Program-made: the position numbers and the translations under genes | The notes under the pieces: generated by a model | The model's database searches: none | Told to the model about the DNA's origin: nothing | Seen by the model: the letters and a program-made list of their open reading frames with translations, nothing else | Shown: positions 1-64,000 of the stretch, piece after piece | Numbering within the stretch: position 1 is the stretch's first letter | How the letters are laid out: each line of letters begins with the position of its first letter | NCBI GenBank assembly: GCA_003243965.1 | Contig: QHBO01000011.1 | Coordinates: forward strand, 1-64,000 | Direction of reading: 5' to 3' | Length of the DNA stretch: 64,000 nucleotides | DNA from: Chloroflexota bacterium | Lineage (GTDB): Bacteria > Chloroflexota > Limnocylindria > QHBO01

Positions 1-1
1 C

Positions 2-163
2 CTGGAGATCGCCCGCCGTTCGCGCGCGGCAAAGGTGACCGATGCGGTGCTGCAGCCGCCCCGGTTCTACGACGTCGATCTGTCGGGACCGCGCGGCTAC
101 GTGCTGCTCCCCAAGCTGGATGAGATCCGCGCCTTTGCGCAACCGATGCTGACCGGTCCATGA
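2..163 (+). CDS. C-terminal fragment of an unidentified protein (truncated by window edge)
   Basis: Open frame from window start to TGA at 161-163 (...PPRFYDVDLSGPRGYVLLPKLDEIRAFAQPMLTGP*). Confidence 0.5.
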   Translation: MEIARRSRAAKVTDAVLQPPRFYDVDLSGPRGYVLLPKLDEIRAFAQPMLTGP

Positions 164-228
164 TCGGGTTGTAGTCAACAAGCAGCGCGGCGAGTCCGGG
201 GAGACGAAGAAGAAGTGGCCGCCCAGCC

Positions 229-690
229 CTACTCGTCGGCCGGCGCGGTCAGGCGGGCCCGCCGTTCGCTGCGGCTCTCCCGGATCCCGGTGTGGCGTGC
301 CAGCCAGAGGGCGATCCAGAAGATCGCCAGCGCATTGACCGGATGCAGCGCGGCGACCATCGGGATGCTGGCGCGGAATGCGACGAACACCGACTGGAGC
401 GTGAACAGGACGAGCACCAGGACGGTCAGCCAGACACGGTTTCGGGTCAGACGTCCGACGAGCGCCAGCGCCAGCAGGACGAGCGTCAGCCATCCGAAGG
501 TGTAGCCGAACGAGCGGTGCACCTCGAAGGTCGAGCCGGCCATCACCGCGTAGCCGGCGAGGAAGACCTGGACCACCACGCAGGCCACGAACAGCCAGGC
601 AGCCACGCCGTACGCGAGGCGCGCGAAATAGGCGGTCGGTGTCAGCGACCCGCGGTCCGCAGTTGCGGCGGCCTGGGCGGGATGTGCCAC
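229..690 (-). CDS. DUF6220-like small integral membrane protein
   Basis: ORF with four hydrophobic segments and HRSFGYTFGWLTL...LHPVNALAIFWIALWLARH pattern; GTG start at 690 preferred over the longer ORF. Confidence 0.7.
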   Translation of the reverse strand: MAHPAQAAATADRGSLTPTAYFARLAYGVAAWLFVACVVVQVFLAGYAVMAGSTFEVHRSFGYTFGWLTLVLLALALVGRLTRNRVWLTVLVLVLFTLQSVFVAFRASIPMVAALHPVNALAIFWIALWLARHTGIRESRSERRARLTAPADE

Positions 691-760
691 GAGATGCAAC
701 CTGGTTCGACTGTGACGCGGAGCATACGCGGCCGCGCAGGCACTCGCGCTCGCGAACGAC

Positions 761-1711
761 CTACGCGCCGTCAGCCATCGGTCGCACCTCGTTGATCCAG
801 CGCTCCAGCGTCTCCGCATCGAACGGGGCGGGCACCTCGCCTATGAACGTGTGGAAGCCGATCTCCTTGCAGGCGCGCATCTTCTCGGCGATCTGCTGCG
901 GCGTGCCGACCCAGAAGGTGTCGTCGTCGGCAACGTCGCTGAGCGGCGTGCGGTTGTGCTCCATGGTCGTTTCCCACAGGCGACGCGCGTCGGCTTCCGT
1001 GTCGCGGATGAAGGGCTTGCAGCCGATGGTCAGCTCGATGTCTGCCGGATCACGGCCCACGTCGTCGCAGTGCCGAAGCAGCACCTCGGTCTTATGCCGC
1101 AGCGTCTCGACGCTCCCCATCGCGTTCCACATGTCCGCGTGTCGGGCCACGGTGCGCAGGGTCTTGCGCTCGCCCGATCCGCCGATCAGGATCGGAACGT
1201 GGTCCTGCACCGGGCGCGGGAGAAGAACGAGCTCTTCGAATCGGTATCGGCCCTGTCCCGATGAGGTGACCGACCTCCCGTCGAGCAGGGCGCGTACCGC
1301 GGCGACCGAGTCCTCCAGCCAGTCGAGGCGCTGCCCGAAGCCGCTGCCGAACTCGATGCCGTGCGCAGTGTGCTCGAGCTCGAACCAGGCCCCGCCGAGG
1401 CCGGCAATCACCCGTCCCGCGCTCACATGGTCGAGGGTCGTCAGGGTCTTGGCCACGAGCCCCGGATTGCGGAAGGTGTTCGCCCCGACCAGGAGCCCGA
1501 GTCGCACCCGCGAGGTGACAGCGGCCCACGCGGCGAGAGTGGTGTAGCCCTCGAAGATCGGCTGGTACGGATCGCCGAAGATCGCGTACAGGTGGTCCCA
1601 GGTCCACAGGCTGTCGTAGCCGAGCGCGTCTACGCGCTTCGCGGCGGCTTCGAAGGCTTGCCAGTCGGTCGCCTGGCCCCAGAGGCCCACCCCGAGTCGG
1701 GATTCCGTCAC
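761..1711 (-). CDS. LLM-class F420-dependent oxidoreductase
   Basis: Luciferase-like pattern (ALGYDSLWTWDHLYAIFGDPYQPIFEGYTTLAAWAAVTSRVRLGLLV...ILIGGSGERKTLR); GTG start. Confidence 0.88.
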   Translation of the reverse strand: MTESRLGVGLWGQATDWQAFEAAAKRVDALGYDSLWTWDHLYAIFGDPYQPIFEGYTTLAAWAAVTSRVRLGLLVGANTFRNPGLVAKTLTTLDHVSAGRVIAGLGGAWFELEHTAHGIEFGSGFGQRLDWLEDSVAAVRALLDGRSVTSSGQGRYRFEELVLLPRPVQDHVPILIGGSGERKTLRTVARHADMWNAMGSVETLRHKTEVLLRHCDDVGRDPADIELTIGCKPFIRDTEADARRLWETTMEHNRTPLSDVADDDTFWVGTPQQIAEKMRACKEIGFHTFIGEVPAPFDAETLERWINEVRPMADGA

Positions 1712-1842
1712 ACGATCACCTCCCGCTGCCGCTTCATGACCTTGATTGCGCCTCGCGACGCCTCCCTCCGGGAGAGTACTCGCGCGGCGGCTGCGGCACC
1801 GGTCGGTCGACGACATCGGCGGCGGCATGGAAAGATGACGCC

Positions 1843-2598
1843 ATGTCGATCGTGCTGGTGACCGTCCTCTCCAGCTTCCTTGCCTCGGCAGTCGAGTTCG
1901 TGGAGGCATTGACCGTCGTCCTTGCCGCCGGCATCACGCGGCAATGGCGTTCGACGCTGATCGGTGCCGGGGCTGCAGTCCTCACTCTGGCCGTGCTGAT
2001 CGGCGTGTTCGGCACCGCCCTCGTGCGCTTCGTCCCGATCGAGCTGCTGCGCCTGCTGGTCGGCTGCGTGCTGCTCATCTTTGGGCTGCAATGGCTGACC
2101 AAGGCGATCCTGCGCGCGGCCGGTGCGCGCGCACGGCGTGACGAGGGCGCCCTGTACGCAGCCGATGTCGCCGAGCTTGCCGCCGATCCGCCGGTCCCCG
2201 GCTCCGGGATGGACTGGATCAGCTTCACGGTCGCCTTCAAGGGCGTGCTCCTCGAGGGGCTGGAGGTGGCGTTCATCGTCATCAGCTTCGGAAGCACCTC
2301 CCGGCAGCTTGGTCCGGCGGCGCTCGGGGCGGCTGCGGCGGCGGTATTGGTGATGACGGCCGGAGTGCTGCTCCGGCGACCCCTGGCACGGGTCCCGGAG
2401 AACGGGCTGAAGTTCGTGGTGGGCCTGATGCTGACCAGCTTCGGCGCCTACTGGGGCGGTGAGGGAGTGGGGATCGACTGGCCAACCGGCGACCTGACGA
2501 TCCTCGGCCTGCTGATCGGGTTCGCGGTCGCATCGCTCCTCGCCGTCCGCCTCGTGGCCTCGGGGCGTGGCGTGCGCCGGGCGGCGGGCGCGGCGTGA
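1843..2598 (+). CDS. COG4280-like predicted membrane protein
   Basis: Multi-TM; SAVEFVEALTVVLAAG and AFKGVLLEGLEVAFIVISFG repeats. Confidence 0.75.
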   Translation: MSIVLVTVLSSFLASAVEFVEALTVVLAAGITRQWRSTLIGAGAAVLTLAVLIGVFGTALVRFVPIELLRLLVGCVLLIFGLQWLTKAILRAAGARARRDEGALYAADVAELAADPPVPGSGMDWISFTVAFKGVLLEGLEVAFIVISFGSTSRQLGPAALGAAAAAVLVMTAGVLLRRPLARVPENGLKFVVGLMLTSFGAYWGGEGVGIDWPTGDLTILGLLIGFAVASLLAVRLVASGRGVRRAAGAA

Positions 2599-2828
2599 AG
2601 CCGGGGAATCCGATGCGGTACCTGCGCGCGTTCGGCCGCTTCTGGTGGGACTTCCTGGTCGGGGATCGCCTCGAACTGTTTCTCGGCCCGATCGCGGTCC
2701 TTGCCGTTGCCGCCCTCCTCGTCCGGTGGGGCGCATCGGGGCTGGTCGCGGGAGCGGTTCTCTTCGGCTTGGTGATCGTCACCGGGGCGCTGAGCCTGGC
2801 GCTGGTCGTGGCCGCGGGGCGTCGCTGA
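2595..2828 (+). CDS. Small two-TM membrane protein
   Basis: GTG start overlaps the stop of the upstream gene by 4 nt; two hydrophobic helices. Confidence 0.6.
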   Translation: MKPGNPMRYLRAFGRFWWDFLVGDRLELFLGPIAVLAVAALLVRWGASGLVAGAVLFGLVIVTGALSLALVVAAGRR

Positions 2829-2981
2829 CCGGGCGAACGCCGGTTGGCCCGCATCTCGGCATCCAACGGATCGGCGGTGAACGGTTGACGCCGTTCCTAC
2901 CATGGTGAGCCGGCGCCATCCGGGGAGGGCGGTCCGGAAGCACCGAAAGCGGGGGGCCGCCGCCGTGACGAAGGAGCGCGA

Positions 2982-4442
2982 ATGGCAGCCACGACCCTTC
3001 CCACCGATCCCGAGCTCGGCCTGGAGAGGAACGCCGTCGGACTGACGGAGGTCCTGTTCCAGTCGATCACCCACATGGCTCCGGCGGCCGCGGTCGCCTT
3101 CTCCATCATCTTCGCCACCACCTACTCCGGCGGCGCCACGCCCCTGGCGGTGGTGATCGCCCTGATCGGGTGCCTGCTTGTGGCGAACTCGATCGGTCAG
3201 CTGGCGCAACATCTCCCGTCGGCCGGCGGCCTGTACACCTACAACGCCCGGGGGCTCGGAGACGCCGTGGGCTTCCTGGTGGCCTGGGGCTTCATCCTCG
3301 CCGAACCGCTGGTGGCGCCGCTGCTGTACCTCATCTTCGCGTACGTGGTGGCCGGAACGCTGACCACGCATCTCCACACCCCGGCAGAGCTATGGATCCT
3401 GTTCGCCATCCTGGCTGGCCTCATCGTCTGGGCGCTCACCTACTTCGGGGTCCGGCTTTCGACGCGCACCGGCGTCCTGCTCGGTGCCTTCGAGATCGTC
3501 GTGTTCCTTGCGCTGGCGGTGACGCTGATCATCGCCGCGGGGGGCAGGAACACGCTCGCGGTCTTCTCCCCGACAACCGGTACGGCCAACGGGCTGGGCA
3601 GCGTCTTCCCGGGGATGATCTTCGCCATCCTGGCCTTCGTCGGCTTCGAGGCGGCTGCCCCGCTGGGTGAGGAGGCGCGCAACCCGCGGCGAACGGTGAA
3701 GCTCGCCGTTCTCCTATCGTGCTTCCTGATCGGGCTCTTCTATGTGCTCACCTACTACGCCGCGACGGTGTACTTCGGCCCGGCTCGAATGGCTGCCGAC
3801 TTCTACGGTTTCAACAATGCGGATCCGTGGACCGGCCTTGCCACCGAGGTGTGGGGCGCCGGGTGGATCGTCGTCTTCCTGGCCGTGGCAAACAGCGCCA
3901 TTGCGAACTCGAATGCGGCGTCGACCGCAGCCACCAGGGTGGCCTACGCAATGGGTCGCATCGGCCTGTTGCCGGCGGCCTTCGCCAGGGTCCACCCGGT
4001 GCACCGCACCCCGGTGACCGCGGTGCACGTCCAGGGAGCGGGCGGCATCATCGTCGCCGTCCTGCTGGGCCTGGTGCTCGGCGGTCCGCTGCCGGCGTTC
4101 AGCCTCATCGGATCGACGGTGACCCTGATCGTGATCGGGATCTACATCCTGACCAACATCTCGTGCACCGTCTTCTACGCGCGCGAGCGGCGGAACGAGT
4201 TCAACCCGCTCATGCACCTGGTCTTCCCGGTGCTCGGCGTGCTGGCCTTCATTCCGGCGGTGATCGCGTCGCTCGGGATCGGATTCCTGGGGATCCAGAT
4301 CCAGCCGCTCGCTTACCCGGTGAGCCTTGCGCCGATCCTCATCCTTGCCTGGATGGCGCTCGGCGTGGTGGTGCTCGCCTCCCTGCTGGCCCGCGGCCGG
4401 GATCGGTTGGCGCGCACCGGCGAGATCTTCCAGGAGGGCTGA
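2982..4442 (+). CDS. APC-family amino acid permease
   Basis: 12-TM-like pattern, GFEAAAPLGEEARNPRRTV; RBS-like gaaggagcg before ATG. Confidence 0.9.
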   Translation: MAATTLPTDPELGLERNAVGLTEVLFQSITHMAPAAAVAFSIIFATTYSGGATPLAVVIALIGCLLVANSIGQLAQHLPSAGGLYTYNARGLGDAVGFLVAWGFILAEPLVAPLLYLIFAYVVAGTLTTHLHTPAELWILFAILAGLIVWALTYFGVRLSTRTGVLLGAFEIVVFLALAVTLIIAAGGRNTLAVFSPTTGTANGLGSVFPGMIFAILAFVGFEAAAPLGEEARNPRRTVKLAVLLSCFLIGLFYVLTYYAATVYFGPARMAADFYGFNNADPWTGLATEVWGAGWIVVFLAVANSAIANSNAASTAATRVAYAMGRIGLLPAAFARVHPVHRTPVTAVHVQGAGGIIVAVLLGLVLGGPLPAFSLIGSTVTLIVIGIYILTNISCTVFYARERRNEFNPLMHLVFPVLGVLAFIPAVIASLGIGFLGIQIQPLAYPVSLAPILILAWMALGVVVLASLLARGRDRLARTGEIFQEG

Positions 4443-4448
4443 ACCGAT

Positions 4449-4481
4449 GGCGACGCCGGTCACCCGACGACCGGCGTCGCC
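4449..4481. terminator. Bidirectional hairpin between convergent genes
   Basis: Perfect 12-bp stem ggcgacgccggt/accggcgtcgcc, 9-nt loop, between converging stops at 4442 and 4482. Confidence 0.65.
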
Positions 4482-5420
4482 CTAGCCGAAGATGCCCAGC
4501 GGGCAGTAGGCGGTCACGATCCAGTTCGGCGCGTCGACCACCTCGCTGATCTTCAGGTCGACCGTCACGCTGCACAGCAGGTACGCGTCGATCGCCGCGA
4601 TCCCGTGTTCACGCCCGAGATACTCGATCATGCGTCGCGTGGCGTCGCGGGCGGCGGTCAACAGGTCGGGCCCCACGCCGTCGGTGGCGTAGAACGGACC
4701 GCGATTGGTGGCGCTGGCCAGCGGCCCGGCGGTCTGGAACTCGGGGGCGGTGACGTGCAGATCCTTTCTGACCGTGAGCCGCACCACGATGCGCATCGGC
4801 GTCTCGATCGCGGTCCCGCACACCTCGCCGTCGCCCTGGGCCGCGTGGCCGTCGCCCATCGAGAACAGGGCGCCCGGCGCGTAGACCGGCAGAAAGAGCC
4901 GCGCTCCGGCGGTGAGGTGCTTGGTGTCCATGTTGCCGCCGAACGTGTCCGGCGGAATGGTGGAGTGGGGCCCCTCTTCCCGCGGCGCCACGCCGATCTC
5001 CCCGCAGAACGGCGCGAGCGGGATCCGAGCTCCCGGAAGCAGCTCGCCGATGCCATCGCGAAGCTGCGTGATTCGCAGTGCCGCCGCGGGAAACTCGTCG
5101 GCGAGCAGCCCAAAGCCCGGAATGCTGGCGGTCCAGCCCCAGCCCGCGGGCTGGAAGTCCAGCAGCTCGACCTGCAGCGTGTCCCCTGGCTCCGCGCCCT
5201 CCACCGCGACAGGGCCGTTGACCTGGTCGACGCGCCCGAAGTCGAGGGTCGTGACGTCCGCGACGGTCGAGTCCTCGGTCAGCTGCCCGCCCGAGGCGTC
5301 GAGCGCGTCGATCTCCACCACGCTGCCGCTCGAGACGGTTGCCACGGGCGGCAGGGATCGGTCCCAGGCGAGGTGGTACTGGTCGCTTCGGATGTGGACT
5401 GAGGCCGATGGCGTCGCCAT
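4482..5420 (-). CDS. Acetamidase/formamidase family protein
   Basis: FmdA/AmdA-type motifs (GDTLQVELLDFQPAGWGW, FSMGDGHAAQGDGEVCGTAIE); start ATG 5420. Confidence 0.9.
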   Translation of the reverse strand: MATPSASVHIRSDQYHLAWDRSLPPVATVSSGSVVEIDALDASGGQLTEDSTVADVTTLDFGRVDQVNGPVAVEGAEPGDTLQVELLDFQPAGWGWTASIPGFGLLADEFPAAALRITQLRDGIGELLPGARIPLAPFCGEIGVAPREEGPHSTIPPDTFGGNMDTKHLTAGARLFLPVYAPGALFSMGDGHAAQGDGEVCGTAIETPMRIVVRLTVRKDLHVTAPEFQTAGPLASATNRGPFYATDGVGPDLLTAARDATRRMIEYLGREHGIAAIDAYLLCSVTVDLKISEVVDAPNWIVTAYCPLGIFG

Positions 5421-5437
5421 GTGAGCACTTTTCCTTC

Positions 5438-6267
5438 CTAGCGGGGCGCACCCCTGCCGAGCGTCGGGTCCCAGTTCATCAGCCAGGCATGGTCCGGATC
5501 GGTCGTGAAGTTCCATCGCCGCGCCGGACCGGCCATCACGTTGAGGTAGTAGCAGTCGTAACCGGGGGCCGCGGCGACCGCATGGTACCCGCGGGGCACG
5601 AGAACGACGTCGCCATCGTTGGCGGCGATCGTCTCGTCGAGCAGCCTGTCGGCGGTGTAGATCCGCTGCAGCGCGAAGCCTCGCGGATCGGCGAAGCGGT
5701 AGAAATACGTCTCCTCGAGCAGCGCCTCGTTTGGAGGATCCTCCGTGTCGTGCTTGTGCGGCGGATAGGACGACCAGTTTCCGGCCGGCGTGAACACCTC
5801 GACCAGGATCAGTCGGCCGGCGACCGCGTCGGGCGGCAGCAGATGCTGAACGCGCCGCGCCGTCGGCCCGTCACCCCGCTCCTCGACGCGCATCTCGCCC
5901 TCGGCCACGATCCGCGTGTCGCGCACCGGCCCTCCCGGAGCAGACGCGAGGACGACGCACGCATCCGAGGTGGCCGTGACGGACAGGTCCTGTCCAGGAC
6001 CGATGACGGCTACGCCCGGAAGGCCGCCGGCGGACAGCGCCCGCCGGCCACCGAGGGTCCCGAGCTCGCGTTGCTGCACGCGCAGCGCGGCTCCGCCCTC
6101 GACCAGGACGACCGCCAGCTCCCGTTCGTCCCCTGGGCGCTGGATCCGATCGCCGGGTCCGAGGGAATGGACCTCCAGGCCGATGTAATCCCAGCCCGCC
6201 TCCGCCGGGTTGAACGCGATCGATCGCCCCGTGCGACCGTCTCGCGCGGAACGGACCAGCAGCGGGC

Positions 6268-6271
<4 letters not shown>
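5438..6271 (-). CDS. iolB: 5-deoxy-glucuronate isomerase
   Basis: IolB pattern (WSSYPPHKHD...ETYFYRF...GFALQRIYT...VLVPRGYHAVAAAPGYDCYYLNVMAG); 4-nt overlap with iolD. Confidence 0.9.
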
Positions 6272-8142
<1,871 letters not shown>

Positions 8143-8151
8143 CGGTGCGCC

Positions 8152-9021
8152 TCAGACATCGAAGCCCAGCTCGCGCAGGTAGGCGAGGTTGCGCCGCGCG
8201 ATCGGCAGTGGCTTGTCGAACGGCGCCGGGTACATGTCCTGCTCGACGACCGCCCAGCCGGCGTAAGCCGTCTCGTCGAGGACCTGCTTGAGCGCCCGCA
8301 TGTCGACCGATCCCTCCTCGAGCAGGCAGAAGACCTCGTTGCGGACCGCCTCGCCGAAATCCCAGCCCTCGCTCCGCGCCCGCGCGAGCACGGCGGAGTC
8401 GACGTTCTTGAGGTGCAGGTACTCGATCCGCGCGCGGTGCTCCCGAACAAAGGCCACCGGCTCGCCGCCGGCATAGGCGTGGTGTCCGGTGTCGAGGCAC
8501 AGGTTGACCCGATGCCGATCGGTGAGCTCGAGGAAGCGCTCGATCTCCGCCTCCGACTCGACCGGGGTGTCGGCGTGCGGATGGAGCACCGTGCGCAGGC
8601 CGCGAACCGCCGCACGGTCGGCCAGGGTGTGCGCGCTCTCGGCCAGCAGGCGCCACCCCTCCCCGTCGATGGTCCGCTGGTCGGGCGGCTCTCCCCGCGG
8701 CAGCAGGATCAGGTAGCGCGCGTCCGCAGCGGTGGCGATCGCGAGCAGCTGGTCGAGGCTGTCGGCGAGGTCATCGACCGCCTGCGCGGCGTGAAACCGG
8801 CCCATCAGCATCACCCCGGTCAGCTCCAGCTCCCGGTGGCGCAGCTCGGGGAGCAGGTCCTCGGGCGTCGCCGCCAGGTAGCCCAGCGGACCGAGCTCGA
8901 TGGCGGAATAGCCTGCCGCGGACGCCTCGTCCAGGAAGCGCTCGGGAGGCGTCTGCAGCGGGTCGACCGGGTTCCACACGCCCCACGAGTCGGGGCAGGT
9001 GGCGGCGCGGATCGGGTTCAC
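8152..9021 (-). CDS. iolE: Inosose dehydratase-like (xylose isomerase-like TIM barrel)
   Basis: CPDSWGVW...ASAAGYSAIELGPLGYL; LCLDTGHHAYAGGEP; iol context. Confidence 0.87.
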   Translation of the reverse strand: MNPIRAATCPDSWGVWNPVDPLQTPPERFLDEASAAGYSAIELGPLGYLAATPEDLLPELRHRELELTGVMLMGRFHAAQAVDDLADSLDQLLAIATAADARYLILLPRGEPPDQRTIDGEGWRLLAESAHTLADRAAVRGLRTVLHPHADTPVESEAEIERFLELTDRHRVNLCLDTGHHAYAGGEPVAFVREHRARIEYLHLKNVDSAVLARARSEGWDFGEAVRNEVFCLLEEGSVDMRALKQVLDETAYAGWAVVEQDMYPAPFDKPLPIARRNLAYLRELGFDV

Positions 9022-10115
9022 GACGTCATCGCCGCACCGATGGCGGTCAGCAGGTCCAGATTGCGCCGGGCATCGGGCACCCCGGTCAGCGGCGGCCGCC
9101 CGGAAACGACACTCTCGTGAAAATGAGCGAGCTCGCGGAGGAAGGCCTCCTGGTACGAGGCTACGATCCGTGTGGTGCGCAGCTCATCTCCGCGCCCCTC
9201 CTCGATCTCGAGAGCGGTGGGCGCGTTGCGCAGGTATGGCGATGGAAAGTCGAGTCGCACGCGGCTGCTCTGACCGATGAAGTCGAACGTCTCACGATAG
9301 TGGCGCACGCCGGGCACCGAGGTCCACGCGTACGCGGCCCTGACGTCGCCGGGAAAGGCGATCACGGCCGCGAAACTGGTGCCGCTCGCCCAATGGTGCG
9401 CGGAGACAACACCGGTCGGCTCGCCAACGATGCCGCGCAGGATGTCGATGTCGTGGATGGCGCTCGACATCAGCAGCTGGCCCGCGACCAGGTCCTCGTC
9501 CGCCCGCGCGCCCAGCTGGGCCTCAATCAGGTTGCGCGGGGCGCCGGACAGCACCCTGCCGGCGACCTCCGCCGGTGTGAGGGGCAGCTCCGGCTCGCGA
9601 TGCGGGGGAATGCCGAGCAGGGCGTGGTGGGTGAAATAGGCCGGATCGTCGACGTTGACCACCACCGCGTCGACGAGCCGCAGATCGGGCATCTGAGCGA
9701 CCTGCTGCGCCGCGAGCCGGTAGGCCGGATCGAAGCGCTTGTGCATGCCGACCATCACCGTCCGGCCGGCGCGCTCCGCAGCCTCGCCGATGGCATCGGT
9801 CTGTCGCTGGGTGTACGCGAGCGGCTTCTCGACGAACACGTGCAGGCCTCGCTCGAGCGCCGCCAGAACGATCTGGCTGTGATCGCCGGATGACAGCACC
9901 GCGACGGCGTCCAGTGGCTCGTCCAGCAGCCGGCGCCACTCGGTGCTGCGGCTGGCGACCCGGTAGTGGTCGGCCACCAGCTGCAGGCGCGCCGCGTCGA
10001 GGTCGCAGAGCGCGGCGACAACGAATCGGTCCGAGAGGTCACGCAGGTGGGGGAGGTGCATGATCTGCGCGATGGCCCCGCAGCCAACCACACCGATGCG
10101 CAGGATCCTGGTCAC
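9018..10115 (-). CDS. Gfo/Idh/MocA family oxidoreductase, probable inositol dehydrogenase-like
   Basis: IGVVGCGAIAQIMHLPHL; EKPLAYT; cluster context; 4-nt overlap with iolE. Confidence 0.85.
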   Translation of the reverse strand: MTRILRIGVVGCGAIAQIMHLPHLRDLSDRFVVAALCDLDAARLQLVADHYRVASRSTEWRRLLDEPLDAVAVLSSGDHSQIVLAALERGLHVFVEKPLAYTQRQTDAIGEAAERAGRTVMVGMHKRFDPAYRLAAQQVAQMPDLRLVDAVVVNVDDPAYFTHHALLGIPPHREPELPLTPAEVAGRVLSGAPRNLIEAQLGARADEDLVAGQLLMSSAIHDIDILRGIVGEPTGVVSAHHWASGTSFAAVIAFPGDVRAAYAWTSVPGVRHYRETFDFIGQSSRVRLDFPSPYLRNAPTALEIEEGRGDELRTTRIVASYQEAFLRELAHFHESVVSGRPPLTGVPDARRNLDLLTAIGAAMTS

Positions 10116-10314
10116 CGTTTCATCGCGCCGAGACTCCGGGAGGGCGGGCGAGGCACACTGCCCAATGGTGGCAGAGCCGATACCATCGGTGCCCGCCCCG
10201 CGCGCGTTCTGCCGCTCGCGCGGCAGGATCAGAGCGTTCTCATGAGATTCTTAGGTCCGTGGTGCACAGTCGGTGACGCGCTGACCAACGGCCCATCACG
10301 TTGCCTGGAGGCCC

Positions 10315-10998
10315 ATGCGACTCCTCGTCGTTGAAGACGACCCAAAGCTCGGCCCGCTGCTCGTCCGCCTGTTGAAGGAGGACCGCCACCTGGTCGAGCT
10401 CGCACAGGACGGCGCCACGGCGCTGGAGCTGCTCGACGGAGATGCGTTCGAGCTCGTCATCCTGGACGTCGGCCTGCCCGACATGTCCGGGCTCGAGGTC
10501 GCCCGCCGCGTCCGTCGCGCTCGCTCACCGGTGGCGATCCTTGTCCTCACCGCGCGCGACACGATCGACGACCGGGTCACCGGCCTGGACGCCGGCGCCG
10601 ACGATTACCTTGTCAAGCCGTTCGCCTACCAGGAGCTTTCCGCGCGGCTGCGAGCTCTGTCGCGGCGCTCGGCGATCGCTCCGAACCGCCCCGGCGCGCG
10701 GCTGGAGAACGGCCCGATCCTGCTCGAGGAGGACGCGAGGCGGGTGTCCGTGGACGGGCGACACGTCAGCCTCAGCCCACGGGAGTTCTCGCTGCTCGAG
10801 TCGTTCCTGCGCCACGGCGGCCAGGTGCTCACCCGAGACCAGCTGCTGGACCAGGCGTGGCCGTACGGCGTGGCGGTGACACCCAACTCGGTCGACGCCT
10901 ACGTCCACTACCTGCGCACCAAGCTCGGAGGCGCCGGCGACCTGATCGAGACCGTCCGCAGCGTCGGCTATCGGATGCGACCGGCCTCATCGGCATGA
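10315..10998 (+). CDS. OmpR/PhoB-family response regulator
   Basis: Receiver (VVEDDPKL, VILDVGLPDMSG, LVKPFAYQEL) and winged-helix C-terminus. Confidence 0.93.
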   Translation: MRLLVVEDDPKLGPLLVRLLKEDRHLVELAQDGATALELLDGDAFELVILDVGLPDMSGLEVARRVRRARSPVAILVLTARDTIDDRVTGLDAGADDYLVKPFAYQELSARLRALSRRSAIAPNRPGARLENGPILLEEDARRVSVDGRHVSLSPREFSLLESFLRHGGQVLTRDQLLDQAWPYGVAVTPNSVDAYVHYLRTKLGGAGDLIETVRSVGYRMRPASSA

Positions 10999-12359
10999 GC
11001 CATACCGGCGTTCCGCCCCCCGACCGCGGGCCGCGTGGGGGCAGCCACGGCGTTTCCCCTGACGCCCGGCTGCTGCGGGGTGTCCGATGGAGGCTGGTGG
11101 CGTGGAGCGGCGGGAGCACATTCGCCGTCCTCCTGCTGCTCGGGATCGCGGCCTACCTGGTGGTCGCCGCGTCGCTCGCCGCGAGCAGCGAGCAGCAGCT
11201 CCGCACCCGGCTGGACGAGATCCAGCGCCGCGCGGCGGGGGCCCCGCCACCGGGCGACACGCCGACCGGCCAGCGCTTCGGCGGCTCGACGGCGGGAACG
11301 TTTGCCCTGATCGTCGGCCCCGACAACCGGGTCGCCGGACAGTTCCGCCCGACTGGCCTTCCCAACTGGGCCGGCGTCGCGGCGGCGCGGGCGGGGCGGC
11401 AGGACGTCCAGGTCACCGATGCCGGCGGCGTCCCGGTGCGCATCCTCAGCGCCCCGCTGCTGGTCAACGGGGCGACGTTCACCGTGCAGGTCGCCCAGGA
11501 CCGCACGACCGAGCTGCGGACGCTCGAGACCCTGATCCTGGTGCTGGTGATCGGCGGCGGGATGGCGGTGATCGGCGCGAGCGCGCTCGGCGCGCTGTAC
11601 GCACGCCGCGCGCTGATCCCGATCCGCGAATCGCTGCGGCGCCAGCGCGAATTTGCAGCCGATGCGAGCCACGAGCTTCGGACGCCGCTCGCCGTCATCC
11701 GGGCCAGTGTCGAGCACCTGGAGCGGCACGCCGACAAGCCGGTGCGGGCCGTTGGGGAGGCTGTCCGTGACATCCGCGACGAAGTGGACCACCTTACGGG
11801 GATGGTGGGCGACCTGCTCCTGCTGGCGCGCGCCGATTCCGGGGTTGTCGAGCTCGAGGAGCGCCCGCTCGACCTCGCCGATGTCGCCGCCGAGGCGATG
11901 TCGCCGATGGTCGCCCTGGCCGCCGGTCGCGAGGTGGAGCTCAATCTCGATCCGCGCCCGGCGCCGATGGTCGGTGACCCGCAGCGCCTCGCACAGCTGA
12001 TCACCATCCTGGTTGACAATGCGATCGCGCACAGCCCGATGGGCGCAGACGTGACGGTCGCGGTGCGTCATGTCGGCGGTCACGTCTCGGTCACCGTGGA
12101 CGATGCCGGCCCTGGCATCCGACCCGAGGACGTGGAGCACGTCTTCGACCGATTCTGGCGGGCGCCGGGGGCACCGCCTGGGGGAACCGGCCTGGGCCTC
12201 GCGATCGCCGCGTGGATCGCGCGCAGTCACGGCGGCTCGATCTCGGTGAGCAACCGCATCGGCGGCGGCGCGCGCTTCGAGGTCAGGCTCCCGGCGAGCG
12301 GGAGTCGGCCACCGGACCACACCGTTCCCGACGCGGCCGCCGTCAGCTCCGGGCGCTGA
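10995..12359 (+). CDS. Sensor histidine kinase (HisKA/HATPase)
   Basis: FAADASHELRTPLAVIRASVEHLE; GTGLGLAIAAWIARSHGG; ATGA overlap with regulator. Confidence 0.92.
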   Translation: MSHTGVPPPDRGPRGGSHGVSPDARLLRGVRWRLVAWSGGSTFAVLLLLGIAAYLVVAASLAASSEQQLRTRLDEIQRRAAGAPPPGDTPTGQRFGGSTAGTFALIVGPDNRVAGQFRPTGLPNWAGVAAARAGRQDVQVTDAGGVPVRILSAPLLVNGATFTVQVAQDRTTELRTLETLILVLVIGGGMAVIGASALGALYARRALIPIRESLRRQREFAADASHELRTPLAVIRASVEHLERHADKPVRAVGEAVRDIRDEVDHLTGMVGDLLLLARADSGVVELEERPLDLADVAAEAMSPMVALAAGREVELNLDPRPAPMVGDPQRLAQLITILVDNAIAHSPMGADVTVAVRHVGGHVSVTVDDAGPGIRPEDVEHVFDRFWRAPGAPPGGTGLGLAIAAWIARSHGGSISVSNRIGGGARFEVRLPASGSRPPDHTVPDAAAVSSGR

Positions 12360-12369
12360 CCTTACGCGC

Positions 12370-12642
12370 GCGCGAGACCCGTCCGGCGGTCACTCCGCCG
12401 GATCGCGCCTGCCAAGCCGCCGGCGCTGTAGGTCGCGTGCGGCCAGGTGAGCAGCCGCGCGCCGCGCTCCTCCTCGAGATGGATGGCCATTGCATTGATC
12501 GCGACGTCGAATGAGCCACTGGCCGCAAAGAAGACGCAGGCCAGCACCACGAACGGACCAGATCGGGGAGCAGCACCTGCCAGACACCGAACATGCCGCT
12601 GAACGCCGCGAAAGCCAGGATCGACCGCGGCACGGGTCTCAT
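12370..12642 (-). pseudogene. Truncated, frameshifted MFS transporter remnant
   Basis: MRPVPRSILAFAAFSGMFGVWQVLLPDLV in one frame, then ACVFFAASGSFDVAINAMAIHLEEERGARLLTWPHATYSAGGLAGAI in another. Confidence 0.65.
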
Positions 12643-12887
12643 CGCCTGCGCATCGGTACTGATGTGGAAGGGATGTGGACGAGCCCCCCGCACGTCGCAA
12701 AAGTCGGGGAAAAGGGGCATTGCGTCGTCCGGTTCGGGAGGCCTATGCTGGGGTCGTCCCGAAGGGGCCAGCGATCCCGGATCCGAGCGATTGCATCAAC
12801 GGTTCCGGTGCCGATTCGGCGGTCTCGTACCGCCGTGTCGGGCCGCGGTTCCTTCGGGGCACTTCGCATGCGCGCCGGATGCCGATG

Positions 12888-13253
12888 TCATGGGGTCAGG
12901 TCGGCGGCAGCGGCCACCAGCTCGATGATCTCCGCCTTCGTGACGTCCTCCGGGCCGCTCAACCTCACGTGGCGAGCCGATTTGCCCGTTCCGAGGAGCA
13001 GATCGCGCGGATCCGGAAGCTGCGTTCCCTTGGCGAACATGAGGTTGACATACGATCGCTGGACCGCGAGTGCGCAGATCAAGCCCCGATAGCTGCGGTC
13101 GCGTCCGTACGCCACCAAGCGGTCGGCGCGGTCCAGCTGCTCGATCGCCTCGGGGATGATCGTCCGGATGGTCGCCCTGCCGGCGCGGACGATGTCAGCC
13201 ACGCCCGGCTCGAGCTCGGAGATGAAGCTCTCGATTTCCGCCCGCTCGTCCAT
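12888..13253 (-). CDS. DUF1801-domain protein
   Basis: AGRATIRTIIPEAIEQLDRADRLVAYGRDRSYRGLICALAVQRSYVNLMFAKGTQLPDP pattern. Confidence 0.72.
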   Translation of the reverse strand: MDERAEIESFISELEPGVADIVRAGRATIRTIIPEAIEQLDRADRLVAYGRDRSYRGLICALAVQRSYVNLMFAKGTQLPDPRDLLLGTGKSARHVRLSGPEDVTKAEIIELVAAAADLTP

Positions 13254-13260
13254 CGCCACC

Positions 13261-13992
13261 TCAGCTGAGTGGTTGCTCCACCTCGGCATCAGGCGGGTTC
13301 GGCCGCCGCAGTCCGATCGATCCCAGCGTACGCCGCACGACCGGCAGCCAGGCGCCGCCGAAGGCGAGTTGGGCCAGGACGATGGCGAGCAGCAAGGTTG
13401 CCGGGATGCCGACCGCCAGCCCCGGCAGGCCGATGATCCCGATCCCGCCCGATGGCGCCACGCCGGCGGTGGAGGTGGCTCGAGCGCTCGTCGCTCCGGA
13501 TCGTGCCGCGGACCCTGGACCGGTACCCGATGCCGGGGTGGTCCCAGATACCTCGGGAGTCGCCGTGGCCCGCGGGCTCCGCGAAGTCCCGGACGCCGTC
13601 GCGCCGCCTGACGCGGCAGGGTGGGGCGACCCGGAGGACGGACCAGGCCCGGGCGGGGACGCGAGCGGAGGAGGGACGCTGAACGTCGGCGCGAGGCTGA
13701 AAGTCGGTAGCGCCGAAAGGGAGACGCTCGGCAGCACGCTCGGCAGCGGCGGTGAGGTCGGAAGTGGTGGCGTGGTCGGCAGCGGCGGTACGGTCGGAAG
13801 TGGTGGCGTGGTCGGCAGTGGCGGTGCGGTCGGAAACGGCCCGACGCTCAGCAGCGGCCCGACACTCGCGGAAAGCCCGGCCGGCTTCGGGCCTACGTCA
13901 CCAGGCTGAAGGAGCGCGGTGCTCGCCGCGCTCAGCATCAGGATCGGGAGCGCGACACCGAGCCGCAGCCCGGAGTCAGGCGACCGCGGCAT
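13261..13992 (-). CDS. Low-complexity Pro/Ser/Thr-rich secreted or membrane protein
   Basis: N-terminal hydrophobic segment, PPLPT pentapeptide repeats, C-terminal TM segment. Confidence 0.6.
   Translation of the reverse strand: MPRSPDSGLRLGVALPILMLSAASTALLQPGDVGPKPAGLSASVGPLLSVGPFPTAPPLPTTPPLPTVPPLPTTPPLPTSPPLPSVLPSVSLSALPTFSLAPTFSVPPPLASPPGPGPSSGSPHPAASGGATASGTSRSPRATATPEVSGTTPASGTGPGSAARSGATSARATSTAGVAPSGGIGIIGLPGLAVGIPATLLLAIVLAQLAFGGAWLPVVRRTLGSIGLRRPNPPDAEVEQPLS
13738..13850. repeat. Degenerate 15-bp tandem repeats encoding PPLPT/V/S
   Basis: Iterated gtcggaagtggtggc/gtcggcagcggcggt units, in frame. Confidence 0.75.
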
Positions 13993-15757
13993 GGGCCGCC
14001 CACAGGCGCGATGCGATCGGGTCACCTTCCCGCAGGACGCGCTCCGGTTGCGTCCGGAGCAGCTCCACGAAGACGTCGACCAGGGCCGGCTCCAACTGGC
14101 CCCCCGACGCTCGCTGCAGGCGCCTCAGCGCTTCGCCGGCCGGCAATCCGGCGCGATACGCGCGAGACGTGGTCATCGCCGAATAGGCGTCGGCAACCGC
14201 AAGCAGCCGTGCGATGCGCGGGATGCCGTCGCCGCGCAGCTGGTCCGGGTAGCCGCTCCCGTCCCAGTGTTCGTGGTGCGATCGGACCCCGGCGCGCACG
14301 AGCTCGAGGTGCGGGAGGCGGGCGACGATCAGGTCACCGATGAGCGTGTGCTGCTCCATCAACAGCCGCTCCGCGCCGGTCAGTGGACCCGGCTTGCGAA
14401 GGATGCCGTCGGGCACCCCGATCTTGCCCACGTCATGCAGCAGGCCCGCGAGCCGCAGCGCCTGACGAAACTCCGGTTCGAGCTCGAGCCGCTCTGCGAG
14501 CAGCAGCACGTAATGCGCCACCTCCTCGGCGTGACGCTTCGTGAAGTGATCCTTGGTATCGATCGCGGCCACCAGCCCGCGCAGCACGCCGAAGTTCCGA
14601 AGGTCCTCCGGGCGCTCGGGCACCACCGGCGCGTCGACCAGGATCGAGTCGCCGCCACTGATCTTTGCCTCCCGAAGGGTGACGGTTGCTGCGGCGAGCA
14701 GCTCGGTCACCGCGCCGGCATGCTCCGGATAGCTCGAAACCCCGGCGCTGAGGGTGAGCGGAGGGCCCTCCCGCTCCCCGAACTGAGGCTTGAAATCAGC
14801 GAGTCGATCTCGGACGCGTCCGATTGCCGGCCGCACCTCGTGGGCACAGGTGGGTGGCCCGCCCAGCAGGAACTCATCGGGTCCGAATCGACCGATGATC
14901 GCGTTAGGGGGTGCCTCCTCCCGGAGGATGCGCGCCACCTCGGCGAGCGCAGCGTCACCCGCGGCATGTCCGTGAGTGGTGTTGAACAGCTCGAAGTTGT
15001 CGATGTCCATGACCGCCACCGCCAGCCAGCCGCCCTCGCGTCGCGCGTATTCGAGCGCGCTGGTCAGCGCGGCGACCACAGCTCCGTGATTGGGCAGGCC
15101 GGTGACGGGGTCGCGGCGCGCGGTTTCGATCAGCTCGCGCGATTGCCAGCTGAGCTTGGCCTGGGCAGCTCGGAAGATGAGCAGCAGCAGGAAGGTGAGC
15201 ACCAGCGCAGCAACCGTGAAGACGACCACGACTTCCTGCCTCACGGTGTCCGCAACGGCGAGGATCGGCCTGGCGTCGCGCCTGATCACCGCCACTGCCC
15301 GCACGGTGCCACCCACAGTGAGCGGCACCGATTCGGTGAGCTGCGCTGCCGGCCCGGTGCCGAGCGAGACGCTCGGTGACGAGTCGGCGCCAATCGTGAG
15401 CCGAGGCGGTGGAATCCCCGGCCCGACGGACGCGACCAGGATCGTTCGGTCCGCGGTGTACAGGGTCACATCGGCGAACCCATTAGCTGCGACGCTCTCG
15501 GCGAGCGCATTCTCGAGCGCCCGTCGGCGCGCGTCGGACGGAGGCGCGGTCAGGTCCGCGGGGCTGAGCTCACGACGAACGAACTCCTTCGCCCATCCCT
15601 GGTCGTGCCCGACCGTGGACGAGACCGAGGCGTCGGTGAGTACCCGGCCCACGAGAAGGGCGATGGCGAAGCCGGTCGCGAGCATGAGCAGCAGGCTCGC
15701 CGTGCAGACGAGCGCAAGCAGCGACGGCGGGTGCAGCCTCCCCCCGAACCTCGCCAT
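13976..15757 (-). CDS. Membrane GGDEF + HD-GYP domain protein (variant GGDEF motif)
   Basis: N-terminal TM/sensor, DPVTGLPNHGAVVAAL...GRFGPDEFLLGG; LLHDVGKIGVPDGIL...HHEHWDGSGYPDQLRGDGIP; start could be 15757, 15826 or 15877. Confidence 0.88.
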   Translation of the reverse strand: MARFGGRLHPPSLLALVCTASLLLMLATGFAIALLVGRVLTDASVSSTVGHDQGWAKEFVRRELSPADLTAPPSDARRRALENALAESVAANGFADVTLYTADRTILVASVGPGIPPPRLTIGADSSPSVSLGTGPAAQLTESVPLTVGGTVRAVAVIRRDARPILAVADTVRQEVVVVFTVAALVLTFLLLLIFRAAQAKLSWQSRELIETARRDPVTGLPNHGAVVAALTSALEYARREGGWLAVAVMDIDNFELFNTTHGHAAGDAALAEVARILREEAPPNAIIGRFGPDEFLLGGPPTCAHEVRPAIGRVRDRLADFKPQFGEREGPPLTLSAGVSSYPEHAGAVTELLAAATVTLREAKISGGDSILVDAPVVPERPEDLRNFGVLRGLVAAIDTKDHFTKRHAEEVAHYVLLLAERLELEPEFRQALRLAGLLHDVGKIGVPDGILRKPGPLTGAERLLMEQHTLIGDLIVARLPHLELVRAGVRSHHEHWDGSGYPDQLRGDGIPRIARLLAVADAYSAMTTSRAYRAGLPAGEALRRLQRASGGQLEPALVDVFVELLRTQPERVLREGDPIASRLWAAHAAVA

Positions 15758-15886
15758 GCCTCCGGACCCTTTCGATCTTGGGGGCACGAGCGTACCGGAG
15801 GCCACGGCGGAGCGGCGATAGGTCATCCGTACCGGGACACGCCGGCGCGCGCCCGTGACCCGCGCATCAGCCGTCACGGTGAGCGG

Positions 15887-18800
15887 TCAGCGGAGGTCGT
15901 CGACTCGCTGCAGGGCGGCGCTGGCGCCCTGGTGGTTGACATCGAGCGCCAGGACCGACCGGAGGGCGGCTCGTGCCGCGCGCCGCCGTCCCAGCCCGAG
16001 GAGGGCAAGGCCAACGAGGTACGTGCTCTCGATCTCGTTCCTCCGATCGAGATCCTCGTCGAACAGGAGCAGCCGCGGAAGCGAGGTTGCGAAGTAGTCG
16101 ACCTGGGCGGGTGTCCGAGCCTGTCGCCGGGCATCGCGGAGCAGGTTGCGCAAGAGGTCCTGGGCGGCCGCTGCATCCCCAAGGCAACGATGAGCGAGGG
16201 CTCGAAAGAACCAGTTCTCGGTCGGCCCGCCATCGAGGCGTCGAGCGACTGCCGAACCCCAGGCAGCCTCGGCGCGCGCCCTGTCGCCCGCGGCGTCCAG
16301 CGCCACGCCGAGCTCGAACAGCATCTCGCTCTCGGGTGCCAGCATGTGGCGCCCTTCACCGATGTTCTCCGGATAGGTGCGGGCCGCCTCGAGCTGGCGG
16401 ACCGCCTCGTCCGCGCGGCCCGTCCTGAGATTGGCGCGGGCGAGCGCCAGCCGGGCTCGGATGTACTGCTCTGGGACGAGGCCCTCGCCGCCCTCCCACG
16501 GGTGGAACCGGCGATCCATGAGCCGCCGCAGGCCGTCCTCGGGACGGCCCAGCTGGTTGAGGAGCCTGACCTGTTCGAGCGCGAGGTCGTCGCGCTCCTC
16601 GACGAGCTGGCGATTGGCCTCGAGCCGGGCGAGCCGTCGAGCGGGCGGCTCATTCAGGCGCTTGAGCAGCTGGTCGAGCTCATACAGCAGCCGGGCATCG
16701 CCAGGGTCGGCGCGGAACGCAGCGAGATAGTGCGAGCGCGCGCGGTGCGGGCGCCGCCGTACGTTGAACTCGGCGATGCCGAGGTTGCGGCGAACCGTCG
16801 CGAACCCCGGATCGCGCCTGCGGGCACGCTCCCAGGCGGCGATCGCCGCGTCATAGCGGCGACGGTCGTAGAGCAGATTCCCGAGGTCGAAGGCCGCTCG
16901 TCCATCATTCGGCGCGGCACGCTCGGCGGCGTGCAGCACCCCGATCTCCTCCAGCCGCGATGGAAAGGTCGTGCCACCGGGCGCGCGGGTCGCGATCCGG
17001 AAGTGCCGATCGGCCGCGGCTGCGTCGCCCGCCCGCTCATGGAGCCAGCCCAGGGTCTGGTGGACGATTCGCTCGCCGGTTGCTCCGGAATCGGATTCGC
17101 CGAGCAGCTGACCGAGCACCCCGATCGCCTCCGGCCACAGCCCCGCGGCCGCCATGTCGTGGGCGACATCGAGGCGAATCTGGGCATCGTCCGGGCGCGG
17201 GAACGGCTGAGAGCGTTCGGTGATTGGGTGCCCGGGACTGTTCGCGTCTCGGGCGGCAGTCGGTGCGTCGCCGCGGTGACCGTCTGCGAGCCGCAGCTCC
17301 TCCGACGCCCAGGCGTCCAGTGGGTCGACGAGCAGCCTGGCACGGGCGACGGCGGCCGACTCTCCCGGCCTGCCGAGCCGGCGCAGCACTGACGCGCGCA
17401 GGTTCGAGGCGGCCGCGTGCGCCCCGTTCGCCTCGAGGGCGTGATCGATGCAGCTCAACGCGGCTGCCCACTCGCCGCGCCGTCCGGCGAGCTGCGCCCG
17501 CCGGTACCACGCCGCCGCTTGCCAGGCCTGGTTCCAGGTCGCCTTGGCGAAGGCGTCATCGGCCTCGTCGAGGCGCTCGTGGAACTGAAGCGCCAGCCCG
17601 AGCTGATAGAGGGCCGTGCCATCGAGGGGATTGGCGTTGCGTGCCACGAGGCGACTGATCGCCGTGCGGAAGCGCGCCTCTGCGGCCTGGAACTCGCCGC
17701 GCCTGAGGTGCCATTCGCCGAGCGCGGTGTTCGCGCGGGCGTCGAGGGGATCGCGCCGGAGCGCCTCCCGCCAATAGGGCTCCGCTGCCCGGGTGGCGTG
17801 GCGGTACTGTTCGAGGTGGAGACCCGTCAGGTAGAGCTCCTCGATGGTCGCCACCTCCTGCGGGGGCGGTGGTGCTGCGGCGGCGACGGGGATCGGCGCG
17901 TCTTTTCCGGGCGGCGCGGGTCGATAGGCGATCAGCACGCGGCCCTCCGATGAGCCGACCGACAGCTCCAGGTCGTGGCCAGCGACGCGGGCCGGGAGGA
18001 TCAGCTCCTCGATGAATGGACGCTCCGGAGCCAGATCCACGGTCCGCTCGAGGAGCTCGCCCGCCGGTCCGGCGAGGTGGATCGTGGCACCCTCGAGCCG
18101 CCGGCTGACGCAGACGCCCACGCGCGCCCGTCCATCGGCAACCCGCAGGCTGACCCCTGCCTCGACGGTCGCCCGCTCCAGCGGCCCGACTCGCCGGAAG
18201 GGCCAGAGACTGTGCTGAAAGACCCGTGTCTCATACGGCGCGAGGAACGAGAAGTCTGGCTGGTTGTCGGTGTAGACGCCGGCCATCAGCTCGATGTACG
18301 GACCGTCGTCATCGGTCAGGTTGCGGTTCCACGCGTGACCGAATTCGTGACCGCCCCAGGTCCACAGCTTCTTGCCCGGCGAGATCCGATGGTCCGCGAC
18401 GTGGACGAAGCCGGCCTCCGCGGCATGGTCGTAACCGCCGAAGAAGTTCTCGTCGCTGCCGATCGCCATGTACGAGGTCGGGACCGGGATGTTGCGGTAC
18501 CAGGTCAGGTCGGCATCGGCCTCCGGGCGCGAGCCGTAGTCGACGCCGTAGTAGATGCCGCGCGCGATCGGGAATCCCGATGTCGCACGTCGCGCATGGT
18601 CCGCCACGTACCGGACGTCCGGTGGGAAGAACGCCTGATATCGATCGTGGACGCGCGCCGCGATGTTTGCCCACCACAGGAACGTCTGGACGAACGGCGT
18701 CCGGTTGGCCAACCGCACCTCGAGCTCCACGAGCGCGCTCTCGGGCCGCAGCCGGATGCCGACCATGCCCTTCATGCGGTTCATCGGCTCGTGCTCGCTG

Positions 18801-19306
18801 AGCCACACCGTCCGGCTGCCGTCGTCACCGGCCTCGATTGCCCAATCGACCGGCATGAACGTCGACGGACGGTGGTGCTGCGGCCAGTTGAACTCGACGC
18901 CCCCAGAGATCCATGGCCCCAGCAGGCCGACCAGGGCGGGCTTGATGACGTGCTGACGGTAGACGAAGTCGTACCCGTTCGATCGGTCCTGCGCGACGTG
19001 GATTCGGCCCCCGATCTCCGGCAGGATCATGAGCTTCAGCTGGCGGTTCTCGATGTGGATCGCCTGCCATCGGCGATCCGTACGCTCGTCGGAGACCCGC
19101 TCGGTGAAGGCGTTGGGGTACACACGGCCGCTGCTGCCCTGGTACACGCGCTTCTCGAGGAACATCGGGTTGCGGTCGGGCGGGCCTGGAAGGTAGGTCG
19201 GAATGACGACCGGCTGCGACCAGGCGCGGACCGCCGTCTCCGGGGAGCTCGAGCCTGGCGGGGAGCTCGAGCCTGGCGGGCGGCGATGCTGTTTCTTCGG
19301 CGTCAT
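15887..19306 (-). CDS. DUF5107 (mutarotase-like) domain protein with C-terminal TPR repeats
   Basis: ISGGVEFNWPQHHRPSTFMPVDW..., YDHAAEAGFVHVADHRISPGKKLWTWG, then many TPR-like helices; 4-nt overlap with upstream epimerase. Confidence 0.87.
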   Translation of the reverse strand: MTPKKQHRRPPGSSSPPGSSSPETAVRAWSQPVVIPTYLPGPPDRNPMFLEKRVYQGSSGRVYPNAFTERVSDERTDRRWQAIHIENRQLKLMILPEIGGRIHVAQDRSNGYDFVYRQHVIKPALVGLLGPWISGGVEFNWPQHHRPSTFMPVDWAIEAGDDGSRTVWLSEHEPMNRMKGMVGIRLRPESALVELEVRLANRTPFVQTFLWWANIAARVHDRYQAFFPPDVRYVADHARRATSGFPIARGIYYGVDYGSRPEADADLTWYRNIPVPTSYMAIGSDENFFGGYDHAAEAGFVHVADHRISPGKKLWTWGGHEFGHAWNRNLTDDDGPYIELMAGVYTDNQPDFSFLAPYETRVFQHSLWPFRRVGPLERATVEAGVSLRVADGRARVGVCVSRRLEGATIHLAGPAGELLERTVDLAPERPFIEELILPARVAGHDLELSVGSSEGRVLIAYRPAPPGKDAPIPVAAAAPPPPQEVATIEELYLTGLHLEQYRHATRAAEPYWREALRRDPLDARANTALGEWHLRRGEFQAAEARFRTAISRLVARNANPLDGTALYQLGLALQFHERLDEADDAFAKATWNQAWQAAAWYRRAQLAGRRGEWAAALSCIDHALEANGAHAAASNLRASVLRRLGRPGESAAVARARLLVDPLDAWASEELRLADGHRGDAPTAARDANSPGHPITERSQPFPRPDDAQIRLDVAHDMAAAGLWPEAIGVLGQLLGESDSGATGERIVHQTLGWLHERAGDAAAADRHFRIATRAPGGTTFPSRLEEIGVLHAAERAAPNDGRAAFDLGNLLYDRRRYDAAIAAWERARRRDPGFATVRRNLGIAEFNVRRRPHRARSHYLAAFRADPGDARLLYELDQLLKRLNEPPARRLARLEANRQLVEERDDLALEQVRLLNQLGRPEDGLRRLMDRRFHPWEGGEGLVPEQYIRARLALARANLRTGRADEAVRQLEAARTYPENIGEGRHMLAPESEMLFELGVALDAAGDRARAEAAWGSAVARRLDGGPTENWFFRALAHRCLGDAAAAQDLLRNLLRDARRQARTPAQVDYFATSLPRLLLFDEDLDRRNEIESTYLVGLALLGLGRRRAARAALRSVLALDVNHQGASAALQRVDDLR
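19242..19277. repeat. Perfect 18-bp tandem duplication
   Basis: ggggagctcgagcctggc x2, in frame near the N-terminus of the DUF5107 protein (PPGSSS repeat). Confidence 0.85.
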
Positions 19307-20289
19307 CGGTCCATTCCGTGGCTCTGCAGCACGCTCAGCCGTACCCACCAGCTGACCTCGCCACCGGCCGGAACGTGCGGGGCCCGACCGGCGTCGAGCG
19401 CCGTTGCGAGGTCCTCATCCACCGATGTCGCCGGCTCGATCCCCAGCTGGCACAACCGATTACCGTCCGGCCAACCACCGTAGTCGAGCCACAGTCCGGC
19501 GGCCGGCGCCAGCGCCCGATCCCACTCGATGGCGATCGCCGCGCCGTCCGGCTGGCGAACCACGACGCGATTTGGCGCGGGCGCCAGCGCAAGCTTGAGC
19601 GCGATGCCGGCCGTTTCGTCCCGGACGAGCGACAGGTCGAACGCCGTGTCGTCGGCGGTCGTCGCAAGCGGCCACTGGAGCATGCCGTCGGCGCCGGCCG
19701 CGAGTGCGATGCCGGCAGCGTGGCTGAGTCGGACCCGCTGCGCGGCGGGAAGCTCGACACGGCCACCCGGATCGACGGCCAGCAGCGGATGCATCGACCA
19801 CAGGAAGGGCACGGCGGGACCGAGCGATCGGAGAGCGTAGGTGACGGCAACCTCCCGGCCGTCGAGCCGGATCAATCGGTGGAGCTCGAATCGCTCGGCG
19901 ACGCGCCACACGGTGGCCAAGCCACGTGGTCCGGACTCGACGCGCGCCGGTCGGCCCCAGAGGTCGCCGTGGTCGCGCAGGAGCGGGCCGGACCGATCGA
20001 GGGGGTCCTCGCAGCGTGCGATCGTCGGCAGACACTCGTCCCACCCGAACGCCTGCTCGGCGCCGAAGGTCGCATCCGGAGCGTCCCATGCCGGGGTCGA
20101 GCGGGCCGGTTGAGGCAGCGGCACGCGCTGGGCAAGCCACTCGCGACCCGATGCTCGGTCCACGAGCGACACGAGCCGCGCCCCCAGGGCTGGCTCGCAG
20201 ACGAGCCGCAGGTCGTCGTTCGCGAGGGTTGCAAGGTGGCGGGCGTTGGACCCGACCGCCGTCACCTCGTCAGCGCGGTCAGGCGGCAA
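19303..20289 (-). CDS. Aldose 1-epimerase-like (galactose mutarotase superfamily)
   Basis: FGWDECLPTIARCE, LWSMHPLLAV, WLDYGGWPDG; context with sugar ABC transporter; start may be internal GTG. Confidence 0.75.
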   Translation of the reverse strand: MPPDRADEVTAVGSNARHLATLANDDLRLVCEPALGARLVSLVDRASGREWLAQRVPLPQPARSTPAWDAPDATFGAEQAFGWDECLPTIARCEDPLDRSGPLLRDHGDLWGRPARVESGPRGLATVWRVAERFELHRLIRLDGREVAVTYALRSLGPAVPFLWSMHPLLAVDPGGRVELPAAQRVRLSHAAGIALAAGADGMLQWPLATTADDTAFDLSLVRDETAGIALKLALAPAPNRVVVRQPDGAAIAIEWDRALAPAAGLWLDYGGWPDGNRLCQLGIEPATSVDEDLATALDAGRAPHVPAGGEVSWWVRLSVLQSHGMDR

Positions 20290-21388
20290 CCCGCGTCCGC
20301 GCTCGCTCTGCGCGCGCCTGGCGCCACTGGCTGATCGCGACCGCCACGACCAGCAGCGCTCCCTTGGCCACGAGCTGATAGAAGGTTGCGATCCCGAGAA
20401 GGTTCATCCCGTTGCTCAGCGCACCGATCAGGACCACGGCGAGCATCGTGCCCGCGATCGTGCCGCGCCCACCCTGCAGCGAGGCGCCACCGAGAAAGAC
20501 GGCCGTGATCGCCTCCAGCTCGAGGCCCTGACTGCCGGATGCCGGCTGACCGGAGTTGGTGCGCGCCGTCAGGATGATGCCGGCCATGCCGGCCGCCGCA
20601 CCGCTGAGCGCATAGATCCACAGCTTGAGACGGGTCACGTGGATGCCCGCCAGGCGAGCGGCTGCGGGGTTGCCGCCGAGCGCATACACCGCCCGCCCAA
20701 AGTCCATGTAGCGCATCAGGACCCCGAACCCGACGGCCACCGCCAGCAGGATCAGCAGCGAGACGGGGATCGGCCAACCGGGGATCAGGTCCAGCCTGCC
20801 GGTGCCCAGGGCGATGAAGCCCTGGTTGAGGACCGTGACCGGCTTGCCACCCGGGGCGATCAGGAAGGCGAGCCCGCGGAAGGCGGACAGCGTGGCCAGT
20901 GTCGCGATCACCGCGTTGACCCGCAGGGCGGTGATGATGAAGCCGTTCACCAGACCGAGCACGAGCCCGATGAGGATCCCGCCGACCACCGCCGCCGGCG
21001 CATTGCCGGCGCTGACGGCGAGGCCCGATCCGCCCACCACATCCCCCGAACCGAGGAGCACCAGGGCCGCCACGACGGAGGCGACGCCGGCGATCGAGCC
21101 GACCGAGATGTCGAGCATCCCCGCGACGATCACGATCGTCTCGCCGATGGCCACCAATCCGACCACCGAGATGTTCTGGCCGATGTTCAGCAGGTTCTGC
21201 GACAGGAAGAACTTGTCGCTCTGGCTTGCGATCAGCACCACGAGGATCGCAAGCGCGATCAGGAGCGAGAGGTTCTCCGCTCCGACCGATGCGATGATCT
21301 GCCGCCCGATCGCCGCCGGCCCGCGGCGCTCGCGTCGCGAGCCGGCGGTTGGTTCCGCCGCGAGCCCGTCCGTCCGTTGCTCGGTCAT
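20279..21388 (-). CDS. Sugar ABC transporter permease (RbsC/BPD_transp_2 family)
   Basis: GETIVIVAGMLDISVGSIAG; NPAAARLAGIHV; ALSGAAAGMAGIILTART. Confidence 0.92.
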   Translation of the reverse strand: MTEQRTDGLAAEPTAGSRRERRGPAAIGRQIIASVGAENLSLLIALAILVVLIASQSDKFFLSQNLLNIGQNISVVGLVAIGETIVIVAGMLDISVGSIAGVASVVAALVLLGSGDVVGGSGLAVSAGNAPAAVVGGILIGLVLGLVNGFIITALRVNAVIATLATLSAFRGLAFLIAPGGKPVTVLNQGFIALGTGRLDLIPGWPIPVSLLILLAVAVGFGVLMRYMDFGRAVYALGGNPAAARLAGIHVTRLKLWIYALSGAAAGMAGIILTARTNSGQPASGSQGLELEAITAVFLGGASLQGGRGTIAGTMLAVVLIGALSNGMNLLGIATFYQLVAKGALLVVAVAISQWRQARAERARTRVAA

Positions 21389-22941
21389 CGCTGCGCTTCC
21401 TCTTGAACGGACGCCGCCCGGACCAGCGTGCTCAGATTATCGGCCATCGCGAGGCCCAGGACCTGTTCCTCGGTGGCGCCGGCGCCCGGCAGCTCTCCGG
21501 TGATTCGACCGCTCTGCATCACGATGATCCGGTCGGACAGGCCCAGGATCTCTGGCAGCTCGGATGAGATCAGCATGATCGCGATCCCCTCGTTGGCGAG
21601 CTCGTCGATCAATCGATAGATCTCCGCCTTGGCGCCGACGTCGATGCCGCGGGTTGGCTCGTCGAGGATGAGCAGCTTCGGCTTGGCCGCGAGCCACCGG
21701 GCCAGGACCACCTTCTGCTGGTTGCCTCCCGACAGCTTGCCCACCTCCTGGTCGAGCGACGGTGTGCGGATGTTCAGCCGGCGAACGAACTCACCCACCA
21801 CCCGACGCTCGAGCTGACGGCGGACGAATCGGAAGCGGCTGAGCCGGCGCAGGATCGCGAGGGAGGCGTTCTCCACTACGCTGCGGACGAGAATCAGGCC
21901 CTCGCGCTTGCGGTCCTCTGGGGCCAGGCCCATGCCGGCGCGAATCGCGTCGCCCGGACGGCGCAGCGTCATCCGATGTCCCCCGATCGAGACGTCGCCG
22001 GTGTCGAACGGCAGCTCGCCGAAGATCACTTTGGCCAGCTCGGTCCGCCCGGCTCCGACGAGCCCGGCGAAGCCGACCACCTCGCCGGCGCGGATCTCGA
22101 AGCTGATGTCGCGGTGCCAGTTGCTGGACACGTGCTCGACCGAGAGGACAACCCGGTCTTCGGCAGCGGGGTGACGACGCAGCATCTCCTGCAGCTCGCG
22201 TCCGACCATCAGGCGCACGATCTCCCGCTCGGTCAGGTCGCGTGCCGGTCGAACGGCGACGAGCGCGCCGTCGCGGAGGACCGCCACCCGGTCGGCAAGC
22301 TGGAGGATCTCCCTGATCCGGTGCGAGACGTAGATGATCGCCACACCCCGGTCACGCAGCCGACGGATCAGGGCAAACAGGCGACCGACCTCCTCATCGG
22401 TCAGCGACGATGTCGGTTCGTCGAGGGCGAGGACCCGGACGTTCGACTTGAGGGCGCGCAGGATCTCGACCAGCTGGCGTTGGGCCGGAGACAGCTCATG
22501 GCCCATCGCCTTCATCGGCAGGACGGCCTGGAATCCGTACTCGGCCAGATCGTGGCGGACACGAGCCTCGAGCCGCCGGCGGTCGACGAATGGGCCGCGG
22601 CGAGGAAGCTCGCCGATCCAGATGTTCTCGGCGACGTCGACGCCGGGCACGATCTCGGGCTCCTGGTAGATGACGCGAATGCCGGTCAGTCGCGAGTCCC
22701 GCGGCCCGGCAAGGGTCAGCGGCGCGCCGTCGAGCGACAGGACCCCCGCGTCCGGTCGGTAGTCACCCGACAGGATCCGCAGCAGCGTCGACTTTCCTGC
22801 TCCGTTTTCCCCGATCAGCGCGAGGATCTGGCCCGCCCGCACGTCGAGATCGACGCCGCGCAACGCCCTGACGTTGGGAAACGCCTTCGCCAGCCCACGG
22901 ATCTCGAGGAGACTGGATGGCTCCGGCGTTTCAATCGACAC
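21385..22941 (-). CDS. Sugar ABC transporter ATP-binding protein (duplicated, RbsA/MglA-like)
   Basis: Walker A GENGAGKST; signatures LSPAQRQ and LSGGNQQK; LILDEPTRGIDVGAKAEIY. Confidence 0.95.
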   Translation of the reverse strand: MSIETPEPSSLLEIRGLAKAFPNVRALRGVDLDVRAGQILALIGENGAGKSTLLRILSGDYRPDAGVLSLDGAPLTLAGPRDSRLTGIRVIYQEPEIVPGVDVAENIWIGELPRRGPFVDRRRLEARVRHDLAEYGFQAVLPMKAMGHELSPAQRQLVEILRALKSNVRVLALDEPTSSLTDEEVGRLFALIRRLRDRGVAIIYVSHRIREILQLADRVAVLRDGALVAVRPARDLTEREIVRLMVGRELQEMLRRHPAAEDRVVLSVEHVSSNWHRDISFEIRAGEVVGFAGLVGAGRTELAKVIFGELPFDTGDVSIGGHRMTLRRPGDAIRAGMGLAPEDRKREGLILVRSVVENASLAILRRLSRFRFVRRQLERRVVGEFVRRLNIRTPSLDQEVGKLSGGNQQKVVLARWLAAKPKLLILDEPTRGIDVGAKAEIYRLIDELANEGIAIMLISSELPEILGLSDRIIVMQSGRITGELPGAGATEEQVLGLAMADNLSTLVRAASVQEEAQR

Positions 22942-22959
22942 GTTTGGACCGCCGACGGT

Positions 22960-24036
22960 CTACTTGCAGAGGCCGGTCGCTTGCTGCTTCGTCCAGTTGG
23001 TGGGGTCGACCATGTAGGTCGGCGCGATCGCCTTGGCCGGAAGTGGCGTGCCCTTGGTGATGTTGTCGAACAGCTCCTGGACCGCGGTGTGGCCAACGTC
23101 GTACCCGGAGATGTAGAGCGCGGCCTTGAAGCCGCTCGGCGTGCCCGCCTTCCACTCCTTGCAGGCCTCGTAGGCACCAAGGCCGACGCCGATGATGCTC
23201 TCCGGCTTGACCCCGGCCGAGGCGAGCGCCTGGAGGGCGCCCTTGACGCTCTCGTCGTTGCCGCCCACGACGACCCAGTTCGTCACGTCAGGATGGGCAG
23301 TGATGACCGGCCCGGTGTCCTTGAGGGCCCCATCGATGGTCGAGTCTGACGCCACGTCGATGATGTTCTTGACGCCGCAGCCACTGAGCTTCGCCTTTTC
23401 CGCGTCAGTTCGCTGGGTGATGACCGTCAGATCCTGCTTTTCGATGATCAACGCACCGACCTTCTTGCTCGCATCGGTCAGCCAGCCGCCGGTCGACAGC
23501 AGCTGACAGGCCTTGTCGCCCACGCTGCTGCCCATCGCCGTGCCGGAGAAGCCGACGAACGGAACGTCGGCGCCGGCGGCGTTCTTGATCGCGTCGTCGG
23601 TTGCGACCAGCGGAATCTTGGCGTTGGCTGCCGAGGTGGCGACCGCGGGCCCGATCTGCTGATCTGGGACGGTGATTCCGATCCCCTTGGCGCCGGCAGC
23701 GACCGCATCGTTGACGGCGGTGACCGCCGCGTTCGCGTCGCTCTCGACGTTCACGACCTTGATGGTGGCGCCCAGCTGCTTGGCCTTCTCGGTCGCGCCG
23801 GCCGCCTGGTCGATGAAGTACTGCTGCGTACCGAGCTTGTAGATCACGTAGATCAGCGGTTTGCTGCCGCCCGCGCTGGCGGCGCCCGATCCCGAGCTCG
23901 TGGAGCTGGCGCTGCCACCGGGCGAGCTACCCGGGCTGCTGCAGGCGACCACCAGCGCCGCGACCGAGAAGATGGACAGCAGCCGAAGTGACCGACGGCC
24001 CCGGTTCCGAGCGTTCATCGAAGACAACGCCTCCAT
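22960..24036 (-). CDS. Sugar ABC transporter substrate-binding lipoprotein (AraF-like pattern)
   Basis: Lipobox VVACSS; periplasmic sugar-binding pattern; HPDVTNWVVVGGNDESVKGALQAL; starts ATG 24036 or 24018. Confidence 0.88.
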   Translation of the reverse strand: MEALSSMNARNRGRRSLRLLSIFSVAALVVACSSPGSSPGGSASSTSSGSGAASAGGSKPLIYVIYKLGTQQYFIDQAAGATEKAKQLGATIKVVNVESDANAAVTAVNDAVAAGAKGIGITVPDQQIGPAVATSAANAKIPLVATDDAIKNAAGADVPFVGFSGTAMGSSVGDKACQLLSTGGWLTDASKKVGALIIEKQDLTVITQRTDAEKAKLSGCGVKNIIDVASDSTIDGALKDTGPVITAHPDVTNWVVVGGNDESVKGALQALASAGVKPESIIGVGLGAYEACKEWKAGTPSGFKAALYISGYDVGHTAVQELFDNITKGTPLPAKAIAPTYMVDPTNWTKQQATGLCK

Positions 24037-24185
24037 TGCGCATGTCGGTCGCGCCAGACGACGGCGACGGCGACGGGGTAACACGCTTCCGGTGTGAGGC
24101 TTGGGCGGTCGAGGGGACGTCCACGCCGTCGAGTCACCCCAAGGTGACACAAGCCAGCGGAGTTTCCCGCCGGCGGTGCGCGATG

Positions 24186-24310
24186 TCAACATCGAGGCCG
24201 GGTTGTCCGGCCCAGCAGCAGGCGCTCGAGCGTCTCGCAATACCAGCGCTCGAACCTGGGGCCACTCCAGCCACGATCGACGACCAGCAGCCGATAGGTC
24301 TCCGGACTGC
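24186..24310 (-). pseudogene. Possible TetR-family C-terminal remnant
   Basis: Minus-strand reading SPETYRLLVVDRGWSGPRFERWYCETLERLLLGRTTRPRC* without an intact upstream part. Confidence 0.35.
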
Positions 24311-24425
24311 ATCGACCTCGGCGCTCGGCTCAGCTGCGAGTGGCGACCGGGCGACGTCTGGTAGGGCTCGCACGCTTGTCATGGGCAGGCATTCGGGGGA
24401 CCCGGTGGCTCACTCCATTGCGAGA

Positions 24426-25109
24426 TCAGGCGCGCTCCATCGGCTCGACAGCCTGCCCGACAGTGACCCCCAGCCCGATCGTGCACGCCACCCCGGTTGA
24501 ATGGTCGGGGCAGTAGCCGTTCGGGTTCTTGGCCAGGTACTGCTGGTGATAGCCCTCGGCGAAGTAGTACGCGCCGGCGGGCGCGATTTCGGTCGTGATC
24601 TCGCCGTACCCCGCTCTCCGGAGCTCAGCCTGGTACATGTCGCGCGATGCGCCGGCGTCACGCGCCTGCGCATCGGTATGCGTGTAGATGGCGGACCGGT
24701 ACTGGGTGCCGACGTCGTTGCCCTGCCGCATCGACTGCGTCGGATCGTGGTTCTCCCAGAACGCGCGCAGAAGCGCTTCGTACGTGATGCGCGAAGGATC
24801 GAAGACGACCTGCACCGCCTCTGCGTGGCCGGTGCGGCCGCTGCACACCTCTTCGTAGGTCGGGTTGGGCGTGAAGCCGCCCGTGTAGCCGGCCGAGGTC
24901 GACACGACGCCGGGCAGCTGCCAGAAGAGCTGCTCCGCTCCCCAGAAGCAGCCCAGCGCAAACGTGGCCATCTCGACACCCGGCGGATACGGGGGCCGCA
25001 ACGGCGAGCCGTTGACGAAATGGCGGTCCGGGATCGGCACGGGAGTGGCCCGACCAGGCAGCGCCTCTTCGGGGCGCGGCATGGCGGTCGAGCGTCGAAG
25101 GAAGAACAT
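24426..25109 (-). CDS. msrA: Peptide-methionine (S)-S-oxide reductase
   Basis: [64 protein letters not shown]. Confidence 0.97.
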
Positions 25110-25115
25110 GCGCTC

Positions 25116-25121
25116 AGTGTA
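25116..25121 (-). promoter_or_regulatory. -10 element TACACT, 6 nt before msrA start (leaderless-type)
   Basis: Minus strand TACACT-gagcgc-ATG. Confidence 0.6.
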
Positions 25122-25154
25122 GGCGGACGCTCCGTGTCGGGTCGAGCGGCCCCG

Positions 25155-25160
25155 TAGCAT
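25155..25160 (+). promoter_or_regulatory. -10 element TAGCAT, 6 nt before MFS start (leaderless-type)
   Basis: TAGCAT-tgcctg-GTG. Confidence 0.55.
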
Positions 25161-25166
25161 TGCCTG

Positions 25167-26654
25167 GTGACGGCCCTCACCAACGACACCGCATCTCCGT
25201 GGGCTCCGAGCCGACGGATCCTGACCGCGGGCTTGGTCTTCATGGTCACCGCCGCGGCCTTCGAAGGCCTCGCCGTACCGACGGTGCTGCCGGCCACGCT
25301 GGCCGACCTCGGCGGGCTGTCGCTGTATGGCTGGGCGTTCAGCGCCTTCTGGCTCACCAGCCTACTGGGCGTGACGCTGGCCGGGCAGCAGGCGGATCGA
25401 GGAGACGCCTTCCGGCCGTTCATCGTCGGCGTGGCCCTGTTCGCCGTCGGGCTGGCGGTGGCCGGGCTTGCCCCGAGCATGCTGGTCGTCGTCGTCGGGC
25501 GCGCGATCCAGGGTCTGGGCTCTGGGGCCATCGGGTCGGTGATCTGGGTCGCCACCGCTCGCGGCTACGCACCGGACGCGAAGCCGCGGATGATTGCCAT
25601 CGTCTCGAGCGCGTGGGTCGTTCCCGGGCTGGTGGGACCTGCGATCGCGGGTGCAGTCGCTGAGCATCTCAGCTGGCGATGGGTCTTCCTGGCGCTCGTT
25701 CCGCTTCTGCCGCTCGCGGCGCTTCTGGTTGCACGGCCGATACGCAGCCTGCCCGTCGGCCCCCCTCGCGACCCCGACTCTGCACCCGACGCCGGCGGGG
25801 GCGCAGCGATGCTGCCCGATGTCCAGGATGCTGCCCATGTGCCCCATCCCCCCCGAGGCATCCGGACGCGCGACGCGCTGATGCTGGCGGTCGGCGCCGG
25901 GGCTGTGCTGACCGCCGTCTCGATCCGACAGCCGCTTGCGGCCATCGTGATCGGTGTGGCGGGCCTCGTCGCCGCGCGTGCAGCGCTCGCTCGACTGCTT
26001 CCGCCGGGCACGCTGCTGGGGCGGAGGGGGCCGCCGGCCGCGGTGGCGAGCACGGGCCTGCTCAGCCTCGCGTTCTTCGGCGCGGAGGCATTCGTGCCAC
26101 TCGCGGTGGCCACCGTTCGCGGTGCCGGGCCGGTGGCGGGAGGCCTGGCGCTCACCGCATCTTCGGTCACCTGGGCGGCCGGATCGTGGATCCAGGCGCG
26201 GCTGGCACCCACCCGGTCGCGGCGGTTGATCGTGGCCACCGGCGTGGCGCTGGTGGTGCTGGGGATCGTCATCGAGACGGCGGTCCTGCTGCCCGGCGTG
26301 CCGGTCGCGGTCGCCGCGCTGGCGTGGGCGGTCGGTGGGCTTGGGATGGGTCTCGCCTACTCGACCACGACCCTGGTGATCCTCGAGACGGCGCCGGCCG
26401 GCGGTGAGGGAGCCGCCTCTGCGGCGGTCCAGCTCGCGAACGTGGTGGGCATTGCGCTCGGCACCGGTCTCGGCGGCGCTCTCGTAGCGACGGTCGCGCC
26501 GCTGGCCGGGATCGAGTGGGGGATTGTGCTCGCCAACGCCCTCCTGGTCGCGCTCGGAGGACTCGGTATCTGGCTCGCGACCCGTATGCCGGACCGGCCT
26601 GGCAGTCCACCGCACGTCGTGCTCAGCGCGAGCCGGATGGAAGCCGAGCGCTGA
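25167..26654 (+). CDS. MFS transporter (DHA2/14-TMS-like)
   Basis: Multi-[50 protein letters not shown] start. Confidence 0.9.
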
Positions 26655-26661
26655 TCGGTCG

Positions 26662-26730
26662 GCGCCGACGGGACCGCGCCGACGGGACCGCGCCGACGGG
26701 ACCTCGCTGACGAGACCCGCGCCGACGGCC
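26662..26730. repeat. 14-bp tandem repeat, three perfect copies plus decayed copies
   Basis: gcgccgacgggacc at 26662, 26676 and 26690, then tcgctgacgagacc and a partial copy. Confidence 0.85.
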
Positions 26731-26822
26731 CACCGACCGCCGAGCATGTGGCACCGAAACTGCCTAGGTACCCGGTTGCACCGCGGGGCACAGCCGCGAA
26801 GCCAACACATATATGCGGCACC

Positions 26823-27237
26823 GCGGGCCACGTGGCCGGGACGGTGGGTGACACGGCCGGCCAGATCGCCGGGACCCTGCAGCAGACCGCGCAGGGTGCG
26901 CTCGAGCAGACGCGCCAGATGAGCTCACAGGCGCGCTGGCAGATCGAGCAAATCCTCGACGAGAATCGGCTCGCGGTGGGGGCTGTCGCCGTCGCGGCGG
27001 GCGCGGCGATCGGCATGCTGCTGCCTGCGACGCGGCCTGAAGAGCAGCTGCTCGGAGAGCCGAGCCGCCAGGTGACCCAAGCCGCTCAGCAGGCCGCCTC
27101 AGACGATGGACAAGGTCAAGCAGGTGACCGCCAGCGCGCAGGAAGCGGCGACCGAGGAGGCACGCCAGCAGGGGCTCACCGGCCGACCGCAGCACGCCGC
27201 GGAGGCAGAGCCGGTCGTGCCTTCCCGCGACCGCTGA
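26823..27237 (+). pseudogene. Frameshifted, N-terminally truncated DUF3618/YtxH-like membrane protein gene
   Basis: AGHVAGTVGDTAGQIAGTLQQTAQGALEQTRQ...LAVGAVAVAAGAAIGMLLPATRPEEQLLGE in one frame, then MDKVKQVTASAQEAATEEARQQGLTGR...* in a shifted frame. Confidence 0.6.
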
Positions 27238-27326
27238 TGGCTACCATGGGGTGAACCTTCGCGGTCGTCGTCGCGTATCCAGCATGGCGCTCCTTCGGCA
27301 CGGGCCGGTGCCGAACCGATCGCGGC

Positions 27327-27360
27327 ACGATGCCCCACCCGGACCCCGGTGGGGCATCGT
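27327..27360. terminator. Long perfect hairpin, terminator-like without U-tract
   Basis: 13-bp perfect stem acgatgccccacc/ggtggggcatcgt with 8-nt loop. Confidence 0.6.
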
Positions 27361-27450
27361 CACGTCCGAGTTCCCAGAGTTGACCGATGCGTCCGCCGAG
27401 CGCACGCTCGGCACATCGGTTGACAGGCAACGGTGCGAGGCGGAGTGGGG

Positions 27451-27762
27451 ATGAAGGGCGATCGAGTCGAGGCCGTGGTCGACACGGGCCAGGGAGGCGT
27501 GCAGACCTTCGAGATCGTGGCGACACGCGCAGGCCGCCGGATCGAGGTGACCAGCGCACGCGGGATCGTTGAGGTCAGCGAGGTGACCCGCGGCGGAAAC
27601 CCGGTGCGCACCGGCCGCTTCATGGCCAGCCGCGTCATCGCGCTGGTCGAGCACCCCGCAATGGAGGGGCGCGAGTCGAGGGTCGACGTGGAGACGCGGC
27701 GGCGGATGGTGTCACCGGGACCTGCAACCCGCAGCGCCTCGAGCGCCGACCACCACAGCTGA
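27451..27762 (+). CDS. Small hypothetical protein
   Basis: Coherent ORF KGDRVEAVVDTGQGGVQTFEIVATRAGRRIEVTSARGIVEVSEVTRGGNPVRTGRFMASRVIALVEHP. Confidence 0.6.
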   Translation: MKGDRVEAVVDTGQGGVQTFEIVATRAGRRIEVTSARGIVEVSEVTRGGNPVRTGRFMASRVIALVEHPAMEGRESRVDVETRRRMVSPGPATRSASSADHHS

Positions 27763-27851
27763 GCGGCGCGACGCGGCGTCGGCAGCGTGCTCCAGCCGGA
27801 CCTCCGGGTCGAGCCGCCTCGACCCTGGAACAGGCCGCAGCCCGGATCGCC

Positions 27852-27857
27852 TAGGAT
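27852..27857 (+). promoter_or_regulatory. -10 element TAGGAT, 9 nt before pfk start
   Basis: TAGGAT-N9-ATG. Confidence 0.55.
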
Positions 27858-27866
27858 GCGTCTGGC

Positions 27867-29048
27867 ATGCGACGGATCGGCGTCCTGACCGGCGGCGGCG
27901 ACGTGCCGGGACTCAACTCGGTGATCAAGAGCGTCGTCTACCGGTCCAGCGAGCTCGGGCTGGAGGTGCTCGGCATTCGCCGTGGCTGGCAGGGGCTGAC
28001 GCACTCGCGGACCTCGGCTGCCGGCGGGATGGATGGCGAGTACGTGGTGGCGCTGGATCGACGCTCCACGCGGGCGATCGATCGCACCGGAGGGACGATC
28101 CTGCACACGTCGCGCACCAACCCGGGCAGGATGAAGGAGGACCGTCTCCCGGATTGGCTCTCCGCCGCGGAGCGCGGTCGGTTCCAGACCGATGCCGACC
28201 GCTACGACCTGACGCCGGTGGTGATGGACAACCTGGCGCGGCTCGAGATCGACGCGCTGGTCGCGATCGGCGGCGACGACACCCTCGGCTATGCCCAGCG
28301 TCTCGGCGAGGAGGGCGTGCCGCTGGTCGCTATTCCCAAGACGATGGACAACGACGTCCAGGGGACCGAGTATTGCATCGGCTTCTCGACGTCCGTGACC
28401 CGGGCCAAGGAGCTGATCAACCGACAGCGGACGACGTTGGGCAGCCACGAGCGCATCGGCGTCTTCCGCATCTTTGGGCGTAACTCGGGGTACACGGCGT
28501 GGTACGCCGCGTACGTCACGAGCGCGCGCTGCGTGATTCCGGAGGCGCCGTTCGAACTGGGTGACCTGGCCGTCGTGCTCGCCGAGGACCGGCGACTGAA
28601 CCCGTCGGGGTACGCGTTCGTGATCGCCTCCGAGGGTGCCATCTGGCAGGGTGGCCACCTGGAGGAGATCGGTGAAGCGGACGCGTATGGGCACCGCCAC
28701 AAGGCCGATGTCGGCTATGCGCTCGCCAGCGAGCTCCGCCACCGGACCGGAATCGAGACCGTCAACAGCGACCTCACCTACGACCTGCGCAGCGGAGACC
28801 CCGACGCCCTGGACCAGATGGTGGCGATCACCTACGCCAACGTCGCGATGGACCTGCTGAGCGGCGGCGTATACGGCCGGATGGTGGCGGTCCGGGACGG
28901 AAAGTATGCGCACTCGCCGCTGCCCGACGCGGCGCTGGGGCCTCGTCGTATTGATGTCGCGGCGCTCTACAACGTGGCGCGCTTCCGGCCTCGCTACGAG
29001 GCGAAGCTCGGGTCTCCGCTGCTGCTCGGCACCCCGCTCATCGCCTGA
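27867..29048 (+). CDS. 6-phosphofructokinase, predicted PPi-dependent type
   Basis: LTGGGDVPGLN, AIGGDDTLGYA, IPKTMDNDV, FGRNSGYTAW; GGDDT + PKT signature. Confidence 0.93.
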   Translation: MRRIGVLTGGGDVPGLNSVIKSVVYRSSELGLEVLGIRRGWQGLTHSRTSAAGGMDGEYVVALDRRSTRAIDRTGGTILHTSRTNPGRMKEDRLPDWLSAAERGRFQTDADRYDLTPVVMDNLARLEIDALVAIGGDDTLGYAQRLGEEGVPLVAIPKTMDNDVQGTEYCIGFSTSVTRAKELINRQRTTLGSHERIGVFRIFGRNSGYTAWYAAYVTSARCVIPEAPFELGDLAVVLAEDRRLNPSGYAFVIASEGAIWQGGHLEEIGEADAYGHRHKADVGYALASELRHRTGIETVNSDLTYDLRSGDPDALDQMVAITYANVAMDLLSGGVYGRMVAVRDGKYAHSPLPDAALGPRRIDVAALYNVARFRPRYEAKLGSPLLLGTPLIA

Positions 29049-29826
29049 CCGCGGCGCGACTGGCGGCCGGTGCGCCGCTGCCTGCCTGAGAGTGCGCCGC
29101 CCCTTCCGAACGCGCCGCCGCCGCCGCCACGAAGGCCCGCCACAGCTCCTCGAAGACCGGTGGCGTCGAGTCGACGCGCTCCGGATGACACTGGATGCCG
29201 ACCAGCCAGCGTTGCGGGTCGTCCGCCTCGAAGCCTTCGACCAGATCGCCGACCTCGGCGTGCCGTGCCAGTGCGCTGATCCGCAGCCCCGGCGCCAGGC
29301 CATCGGGCTCCACCGCCTGGTGATGGAAGGAGTTGACCTCGAGGGACGTTGCGTCTGGGAGGAGCGATGCCAGGCGAGTGCCGGGCAGGATGGCGAGTGG
29401 GTGGCGCGTCACCGACGAACCGGTGGTCTCGTGGCCTTCGAGGTGCTGGATCAGCCGGCCGCCGGAAAAGACGTTGATCGCCTGCAGTCCGCGGCAGATG
29501 CCGAGCACCGGGACACCTCGACGGACCGCCGCCGCGAATGCCGCAGCGTCGAGCGCGTCGCGGCCCGGATCGGCCGCATGTGCTCCGGCGGACGGCTCCC
29601 CGTAGAGGCTCGTTTCGAGGTCCGCTCCGCCGGTGATGAGCAGGGCGTCCATGATCGTCAGCGCGGCGTCGCGCGTCGCGGGCGTCGTCTCGTCGAGCAG
29701 CGGAAGTGGAACCGCCCCGGCGTGCTCGAGGGCCTCGAGGTACCACCGGTTCTTCTGCTCGGCGGCGGCCGGGTCGGCGGCGCGTCCCGGCCTCGAGAGC
29801 GTGACAGCGATGCGCGGTGCCTGCAT
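29038..29826 (-). CDS. Gamma-glutamyl-gamma-aminobutyrate hydrolase family (peptidase C26)
   Basis: LLITGGADLETSLYGE; PVLGICRGLQAINVFSGG; VNSFHHQAV; GIQCHPE. Confidence 0.92.
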   Translation of the reverse strand: MQAPRIAVTLSRPGRAADPAAAEQKNRWYLEALEHAGAVPLPLLDETTPATRDAALTIMDALLITGGADLETSLYGEPSAGAHAADPGRDALDAAAFAAAVRRGVPVLGICRGLQAINVFSGGRLIQHLEGHETTGSSVTRHPLAILPGTRLASLLPDATSLEVNSFHHQAVEPDGLAPGLRISALARHAEVGDLVEGFEADDPQRWLVGIQCHPERVDSTPPVFEELWRAFVAAAAARSEGAAHSQAGSGAPAASRAAVRR

Positions 29827-29832
29827 CGAGCC

Positions 29833-29838
29833 ATGGTA
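29833..29838 (-). promoter_or_regulatory. -10 element TACCAT, 6 nt before peptidase C26 start
   Basis: Minus strand TACCAT-ggctcg-ATG. Confidence 0.5.
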
Positions 29839-29849
29839 CGCGTCTCCGG

Positions 29850-29941
29850 CGGCGTGCCACCCGGCGCCGTGCCCCAAGCCTGCGGCGTGCCACCCGGCGC
29901 CGTGGCACAAGCCTGCGGCGTACCACGCTGCGCGTGCCCCC
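29850..29941. repeat. 33-bp tandem repeat, two full copies plus a partial third
   Basis: gcggcgtgccacccggcgccgtgccccaagcct at 29850-29882, near-identical 29883-29915, degenerate from 29916. Confidence 0.85.
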
Positions 29942-29960
29942 GGGCGGCGTGTTACCGCGG

Positions 29961-29966
29961 TACGCT
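29961..29966 (+). promoter_or_regulatory. -10 element TACGCT, 7 nt before FAD oxidase start
   Basis: TACGCT-gcggaac-GTG. Confidence 0.5.
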
Positions 29967-29973
29967 GCGGAAC

Positions 29974-31251
29974 GTGCCCGATCGCCTGGTGGCCTTGACC
30001 GACTCCGCACCGCGCTTCGTGGACGCGCTCCCGCGAACGGCCGACGTGGTGGTGGTCGGAGGCGGGGTGGCCGGTTGCGCGACCGCCTTTTTCGCGGCGC
30101 TCAGCGGCCTGGATGTGCTCGTTCTCGAGCGGCGGCCAGCCCTGGCGACCCTCACCACGGCGGCATCCACCGGTGCCTTTCGCCTCCAGTTCGACAACCC
30201 CGACGAGATCGCCCTGGTGCGGGAGGGAATCGAGCTGTTCGACGACTTCGGGTCGCGCAGGGGCCTCGAGGGCTGGGATCTCCGGCTCCGCCACGGTGGC
30301 TACCTCTTCTGCTCGCTGACTCCGGAGACCGTCGACCGCGCCGGGCGACTCGTGGAGCGGCAGCGCGCCTGGGGCCTGACCGATGTCGAGCTGCTGTCCG
30401 GTGACGAGGCCCGGCGTCGCTGGCCATACCTGTCCGATGCGGTCGTCGGGGCGCGCTACCGGGCCGCCGATGGCTGGCTGGACGTCAAGCGGCTCGCGAT
30501 CGGCTACGCGGCTGCGGCGGCCGCCCCGCCACGCGCACCGGGCGCCATCGGCAGCGGCTCAGCGAGCTTCTGCGCCGCAACCGAAGTGCATGGGTTCGCG
30601 ATGAGTGCGGACGGCTCCGCGATCCGCGGCGTGCGCACCTCCCGCGGGGACGTGGCCAGCGAGGCGGTGGTCGTCGCGGCGGGGCCATTCGCTGCCCAGG
30701 TCGCAGCGCTCGCCGGAACACAAATCGCTCTGGAGCCGACCCGTCGCCAGAAGCTGGTGATCCCCGACCTGCCGGAGGCGCCGCCCGGCGCGCCGATGAC
30801 CATCGAGGAGGAGTCGGCCGCCCACTGGCGCCCCGCCCACGCCGGCTGCCTGGCGCTCTTCACCGACGCCCGCGCCCGGCCGACTGCGCCGGCCGACCCT
30901 GTGCCGATCGATGCAGCATGGGCGTTCGGCCTGCTCGATCCGACCTCCGATCACGGGCTGGGCCGCGTGGCGCCGTTCTGGAACGAGCTGTGGGCGCGTG
31001 GCTCGGTGGCCCACTGGTATGTCCAGGCCGGCCAGTACGAGTACACCCCCGACAGGCGTCCGTACCTGGGAGCGGTCGGCTCCATCGGTCCGTCGGGGCT
31101 GTACCTGAACGCGGGCTACAGCGGGCACGGGATCATGGCCTCTGCCGGCGGCAGCCGGCTGGTGGTGGACCAGCTCACCGGGCGGGGCGCAGTGCCCACC
31201 GTCTTTGCCGTGGATCGAGCGCTCCTCGCCGGCGAGCACGACATCCTCTGA
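29974..31251 (+). CDS. FAD-dependent oxidoreductase (DAO/sarcosine oxidase-like)
   Basis: ADVVVVGGGVAGCATAFFAALSGLDVLVLER; STGAFRLQFDNPDEIAL; GLYLNAGYSGHGIMASAGG. Confidence 0.9.
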   Translation: MPDRLVALTDSAPRFVDALPRTADVVVVGGGVAGCATAFFAALSGLDVLVLERRPALATLTTAASTGAFRLQFDNPDEIALVREGIELFDDFGSRRGLEGWDLRLRHGGYLFCSLTPETVDRAGRLVERQRAWGLTDVELLSGDEARRRWPYLSDAVVGARYRAADGWLDVKRLAIGYAAAAAAPPRAPGAIGSGSASFCAATEVHGFAMSADGSAIRGVRTSRGDVASEAVVVAAGPFAAQVAALAGTQIALEPTRRQKLVIPDLPEAPPGAPMTIEEESAAHWRPAHAGCLALFTDARARPTAPADPVPIDAAWAFGLLDPTSDHGLGRVAPFWNELWARGSVAHWYVQAGQYEYTPDRRPYLGAVGSIGPSGLYLNAGYSGHGIMASAGGSRLVVDQLTGRGAVPTVFAVDRALLAGEHDIL

Positions 31252-31260
31252 TCCGCCGCG

Positions 31261-31288
31261 GCGGGCCGCAGCCGGCGGGCCGCAGCCG
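31261..31288. repeat. Perfect 14-bp tandem duplication in promoter region
   Basis: gcgggccgcagccg x2. Confidence 0.8.
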
Positions 31289-31311
31289 GCGCGCCTGCGG
31301 GGCCGGCGCCC

Positions 31312-31317
31312 TACACT
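31312..31317 (+). promoter_or_regulatory. -10 element TACACT, 7 nt before start of receiver/TrxR-like fusion
   Basis: TACACT-gcgccgc-ATG. Confidence 0.6.
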
Positions 31318-31324
31318 GCGCCGC

Positions 31325-33031
31325 ATGGCCGCCAAGCCGGCGATCCTGGCTGTCGATGACGATCCGCCCGTCCTGCGCGCCGTGGAGCGCGACCTCCGTG
31401 CCCGCTACGGCAGGGAGTACCGCATCCTGGCGGCGGGCTCGGGCGAGGAGGCGCTGGAGGTCACGCGTCAGCTGAGTCTGCGCGGCACGGCGGTGGCGCT
31501 CTTCGTCGTCGACCAGCGCATGCCGCGGGTGACCGGCATCGAGTTCCTCTCGCGAGCCGTGGAGCTTCAGCCCGAGGCGCGCCGCGTCCTGCTGACCGCC
31601 TACGCCGATACGGACGTGGCGATTCAGGCCATCAACCAGATCCGGCTCGACCAGTACCTGCTCAAGCCCTGGGACCCACCCGAGGAGCGGCTCTACCCGG
31701 TCCTCGATGACCTGCTCTCCGACTGGTCGGCAGCGTTTCGGCCGCCCTTCGACGGGCTTCGGCTGATCGCACGTCGCTGGGCGCCGCGCGGCCACGCGAT
31801 TCGGGACTTCCTGACCCGCAACCAGGTTCCGTACCAGTGGCTCGACCCTGATACCGATGAGGAAGGCCGGCGGCTGGCGGCCTCTGCGCAGGGAGCGCCC
31901 GCAGGTGCCGGACAGGGTGAGGAACGGGGCGACGGGCAAGGCGACCTGGGCGCGGCAGCGCCGCTCGTCGTCTTTCCGGACGGCGCGGTGCTGCGCGATC
32001 CCTCGAACCGGGAGATCGGCGAGCGGATCGGGCTGCAGACGCGCGCAGCGCTGCCCTTCTACGACCTCGTCATCGTCGGCGGTGGGCCAGCGGGACTGGC
32101 CGCCGCGGTGTACGGCGCAAGCGAGGGACTGAAGACCGTGCTCGTCGAGCGCGAGGCGCCCGGCGGCCAGGCGGGGACCACCAGCCGGATCGAAAACTAC
32201 CTCGGCTTTCCGGCGGGGTTGACCGGCGGCGACCTGGCCCGGCGCGCGCTCGCCCAAGCGCGCCGGCTGGGCGCCGAGATCCTCACCCCCCAGGAGGTGC
32301 GTTCGATCCGACGCGAGGACCCATACCGGATCGTGAAGCTGGAAGACGGCGGCGAGCTGTCGTGCCAGACGGTGGTGGTCGCCACCGGGGTGAGCTACCG
32401 GACGCTCCGCCTGCCGGGCGCCGAGGAGCTCGCGGGTGCGGGCATCTACTATGGGGCGGCCACCACCGAGGCGGCCCTGTACCGCGACCAGGAGGTCGGG
32501 GTGGTGGGTGGCGGGAACTCGGCGGGGCAGGCGGCGGTGTACCTGGCGCGCGTCGCGAAACGCGTCGTGCTCGCGGTTCGCGGCGACACGCTCTCGGGAA
32601 TGAGCCAGTACCTCGTCGACCAGATTGGCGCTGAGCCGCGGATCGAGGTACGTTACCGCGTCGCCGTCACGGCGCTCCGCGGCGAGGGCCACCTCGATGG
32701 GGTGACCCTCGCCTGCGACGGGACGACGCAGGATCTGCCGCTCTCCGCGCTGTTCGTGTTCATCGGGCAGCAGCCGCGCACCGACTGGCTGGATGGGACC
32801 GCCCTCCGCGACCCCGGTGGATTCATCCGGACCGGCAGCGCCCTGCTCGACGGCGAGAAGCCGCCACCCGGCTGGGCGCTTGAACGCGACCCCTTCCTGC
32901 TCGAGTCGAGCGTTCCCGGCATCTTCGCGGCCGGTGACGTTCGCCATCGATCCATCAAGCGAATCGCCAGCGCGGTCGGGGAGGGCTCGATGGCCGTCCA
33001 GTTCGTCCACCAGTACCTGGCCGGCCTGTAG
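31325..33031 (+). CDS. Response-regulator receiver fused to thioredoxin reductase-like FAD/NAD(P) oxidoreductase
   Basis: Receiver (AVDDDPPVL, FVVDQRMPRVTG, LLKPW), intermediate Trx/Grx-like segment, then DLVIVGGGPAGLAAAVYGASEG...GGQAGTTSRIENYLGFP...VVGGGNSAGQAAVYLA...IPGIFAAGDVR-type motifs. Confidence 0.93.
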   Translation: MAAKPAILAVDDDPPVLRAVERDLRARYGREYRILAAGSGEEALEVTRQLSLRGTAVALFVVDQRMPRVTGIEFLSRAVELQPEARRVLLTAYADTDVAIQAINQIRLDQYLLKPWDPPEERLYPVLDDLLSDWSAAFRPPFDGLRLIARRWAPRGHAIRDFLTRNQVPYQWLDPDTDEEGRRLAASAQGAPAGAGQGEERGDGQGDLGAAAPLVVFPDGAVLRDPSNREIGERIGLQTRAALPFYDLVIVGGGPAGLAAAVYGASEGLKTVLVEREAPGGQAGTTSRIENYLGFPAGLTGGDLARRALAQARRLGAEILTPQEVRSIRREDPYRIVKLEDGGELSCQTVVVATGVSYRTLRLPGAEELAGAGIYYGAATTEAALYRDQEVGVVGGGNSAGQAAVYLARVAKRVVLAVRGDTLSGMSQYLVDQIGAEPRIEVRYRVAVTALRGEGHLDGVTLACDGTTQDLPLSALFVFIGQQPRTDWLDGTALRDPGGFIRTGSALLDGEKPPPGWALERDPFLLESSVPGIFAAGDVRHRSIKRIASAVGEGSMAVQFVHQYLAGL

Positions 33032-33035
33032 ACCG

Positions 33036-34448
33036 ATGTCCTACGTCGAACAGCTGCGCGCCACGCCCCTTTTCGCCGGGCTGCCAGATGAGGCTCTCGA
33101 GCTGCTGTGCGCCAACGCGGCGCCGGTGTCGCTCCGCGCCGGAGAGGTGCTGCTCAGCGAGGGCACTCCGGGGGACGCGCTGTTCATCGTGCTCGACGGC
33201 GAGCTGGAGGTCACCAAGCTGAGTGGATCCGCCCAGCTTCCTCTGGCGCGCGTGGGAGCCGGCGCGATCCAGGGCGAGATGGCCGCGCTCGAGGGTGGCG
33301 CGCGGACCGCGTCGGTGACGGCGGTCAGCGATGCGCAGGTGCTCCGCATCCCGCGCTCCGCCTTGCTCGACACCATGGCCTCCGGCCCGGAGGCGGCGCT
33401 CGCGATCGTGCGCACCGTGGTCGGGCGACTGCGCTCCACCGAGGCCCTGCTCCGCCAGCGCGAGAAGCTGGCGGGCCTCGGAACCCTGGCCGCGGGACTC
33501 GCGCACGAGCTCAACAACCCCGCAGCCGCCATTCGCCGTTCCGTTTCCGCCCTCGAGGAGGCGGTCGCCGCCCGTGACGCCGCAACGATCGAGCTCGGGC
33601 CGGACGTGGCGCTCCTCGCCTCATTGCGAGCCGGGCTGCCACCGCCCGGCGATCCGCTGGAGCGGGCGGACCGGGTCGATGCGCTGACCGCGATGCTCTC
33701 GGAGCCGGACGCGGGCGAGGCGGCATCGGCGCTGGTGGCCGCCGGCTGGACGGCCGCGGAGGTGGCGGACGCAGCGGACCGCATCGCTCTGGAGCGCCGA
33801 TCTGCGGCCGTCCGCTGGCTGGCCGCGGGTGCGGGGGTCGCCACCCTGCTCGGCGAGGTGGCGATGGCCAGCGACCGGATCAGCGAGATCGTGGGCGCCG
33901 TCAAGGGATATGCGTACCTCGACCGCGCTCCGGTGCAGCGCGTCGACGTCCGGGCGGGGCTGGAGGACACCCTCGTCATCCTGCGCCACAAGCTGAAGTC
34001 TGGGATCGAGGTGCATCGGGCGTACGCGGATCAGCTCCCCGAGATCGAGGCCTATGGCAGCGAGCTGAACCAGGTGTGGACCAACCTGATCGACAACGCG
34101 GTGTACGCCATGAATGGCGTCGGTGACATCTGGCTGCGGGTGGAGCGCGTCGACCGAGACACAACCGGGCAGGCAGAGCCGTCGGAAGCGGCGGCGGCCG
34201 GCGTGCGGGTCAGCATCTGCGACAGCGGCCCCGGCATCCCATCCGAGGTGATGGCGCGTCTGTTCGAGCCGTTCTTCACCACCAAGCCGCCTGGCGTCGG
34301 CAGCGGTCTCGGGCTGCACATCAGCCACAACGTTGTCATTCGTCACGGCGGCAGGATCGAGGTCGAGTCGGAGCCGGGACGGACGTGCTTCCACATCACG
34401 CTGCCGCCGGTCGTCGCCAGGCGGCCGTCCGCACCGACGGGCTCGTGA
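33036..34448 (+). CDS. Cyclic nucleotide-binding domain / histidine kinase-like ATPase
   Basis: cNMP domain (FAGLPDEALELL...GDALFIVLDGELEV), H-box GLGTLAAGLAHELNNPAAAIRRS, HATPase NLIDNAVYAM...GSGLGLHIS. Confidence 0.92.
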   Translation: MSYVEQLRATPLFAGLPDEALELLCANAAPVSLRAGEVLLSEGTPGDALFIVLDGELEVTKLSGSAQLPLARVGAGAIQGEMAALEGGARTASVTAVSDAQVLRIPRSALLDTMASGPEAALAIVRTVVGRLRSTEALLRQREKLAGLGTLAAGLAHELNNPAAAIRRSVSALEEAVAARDAATIELGPDVALLASLRAGLPPPGDPLERADRVDALTAMLSEPDAGEAASALVAAGWTAAEVADAADRIALERRSAAVRWLAAGAGVATLLGEVAMASDRISEIVGAVKGYAYLDRAPVQRVDVRAGLEDTLVILRHKLKSGIEVHRAYADQLPEIEAYGSELNQVWTNLIDNAVYAMNGVGDIWLRVERVDRDTTGQAEPSEAAAAGVRVSICDSGPGIPSEVMARLFEPFFTTKPPGVGSGLGLHISHNVVIRHGGRIEVESEPGRTCFHITLPPVVARRPSAPTGS

Positions 34449-34470
34449 CCGGACTGCCGGCGCGGCACGG

Positions 34471-34500
34471 TTGACAGGACGGAGGGGTGCCGTCTAGCCT
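34471..34500 (+). promoter_or_regulatory. Sigma70-like promoter for T-box leader
   Basis: TTGACA-N18-TAGCCT. Confidence 0.65.
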
Positions 34501-34506
34501 GCGCCG

Positions 34507-34815
34507 CACAGTTGAAGACGGCGACGATCGGGACGAGTACCCGCTCAGGCGTGTCGACAGGGAGCCGGAAGAGTGAGACCCGGCGGCGGCGCGAGCGAGG
34601 GAATGGACCCGTGAGCTCCGACGGCGAACGCCAGGCATCGGGCCTGCGCCACTAGCGGTCGGCGGAGAGGCACCGATACCAAAGCCGAGGCCATCGCAGG
34701 GCGCCGTCACCGGCGCAGATGCCGTGGCCGAACGAGCCCGGGAGAGAACACCGGGGAACAAAGGTGGCACCACGAGTCGACCCCCTCGTCCTTTGAGGCG
34801 AAGGGGTCGTGTTGT
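34507..34815 (+). promoter_or_regulatory. T-box riboswitch leader, predicted tRNA-Trp (UGG specifier)
   Basis: Stem I features gatcgggacgagta...cagggagccgg...gaaTGGacc (TGG 34604-34606), T-box aaaggtggcaccacgag (34762-34776), terminator cgaccccctcgtcctttgaggcgaaggggtcg (34778-34809), then trpB2. Confidence 0.9.
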
Positions 34816-34838
34816 TCTCGGGCCAAAGGAGGCCACCG

Positions 34839-36197
34839 ATGTCCACTCCCCGGCAGCGCCGGTTCATCCTCGCCGAGGATGAGCTCCCGACGCACTACTA
34901 CAACATCGCCGCGGACCTTCCGGTCCCGGCACCCCCACCGCTCCACCCCGCGACTCGCGAGCCGATCGGCCCCGAGGCCCTGGCTCCTCTCTTCCCAATG
35001 GCGCTCATCGGCCAGGAGGTGAGCCAGGAACGGCTGATCGAGATCCCCGAGCCGGTTCGCGATGTCTACCGCATCTATCGACCCTCGCCCCTGTACCGGG
35101 CGCTCGGTCTCGAGCGGGCGCTCGACACTCCGGCGCACATCTACTACAAGTACGAGGGCGTATCTCCGGCCGGCTCCCACAAGCCGAACACCGCCATCCC
35201 GCAGGCGTTCTACAACCGCGAGGAGGGGGTGCGGCGCCTCGCCACCGAGACGGGGGCCGGCCAGTGGGGATCCGCGCTCAGCTTTGCGGCCGCCCAGTTC
35301 GGGCTGGAGTGCAAGATCTTCATGGTGAAGGTCTCGTTCCTCCAGAAGCCGTACCGACGCAGCATGATCCAGACGTTCGGTGCATCGGTCGTCGCCTCGC
35401 CATCGAGCGAGACGAACGCGGGCCGGTCGATTCTCGCCGAGGACCCCGACTCGCCCGGCAGCCTCGGGATCGCGATCAGCGAGGCGCTCGAGGAGGCCGC
35501 CTCCCGCGAGGACACGAAGTACGCGCTGGGGAGCGTCCTGAACCACGTGCTGCTGCACCAGACGGTGATCGGCCAGGAGGCGGTCCGCCAGATGGAGCTG
35601 GCCGGTGAGCCCCCGGACGTGGTGATCGGCTGCGCGGGCGGTGGCTCCAACTTTGCGGGAATCGCCTTCCCCTTCCTGGCAGCGAAGCTGGCCGGGGGCA
35701 GCCGGATGCGGTTCGTGGCCGTGGAGCCCGCGAGCTGTCCGTCCCTGACCCAGGGTGAGTATCGGTATGACTTCGGCGACACCGTCGGGACGACGCCGCT
35801 GCTCAAGATGCACACCCTGGGCAACGACTTTCGGCCGGCACCGATCCATGCCGGCGGGCTGCGGTACCACGGCATGGCGCCGATGATCAGCCACCTCTAC
35901 GACCTCGGCCTGATCGAGGCGGTGGCGTACGGTCAGAACACCTGTTTCGAGGCCGCCGTCCAGTTCGCCAGGACGGAAGGGATCATCCCGGCACCGGAGT
36001 CGTCCCACGCCATCCGGGCGGCCGTGGACGAGGCGATCGCGGCTCGCGAGGCGGGGGAGGAGAAGGTGATCCTCTTCAACCTCTCGGGTCACGGCTACTT
36101 CGACATGGCGGCCTACGACGCCTACCTGGCAGGCGACCTGACCGATGTCGACTACCAGGCGCCCCAGGAGCGGGAGCTCGTCGGCGCGACCCGCTAA
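34839..36197 (+). CDS. trpB2: TrpB-like pyridoxal-phosphate enzyme (TrpB2)
   Basis: [55 protein letters not shown] aaaggagg. Confidence 0.94.
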
Positions 36198-36202
36198 CCA
36201 CC

Positions 36203-36238
36203 CGCCGGCCGGCGCGCAACGCGGCGCGCCGGCCGGCG
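36203..36238. terminator. Bidirectional GC-hairpin between convergent genes
   Basis: Perfect 14-bp stem cgccggccggcgcg/cgcgccggccggcg, 8-nt loop. Confidence 0.65.
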
Positions 36239-36240
36239 CA

Positions 36241-36921
36241 CTACGGCGTCGAGCCGCCCAGCCTGGAGGAGGCGGCTGAGCGGCGCAGCCCGGCGCGCGC
36301 AAAGCCGTGGTCCTGTGCATACGACACCAGCGCATGCCTGCCCTGCACGCCGAGCTTCTGTGCGCTGTTGGCAAGGTGCCTGCGCACGGTGTGCACGCTG
36401 ATGCCGAGCGCGCCGCCGATGCGGCTCGCGGTCTGCCCGTCGGCGAACAGGCTCACCACCTCGCGCTCTCGGGGCGTCAGGGTGGCCCCTTCCCGCAGCC
36501 AGCGGAGCCCGTCCTCGATCACCACGCCGGCGATGCTGCTGTGCAGGAAGCGGCCGCCGTGCGCCACCGCGCCGATGGCGGTCAGCAGCTCCTCCGAGCT
36601 GGCGCCCTTGACGAGGTAGCCTGCCGCGCCGGCCAGCAGTGACTGGCGGACCGTCTCCGCATCGTCATACATCGACAGCACCAGCACCCGGGCGTCCGGA
36701 GCGCACGCCCGCAGCGCCTCGATCAGCGGCACCCCGTCCTCGCTGCCGAGGGCGACATCGAGCACGATCACGTCGGGCCGCAGCGAGCGCGCCGCCTCGA
36801 GGGCGGCTTCCCGGGTTGCCGACTCGCCCGCCACGCTGAGGCGTGGATCCCGCTGGATCACCAGTCGCAGTCCCTCGCGGACGACCGGATGGTCGTCGAC
36901 CAGGAGCACGCGGATCGTCAT
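36241..36921 (-). CDS. NarL/LuxR-family response regulator
   Basis: VLLVDDHPVVREGLRLVI; LTPREREVVSLFADGQTASRIGGALGISVHTVRRHL. Confidence 0.94.
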   Translation of the reverse strand: MTIRVLLVDDHPVVREGLRLVIQRDPRLSVAGESATREAALEAARSLRPDVIVLDVALGSEDGVPLIEALRACAPDARVLVLSMYDDAETVRQSLLAGAAGYLVKGASSEELLTAIGAVAHGGRFLHSSIAGVVIEDGLRWLREGATLTPREREVVSLFADGQTASRIGGALGISVHTVRRHLANSAQKLGVQGRHALVSYAQDHGFARAGLRRSAASSRLGGSTP

Positions 36922-38027
36922 GCGCGCGACGCGCCGATCAGCGACGCCTCATCGGCAGCGCGTGGCGCGGGGGATTGCGTGCTGGGCGGAACGAAGAGCC
37001 GCACCCGAGTCCCGCGTCCTGGCTCGCTCTCGACCGATAGCGCAGCGCCGATGGCGGCCGCCCGCTCGTGCATCCCCGCCAGGCCGATACGCCGCGGGTC
37101 TGCGGACCGGGGGTCGAATCCGATCCCGTCGTCCTCCACCACCACGGTGACGCCGTCGGACCGGCGGGTAAGCGAGAGTCGGATGCGCGTGGCTGCGGCA
37201 TGGCGGGTGGCGTTGCTGAGGGACTCCTGCGCGATGCGGTACACCTCCAGGACCACCGAAGGCGCCAGATGCGCGGCGCCGACACTGTCGAGGGATGCCT
37301 CCACGTTGTCACCGGAGGCCGCCGCCAGCTCACGCAGGGCGCTCGCCAGGCCGCGCTGGGCGAGCCGCGGCGGCCGGACACGCTCGGCGGCGGAGCGCGC
37401 CTCGGCCAGGGCGGTGGAGGCCAGGGACTTTGCCCGGGAGAGCTGCTGGCGCCCATCCGCGGCCTCGGTCGCGGTCGCGACGCCGTCGAGTGCCAGCGAC
37501 AGGGCGGTGAGCGTCTGGCCGATGCCATCGTGCAGGTCGCGCGCCAGGCGGCGGCGCTCTTCCTCCTGGGCGTCGACCAGGCGATCCCGCGCCCTTCGGT
37601 ACAGGCCGGCGTAGCGGCGAGCAGCCAATAGCTCGCGGTCGGCCATGCCCGCGACGAGGATCGCGATCGCGAACATCAGCGGCCACTCGGTGAGATCGAT
37701 GGTCGCCACCCGGTGACCGGCGGCAAGCAACGCGTACGCAACCAAGGCCACGGAGCTGGCTGCGATCCGCTCCAGGCAGACGCGCCGCCCAAACACGAAG
37801 GCCTCCACGGTGAGGATCAGGAAGACCCCGTGGAACAGCGCTTCTGGCGGCCCGAGCTGGGCGAACGCGGCAGCCACCAGCACGATCGCCGAGAGGTCGA
37901 GGCCCAGGAGCGCGCGTCGCCCATTCAGCTTTCGCAACCGACCGCGAAGTGCGCCCCGGGCAAACGCCTCAGGATCGATCCGACGCATCCGCCGTCGGAT
38001 GGTCGCTGCGTAGTGGAGATTGCTCAC
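36918..38027 (-). CDS. NarX-type sensor histidine kinase (HisKA_3)
   Basis: EEERRRLARDLHDGIGQTLTALSLAL; VVVEDDGIGFDP; RIGLAGMHERAAAIG; GTG start 38027 preferred. Confidence 0.9.
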   Translation of the reverse strand: MSNLHYAATIRRRMRRIDPEAFARGALRGRLRKLNGRRALLGLDLSAIVLVAAAFAQLGPPEALFHGVFLILTVEAFVFGRRVCLERIAASSVALVAYALLAAGHRVATIDLTEWPLMFAIAILVAGMADRELLAARRYAGLYRRARDRLVDAQEEERRRLARDLHDGIGQTLTALSLALDGVATATEAADGRQQLSRAKSLASTALAEARSAAERVRPPRLAQRGLASALRELAAASGDNVEASLDSVGAAHLAPSVVLEVYRIAQESLSNATRHAAATRIRLSLTRRSDGVTVVVEDDGIGFDPRSADPRRIGLAGMHERAAAIGAALSVESEPGRGTRVRLFVPPSTQSPAPRAADEASLIGASRA

Positions 38028-38139
38028 CCGCGGACCCTCCGAATGATCACCGGTGACTATAGGACCCCTCCCACGCCGGGGCCACCCTGAACGCGTGGCC
38101 CTCCATCCGGAGGTACCGCATCTGCACGGGAGTTGATCG

Positions 38140-38625
38140 ATGCGCAGCGCGATGGCGCTCGTCCCCAGTGGCCGGTCCGGCGGGGCGGCCGCATCTCCTC
38201 TCCTCATGCTGGTCCTGCTCGCCTCCGCGTGCGGCAGCGCCGGCGCCCAGCCGACCGCCACGCCCGGCATCAGCGGGAGCTCCACCGCTGTGAACGTCGC
38301 GCTCCGCGAGTTCAAGGTGGAGTTGAGCAGCACCACCTTTCCCGCCGGATCGATCACCTTCAATGTGAAGAACGCGGGGACCGTCCAGCATGAGTTCGTC
38401 GTCATGCGCACCACGCTCCAGGCGACGGCCCTGCCGACCACCAGCGCCAAGACCGAGGTGGACGAGAACTCCAGCTGGCTGGAGCGGATGGGGGAGGCGG
38501 ATCACATCGATCCGGGTGCGACCAAGTCCTTCACGGTGACGCTGCCGGCAGGCGCATACGTCGGGTTGTGCAACGTCCCGGGGCACTATGGGTCGGGGAT
38601 GCGCGTCGCGATCACGGTTCAATAG
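38140..38625 (+). CDS. Cupredoxin-like lipoprotein
   Basis: Lipobox LLASACGS; AGTVQHEFVV and GLCNVPGHYGSGM copper-ligand pattern. Confidence 0.82.
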   Translation: MRSAMALVPSGRSGGAAASPLLMLVLLASACGSAGAQPTATPGISGSSTAVNVALREFKVELSSTTFPAGSITFNVKNAGTVQHEFVVMRTTLQATALPTTSAKTEVDENSSWLERMGEADHIDPGATKSFTVTLPAGAYVGLCNVPGHYGSGMRVAITVQ

Positions 38626-38770
38626 GGCCCCCGGAGATCGGAAGCCCTGGGCTCGGTCGGCAGCGGGCGTCCCTACCCGAGCGCAGCCTTGGCGTCCAAC
38701 TTGCTAACCGGTAAGGTCTGGCATGCGGACGCCCATACATGCGTCCCACTCGACAACCCAAGGAGGACTC

Positions 38771-38854
38771 ATGAGCCTGCTCTGGATCATCATCATCGTG
38801 ATCATCGTGCTGGCCCTGCTCGGCTACTTCGGCCGAGGTCGGTTCCGGAGCTAG
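38771..38854 (+). CDS. 27-aa single-TM small membrane protein
   Basis: Strong RBS aaggagg then ATG; MSLLWIIIIVIIVLALLGYFGRGRFRS; absent from the supplied ORF track because of length. Confidence 0.7.
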   Translation: MSLLWIIIIVIIVLALLGYFGRGRFRS

Positions 38855-39101
38855 TCCGCACGCTCCCGCGGTCGCTGAGCGCATCGGCGGCCGCACCGGC
38901 TGCCCGGCTGCGGCGAGCCTCGCCCTGGCCACGGCGGCTTCATGCCGCGCTGGTCCGCCCCGGGCGTGAGCCTCTCGGCCCAGGTCAGCCGAACAGCTGA
39001 ACGCCGGCGCGGTGCAGGCCGGTCACGCCCCGGATGTCCGAGTCGTAGAGCGGCAGCACGGCGCGCACCTGCTCCACGAACGCGTCGCGGGCGGGTCCGG
39101 C

Positions 39102-40799
39102 TCAACGCGCCAGCAGCTCGGCCTCAACCTCCGCGACGGGACGCACCGAGCGCTCGCCGGTGGCACGCACCGTCACCTCCGCCCCGCCGGCCGCCAGCGA
39201 GCGTGGGCTGAAGGTCACGATGCGCGGCATGCCGAGCAGCTCCGCATCGGTGAGCTTCACCCCGGGCGATTCGTCGCGGTCGTCGTAGAGCACCTCCACC
39301 CCGGAATCGGCGAGGCGGTCATGGAGCCCATCCGCCGCGGCACCGACCGCCGGGTCGCGCGCCGCCCCGATGGAGACGATGTGCGCCGGGTAAGGCGCCA
39401 CCTCCTCGGGCCAGACGATCCCCTTCTCGTCATGGTGCTCCTCGACCACGCAGGCGAGCGCTCGACCGAGCCCGATGCCGTAGCTGCCCATCACGATCGG
39501 TCGCTGCGTGCCGTCATCGGCGAGATAGGTGGCACCCATCGGTTCGGTGAAGTCGGTCTCCAGCTTGAAGATGTTGCCCACCTCGATGCCGTTGGCGAGC
39601 CGCACCGGAGCGCCGCAGCGGGGACACGCGTCCCCCTCGCGGGCGCTGACGATGTCGGCGACCAGGTCCGGGCTGAAGTCGCGCCCGACGTTCACGTTGC
39701 GCAGGTGATAGCCGGGGCGGTTGGCGCCCGCCACGAGGTTCGGGGACCGCGTGACGAGGTCGTCGACCACGACCAGCGTCTTGCCGGCCGCCACCGGGGA
39801 GCCGTAGCCAGGCTCCATGCCGGCCGCTCGGATCTCCTCCGCATGCGCCGGTCGCAGGCCGCCCACCGCCTTGACCGCGTTCACCAGCTTGGTCTCCTCG
39901 ACCTCGAAGTCGCCGCGCACGATGGCCGTCACCAGCCGTCCGTCGCCGGTGACGAAAAAGGTCGCCTTGGCGGTCCGCTCGGCACCAACGCCGAGCTGCG
40001 CGCTGAGCGCCGCGATGGTCGTCGCCTCCGGCGTCGCGACCTCCTCGACGGGAGCGGGCGCCTCGGCGGGTGGGGCCGGCTTGCCGACGGTGCCGACCTG
40101 CTGGTTGGCGGCGTACCCGCAGGCGTCGCACAGCACCAGGGTGTCCTCCCCGAACCGGTTGAGGACCATGAACTCGTGCGCCTGGCTGCCGCCCATCATC
40201 CCCACGTCGCTGGCGACCGGGACGGCGTCGAGCCCCAGGCGCTGGAAGATCCGGGTGTACGCGTCGTAGTGCAGGCGGTAGCTATGCTCGAGTCCCGCCG
40301 CATCGAGATCGCAGGAGTAGGAGTCCTTCATCACGAACTCGCGAACGCGGATCAGTCCCCCGCGCGCTCGAGGCTCGTCCCGGAACTTGGTCTGGAAGTG
40401 GTAGACGATCATCGGCAGCTGGCGGTAGCTGTGGACCATGCTGCGCAGCAGGTCGGTGACCACCTCCTCGTGGGTCATCGCCAGCACCATGTCCCTGCCC
40501 GTGCGGTCCTTGAAGCGCACCATCTCCGGGCCGATGCGCGCGTAGCGGCCGCTCTCCCGCCACAGGTCCGCGGGGTGGACCACCGGCATCTCCATCTCCT
40601 GGCCGCCGATGGCCTCGATCTCGTCGCGGATCACCTGCTCCACACGCCGGCTGGCGCGGAAGCCGAGCGGCAGCAGCGAGTAGATGCCCGCTCCCAGCTG
40701 ACGCACGTACCCGGCCCGCAGCAGAAGGCGGGCAGACGGCATCTCGATCTCGGCCGGCACATCGCGCAGGGTGGCAAAGAAGAGCCGTGAGAGCCGCAT
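39102..40799 (-). CDS. proS: Prolyl-tRNA synthetase
   Basis: FFATLRDVPAEIEMPSARLLLRAGYVRQLGAGIYSLLPLG; TKFRDEPRARGGLIRVREFVMKDSYS; MGSYGIGLGRALA. Confidence 0.97.
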   Translation of the reverse strand: MRLSRLFFATLRDVPAEIEMPSARLLLRAGYVRQLGAGIYSLLPLGFRASRRVEQVIRDEIEAIGGQEMEMPVVHPADLWRESGRYARIGPEMVRFKDRTGRDMVLAMTHEEVVTDLLRSMVHSYRQLPMIVYHFQTKFRDEPRARGGLIRVREFVMKDSYSCDLDAAGLEHSYRLHYDAYTRIFQRLGLDAVPVASDVGMMGGSQAHEFMVLNRFGEDTLVLCDACGYAANQQVGTVGKPAPPAEAPAPVEEVATPEATTIAALSAQLGVGAERTAKATFFVTGDGRLVTAIVRGDFEVEETKLVNAVKAVGGLRPAHAEEIRAAGMEPGYGSPVAAGKTLVVVDDLVTRSPNLVAGANRPGYHLRNVNVGRDFSPDLVADIVSAREGDACPRCGAPVRLANGIEVGNIFKLETDFTEPMGATYLADDGTQRPIVMGSYGIGLGRALACVVEEHHDEKGIVWPEEVAPYPAHIVSIGAARDPAVGAAADGLHDRLADSGVEVLYDDRDESPGVKLTDAELLGMPRIVTFSPRSLAAGGAEVTVRATGERSVRPVAEVEAELLAR

Positions 40800-40809
40800 C
40801 GGTCAGCGA

Positions 40810-40815
40810 AGGATA
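40810..40815 (-). promoter_or_regulatory. -10 element TATCCT, 10 nt before proS start
   Basis: Minus strand TATCCT-N10-ATG. Confidence 0.45.
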
Positions 40816-40819
40816 GCGG

Positions 40820-42187
40820 TCAGGCGTCGTCGGGGGGCGGCGCGACGGCCGCCCGCCGGGATCGGTCCCGGCCCGCCTCAGCGTGCGCATCGACGATGTG
40901 CTCGCTGGTGCGCAGCCGCCCGAGCGGCACGAGCGCGACCACCAGCAGCGCCAGGCTGACGACCAGGAGCCCGTCGAAGGCGGCGAAGTCGGCACCGATG
41001 CCGCCCGCCAGGCTGCCGACGATCTGGCCGATGCCCAGGAACACCGAATAGAGCCCCATCATCGCGCCACGGTCGCGGGGGTGCGCCTCCGTCATGTCGG
41101 CGAGGAGACCGAGCGCCGCCGGCGTGGCGCCGGCGAGCACGAAGAGGCCCGCGACCAGGGCGGCCAGCAGCAGCGCCAGCAGCGGCAGCGGCACGCCCTG
41201 CGAGTGATTCAGCCCCGCCGCGGCGCCGACCATCAGCACCCCGCCGGCGACGCCGATGCCGATGATCGTGGTCCGCCGGTAGCGCTTGAACCGGTTCCCC
41301 CAGAAGACGAGGCCCGCAAAGAAGATCACCAGGCCCACCGCCGCGCCCGCCGAGATTGCTCCGGGCGCGATGCCGCCGCTCAGCAGTTGGTTGGGGAAGC
41401 GGCCCGTCGGCTCCCGCACGAGCTGGAACACGGACTGGCTGGTCCAGGACCCGATCACCGCGTTGAGCGCGATCCAGGTCGGCGCCAGCAGCCAGACCGC
41501 GCTGCTGCGCATCAGCGCCCAGTAGGCGGCCGGATCGAAGCGCCGGCGCGTCTCCTCGGTGGCCGCGCCGGCGGCGGCGGGCTCTCGCACCTCGTCGACC
41601 CCGTATCGGTAGATCGCGAACGAGGCAGCGTAGATCAGGGCGTTGAGCAGGAAGGCAACGGGGCCGATCAGGGCGAACAGCGCCGGAGCGGCCACGATCC
41701 CGACCCCGAGGCCGGCGAGGGTGGCCGCCTCGAAGCGTGCCACCGCGCGGCCGCGGAGCGCCTCGTCGGTGGCGGTCGCGGCGGCGATGTAGCCGAGGAT
41801 CGAGGGGATGCTCGCGCCGGCCGCCGCGCCCTCAAGGAAGCGGGTCACGCCCAGCCAGACGAGGACGCCCAGCGTGCCGAGCAGGGCCAGCATCACCGAG
41901 TGGGTGGTGACCGCCGTCATGACCACCGCGACCGCGCCGAAAACGGGGCCCCATTGCATGACCCGATGCGTACCCAGCCGATCCGAGAGGACGCCGAAGA
42001 TCGGGGAGAGGGCCAGCTCGGACAGGAAGTAGAGAGCGCTCAGCGCCCCCACCTCGAAGCCGGTGACGCGCGGGCCGCCGTGCTCGTGGAGCTTCGCGAG
42101 ATACGTGGACAGCAGGGTCCCGGTCAAGCCCGTGCTGAAGCGCAGGCTGAAGGTCCCGATCAGGACCGCCCAGATGGATCGGTTCAC
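40820..42187 (-). CDS. MFS transporter
   Basis: Multi-TM; FLSELALSPIFGVLSDRLGTHRVMQWGP; GTG start with TACCCT-N9-GTG upstream. Confidence 0.9.
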   Translation of the reverse strand: MNRSIWAVLIGTFSLRFSTGLTGTLLSTYLAKLHEHGGPRVTGFEVGALSALYFLSELALSPIFGVLSDRLGTHRVMQWGPVFGAVAVVMTAVTTHSVMLALLGTLGVLVWLGVTRFLEGAAAGASIPSILGYIAAATATDEALRGRAVARFEAATLAGLGVGIVAAPALFALIGPVAFLLNALIYAASFAIYRYGVDEVREPAAAGAATEETRRRFDPAAYWALMRSSAVWLLAPTWIALNAVIGSWTSQSVFQLVREPTGRFPNQLLSGGIAPGAISAGAAVGLVIFFAGLVFWGNRFKRYRRTTIIGIGVAGGVLMVGAAAGLNHSQGVPLPLLALLLAALVAGLFVLAGATPAALGLLADMTEAHPRDRGAMMGLYSVFLGIGQIVGSLAGGIGADFAAFDGLLVVSLALLVVALVPLGRLRTSEHIVDAHAEAGRDRSRRAAVAPPPDDA

Positions 42188-42278
42188 GGTACCGTCAGGG
42201 TAGCGGAAGCACGTCGCGGCCTGCCGTCGCGGTGGCGGCTTGCCGCACGACCGCCATCGAGTCTCGGAGGACACGCCA

Positions 42279-42644
42279 ATGCCACGACCCATCCATTTCG
42301 AGCTTCCCGCAGACGACCCGGAGCGCTGCGTCCGCTTCTATACCGACGTCTTTGGCTGGACGATCGAGAAGTGGGACGGACCCACCGAGTACTGGCTGGT
42401 CGGCACCGGCACGGATGAACCGGGAATCGACGGTGGCATCGGTCGCCGAACCAGCCGCACCGATGGCGTGATCAACACCATCGGGGTCGATTCGGTCGAC
42501 GACTGCCTGAGCAGGGTGCTGCGGTCAGGCGGAGCGGTGGTCCGTGAGAAGCGGGCGGTACCCGGCGTCGGCTGGCTGGCGTACTGCACCGATTCGGAGG
42601 GGACCCCGTTCGGGGTGATGCAGACCGATGAGAACGCCCGCTGA
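42279..42644 (+). CDS. VOC-family (glyoxalase-like) protein
   Basis: PIHFELPADDPERCVRFYTDVFGWTIEKW...DSEGTPFGVMQ; RBS ggagg. Confidence 0.92.
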   Translation: MPRPIHFELPADDPERCVRFYTDVFGWTIEKWDGPTEYWLVGTGTDEPGIDGGIGRRTSRTDGVINTIGVDSVDDCLSRVLRSGGAVVREKRAVPGVGWLAYCTDSEGTPFGVMQTDENAR

Positions 42645-42656
42645 GCGGGCGTTCTC
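42630..42656. terminator. Perfect hairpin with the VOC stop codon as its loop
   Basis: gagaacgcccgc-TGA-gcgggcgttctc: 12-bp stem, 3-nt loop. Confidence 0.75.
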
Positions 42657-42680
42657 TGCAGAGTTCGGTCAGGCGATCGG

Positions 42681-43019
42681 TCAGGCGGCGCTGTCGGCCG
42701 CGGAGAGCCCGAACGTTGCCTCGAGCTGCTCCATCGGTCGGAAACCGACCGCGGCGCGCGGAGGCTGTCCGGGGCGGAAGAGGGCCACGGTGGGGATGCT
42801 CATGATCCCGTAGTGCGCTGCCGTGTGCGGGTTGGCGTCCACGTCCAGCTTCAGCACCGCCACGTTGTCGCCGTATTTCTCGGCCAGCTTCTCGACCTCG
42901 GGGGCCACCATGCGGCACGGACCGCACCATGCTGCCCAGAAATCGACGACCACCGGCTTCTCGCTCTGCAGGACGAGCTGCTCGAAGGTGGCATCGGTCA
43001 CTTCACGTACGTTCGACAT
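42681..43019 (-). CDS. trxA: Thioredoxin
   Basis: VVVDFWAAWCGPCRMVAPEVEKLA; GIMSIPTVALFRPG. Confidence 0.95.
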   Translation of the reverse strand: MSNVREVTDATFEQLVLQSEKPVVVDFWAAWCGPCRMVAPEVEKLAEKYGDNVAVLKLDVDANPHTAAHYGIMSIPTVALFRPGQPPRAAVGFRPMEQLEATFGLSAADSAA

Positions 43020-43045
43020 CGGTCTGAATCGGTCCTTTCGTTGCG

Positions 43046-43342
43046 TCAGCGCGAGACGCGCTGAATGAGGCGGTAGATCTCGAGAACGCTCGGGTCCGCG
43101 AGACGGTAGTAGACGGTGCGCCCATCGCGACGGCTGGCCACGATTCCCGCGCTGCGCAGCACGGCGAGGTGCTGGCTCATGTTCGGAACCTGACAGCCGA
43201 CGTCGTGGGACAGCTCCCCGACGGATCGCTCGCCCTCCGCGAGCTGTTCCAGCACGCAGAGCCGCTTTGGGTCGGCGAGCGCCCGTGCCACGGCGGCGCT
43301 TCGTTCCCGCGCGGTCTCGGCAGCTGGGTGAGCGGTGTTCAT
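43046..43342 (-). CDS. ArsR/SmtB-family transcriptional regulator
   Basis: ALADPKRLCVLEQLAEGERSVGELSHDVGCQVPNMSQHLAVLRSAGIVASRRDGRTVYYRL. Confidence 0.93.
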   Translation of the reverse strand: MNTAHPAAETARERSAAVARALADPKRLCVLEQLAEGERSVGELSHDVGCQVPNMSQHLAVLRSAGIVASRRDGRTVYYRLADPSVLEIYRLIQRVSR

Positions 43343-43483
43343 CGTGCATGCCAGTATCTCACTGGTTGCGCAAGCGCGCAAGTGCTGAGGGCGGTCCGCG
43401 GGGTGCGCGAGAAGGCGGTTGGATCCCGACCCGCCTCAATCGCGACACGCGAGGTGTCGCATGGCCACCGCAGCATCCGCGGC

Positions 43484-43639
43484 ATGGAACTGCTGTTGAC
43501 CTGCCCATGGTGCGAGGACGAGGCTCGCTTCTCCGTCGACGAGGGTGCCGATGAGGTGGTGTGCACCCGGTGCGACACCCGGCTCGCGTTCGCGCCAGAC
43601 CCGGTGGCGACCTTCGAGCTTCTCTACACGGCGGCCTGA
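43484..43639 (+). CDS. 51-aa zinc-ribbon-like protein
   Basis: MELLLTCPWCEDEARFSVDEGADEVVCTRCDTRLAFAPDP...; two CxxC knuckles. Confidence 0.65.
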   Translation: MELLLTCPWCEDEARFSVDEGADEVVCTRCDTRLAFAPDPVATFELLYTAA

Positions 43640-44769
43640 TCGGGCTCGATCTCGATGCGCAGCTGGGCGTGCGCGGCTCGCAGAGACCGCTCCACGACAC
43701 CGGCCGTGGCGCCGCGCGCGAACAGGAAGCCCAGATACCGATCGCCTTCGGGGAGCGGCACGATGCGTTGGCCGGCCGGGACGCTGATCTCCAAGCCGGC
43801 GATCCCCGGGACGGCGCGGGCAGCCGCGCGTCCGTGCACCCCCCGCAGGGTGCCCGCGGACGGAATGGGAAGCATCAGGACCCCGGACGCCGCGTCCTCG
43901 CGCTGGTGCGGCGGTATGGGCAGCTGCGCCGCATGGCGGATGATGAGCTCTTCGAGGGTGATCCCTGCACCGAACCGCAGCGCGCGTGCGCAGAGGCCTC
44001 CGATCGAGCGCGCGGCCACCTCGCCGACCCACGGTCCGAGTTCGTTGAGCCGCACCTCGGCGTGGATCGGCCCTTCGCGCAGGCCGAGCGCCCACACCGC
44101 CCGCTGGACCGCGTCGCAAACCGCGCCCTGATCCGCGGCCGACCGCCGGGAGGGCGTGACGTAGTAGGTCTCCTCGAAGTAAGGGCCATCGAGGGGATCC
44201 GGCTTGTCGAAGATGGCCAGTGGCTCGAGCACGCCGCCATGGAGCAGTGCCTCGACCGCCACCTCTTCGCCGGGCACGAAATCCTCGACCAGGACCCGCG
44301 GATCGGCACACGCGGCGCGCACGATGGCGGTCACACGCTCCCAGGCCGCGACGAAGGTGATCGGATCGTCGGCGCGGATCACGCCTCGCGAGGCGGATAG
44401 GTCGAGTGGCTTGATGACGCACGGGTAGCGAATGGACTCGGCGAGCGTCGCCGGCGCACGATCGGCGGAGTGCACCGCGAAGCATGGAGTGGGGAGTCCG
44501 GCGGCGTGCAGCGCGGCCCGGCTGGCGGCCTTGTCGTGGCTGGTGGCCACCGCGGCGGGCGGGTTGTGGGGCAGCTTCAGGCGCTCGGCGGCCGCGGCGG
44601 CGATGCGCGTTCCCGCGTCATCGACGGCCACGATCCCGTCATACCGACGCCGCGTCGCATCGGCGACGATGCGATCGACGGCATCCGCAGGCCGGGTGAA
44701 GTCGAGGCGCAGGGGCGGCTCCGGCATCAGCCCGCTGAGGGCGGGCGTCCGATCGGTGCCGATCACCAC
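43624..44769 (-). CDS. ATP-grasp domain protein (true N-terminus probably further upstream)
   Basis: YPCVIKPLDLSASRGVIRADDPITF; VLVEDFVPGEEVAVEALLHGG; C-terminal IPLPEGDRYLGFLFARG-type region. Confidence 0.85.
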   Translation of the reverse strand: MVIGTDRTPALSGLMPEPPLRLDFTRPADAVDRIVADATRRRYDGIVAVDDAGTRIAAAAAERLKLPHNPPAAVATSHDKAASRAALHAAGLPTPCFAVHSADRAPATLAESIRYPCVIKPLDLSASRGVIRADDPITFVAAWERVTAIVRAACADPRVLVEDFVPGEEVAVEALLHGGVLEPLAIFDKPDPLDGPYFEETYYVTPSRRSAADQGAVCDAVQRAVWALGLREGPIHAEVRLNELGPWVGEVAARSIGGLCARALRFGAGITLEELIIRHAAQLPIPPHQREDAASGVLMLPIPSAGTLRGVHGRAAARAVPGIAGLEISVPAGQRIVPLPEGDRYLGFLFARGATAGVVERSLRAAHAQLRIEIEPDQAAV

Positions 44770-44860
44770 CCCGACACCGACCTGCCGTGCGGCCGCGAGG
44801 AAGTCCGCGGTCCGATACGACCGTGACAGGACCAGCAGGAGGATTCGGGGCGCCGTGCGA

Positions 44861-45376
44861 CTAGCCTTCCTCGATGGAGATGGTCTCGATTCGGTCGCCC
44901 GGGGCGCGGTCGCGAGAGGGATCGCGTTCCTGGATCGAGCGGACCACGTCCATCCCGTCGATCACGCGCCCAAACACGGTGTGGCGGTCATCGAGATGAG
45001 GCGTCGGGCCAAAGGTGATGAAGAACTGGCTGCCGTTCGTCCCGGGTCCGGCATTCGCCATCGAGAGGATCCCAGCAGCATCGTGGCGGCGGCGCGGGCT
45101 GAACTCGTCGGCGAACTGGTACCCCGGTCCGCCGCGCCCGGTGCCGGTCGGATCGCCGCCCTGGGCCATGAAGCCGGGGATCACGCGATGGAAGGTGGTG
45201 CCATCGTAGAAGCTGGCGCGCGCGAGGTTGACGAAGTTCTCGACCGCCAGCGGCGCATCGGCGCCAAAGAGCTCAACCTTGAAGGACCCTTTCGAGGTCT
45301 GGAATCGGGCGGTGTACTGCCGGGAGGTGTCGAGCTGACCGCTCGGCGGCGTGGGGCTGGTCCGGGACATCGGCAC
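44861..45376 (-). CDS. Cyclophilin-type peptidyl-prolyl cis-trans isomerase
   Basis: [73 protein letters not shown]. Confidence 0.96.
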
Positions 45377-45526
45377 TCCGTTCGTTTGGGAGGACCGATG
45401 GTAGCGTCACTCGCCATCCGGATTCCCGCCGTGAGCCGTCGAGCGGTTCGCTCGGCATCGGTCAGTGGTCGGTGTCGTCGGCGGACCGATCAGCATGCCG
45501 ACACCGCTCATGAGCCCTAAACCGGT

Positions 45527-45532
45527 TACAAT
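45527..45532 (+). promoter_or_regulatory. -10 element TACAAT, 6 nt before EamA start
   Basis: TACAAT-ctggcg-ATG. Confidence 0.65.
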
Positions 45533-45538
45533 CTGGCG

Positions 45539-46528
45539 ATGATTCGCCGGACTGCACCTCCGACGGCGGCCGTCATCTTTGCGCTCGGGACGGTCTACGT
45601 GGTGTGGGGCTCGACCTACCTCGGGATCGCGGTCATGATCCGCTCCCTCCCTCCGCTCCTGGCCGCGGGCGTCCGGTACGTGGTGGCCGGTGGCCTGCTG
45701 CTCGGGTTCCTGTGGCTGCGGGGCCGAGTGCGCGCCAGGCGGCAGGGTGCGACCGCGCGGCTCGAGCCGATTACCCGCCGGCATTGGCGCTCCGCGCTGA
45801 TCATCGGCACCTTGCTGCTGATGGGCGGGAACGGCTTCGTGGTCCTCTCCGAGCAGCGCATCCCCTCCGGCATCGCCGCGATCATGGTGGCCACCATGCC
45901 GATCTGGATCGCCGTCATGGACGGCGTGGTCACCGGTCGCCGGCCGAGCCTGCTCGCGCTGGGCGGCCTGGTGGCCGGCATCGTGGGCGTGGCGATCCTG
46001 ATCGCGCCCGTCAAGGGCATCGCGGGCCTCGATCCGCTGGGCATCGGCCTCGCCGCATTCGCGCCGATGTGCTGGGCGGCCGGCTCCATCTACGCCCGAG
46101 GAGCGGTGATGCCGCGCAGCCACTTCGTCGGCTCCGCGATCGAGATGGTGTGCGGCGGGGCAGTCCTGTTCGGGGCGGGCATGCTGACCGGTGAGCTCGC
46201 CAACGCCAACCCGGCGACCTTTGGCGCCGATTCGCTGGCGGCCCTCGCCTACCTCATCGTGTTCGGCTCGATCCTTGCCTTCAGCGCGTTCGCCTGGCTG
46301 CTCGCCAACGTTCCCACCTCGACGGTCGCCACCTACGCGTATGTCAACCCGATCGTCGCGGTTGCGCTCGGGGCGCTGGTGCTCCGCGAGCCGATCACGC
46401 TGCGCACCCTGATCGCGTCGGCGGTGATCATCGCCGCAGTCGTCGCCATGGTCAGCGGGCGGCCGCGCGGTGCGCAAGACGACGCCCGGCCAGCGGAGTC
46501 GAGGGTGGCGGACGATCGCGCCGCATAG
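45539..46528 (+). CDS. EamA/DMT-family transporter
   Basis: VVWGSTYLGIAVMIRSLPPLLAAGVRYVVAGG; STVATYAYVNPIVAVALGALVLREPI. Confidence 0.93.
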   Translation: MIRRTAPPTAAVIFALGTVYVVWGSTYLGIAVMIRSLPPLLAAGVRYVVAGGLLLGFLWLRGRVRARRQGATARLEPITRRHWRSALIIGTLLLMGGNGFVVLSEQRIPSGIAAIMVATMPIWIAVMDGVVTGRRPSLLALGGLVAGIVGVAILIAPVKGIAGLDPLGIGLAAFAPMCWAAGSIYARGAVMPRSHFVGSAIEMVCGGAVLFGAGMLTGELANANPATFGADSLAALAYLIVFGSILAFSAFAWLLANVPTSTVATYAYVNPIVAVALGALVLREPITLRTLIASAVIIAAVVAMVSGRPRGAQDDARPAESRVADDRAA

Positions 46529-46547
46529 GCGCAGCGGGTCCAACTCG

Positions 46548-46576
46548 TTGACGCCGCGGCGGCCGGCTCCTACGCT
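46548..46576 (+). promoter_or_regulatory. Sigma70-like promoter of RES-Xre operon
   Basis: TTGACG-N17-TACGCT. Confidence 0.6.
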
Positions 46577-46585
46577 TGGCGCACC

Positions 46586-46610
46586 AATATCGGTTGCGAA
46601 TATGTTGGCG
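46586..46610. promoter_or_regulatory. Operator-like direct repeat
   Basis: aatatcggttgcg / aatatgttggcg adjacent repeats just after the predicted transcription start; unusually AT-rich locally. Confidence 0.5.
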
Positions 46611-46630
46611 AACGCAGGAGTGACCCACGG

Positions 46631-46963
46631 ATGCCGGTAACCGTCAGCGCGCGGTTGCGCGCGCTCACCGACGACGTCGGCAGCCAGGCCGCGATCGCGG
46701 AGCTCCTGCACGTCCACCGCTCCAGAGTCTCGCGCTGGCTGAGCGGGGGACAGCCGGACCCACGCAATCGGGCGCGGATCGCCGGCCTCGATTTCGTTCT
46801 CTCGCGGCTGCTCGACGTCTACGAACGTGACGGGGCGATGGAGTGGCTGCGGGGCTTCAACGCCCACCTCGACAATCGGCGCCCGATCGACTTGCTGCGC
46901 GAGGGCCGCGCGCTCGAGGTGGCCGCGGCCATCGAGCAGGCCGCGGCCGGCAGCTATTCCTGA
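46631..46963 (+). CDS. Xre/MbcA/ParS-type antitoxin (HTH + DUF2384-like)
   Basis: SQAAIAELLHVHRSRVSRWLSGGQPDPRNRARIAGLDFVLSRLL...GFNAHLDNRRPIDLLREGRALEVAAAIEQAAAG. Confidence 0.82.
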   Translation: MPVTVSARLRALTDDVGSQAAIAELLHVHRSRVSRWLSGGQPDPRNRARIAGLDFVLSRLLDVYERDGAMEWLRGFNAHLDNRRPIDLLREGRALEVAAAIEQAAAGSYS

Positions 46964-46979
46964 GGGCGCGCCATCGGGG

Positions 46980-47564
46980 GTGGAGATCTTCCACACGTTC
47001 CCGCGGCGTCGAGGCGCGGGTGTCCACGATCCCGGCGGCGTCCTCCACGTTCCTCGGGACCGGCAGGGGTTCGGGCGGTTCGACGCTCGCGATCGGTACG
47101 GCGCCTTCTATTTCTCGCTGCTCGCGGTCTCGGCGGTGGCCGAACAGATCCAGGCGTTTCGTGGCCGCGAGCTGACCGACGCGGCCCTCCGCCGCGCGGA
47201 TGGCTCCCGTCTCGCGCTCGCCCGGCTCGAGCTGGCCGACGGGACCCGGCTCGTCAACCTCGACGATCCTGCCCAGCTGCTGGCCCGCGCGATGCGTCCC
47301 AGCCATGTTGCCACCTCGGATCGGACGCGGACCAGGAGGATCGGCGAGCGACTCTTCGACGAGGGGAGTGACGGGCTCCTGTGGTGGTCGGCGCTCGAGG
47401 CGTCCTGGCCGAACGGCGTGGTCTACGCCGAGCGCGCCCTCGATCGCTGCCGGCCAATCGGTGACCCGGAGGTCCTGACCCTCGACCACCTGACCGTGAT
47501 CGAGGCGGCCGCGGCCCTCGGTATCGGTATCGGTGGTGGCATGGACGCGACCATCGGTCGGTAG
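46980..47564 (+). CDS. RES-domain toxin
   Basis: GFGRFDARDRYGAFYFSLLAVSAVAEQI and C-terminal LWWSALEASWPNGVVYAER; follows the Xre antitoxin. Confidence 0.83.
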   Translation: MEIFHTFPRRRGAGVHDPGGVLHVPRDRQGFGRFDARDRYGAFYFSLLAVSAVAEQIQAFRGRELTDAALRRADGSRLALARLELADGTRLVNLDDPAQLLARAMRPSHVATSDRTRTRRIGERLFDEGSDGLLWWSALEASWPNGVVYAERALDRCRPIGDPEVLTLDHLTVIEAAAALGIGIGGGMDATIGR

Positions 47565-47577
47565 CGGCGCGGCAGAC

Positions 47578-47583
47578 TATCAT
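47578..47583 (+). promoter_or_regulatory. -10 element TATCAT, 9 nt before ferredoxin-subunit start
   Basis: TATCAT-N9-ATG. Confidence 0.55.
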
Positions 47584-47592
47584 CAGCGGCCC

Positions 47593-47922
47593 ATGGCTTC
47601 TGAGCGCCCCGCCTCGCCTCTCGGCTTCGGGTCCGGCACGTCCGTCGACCACCACGATGGTGTCCGATGGGTCGACTACACGAACATCAGCTGGAACCCG
47701 GTCTTCTGCAAGCGCTGCGACATCTGCGTCGAGATCTGCCCCAAGAACACCCTCGTCCTGCGCAACGACGCGATCATCGAGGAGCAGGACTGCATCCTGT
47801 GTGGCCTGTGCGAGCGGTACTGCCCCGACCTGGCGATCGAGATGCTCCCCGCCGCGGTTGCCGCGCACGAAGTCCGCACCGCCGCCGGAAAGGACACGGC
47901 GGCGGCCGACGAGCCGCGCTAG
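47593..47922 (+). CDS. korD: 4Fe-4S ferredoxin subunit of 2-oxoacid:ferredoxin oxidoreductase
   Basis: CKRCDICVEICPKNTL / CILCGLCERYCPDLAIE. Confidence 0.85.
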   Translation: MASERPASPLGFGSGTSVDHHDGVRWVDYTNISWNPVFCKRCDICVEICPKNTLVLRNDAIIEEQDCILCGLCERYCPDLAIEMLPAAVAAHEVRTAAGKDTAAADEPR

Positions 47923-47929
47923 CTCACCG

Positions 47930-49066
47930 ATGCGCAAGCTGACGCAGGGCAACGAGGCGGTCTTTCGCGGGGCGGTGGCTGCCGGCGCACGCTACTACGC
48001 GGGATACCCGATCAGCCCGTCGACCGAGATCCTCAACGTTGCGTCCGGCTACGCGGCCGAGCATCCCGAATTCGGCTTCCTTCAGGCCGAGGACGAGATC
48101 GCGAGCGCCAACGCGATCATCGGCGCCAGCCTGGCGGGAGCGAAGTCCTTCACGGCCACTTCCGGTCCGGGGTTCACCCTCATGCAGGAAGCGATCGGCT
48201 ATGCCCAGAAGGTCGGCGTGCCGTGCGTGATCGTGAACGTCCAGCGGGTCGGCCCGGCGACGGGGATGCCGACCATGCCCGGGCAGGGCGACGTCATGCA
48301 GGTCAGGTTCGGCTCGACCGGCGACTACACCCCGCTCGCGTTCTACCCGAACGGCGTCGCAGAGGCCTTCCGGGTGACGGTCGACGCCTTCAATGCCGCG
48401 GAGGAATCCCTGTCGCCGGTGGTGATCCTGTCCGACACCTTCGTCGCGCACCTCAACGAGGTGGTGGACCTCGACGACATCGGGGCCGGAATCGATGTCG
48501 TCCCGCGCAGCATGCCGGCCCTGGCCCAGCACGCGGCGGGCAGCCCGCGCTTCTTCGCCGGGGTGTTGATGTATGAGCAGGGGCCGAACGCGGGTGAGCC
48601 CGCGACGGCCGATGCCGATGAGTATCTGCGGCAGTTCTACGCCGCCAAGCGGCGCCACCTGGATGTCGCGTCCCGTTACGCGCGGTTCGAGCACGGCTGG
48701 AACGTCGACGCCGAGACGCTGGTGATCTGCTACGGCATCGTCTCGCGCGTCGCGGCGCCCCTGGCTCCCGACTTCGCGCTGTTCAGACCAATCCGCATCC
48801 ACCCAATCCTCGCCGACGAGCTGCGCGAGATCGCTCCGCGCTACCGCGAGGTGGTGTGCATCGAGGCCAACGACGGGCAGTACGCGGATCTGGCGGAGCT
48901 GGCCATCCATCGCGAGGTCAAGCGCGTCCCGCTGCTCGGCGGCCGCATCTCGCTGGAAGCGGTGCGCGACGGCCTCACCCGAGTGTTGGGCGGCGGACCC
49001 TCGGAGCCGCCGGTCCCGCCTCCCCCGACCGAGCGCGTGGCGCCGTCACCGCTGGGAATCGGCTGA
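47930..49066 (+). CDS. korA: 2-oxoacid:acceptor oxidoreductase subunit alpha
   Basis: LTQGNEAVFRGAVAAGARYYAGYPISPSTEI...FLQAEDEIASANAIIGASLAGAKSFTATSGPGFTLMQE. Confidence 0.93.
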   Translation: MRKLTQGNEAVFRGAVAAGARYYAGYPISPSTEILNVASGYAAEHPEFGFLQAEDEIASANAIIGASLAGAKSFTATSGPGFTLMQEAIGYAQKVGVPCVIVNVQRVGPATGMPTMPGQGDVMQVRFGSTGDYTPLAFYPNGVAEAFRVTVDAFNAAEESLSPVVILSDTFVAHLNEVVDLDDIGAGIDVVPRSMPALAQHAAGSPRFFAGVLMYEQGPNAGEPATADADEYLRQFYAAKRRHLDVASRYARFEHGWNVDAETLVICYGIVSRVAAPLAPDFALFRPIRIHPILADELREIAPRYREVVCIEANDGQYADLAELAIHREVKRVPLLGGRISLEAVRDGLTRVLGGGPSEPPVPPPPTERVAPSPLGIG

Positions 49067-50460
49067 TGCCCGAAGCACCGATTGCGGAGCTCAGCTTCAA
49101 GCAGCACCTCAAGCTCGAGCTGTTCCCGACCATCTGGTGCCCGGGGTGCGGGATCGGCACGATCATGATGCAGCTCGCCATGGTCCTCGAGGAGATGGGC
49201 CTCGACGAGCGGAACACGGTGATCGTGACCGGCATCGGCTGCACCGGCCGGATGGGGAGCTATCTGAGGCACGAGAGCGTGTACACCCTGCATGGCCGCA
49301 CACTGCCGGTCGCCGAGGCGATCAAGACCGTCCGCCCCGAGCTGAAGGTGATCATCGTGGCCGGCGACGGCGACACCGCGAGCATCGGCGGCAACCACCT
49401 GCTGCATGCCATCCGGCGCAACGCACCGGTCACGGTGCTGTGCAACAACAACGAGATCTACGGGCTGACCGGGGGCCAGACCGGTCCCACTACCCCGACC
49501 GGCACCAAGACCCTGTCGAGCCCGGGTGGCAACCCGAACACGCCCATCAACCTTCAGGCCATCGTGCGCAGCTCTGCCCACGCGGTGTACGCCAAGACCA
49601 CGGTCTACCACCAGCTCCACATGCGCAACGTGATCCGGGAGGCGATCCAGCACGAAGGCTTCAGCCTGGTCGACATCACCAGTCAGTGCATCGAGAACAA
49701 CGGTCGGCGCATCGGGTTCGCCAGCGCGAACGAGATGCTCGGCTTCTACCGCAAGACCTACAAGCGTGCGCCCAGAGATGCGGACCACCTGAACCCGTTC
49801 GAGATCGGGATCCTCTACCCGCAGACCGATGACACCGCCTCCAACGGGAACGGGGCAACATCCGTACCGGCGGCGCTCCCGGCGCAGCCGAAGGCACACA
49901 TCGCTTCAGCCTCCGATTCGCCCGGCGCGGGCGGCGCGACGGCCAGGGTGCCGGTGGCCGACGACGAGAAGGCGCGACGTCGTGCGGAGTCACAGCGGCG
50001 GCTGGCGCTCATGAGCCAGCTGAGCTCCGAGATGAAGATGCGTGTGGCGCGCGGTGAGCTGCAGCTGGCCGACGCGTTGCGCGGCGCCGGGTTGGAGGTG
50101 CCGCCCGAGGTTGCCGCCACCGCCCGAACGGGGGCCAGCGCGCCCGAGGGTGCCCCGCAGCCGGCGAGCCGCCTCGAGGTGAGTGCCACCGGAGAAGACC
50201 CGCGCACCGAGACCCGCCGCACCGAACTGGACGCGCAACGCGGGGAGCAGGCGGCGGAATCTGCCGGCCCGCCGGCGGATGCGCGGCCTGCCGCGATGCC
50301 CGCTGACCCCAAGCAGGGGCGCCGCGAGGAGGCACTTCGGCGAGCGGCGCTGATGGCGCGGCTGCCGCCCGACGTCAAGCTCCGCGTCGCGCGGGGCGAG
50401 CTGGATCTCTCCGATGCGCTGCGCGAGGCGGGGATCGACCCCGGCCAGATCGGCCAGTGA
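49066..50460 (+). CDS. korB: 2-oxoacid:acceptor oxidoreductase subunit beta with duplicated C-terminal module
   Basis: WCPGCGIGTIMMQL, GIGCTGRMGSYL, GDGDTASIGGNHLLHAIRRN; extra C-terminal ~180 aa with two homologous modules. Confidence 0.92.
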   Translation: MPEAPIAELSFKQHLKLELFPTIWCPGCGIGTIMMQLAMVLEEMGLDERNTVIVTGIGCTGRMGSYLRHESVYTLHGRTLPVAEAIKTVRPELKVIIVAGDGDTASIGGNHLLHAIRRNAPVTVLCNNNEIYGLTGGQTGPTTPTGTKTLSSPGGNPNTPINLQAIVRSSAHAVYAKTTVYHQLHMRNVIREAIQHEGFSLVDITSQCIENNGRRIGFASANEMLGFYRKTYKRAPRDADHLNPFEIGILYPQTDDTASNGNGATSVPAALPAQPKAHIASASDSPGAGGATARVPVADDEKARRRAESQRRLALMSQLSSEMKMRVARGELQLADALRGAGLEVPPEVAATARTGASAPEGAPQPASRLEVSATGEDPRTETRRTELDAQRGEQAAESAGPPADARPAAMPADPKQGRREEALRRAALMARLPPDVKLRVARGELDLSDALREAGIDPGQIGQ

Positions 50461-51020
50461 CGACGCGCATCGCTCTCGACGGAGTCGGGGGTCAGGGGGT
50501 GCGGGTGATCGCCGGGGTGCTCGGCGCGCTCCTGGCGCGGATGGGCAAGGAGGTGACGGTGCTGTTCGACTACGACAGCAGCGTCCGCGGCTCCATGTCG
50601 GATGCGTTCGTCATCTTCGACGACCGGCCGATCGCCAACCCGGTGGTCGAAGAGGCGGACATCATGCTGAAGCTCGCCGACAAGGGGCACCTGCGGATCA
50701 CCGGCCGGAAGGTGATCACCGACCTGGGCCTCGGTCGGCCGGGCGACGAGCAGATTCCGTTCGCCTCGCTCGGCAGTGAGCACTTTGGGAAGGAGCTGTT
50801 CGGCAACATGATCGCGCTCGGCCGGCTCCTGCGCCTGGCGAGCATCGACTTCAATGAGGCCGCGATCCGCGCCTCTCTGCCGCAACGCTTCGCCGATGAG
50901 AACGTCGCCGCCATTCGATTCGGGTACGAGCTGACGTCCGAGGAGATCGGCCGCTTGGCGCGGGCGGCGCCGCCATCGCGCTTCCAGATGAATGCGGCGG
51001 CGACTTCCCCATCGCGGTGA
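50457..51020 (+). CDS. korC: 2-oxoacid:acceptor oxidoreductase subunit gamma
   Basis: LDGVGGQGVRVIAGVLGALLARMGKEVTVLFDYDSSVRGSMSDAFVI; 4-nt overlap with beta. Confidence 0.88.
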   Translation: MTTRIALDGVGGQGVRVIAGVLGALLARMGKEVTVLFDYDSSVRGSMSDAFVIFDDRPIANPVVEEADIMLKLADKGHLRITGRKVITDLGLGRPGDEQIPFASLGSEHFGKELFGNMIALGRLLRLASIDFNEAAIRASLPQRFADENVAAIRFGYELTSEEIGRLARAAPPSRFQMNAAATSPSR

Positions 51021-52021
51021 GGTCAAGGGGTCTCCTCGTCGTCGCGGGTCTGCTGATCAGTGGCCTGGCTGCGGCCTTCGTGCTCGCGCGGTTCGACATC
51101 CGGGGCGCGCGAGACACCCTCGCCGGTGCGCAGCTGCCCCCGATTGGACTGGCGCTCATGCTGCTTGCCGGCGGGCTGGCGCTGCGGTCGGTGCGATGGA
51201 GCATCCTGCTCGGCAGCCAACCGGGCGAGCGGCCTACCGCTGGCCGCGTGGCGCCGGTGATGCTGGTCGGGTATCTGGGCAACACGCTCCTCCCCGCACG
51301 GCTCGGGGAGCTCCTCCGGGCGTGGCTCATCACCCGGCGCTGCCCGGTGTCCCTGGCGCAGGCCGTGAGCTCGGTCGTCGTCGAGCGCGTGGTCGACACC
51401 ACGGTCCTGGCCCTGCTCGCGTCCATCGCGGCGATCGGCCTGCGGGCGCCGGCCTGGATAGTCCAGCTCAGTGTCGTGGTGGCGATGGTGGCCGGCGCCG
51501 TCCTGGGGCTGCTGGGAGCTGGGGCGGTGGGTGCCGCGGTCCGTGCCCTGCGGCGCGCCGCGGGGCCTGCCCCGCGTCTCAGCGCGGCCCTGCTCCGCCT
51601 CTCGATCGCAGTCGAGCCGATCGACGGCTATGGTCCCCTTCGGATGGCGGCCGCCGCGGGGCTCAGCGCGCTGGCCTGGTGCATGGACAGCGCGGTCGTG
51701 TGGCTGACCGCGGTGGCCCTCAGCATCGGGATCTCACCGGGCGTGGCGCTCCTGATCACCGCGGTGACGGTGCTCGGCACGGCCGTGCCGGCGGCGCCCG
51801 GTTACCTCGGCACCTTCGAGCTCGCGCTGGCGGCGACCGCCGGCGCATTCGGCGTTCCGCCGGCCCAGGGCCTGGCCCTTGGTCTCCTGGCTCATGCCGT
51901 CAGCCTGATTCCGATCACGCTCGCGGGTGTCGTCTCGGCAGTCGTGCTCGGCGTGCGACCGCGAGATGTGGGGGAGGCTCAGGGGCTGCGGGCCGGAGAT
52001 CACGAGGTCCGCGAGGCGTGA
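51017..52021 (+). CDS. Lysylphosphatidylglycerol synthase TM-domain (UPF0104/AglD-like) membrane protein
   Basis: VGYLGNTLLPARLGELLRAWLI; VPAAPGYLGTFELAL. Confidence 0.87.
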   Translation: MRSRGLLVVAGLLISGLAAAFVLARFDIRGARDTLAGAQLPPIGLALMLLAGGLALRSVRWSILLGSQPGERPTAGRVAPVMLVGYLGNTLLPARLGELLRAWLITRRCPVSLAQAVSSVVVERVVDTTVLALLASIAAIGLRAPAWIVQLSVVVAMVAGAVLGLLGAGAVGAAVRALRRAAGPAPRLSAALLRLSIAVEPIDGYGPLRMAAAAGLSALAWCMDSAVVWLTAVALSIGISPGVALLITAVTVLGTAVPAAPGYLGTFELALAATAGAFGVPPAQGLALGLLAHAVSLIPITLAGVVSAVVLGVRPRDVGEAQGLRAGDHEVREA

Positions 52022-52062
52022 GCCTGTCCGAGCGCCGCGTGCGCGGGACACGCAGCCTGCGC

Positions 52063-52068
52063 TAGGCT
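52063..52068 (+). promoter_or_regulatory. -10 element TAGGCT, 6 nt before GT2 start
   Basis: TAGGCT-tgaccg-GTG. Confidence 0.55.
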
Positions 52069-52074
52069 TGACCG

Positions 52075-52956
52075 GTGGTTGACCAGCGCGTGAAGGACAC
52101 CCCGCTCTCGATCCAGGACCGCGACGCCGCGACCCCAGGGGCGCCGGTCGATGGGCCGGACGCGCCGGGCACGGCCGGGGCCATCGGCGCGCCGCGGATC
52201 GGGATCTTCATCGTGGCGTACAACGCGGAGTCGACGCTGGTCGAGGTCATCGAGCGGATTCCGGACGACGTCGTGGCACGCGTGGAGGAGATCTACGTCT
52301 TCGACGACTTCAGCACGGACCGAACCTACGAGATCGGGCTGCGGCATCGGCAGGGGGCGGCCGCCGCGAAGCTGGTGATGCATCGCAACGAGCGAAACCT
52401 GATGTACGGCGGCAACCAGAAGGCCGGCTATCGGTACGCGCTCGAGCGTGGGTTCGACTTCGTGATCCTGCTGCACGGTGACGGCCAGTACGCGCCCGAG
52501 GTGATGGATCGCCTGCTCGCTCCGCTGGAGCGCGGAGAGGCGGACATGGTCATGGGATCGCGGATGATGGAGCCCGGCGCGCTCCAGGGCCACATGCCGC
52601 TCTACAAGTACGTCGGGAACAAGATCCTGACCTTCACCCAGAACCTGCTGCTGCGCCAGCGGCTCTCCGAGTACCACTCGGGCTATCGTGCCTATTCGTG
52701 TCGGGCGCTGCGCGAGATCGACCTCGAGCGGCTCACCGACAACTGGCATTTCGACACGCAGATCATCCTGGAGTTCATCGCCCGGGGATTCCGCATCCGG
52801 GAGGTCCCGATCCCCACCTACTACGGGGATGAGATCTGCCGGGTGAACGGCATCGCCTATGCCTTCAACTGCCTGATGGCAACCGCGAGGTTCGCGGCGG
52901 TTCGTCGCGTCGGATCACGACATGAACTACCCGCTGCACCGCGATCGTCGGAGTAG
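52075..52956 (+). CDS. Family 2 glycosyltransferase (DPM-like)
   Basis: GIFIVAYNAESTLVEVIERIP...VFDDFSTDRTYEIG...LHGDGQYAPEVMDRLLAPL. Confidence 0.93.
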   Translation: MVDQRVKDTPLSIQDRDAATPGAPVDGPDAPGTAGAIGAPRIGIFIVAYNAESTLVEVIERIPDDVVARVEEIYVFDDFSTDRTYEIGLRHRQGAAAAKLVMHRNERNLMYGGNQKAGYRYALERGFDFVILLHGDGQYAPEVMDRLLAPLERGEADMVMGSRMMEPGALQGHMPLYKYVGNKILTFTQNLLLRQRLSEYHSGYRAYSCRALREIDLERLTDNWHFDTQIILEFIARGFRIREVPIPTYYGDEICRVNGIAYAFNCLMATARFAAVRRVGSRHELPAAPRSSE

Positions 52957-53608
52957 CCATCGAACGATCGCCCGGCTGGTGGCGGCGCTGGGGGTCTCGC
53001 CGATCCTCGACGTGGGGGCAGCCGAAGGCTCGCTGGCACGCCTGCTGCGCGGCCGATCGTTGACCCTCGACGCCGTTGAACCCGATGCCGATTGGGCGGC
53101 GGCAGCCGCCCCCCTGTATCGGCGCGTCTATGCCGAGGCCGTCGAGACGGCGGCGCTCCCGGCCCGGACGTATCGTGCGGTGGTCTGCGCGGACGTGCTC
53201 GAGCATACCGCCGACCCGGTGGGCGTCCTCCGGCAGCTGCGCGAGGCCGCCACCGAGGATGCCCGGTTCGTCATCTCAGTGCCGAACGTCGCGCATGCGG
53301 CGGCGCGCGCGCTGCTGCTCATCGGTCAGTTTCCGCAGGCCGAGCGGGGGATCTTCGACCGCACCCACCTGCACTTCTACACCCGCGGCACGGCGCTGGA
53401 CATGATCCGTGCCGCCGGTCTCGAGCCGGTGGCGATCGAGACTACTCCCGTCCCGCTCGAGCACCTCTGGCCGAGCGCGCTCGGCGGCACGCTGCTCGAG
53501 GCGGCGATGCGACTTCAGCAGCTGGCCATCCGGCTGGCGCCGCGGCTCTTCAGCTTCCAGTGGATTGTCGTCGCGGAGGCGCGCGAACCGGGACGTCCTC
53601 GAGCTTGA
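52922..53608 (+). CDS. Class I SAM-dependent methyltransferase
   Basis: ILDVGAAEGSLARLL; VVCADVLEHTADPVGVLRQL. Confidence 0.9.
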   Translation: MNYPLHRDRRSSHRTIARLVAALGVSPILDVGAAEGSLARLLRGRSLTLDAVEPDADWAAAAAPLYRRVYAEAVETAALPARTYRAVVCADVLEHTADPVGVLRQLREAATEDARFVISVPNVAHAAARALLLIGQFPQAERGIFDRTHLHFYTRGTALDMIRAAGLEPVAIETTPVPLEHLWPSALGGTLLEAAMRLQQLAIRLAPRLFSFQWIVVAEAREPGRPRA

Positions 53609-55044
53609 ACCCAGACACGCCGGTCCGCAGGCAGGCCGACTCGCCGCCCTCGCACCTGCGGGCCATGATCCTGACGCTGGCCGTGGTGGCGGTCGGCCTC
53701 ACGCTGCCGCTCATCAGTCAGACCCTCGAGGTGTCGCTGATCGGCGTCGGCCTGCTGCTCACCGCGCTGGTGGTCGTGGTGCCGAGGTGGCCACGCGGCG
53801 ACATCGGACACCGGCTGATGATCTGGGTCATGCGGATCGCGACCGCCGCCGAGCTGGCGGTGCTCACCTTCTCGCCGCAGGTTCGTCACATGAGCATCGG
53901 CCACGGGCCGTCCACCTACGTCTTCTGGGTCGGGATCGTGGTGATCGCGATGCTCGCGCTGGTGCTGATCGATGTGCCGGGCCCGATCGGCCGTGCAGCG
54001 TTCCTGGCGCTGGTCGCGAGCTACACGGTCCTCGGCGCGTGGATGATCAGCCAGAACCCGCACCCGATGATCGACGTCTTCGACTTCCAGCAGAAGGGCG
54101 CGGCAGCCCTGCTGCACGGCGTGGACCCGTTCAGCCTCCACTACAAGAGCCTGTATCCGCCCGGATCGCCGCTCTACTCACCCGAGGTGCAGGCCAACGG
54201 ATTCCTGAAGTTCGGCTTCCCGTACCCGCCGCTCAGCCTGCTCGGCATCCTGCCGTCGTATGTGCTCTTCGGCGACCACCGATACGCGCAGCTGGCCGCC
54301 GTGGCGCTTTCCGCCCTGCTGATCGGCCACCTGACACCGCGGCTCATCTCGCGTCGGGCCGCAGCGCTGCTGCTGCTCACCCCGGCGAGCTTCTACGTGC
54401 TCATCTCGGCCTGGACGGAGCCGCTCGTCGCGCTGGCGCTGAGCGCCATGCTCTTCTGCGCCGTCAGGGCCCCCCGCTACCTGCCGGTCGCGCTCGGCCT
54501 ACTGCTCGGCATGAAGCAGTACCTCGCGCCGCTCGCCCTGCTGGCGATTCCGCTTCTTCGACGGCAACGACCGCACGGGTGGATGCGAGCGCTGGTGGTC
54601 AGCCTGGCGGTCGCGGCACTGGTCGCCGTGCCGTTCGTGCTCTGGGATCCGGGCGGCTTCTGGCAGAGCGTCGTCCGCCTCCAGTTCCTGCAACCCTATC
54701 GCGTTGATTCGCGTAGCTTCCTGGCGCTGCTGGTCGGGAAGCACCAGCCCGGTGCCCTGCAGTGGGTCGCGTTCGGGCTGGCCGGGGGCGCCATGCTGCT
54801 GGTCCTCATCCGGGGCGTTGCCACGCCGGCCCGCCTCGCGGTGGGTGTGGCGTTCGTATACCTGGCGTTCTTTGCCTTCAGCAAGCAGTCGTTCATGAAC
54901 TACTACTACTTCTGCATCGCGGCCCTGTGTGCGGCGTTGGCGATCGACGATGCGTCCGAGCCGGCGGACGCCGAACAGCTCAGCCGACCGGTGCCGCGAG
55001 GTCCTGGAGCGCAGCATCCAGCTGCCGCTCCTCCTCGGCGCTGA
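53605..55044 (+). CDS. Polytopic GT-C-like (GT87/DUF2029) glycosyltransferase
   Basis: Multi-TM; GVDPFSLHYKSLYPPGSPLYSPEVQANGFLKFGFPYPPLSLLG; probable TTG start coupled to the upstream stop. Confidence 0.78.
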   Translation: MNPDTPVRRQADSPPSHLRAMILTLAVVAVGLTLPLISQTLEVSLIGVGLLLTALVVVVPRWPRGDIGHRLMIWVMRIATAAELAVLTFSPQVRHMSIGHGPSTYVFWVGIVVIAMLALVLIDVPGPIGRAAFLALVASYTVLGAWMISQNPHPMIDVFDFQQKGAAALLHGVDPFSLHYKSLYPPGSPLYSPEVQANGFLKFGFPYPPLSLLGILPSYVLFGDHRYAQLAAVALSALLIGHLTPRLISRRAAALLLLTPASFYVLISAWTEPLVALALSAMLFCAVRAPRYLPVALGLLLGMKQYLAPLALLAIPLLRRQRPHGWMRALVVSLAVAALVAVPFVLWDPGGFWQSVVRLQFLQPYRVDSRSFLALLVGKHQPGALQWVAFGLAGGAMLLVLIRGVATPARLAVGVAFVYLAFFAFSKQSFMNYYYFCIAALCAALAIDDASEPADAEQLSRPVPRGPGAQHPAAAPPRR

Positions 55045-55834
55045 GCGCGCGGAGCGGCCGCCGGACACCGGGCCCCACTGGGACCCCGCGCCGGCCGAGC
55101 GCGTACTTGACCGAGGCGATGAACGGTGCGCGTTCGAGCGCCTGCCGCAGGCGGGAGAGGAGCTCCTCGCCGTCCGCATCGGGATGGTCGACCACCCGAC
55201 GGACGATGTCGGGGAAGGCCGCCGCCATGCCGGAAACGGCACCCACCGCACCCGCCGCCAGGCCCCGCGGGACGAGCGGCTCGGAGCCGATGTAGACCGG
55301 CAGCCCCAGCTCCAGGTAGGGCGCCACACGCTCCCATGGCGACTCGGAGACCTTGAGCCCGGCCACGTTCGGCGCCCGCTCGCGGACGCGCTCCACGACC
55401 TCCACCGGGAGCGGGTAGCCGCTGCGTGGCGCGAAGGCGTACAGGTAGAACGGCAGCGGGTCGCACGCGCCCGCCGCGGCGACGAAATGCTCCTCGAGCG
55501 CGGTGGCGTCCAAGGGAAAGTACGGCGGGGCGATGACCGCCACCGCGTCCGCCCCGATCTCGGCCGCGTGGGCCGCGAGCCGAACGGTGCCGTCGGTCGA
55601 TTGCGCGCCGCAGTGCACGATCAGGCGGCGACGGCAGGCGGCCCGAAAGACGACCGCCGCGCGCTGGCGCTCCTCCTCGGTGAGCAGCATCCCCTCGCCG
55701 GTGGTGCCGAGCGCGAACATGCCGTCCGCTCCGTGCGCGGCGAGGAAGGTGGCCATCGGCCAGATGGCGGTCTCGTCGAGCCGTCGGCCGTCATCGGTGA
55801 GGGGAGTCGCCGCGGCGACGATCAGCTCGGCCAT
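54980..55834 (-). CDS. Dihydrodipicolinate synthase/N-acetylneuraminate lyase family
   Basis: GADGMFALGTTGEGMLLTEEER; PLPFYLYAFAPRSGYPL; VAGLKVSES. Confidence 0.9.
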   Translation of the reverse strand: MAELIVAAATPLTDDGRRLDETAIWPMATFLAAHGADGMFALGTTGEGMLLTEEERQRAAVVFRAACRRRLIVHCGAQSTDGTVRLAAHAAEIGADAVAVIAPPYFPLDATALEEHFVAAAGACDPLPFYLYAFAPRSGYPLPVEVVERVRERAPNVAGLKVSESPWERVAPYLELGLPVYIGSEPLVPRGLAAGAVGAVSGMAAAFPDIVRRVVDHPDADGEELLSRLRQALERAPFIASVKYALGRRGVPVGPGVRRPLRALSAEEERQLDAALQDLAAPVG

Positions 55835-55844
55835 GCCACCGGGA

Positions 55845-55850
55845 AGCCTA
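55845..55850 (-). promoter_or_regulatory. -10 element TAGGCT, 10 nt before DapA-like start
   Basis: Minus strand TAGGCT-N10-ATG. Confidence 0.45.
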
Positions 55851-55924
55851 GCGACTTGGGACCGGGAGCATCGGTGTAGACTCAACGCCGCCACGGCGGT
55901 CAGCCACGAGGACCTGGAAGCGCA

Positions 55925-56170
55925 ATGACCTACGTCATCACCGAGCCCTGCATCGGCGTCAAGGACGCCTCGTGCGTTGACGTCTGCCCGGTCGATTGCA
56001 TTCACGCCACCGACTCCGACCCGCAGTTCTACATCGATCCGGACGAGTGCATCGACTGCGGCGCGTGCGAGCCGGAGTGCCCGGTGACCGCCATCTTCGC
56101 GGAGGATGCCGTCCCCGACCAGTGGGCGAGCTACATCCAGATCAACGCCGACTACTTCGCGAACAAGTAG
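55925..56170 (+). CDS. 7Fe/8Fe-type ferredoxin
   Basis: MTYVITEPCIGVKDASCVDVCPVDCIH...CIDCGACEPECPVTAIF. Confidence 0.96.
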   Translation: MTYVITEPCIGVKDASCVDVCPVDCIHATDSDPQFYIDPDECIDCGACEPECPVTAIFAEDAVPDQWASYIQINADYFANK

Positions 56171-56183
56171 CGAACGCTCGAGC

Positions 56184-56504
56184 GTGGCCGCCCGCCTGAT
56201 TGCCCTCTTTCGCCCGCCCGATGACCCCGCGGCGTTCGACGCGCACTACCGCGACGTGCACGCCCCGATCGTGCGCCGCTACCCCGGGCTCCGGGATCTG
56301 CGGGTGACCCGGACCGATGGGGTCGCGGGGCGCCCCGCCGACATCTACCTGCTGGCCGAGATGACGTTCGACTCGCGAGCCGATCTGGATGCCGCCTTGG
56401 CGTCGGAGCCGGGCCGAGAGTCCGGCCGCGACCTGCGAACCTTCGCGCAGGCCGGCGTCACGCTGCTGGTGGCAGACGACGAAGCGCCCTTCCTCGAGCG
56501 ATGA
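56184..56504 (+). CDS. EthD-family protein
   Basis: ALFRPPDDPAAFDAHYRDVHAPIVRRYPGLRDLRVTR; GTG start. Confidence 0.85.
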   Translation: MAARLIALFRPPDDPAAFDAHYRDVHAPIVRRYPGLRDLRVTRTDGVAGRPADIYLLAEMTFDSRADLDAALASEPGRESGRDLRTFAQAGVTLLVADDEAPFLER

Positions 56505-57460
56505 GCGAGCCGGTCGAGCCCCGCGCGGCGGATCCGCCGACGCTCCGCTTCGAGAAGGTGCGCTACGCCAAGTCGGCGACCAGCGGCGTGGCGACGGTGA
56601 CCATCAACCGCCCCGAGGTGCTGAACTGCTTCGACTTTCAGACGCTCCGCGAGCTCGGCCGCGCCTTCGAGGACGCCGCTTGGGACGATCAGATCGCCGT
56701 GGTGGTGGTCACCGGAGCGGGGGAGCGGGCGTTCTGCACGGGCGCGGACCTCGACGAGCAGGCCCGGATGGGTGCCACCAGCGGGCAGTACTGGCGCTGG
56801 ATGGGCGCCTTCATCGAGATGCACGATCGGCTGCGGCACATCGGCAAGCCGACCATTGCCCGGATCAACGGCATCTGCGTCGGGGGTGGTCAGGAGCTGC
56901 AGCTGGCCTGCGACCTGTCGGTGATGGTCGATGACGGTTACATCCGGCACGTCGGCCCGGAGCACGGGTCGGTGCCGGCCGGCGGCGCGACCCAGTGGCT
57001 GCCGATCGTGGTCGGCGACCGCCGCGCGCGGGAGATCCTGATGCTCTGCGAGAAGGTGTCGCCCAGCCAGGCGCTGGAGTGGGGCCTGGTCACGCGCGTG
57101 GTACCACGCGTGCGGCTGGACGCGACGGTCGGCGAGCTGGTCGAGTCGCTGCGGCGCAAGCTGCCCGAGACGATGCGCTACACCAAGACGCAGCTCAACT
57201 GGTGGCGCGACCTGGTCTGGTCGCAGACCGTACCGCATGCGCGCGACTGGCTGGCGGTGCACTCCACCGCCGACGAGACGAAGGAGGCGGTCGCCGCGTT
57301 CCACGAGAAGCGGCCGCCGCGCTATGAGGCCCTTCGCCGGGTCGAGGCCGGATCAGGGCGGACGTGCGAGCGCTGCGGCGCCGTCGGGCTGCCCGCGGCG
57401 CACCTGTTCTGCGGTGCCTGCGGCGCACCACTGCCCCCCGCCCTGCAGGAGCGGGCGTGA
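56501..57460 (+). CDS. Crotonase-family BamA/Oah-like hydrolase with C-terminal zinc ribbon
   Basis: VTGAGERAFCTGADLDEQ, RINGICVGGGQELQLACDLSV, GPEHGSVPAGGATQWLP; tail CERCG...CGACG. Confidence 0.82.
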   Translation: MSEPVEPRAADPPTLRFEKVRYAKSATSGVATVTINRPEVLNCFDFQTLRELGRAFEDAAWDDQIAVVVVTGAGERAFCTGADLDEQARMGATSGQYWRWMGAFIEMHDRLRHIGKPTIARINGICVGGGQELQLACDLSVMVDDGYIRHVGPEHGSVPAGGATQWLPIVVGDRRAREILMLCEKVSPSQALEWGLVTRVVPRVRLDATVGELVESLRRKLPETMRYTKTQLNWWRDLVWSQTVPHARDWLAVHSTADETKEAVAAFHEKRPPRYEALRRVEAGSGRTCERCGAVGLPAAHLFCGACGAPLPPALQERA

Positions 57461-58245
57461 CCGAGCAGCGCGACCGCCTGGTCATCGTCGAGCGCCAGGC
57501 CGAGCAGCGCACCGCGCTGGTGCGTCTCAACCGTCCGCGCCAGCTGAACGCGCTCAACGGCGAGGTGATGGATGCCCTGTGCGATGCGCTGGAGGAGCTG
57601 GACCGCGACGACGCGATCCGCTGCCTGGTGGTCACCGGCAACCAGCGCGCATTCGCCGCGGGCGCCGACATCGGCGAGATGGCCGGTGCGACGGCGGTCG
57701 AGATGTTGGCGAGCAACCGGATCGGTCAGTGGGATCGCGTGCGACGGATCGGCAAGCCGGTGATCGCCGCGGTCAACGGCTGGTGCCTGGGAGGCGGGTG
57801 CGAGCTGGCGATGACGCTCGACCTGATCGTGGCCGGGGAGTCGGCCCGCTTTGGGCAGCCCGAGATCAATATCGGCGTCATCCCGGGCGCCGGGGGCACG
57901 CAGCGGCTGACCCGAGCGATCGGCAAGAGCCGGGCAATGGAGATGATCCTCACCGGCGAGCCGATCAGCGCGGCGGACGCGCTGCGCGCGGGGCTGGCGG
58001 CGCAGGTGGTGCCCGACGAGGTGGTCGTGGAGGATGCGCTGACCCTTGCCGCCAGGATCGCCACCAAGTCACCGATCGCGCTCCGCCTCGCCAAGGAATC
58101 GGTCAACAACGCGTACGAGATGAGCCTGACCGATGCGCTCGCCCACGAGCGCCGGCTGTTCTACCTGCTCTTCGCCACGGAGGACCAGAAGGAGGGGATG
58201 GCCGCCTTCCTGGAGAAGCGCGCCCCCGACTTCACCGGCCGCTGA
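57457..58245 (+). CDS. Enoyl-CoA hydratase (PaaF-like)
   Basis: LNRPRQLNALNGEVMDAL; FAAGADIGEM; NGWCLGGGCELAMTLD; GQPEINIGVIPGAGGTQRL. Confidence 0.93.
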   Translation: MTEQRDRLVIVERQAEQRTALVRLNRPRQLNALNGEVMDALCDALEELDRDDAIRCLVVTGNQRAFAAGADIGEMAGATAVEMLASNRIGQWDRVRRIGKPVIAAVNGWCLGGGCELAMTLDLIVAGESARFGQPEINIGVIPGAGGTQRLTRAIGKSRAMEMILTGEPISAADALRAGLAAQVVPDEVVVEDALTLAARIATKSPIALRLAKESVNNAYEMSLTDALAHERRLFYLLFATEDQKEGMAAFLEKRAPDFTGR

Positions 58246-58248
58246 CCG

Positions 58249-59205
58249 ATGCCGCTCGGCAACCCGGACCGCCCGGTCGGCGGGCTCTCCGTGCGATCCC
58301 CCGCCGGCGTGGAGATGCGCCCGCTGGGCCGCGACGATTTCTCAGTCGCGCTGGCCCTGATGCGCGAGCTGTACGCGCTTCCCGACACCGATCCCGATCC
58401 GCATCGCGCCGCATACGAGGCGCTGGTCGGCTCGGCGGATGCCGCGCCCTTCCTGGCCATCGCCGATGGAGAGGCGGCCGGCCTGGTGATCTTCCGCTTT
58501 CGCCGGCGTCTCAATCACGCGACCTTCGAGGGATGGGTCAGCGACCTGGTCGTGTTGCGGCGATTCCGGGGCCGCGGAATCGGCCGCGCTCTGACGCAGG
58601 CCTGCATCGCCGAGTGGCGGCTGCGGGAGGGACACCGGCTGGTGCTGGAGACCGGACATGACAACGCCGCGGCGCGGGGTCTGTATGCCGCGCTGGGCTT
58701 TGCCGAGGCAGGCGTCCACTTCCAGCTGCGCCCGCTGACCGTCGGGCTGCAGTCCCGCGCCGCGAACGTTGAACTGCGGCCGCCCTCGGCCGACGACTTC
58801 GAGGCGGTGACCCTCCTGCTGGCGGAGAGCGGACGGCCGGCGCCTACGGCAGAGCGGCTCGACGCCGTCCGGCGCACCTACCTCGAGTTTCTGCGTTACC
58901 CCGACGCCGCCGGCAGCCGACTTGCGACTCAGGGAGACGTGCCGGTCGGCTTCGCGGCAGTTGTGCTGCGCCGCCCGTTCTTCAGCCTCAAGCCGCTTGC
59001 CTGGATCGCGGATCTGGCAGTCAGCGAACGGGAGGACCACGAGTTCGTCGGCGCTGACCTGCTCGCGGCCGTGCTCGGCGAGGCCGAGCGGGCCGGCGCC
59101 CAGGCGATCGTGGCCGAGTCGGGCGCGCAGCGAGTCGAGGCGCATCGGCGGTACGCGGCTGCCGGCCTCCGCAACGTGGGGAGCTACTTCGTCCTCGACC
59201 GCTGA
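58249..59205 (+). CDS. Tandem GNAT acetyltransferase-domain protein
   Basis: VSDLVVLRRFRGRGIGRALTQA...GLYAALGF and second domain IADLAVSEREDHEFVGADLLAAVLGEAERAGAQAI. Confidence 0.85.
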   Translation: MPLGNPDRPVGGLSVRSPAGVEMRPLGRDDFSVALALMRELYALPDTDPDPHRAAYEALVGSADAAPFLAIADGEAAGLVIFRFRRRLNHATFEGWVSDLVVLRRFRGRGIGRALTQACIAEWRLREGHRLVLETGHDNAAARGLYAALGFAEAGVHFQLRPLTVGLQSRAANVELRPPSADDFEAVTLLLAESGRPAPTAERLDAVRRTYLEFLRYPDAAGSRLATQGDVPVGFAAVVLRRPFFSLKPLAWIADLAVSEREDHEFVGADLLAAVLGEAERAGAQAIVAESGAQRVEAHRRYAAAGLRNVGSYFVLDR

Positions 59206-59306
59206 TTGGGCGCTGCTCCCACTTGACCAGGCCGCGCGTGATGTGGAGCGCCGCACGGTGAGGGTGAACCGGGCACCGGGCACCGTACCGCCAGCCGTCC
59301 GACCCG

Positions 59307-59312
59307 TAGAAT
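59307..59312 (+). promoter_or_regulatory. -10 element TAGAAT, 8 nt before PaaG-like start
   Basis: TAGAAT-cgccagcg-ATG. Confidence 0.6.
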
Positions 59313-59320
59313 CGCCAGCG

Positions 59321-60103
59321 ATGCCGGACACTGACCAGACGATCATCCGCTCTACGGCCGATGGTGTGGCGACCGTCACCCTCAACCGACCGGAGACGCT
59401 CAACGCGCTGAACGCCACATTGCGGCGGGAGCTGCTGGCCGCGTTCAAAGCCCTGGCCCGCGACGATGCGGTGCGCGTGGTCGTCCTGACCGGCGCGGGG
59501 CGGGGGTTCTGCAGTGGCGCGGACCTCCGCGGCGGGGAAGGCGAGCGAGACTTCCGGCGCGTCCTGACCGATGAGTACAACCCGCTGGTGGCCGCCATCC
59601 GCTCGCTCCCGAAGCCGGTGATCGCCGCCGTCAACGGGGTCGCCGCCGGTGCCGGGGTCAGCCTCGCCCTGGCGGCAGACCTGGTCCTGGCGGCGGACGA
59701 CGCGCGATTCATCCAGGCGTTCGTCAAGATCGGGCTGGTTCCGGACTCCGGCTCGACCCGGACCCTGGTGCGCGCCCTGGGCCGACATCGCGCCGCCCGC
59801 CTGATCTTCACCGGCGAGCCGCTCACCGCCCGAGAGGCGGCCGAGGCCGGACTGGTGGCGGCGGTCGCTCCGGCCGCCGAGCTGGCGGAGCTGGCGACCC
59901 GCTACGCCGCAGACCTCGCAGCGGCGCCCACGCGGGCCATCGCATACGCCAAACGCGCGATCAACGCCGCGGAGGACGAGGACCTTCCCGCCAGCATGGC
60001 CCGCGAGGCAGTCCTCCAGGCACTCGCCGGGCGGACGCAGGACCACGTGGAGGGGATCGCCGCCTTCACCGAGAAGCGGCCAGCCCGCTTCATCGGCCGC
60101 TGA
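59321..60103 (+). CDS. Enoyl-CoA hydratase/isomerase (PaaG-like)
   Basis: LTGAGRGFCSGADLRG; NPLVAAIRSLPKPVIAAVNGVAAGAGVSLALAADLV; GLVPDSGSTRTL. Confidence 0.9.
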   Translation: MPDTDQTIIRSTADGVATVTLNRPETLNALNATLRRELLAAFKALARDDAVRVVVLTGAGRGFCSGADLRGGEGERDFRRVLTDEYNPLVAAIRSLPKPVIAAVNGVAAGAGVSLALAADLVLAADDARFIQAFVKIGLVPDSGSTRTLVRALGRHRAARLIFTGEPLTAREAAEAGLVAAVAPAAELAELATRYAADLAAAPTRAIAYAKRAINAAEDEDLPASMAREAVLQALAGRTQDHVEGIAAFTEKRPARFIGR

Positions 60104-60111
60104 GCAGCCGC

Positions 60112-61314
60112 GTGCGCGAGATCTCGCGGATCGGCGTCCTGGGCGCGGGAACGATGGGCGGCGGAATCGCGCAGGCCGCCGCCGAGGCGGAGTTCTCGGT
60201 CCTGCTGCACGACCCCTTTCCCGGGGCGGTAGAAGGTGCCGTGGGGCGGATCGAGGGTTTCCTGGCGCGCAGCGTCGAGAAGGGCCGCCGCTCGGAAGCC
60301 GATGCTTCGGCGGCGCTCGGGCGGATCCGGCCGACCGAGCGCCTCGAGGGACTCGCGGAGGCTGACCTGGTGATCGAGGCGATCCCCGAGGAGCTGGACC
60401 TCAAGCGCGACGCCTTCGCTCGCCTCGATGCCGCCGCCGCGGACGACGCGATCCTGGCCTCCAACACCAGCTCCCTGCCGATCGCGCGCATCGCGTCCGC
60501 AACGACCCGACCGGAACGGGTGATCGGCATGCACTTCTTCAACCCGGTGCCGCTGATGGCCCTGGTCGAGGTCGTCGCCGCACCGCGCACCGATCCCGAG
60601 GTGCGTGACGCCGCGGTGGAGATCGCGCGCCGGCTGGGCAAGACCCCGGTCATCGCGGCCGACACCCCCGGCTTCATCGTCAACCGCGTGGCGCGTCCCT
60701 TCTACCTCGAGGCGCTGCGCATGCTCGGCGAGGGATCGGCATCGGTCGAGGAGGTGGACGCCGCCGCCCGGGAGGTGGGCTTTCGGATGGGCCCGTTCGA
60801 GCTGATCGATGCCATCGGTCTGGACGTCAACCTGGCGGTCAGCGAAAGCGTCTACCAGGCCTTCTTTCACGATCCTCGCTACCGACCCCACCCGCTGCAG
60901 CGCGCCCTGGTCGATGCGGGCCGTTTGGGGCGCAAGTCCGGAGGCGGCTTCTACGACTACGGACCGGACGGCACGCGCGGCGGCGTCTGGCAGCCGCTCT
61001 CCCGCCCGTACGCGGGTCCCTCGGCCGACCTCCTCCAGCCACCGCTGATCGGGGCGCGGATCATCGCGGCGCTGATCAACGAAGCGGCCAGCGCGGTCGC
61101 CGAGCGGGTCGCGGAACCGGAGGCCATCGACACCGCCATGCGGCTTGGCACCAGCTACCCGGAGGGGCCGCTGGCCTGGGGAGAGCGGATCGGGCTCGGC
61201 TCGGTGGTTGCCACCCTCGACGGCCTGCACACCGCCGTCCCGGACGGTCGTTACCGCGTCGTTCCGCTGCTTCGGCGCCTCGCGGAGGACGGCCGCTCCT
61301 TCTTCGGCCCGTGA
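60112..61314 (+). CDS. 3-hydroxyacyl-CoA dehydrogenase (PaaH-like)
   Basis: IGVLGAGTMGGGIAQAAAEAEF; SNTSSLPI; GMHFFNPVPLMALVEVV; tandem C-terminal domains. Confidence 0.94.
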   Translation: MREISRIGVLGAGTMGGGIAQAAAEAEFSVLLHDPFPGAVEGAVGRIEGFLARSVEKGRRSEADASAALGRIRPTERLEGLAEADLVIEAIPEELDLKRDAFARLDAAAADDAILASNTSSLPIARIASATTRPERVIGMHFFNPVPLMALVEVVAAPRTDPEVRDAAVEIARRLGKTPVIAADTPGFIVNRVARPFYLEALRMLGEGSASVEEVDAAAREVGFRMGPFELIDAIGLDVNLAVSESVYQAFFHDPRYRPHPLQRALVDAGRLGRKSGGGFYDYGPDGTRGGVWQPLSRPYAGPSADLLQPPLIGARIIAALINEAASAVAERVAEPEAIDTAMRLGTSYPEGPLAWGERIGLGSVVATLDGLHTAVPDGRYRVVPLLRRLAEDGRSFFGP

Positions 61315-61961
61315 CGGCGCTCCTGGCGCCGAACCGGTATCGGGCGGTGATCTTCGACATGGACGGCCTGCTGCTCGACACCGAGTTGCTCTGGATGCGT
61401 TCCGAGGAGGCGGTCTTCCGCAACCACGGCGACACGTTCACCTACGAGGACAAGCTGGCCGTGGTCGGCACCCCGATCCCGGTCGGCAGCCGCTACATGG
61501 CGGAGCGTCTCGGCCTCCCTGAGCAGGAGGCCCAGATCGAGGCGGAACTGCTCGACCTGATGCGCGCCGAGCTGCGTCGCCAGGTCGATGCGCGCCCCGG
61601 CGCGCTTGAGCTCGTGGAGCGGCTGCGCGGCCACCTGCCACTGGCGGTGGCCTCGAATTCGTATGCCGACATCGTGCGGCTGGCGCTCGCCGCCGCGGGA
61701 ATCGCCGATGCCTTTCAGGCGGTGGTCACTGCCGACGACGTGCGGCATCCCAAGCCCGCGCCCGACCTCTACCTGCTCGCCTGCGAGCGCCTCGGCGTCG
61801 CTCCGCGCGATGCGCTGGCGCTGGAGGACTCCCCGTCCGGCGTGGCGGCGGCCAAGGCGGCCGGGCTGGCCTGCATCGCGGTCCCCCAGTTCGCGGAGAC
61901 CGATGTCTCGGCCGCGGATCGGGTGATCGATTCCCTGGAGCAGCTGCTCGCGGAGTTCTGA
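61311..61961 (+). CDS. HAD-superfamily phosphatase (beta-phosphoglucomutase-like)
   Basis: [39 protein letters not shown]. Confidence 0.93.
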
Positions 61962-61973
61962 GCGCCGACGAAG

Positions 61974-61979
61974 TACGCT
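61974..61979 (+). promoter_or_regulatory. -10 element TACGCT, 6 nt before DUF2277 start
   Basis: TACGCT-taccgc-ATG. Confidence 0.55.
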
Positions 61980-61985
61980 TACCGC

Positions 61986-62213
61986 ATGTGCCGAAGCATC
62001 AAGACCCTACGCCGGGGCGACGTCACCGCCGACGACGCGGAAGTTCGGGCCGCCGCGCTGCAGTACGTCCGCAAGGTGAGCGGCTACCGGCGGCCCTCGG
62101 AGCGCAACGAGGCGGCCTTCAGCGCGGCCGTCGAGGAGGTCGCCAGCGCGTCTCGCCGGCTGCTCGAGGCGGTTGCCGCCACGCACCCCGCGCGCCAGGT
62201 GCGCGGCGGATGA
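61986..62213 (+). CDS. DUF2277 protein
   Basis: [10 protein letters not shown]...[31 protein letters not shown]. Confidence 0.9.
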
Positions 62214-63451
62214 CGAGGGGACGGGCTGCGGCGGACGCCGACCCGGCCCGCAGGCCGGTGATCGTCGACGGGCTGCGGACCCCGTTCGGGCGCTATGGCG
62301 GCGCGCTGCGCAACGTGCGTCCGGACGACCTGGCAGCGCACGTCATCCGGGGCATCGTGGCACGCGCCGGCGTCGATCCGGGCTCGATCGAGGACGTGAT
62401 GCTGGGTGCCGCCAACCAGGCCGGTGAGGACAACCGGAACGTCGGCCGCATGGCCGTCCTGCTCGCCGGCCTGCCGATCGAGGTCGCGGGGCAGACCGTC
62501 AACCGCCTGTGCGGTAGCGGGTTGCAGGCCATCGTCGCGGCCGCGCACGCGGTCGTTGCCGGCGATGGCGACCTCTTCGTGGCCGGGGGCGTGGAGTCGA
62601 TGACCCGCGCCCCGCTGGTGGTCGCCAAGCCATCCGCGGCCTTTCCGCGCGGCGAGCAGACGATGTACGACACCACGCTCGGTTGGCGCTTCACCAACCC
62701 ACGGCTCGCGGACGCCTACTACCCCTACTCCATGGGCGAAACGGCGGAGAACGTGGCCGAGCGCTGCGGCGTCACGCGCGAGGAGCAGGACGCCTTCGCC
62801 CTCGAGTCGCAGCGGCGGTGGGCCGCCGCGGATGTCGCGGGTCGCTTCAGCGACGAGCTGCTTGCGGTCGATACCCCGGGCGCGCGAGGCGAGACGCATC
62901 GCCTCGAGCGCGACGAGCATCCGCGGCCCGAGACCACCGCCGAGCAGCTCGCCGCATTGAGGCCCGCCTTCGCGCGGGACAGCGGCTCGGTCACCGCCGG
63001 GAACAGCAGCGGCATCAACGACGGCGCGGCGGCCGTGATCGTCACTTCACAGGCCCGCGCCGCCGAGCTGGGCCTGCGGCCGCTCGCCCGGCTGGTGGCA
63101 TCGGCGGTCGCCGGCGTCGACCCGGCGACCATGGGCCTCGGCCCCATTCCCGCGTCCCGCAGGGCGCTCGACCGAGCAGGACTCGGAGTCCAGGACCTCG
63201 ACCTCGTCGAGCTCAACGAGGCCTTCGCCTCACAGGCGCTGGCCTGCATCCGGGAGCTCAAGCTCGACCCCGAGCGGGTCAACGTCAATGGCGGCGCGAT
63301 CGCGATCGGTCATCCGCTGGGAGCCTCCGGTGCGCGCTTGACGGTCACGCTCCTGCACGAGATGCGGCGCAGGGGCGCCCGATACGGCCTGGCCACGATG
63401 TGCATCGGTGTCGGACAGGGGATTGCCGCCGTTTTCGAGGCCGCCGAATAG
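62210..63451 (+). CDS. Acetyl-CoA C-acyltransferase (thiolase; PaaJ/PcaF-like)
   Basis: [44 protein letters not shown]. Confidence 0.95.
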
Positions 63452-63504
63452 CGGCCGTCAGTGCGAGCAGGACTCCCGCGACCGGAGCCGTCATCGGCGG
63501 GGGA

Positions 63505-64000
63505 TCACGTGGCGATGGCGGCGCCGCGCTGAGCGGGTGAGGGATTGAGCTCGAGCTGCGGGAGGACCCGGCTGCGGTACGCCTCGATGAACTCGACCTG
63601 ATTGCGTCCCACGTTGTGGATGTGGACCTCGTCAAAGCCCATCCCGATGTACTGCTGGAGATGGGCGGCGTGCTCGTCGAGATCGGCGCTGATCAGGACC
63701 CGATTGCGAAAGTGCTCGACGCGGACCATCTTCGCCATGTTCGCGAAGTCCTCGGGATTCTTGATGTCCTGCTTGGGGAACGGCATTCCGCCGTTCGGCC
63801 ACTCCCGCAGGGCGTTCTGCTCCGCCTGCTCTTGCGAGGGGGCCCACGAGACGTGGATCTGGAGCAGCCGCGCCGCCTGAGCCGGATCCTTTCCGGCCTC
63901 GCGGCAGCCCTCGGCGAACTTGTCGAACAGTATCCCGATCTTTTCATCGGGTGCTCCGACGGTGATCATCCCGTCGGCGTGCTGCCCGGTGCGCTTGGCG
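63505..64000 (-). CDS. LLM-class F420-dependent oxidoreductase (G6PDH-like), N-terminus beyond window
   Basis: AKRTGQHADGMITVGAPDEKIGILFDKFAEGCREAGKDPAQ; PKQDIKNPEDFANMAKMVRVEHF. Confidence 0.87.
   Translation of the reverse strand, partial: AKRTGQHADGMITVGAPDEKIGILFDKFAEGCREAGKDPAQAARLLQIHVSWAPSQEQAEQNALREWPNGGMPFPKQDIKNPEDFANMAKMVRVEHFRNRVLISADLDEHAAHLQQYIGMGFDEVHIHNVGRNQVEFIEAYRSRVLPQLELNPSPAQRGAAIAT

Follow-up and report, generated by a model that had tools for sequence, protein, structure and literature searches.

A duplicated orphan module with a predicted three-helix fold at the C-terminus of KorB in one family of uncultured Chloroflexota

We analyzed a 64,000-nucleotide stretch of a Chloroflexota genome (the window; contig QHBO01000011.1, positions 1 to 64,000) that carries a contiguous korD-A-B-C cluster on the + strand. 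The korD gene (47593..47922, +) encodes a ferredoxin-like subunit with Fer4 domains, korA (47930..49066, +) an alpha subunit (PF01855, 5.6e-52), korB (49066..50460, +) a beta subunit of 464 aa, and korC (50457..51020, +) a gamma subunit (PF01558, 8.1e-20). The genes are tightly packed: korA and korB overlap by 1 nt, and the korB stop overlaps korC by 4 nt. The same korDABC gene set surrounds korB in the sister lineages examined, and the four subunits correspond to those of Helicobacter pylori OorDABC. Directly upstream of korD lies a gene resembling Xre/MbcA/ParS-type antitoxins (46631-46963, +; PF09722 at 1.1e-5, just past the cut-off), followed by an overlapping ORF (~46900-47564, +) that by eye resembles a RES-domain toxin. 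The two are probably an Xre-RES toxin-antitoxin pair.

By sequence, korB encodes a 2-oxoacid:ferredoxin oxidoreductase beta subunit of the KorDABC/OorDABC type with an intact OorB/KorB core (residues 1-255; 49066..49830, +). The Pfam scan matched TPP_enzyme_C (PF02775) to this core at 6.6e-29, and the NCBIfam model TIGR02177 (PorB_KorB) matched KorB at 4.6e-60, which is under that model's own cut-off; no NCBIfam equivalog model scored above its cut-off. Among PDB sequences, H. pylori OorB (8ys5) matched residues 10-254 at 1.4e-50, and its chain 8ys5_C also ranked first in Foldseek (E 6.6e-18). The GDG...NNNE motif of the TPP-binding C-terminal-type domain (GDGD...NNNE in the window) is invariant in the KorB alignment. 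The cysteines of WCPGCG, GIGCTGR, and QCIENNG (Cys25, Cys28, Cys59, and Cys208 in the window) are kept across the alignment, and we take them to be the ligands of a 4Fe-4S cluster. Judging from the closest structures, the substrate is probably 2-oxoglutarate.

KorB does not end with its core. Residues 256-464 form a C-terminal tail of about 209 aa, slightly longer than the ~180 aa given in an earlier reading of the sequence alone (the sequence-only reading), which had correctly recognized the tail itself. Because the core is complete and ends where its solved relatives end, the tail is extra to catalysis. It begins with linker 1 (residues 256-298; 49831..49959, +), 70% of which is P/A/G/S/T, and continues with module N (residues 299-345; 49960..50100, +), linker 2 (residues 346-412; 50101..50301, +), and module C (residues 413-464; 50302..50457, +). 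The first part of linker 2 (RTGASAP...SATG.DPRT) is kept in the two-module relatives.

The two modules are repeats of each other. The sequence-only reading had proposed two homologous tail segments, and this was borne out: the two peptides that it quoted, both in the korB frame, share 22/36 residues and 73/108 nt. Its end coordinates were right, but its starts (49972 and 50317) lay 12-15 nt early; the exact positions are 49987-50094 (residues 308-343) and 50329-50436 (residues 422-457). Local alignment of the tail halves scored 136, above all 5000 shuffles (38.7 +/- 7.1, maximum 80). The duplication is old, because just 12 of the 22 shared residues have kept their codon. Thus, the repeat in the KorB tail is real and old.

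An AlphaFold run on KorB with an alignment of 27 relatives predicted each module as a confident three-helix unit (pLDDT about 80-95). In module N the helices span residues 299-316, 321-328, and 334-340 (pLDDT about 80-94). In module C they span 415-430, 435-442, and 448-454 (pLDDT about 89-95 over these three main helices), with a further short helix at 459-462. Residues 256-298 and most of 355-412 were modelled at pLDDT <50; linker 2, mostly at pLDDT 29-52, contains a short helix (347-354) and a low-confidence one (380-395). Module C modelled alone gave the same helices (pLDDT 83, pTM 0.57). The modules are thus predicted to be autonomously folded three-helix units carried on disordered Pro/Ala-rich linkers, in agreement with the small helical domain on a linker that had been suspected from the sequence.

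We could not assign the module to a known family, as the sequence-only reading had also found. Searches of Pfam, NCBIfam, and PDB sequences by profile gave no assignable family for the tail module, and the Pfam search gave no confident match to any well-described domain. The Pfam near-matches (ScdA_N, DUF7387, DUF7931, and 56B_RHH) were rejected because they all fell below cut-off and left part of either the module or their own profile uncovered. Foldseek searches of the PDB and of viral models yielded no significant match (best E about 1). In the Pfam scans the tail did not match PF02817, the peripheral subunit-binding domain of E2 chains; the genome's sole PF02817 match lies on another contig (C12), away from korB. 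Kinship with the N-terminus of the actinobacterial integration host factor (mIHF) was likewise discarded: NF041260 had no match above cut-off in the genome and none on KorB, and the module profile had no PDB sequence match up to E 10, whether to solved mIHF chains or to others. The profiles of the phage protein families PHROG 9085/9323 (function unknown) did give matches, the best, with PHROG 9085, at E 6.1e-4 for one member. We did not accept this match because a frame running antisense to an aminotransferase gave that profile a better score (1.2e-5); composition suffices to explain the matches, and a phage origin by this route was rejected. A tblastn search against phages found no match. Our search of the openly accessible literature found nothing on such tails.

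We wondered how widely the module is distributed. The window's order was sampled with 22 genomes from nine genera, all of one family. A KorB core is present in 17 of these 22 genomes, and the module is present in the same 17. Absence of the tail from close relatives would have pointed to an assembly or annotation artefact; instead, every KorB of the order keeps it (17/17), and an artefact is ruled out. KorB and the module are both missing from five genomes (G009, G012, G015, G016, and G017), all of genus g5; one of these is 94% complete and four other g5 genomes have KorB, and the absence appears to reflect enzyme loss or incomplete bins. Two modules occur in 12 of the 17 genomes, and in each of these 12 the N copy corresponds to module N; the other five (G003, G007, G008, G014, and G018) have one module. 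The proposed duplication therefore holds for 12 genomes but not as a fixed trait. Two genomes with both modules (G006 and G011) have korB split across two contigs. In G007, ~19 core residues of KorB (the HQ.HMRN...GFS region; L044:294-1295) are missing in frame, by assembly error or real deletion. G003 encodes a second KorB/PorB-like core, 40% identical, on another contig (L123, G003:C156:1100-1702); no module beyond the one on its KorB turned up in G003.

Outside the family we detected no true module. A set of about 155 further genomes from the class gave only four chance-like matches (L094-L097), judged so at 18-20 bits versus 79-98 for true copies, and a weak match to an ABC permease (L031) was also judged chance. 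A phylum-wide sample of 399 genomes gave no match beyond the family that reached E 0.001. Wherever we looked for the motif, elsewhere in the genome, in related korB genes, and in the genomes of the order, the class, and the phylum sample, it occurred only on KorB and in one family; linker 2 is likewise restricted to KorB, bar one marginal match at E 0.009. As far as these sequences go, the module is an orphan accessory domain restricted to a single family-level clade of uncultured Chloroflexota.

To follow the history of the duplication, we used a tree built from KorA, the KorB core, and KorC, in which the family forms one clade (100/100). The single-module species are scattered among the two-module ones: G014 groups with G013, G010, and G011 (96/91), G007 with G005 and G006 (100/100), and the single-module G008 and G018 with each other (99/96). 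In a tree of the 41-residue modules, 11 of the 12 N copies grouped together, apart from a group of C copies (90/85), and the modules of single-copy species fell on the side of the latter; with so few columns (41) the resolution is low, and this is moderate evidence. Mean module identity was 0.68 for N-N, 0.77 for C-C, and 0.53 for N-C pairs. The single module of G014 resembles N copies over its first half (0.70 against 0.45) and C copies over its second (0.71 against 0.47), the pattern that would result had recombination between N and C deleted the intervening stretch. Taken together, these results fit one duplication before the family diversified, followed by several reductions. The early date is suggested by the separate groups of N and C copies, and later loss by recombination by the nesting of single-copy species among two-copy ones and by the G014 chimera. 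Some single-copy modules may nevertheless be ancestral.

Sequence comparison also indicates that the tail is under purifying selection and is constrained as translated sequence. Pairwise Nei-Gojobori omega, calculated from small counts, was 0.05-0.16 in the core and mostly 0.1-0.4 in the modules; linker 2 gave 0.07-0.32 and linker 1 gave 0.2-0.5. The fastest was the N module of the window itself (0.67 and 0.75 in two comparisons). Six positions (R3, M13, L16, K21, A25, and A34) are invariant in 29/29 module copies.

How does this enzyme compare with known ones? Its core fold and motifs are shared with H. pylori OorDABC (8ys5/8ys6) and the Magnetococcus 2-oxoglutarate:ferredoxin oxidoreductase (6n2n), whose beta chains (273-292 residues) have no module; the matches reach only to residues 212-254 of KorB. 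Solved beta subunits that are separate chains have 273-314 residues, which bears out the view that known ones are compact. Sister Chloroflexota KorBs (L046-L073, L075), with cores 65-73% identical in almost all cases, end 8-47 residues past the core without modules. In place of KorB modules, most sister lineages examined have a conserved, helical-looking C-terminal hairpin on KorC (PEQAAS.FAERYAE.VLAGTAPAEAVE.AA; L046-L073), which was not found in the window's family. The KorB module is not detectably a relocated copy of this hairpin, since neither hhalign nor hmmsearch found homology. Sister KorDs (L046-L073) end in a conserved tail (ARGPAVAGTDP.RGITD.ESAP.VDR.NPT) that was also not found in the window's family. 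Conversely, the family has its own conserved KorA extension (GGPSEPP.P...SPLGIG / EPPIP...SPLGIG; window 48990-49066), which differs in sister lineages, and its own conserved KorC tail (APPSRF.MN.AA / APPSRFEMNDAATAP; window 50950-51020), different outside. These KorA and KorC tails are a lead and not evidence of contact with the KorB module.

What might the tail do? Our candidate function, to which we give slightly less than an even chance, is protein docking by tethered domains of an oxidoreductase that acts on a 2-oxoacid, probably 2-oxoglutarate. In this KorDABC-type enzyme, the beta subunit would carry an accessory arm peculiar to the lineage, in which disordered linkers suspend one or two three-helix modules beyond the complete core. 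The modules would dock a partner and keep it near the enzyme, and two copies would provide avidity. Candidate partners are an acidic ferredoxin, the family-specific KorA and KorC C-tails, or another TCA-cycle enzyme. We count in favor of docking the complete core, the presence of the module in all 17 KorB genomes and only on KorB, its confident fold on flexible linkers, and low omega. We also count the charge of the modules, net positive in 29/29 (+1 to +5) against an acidic KorD (-4 to -9 in the relatives checked), and the distinctness of the N and C copies, apparently kept apart since before the family radiated. Against it, five species have a single module, so that the second copy is at times dispensable; the window's N module evolves faster; the positive charge is modest; and many conserved module positions are hydrophobic and would build the module core, so that their conservation need not mark a contact surface. 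A narrower version, possible but less probable, is a built-in docking arm whose orphan modules would recruit a specific partner into a metabolon. This would parallel the subunit-binding domains of 2-oxoacid dehydrogenases without being related to them: PF02817 is also a small helical domain on a Pro/Ala-rich linker of a 2-oxoacid-oxidizing enzyme, yet the tail, lacking a sequence match to it, belongs to a different family, and the likeness is in working only.

The main rival, which we consider rather unlikely, is self-association, in which the modules would bind each other or the enzyme body and thereby control oligomerization or gather the enzyme into clusters. Pairing could occur between the related but diverged N and C copies that a chain carries, and the sister KorC hairpin together with the differing KorA and KorC tails makes C-terminal remodelling of the complex plausible; however, single-module species exist. 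A special case of docking, the capture of the acidic ferredoxin acceptor by mildly basic modules so as to raise its local concentration, seems improbable. The uniformly positive modules and the KorDs, acidic in all relatives checked, are what it predicts, but the window's module charges are small (+4 and +1 over 41 residues), basic charge is common among small helical domains, and the expected docking site of ferredoxin in related enzymes is close to the cluster-bearing core, which we count against a tether. It is more improbable still that the tail is baggage of the lineage, folded but of no functional importance and free to drift and duplicate: the varying copy number, the poorly conserved linker 1, and the failure to see the module elsewhere would suit this idea, whereas the fact that all KorBs across nine genera retain it, at omega values well under 1 and with six invariant positions, does not. 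Least likely of all is nucleic-acid binding by helix-turn-helix (HTH) modules on a moonlighting KorB regulator, because the third helix, which would have to serve for recognition, is not basic (position 33 is D/E in 25/29 modules, and position 37 is E/Q in most); a marginal NCBIfam match to a 'DNA-binding protein' family (E 0.0098) and weak Foldseek matches, nearly all to HTH bundles that share the general three-helix topology (sigma region 4, TetR, ParB), are its support, but no fold or sequence match was significant, the best PDB match having E 1.4 and probability 0.25.

Thus, the enzyme is a known one, and what is new is its duplicated orphan accessory domain. The solved ferredoxin-linked 2-oxoacid oxidoreductases that match KorB have compact beta subunits and no tethered arm. 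The module is an unclassified domain family, fit for a Pfam-type entry. This clade-specific, conserved module, duplicated early and later reduced in several species, is a small, cleanly deletable element for testing whether enzymes of this kind form larger assemblies.
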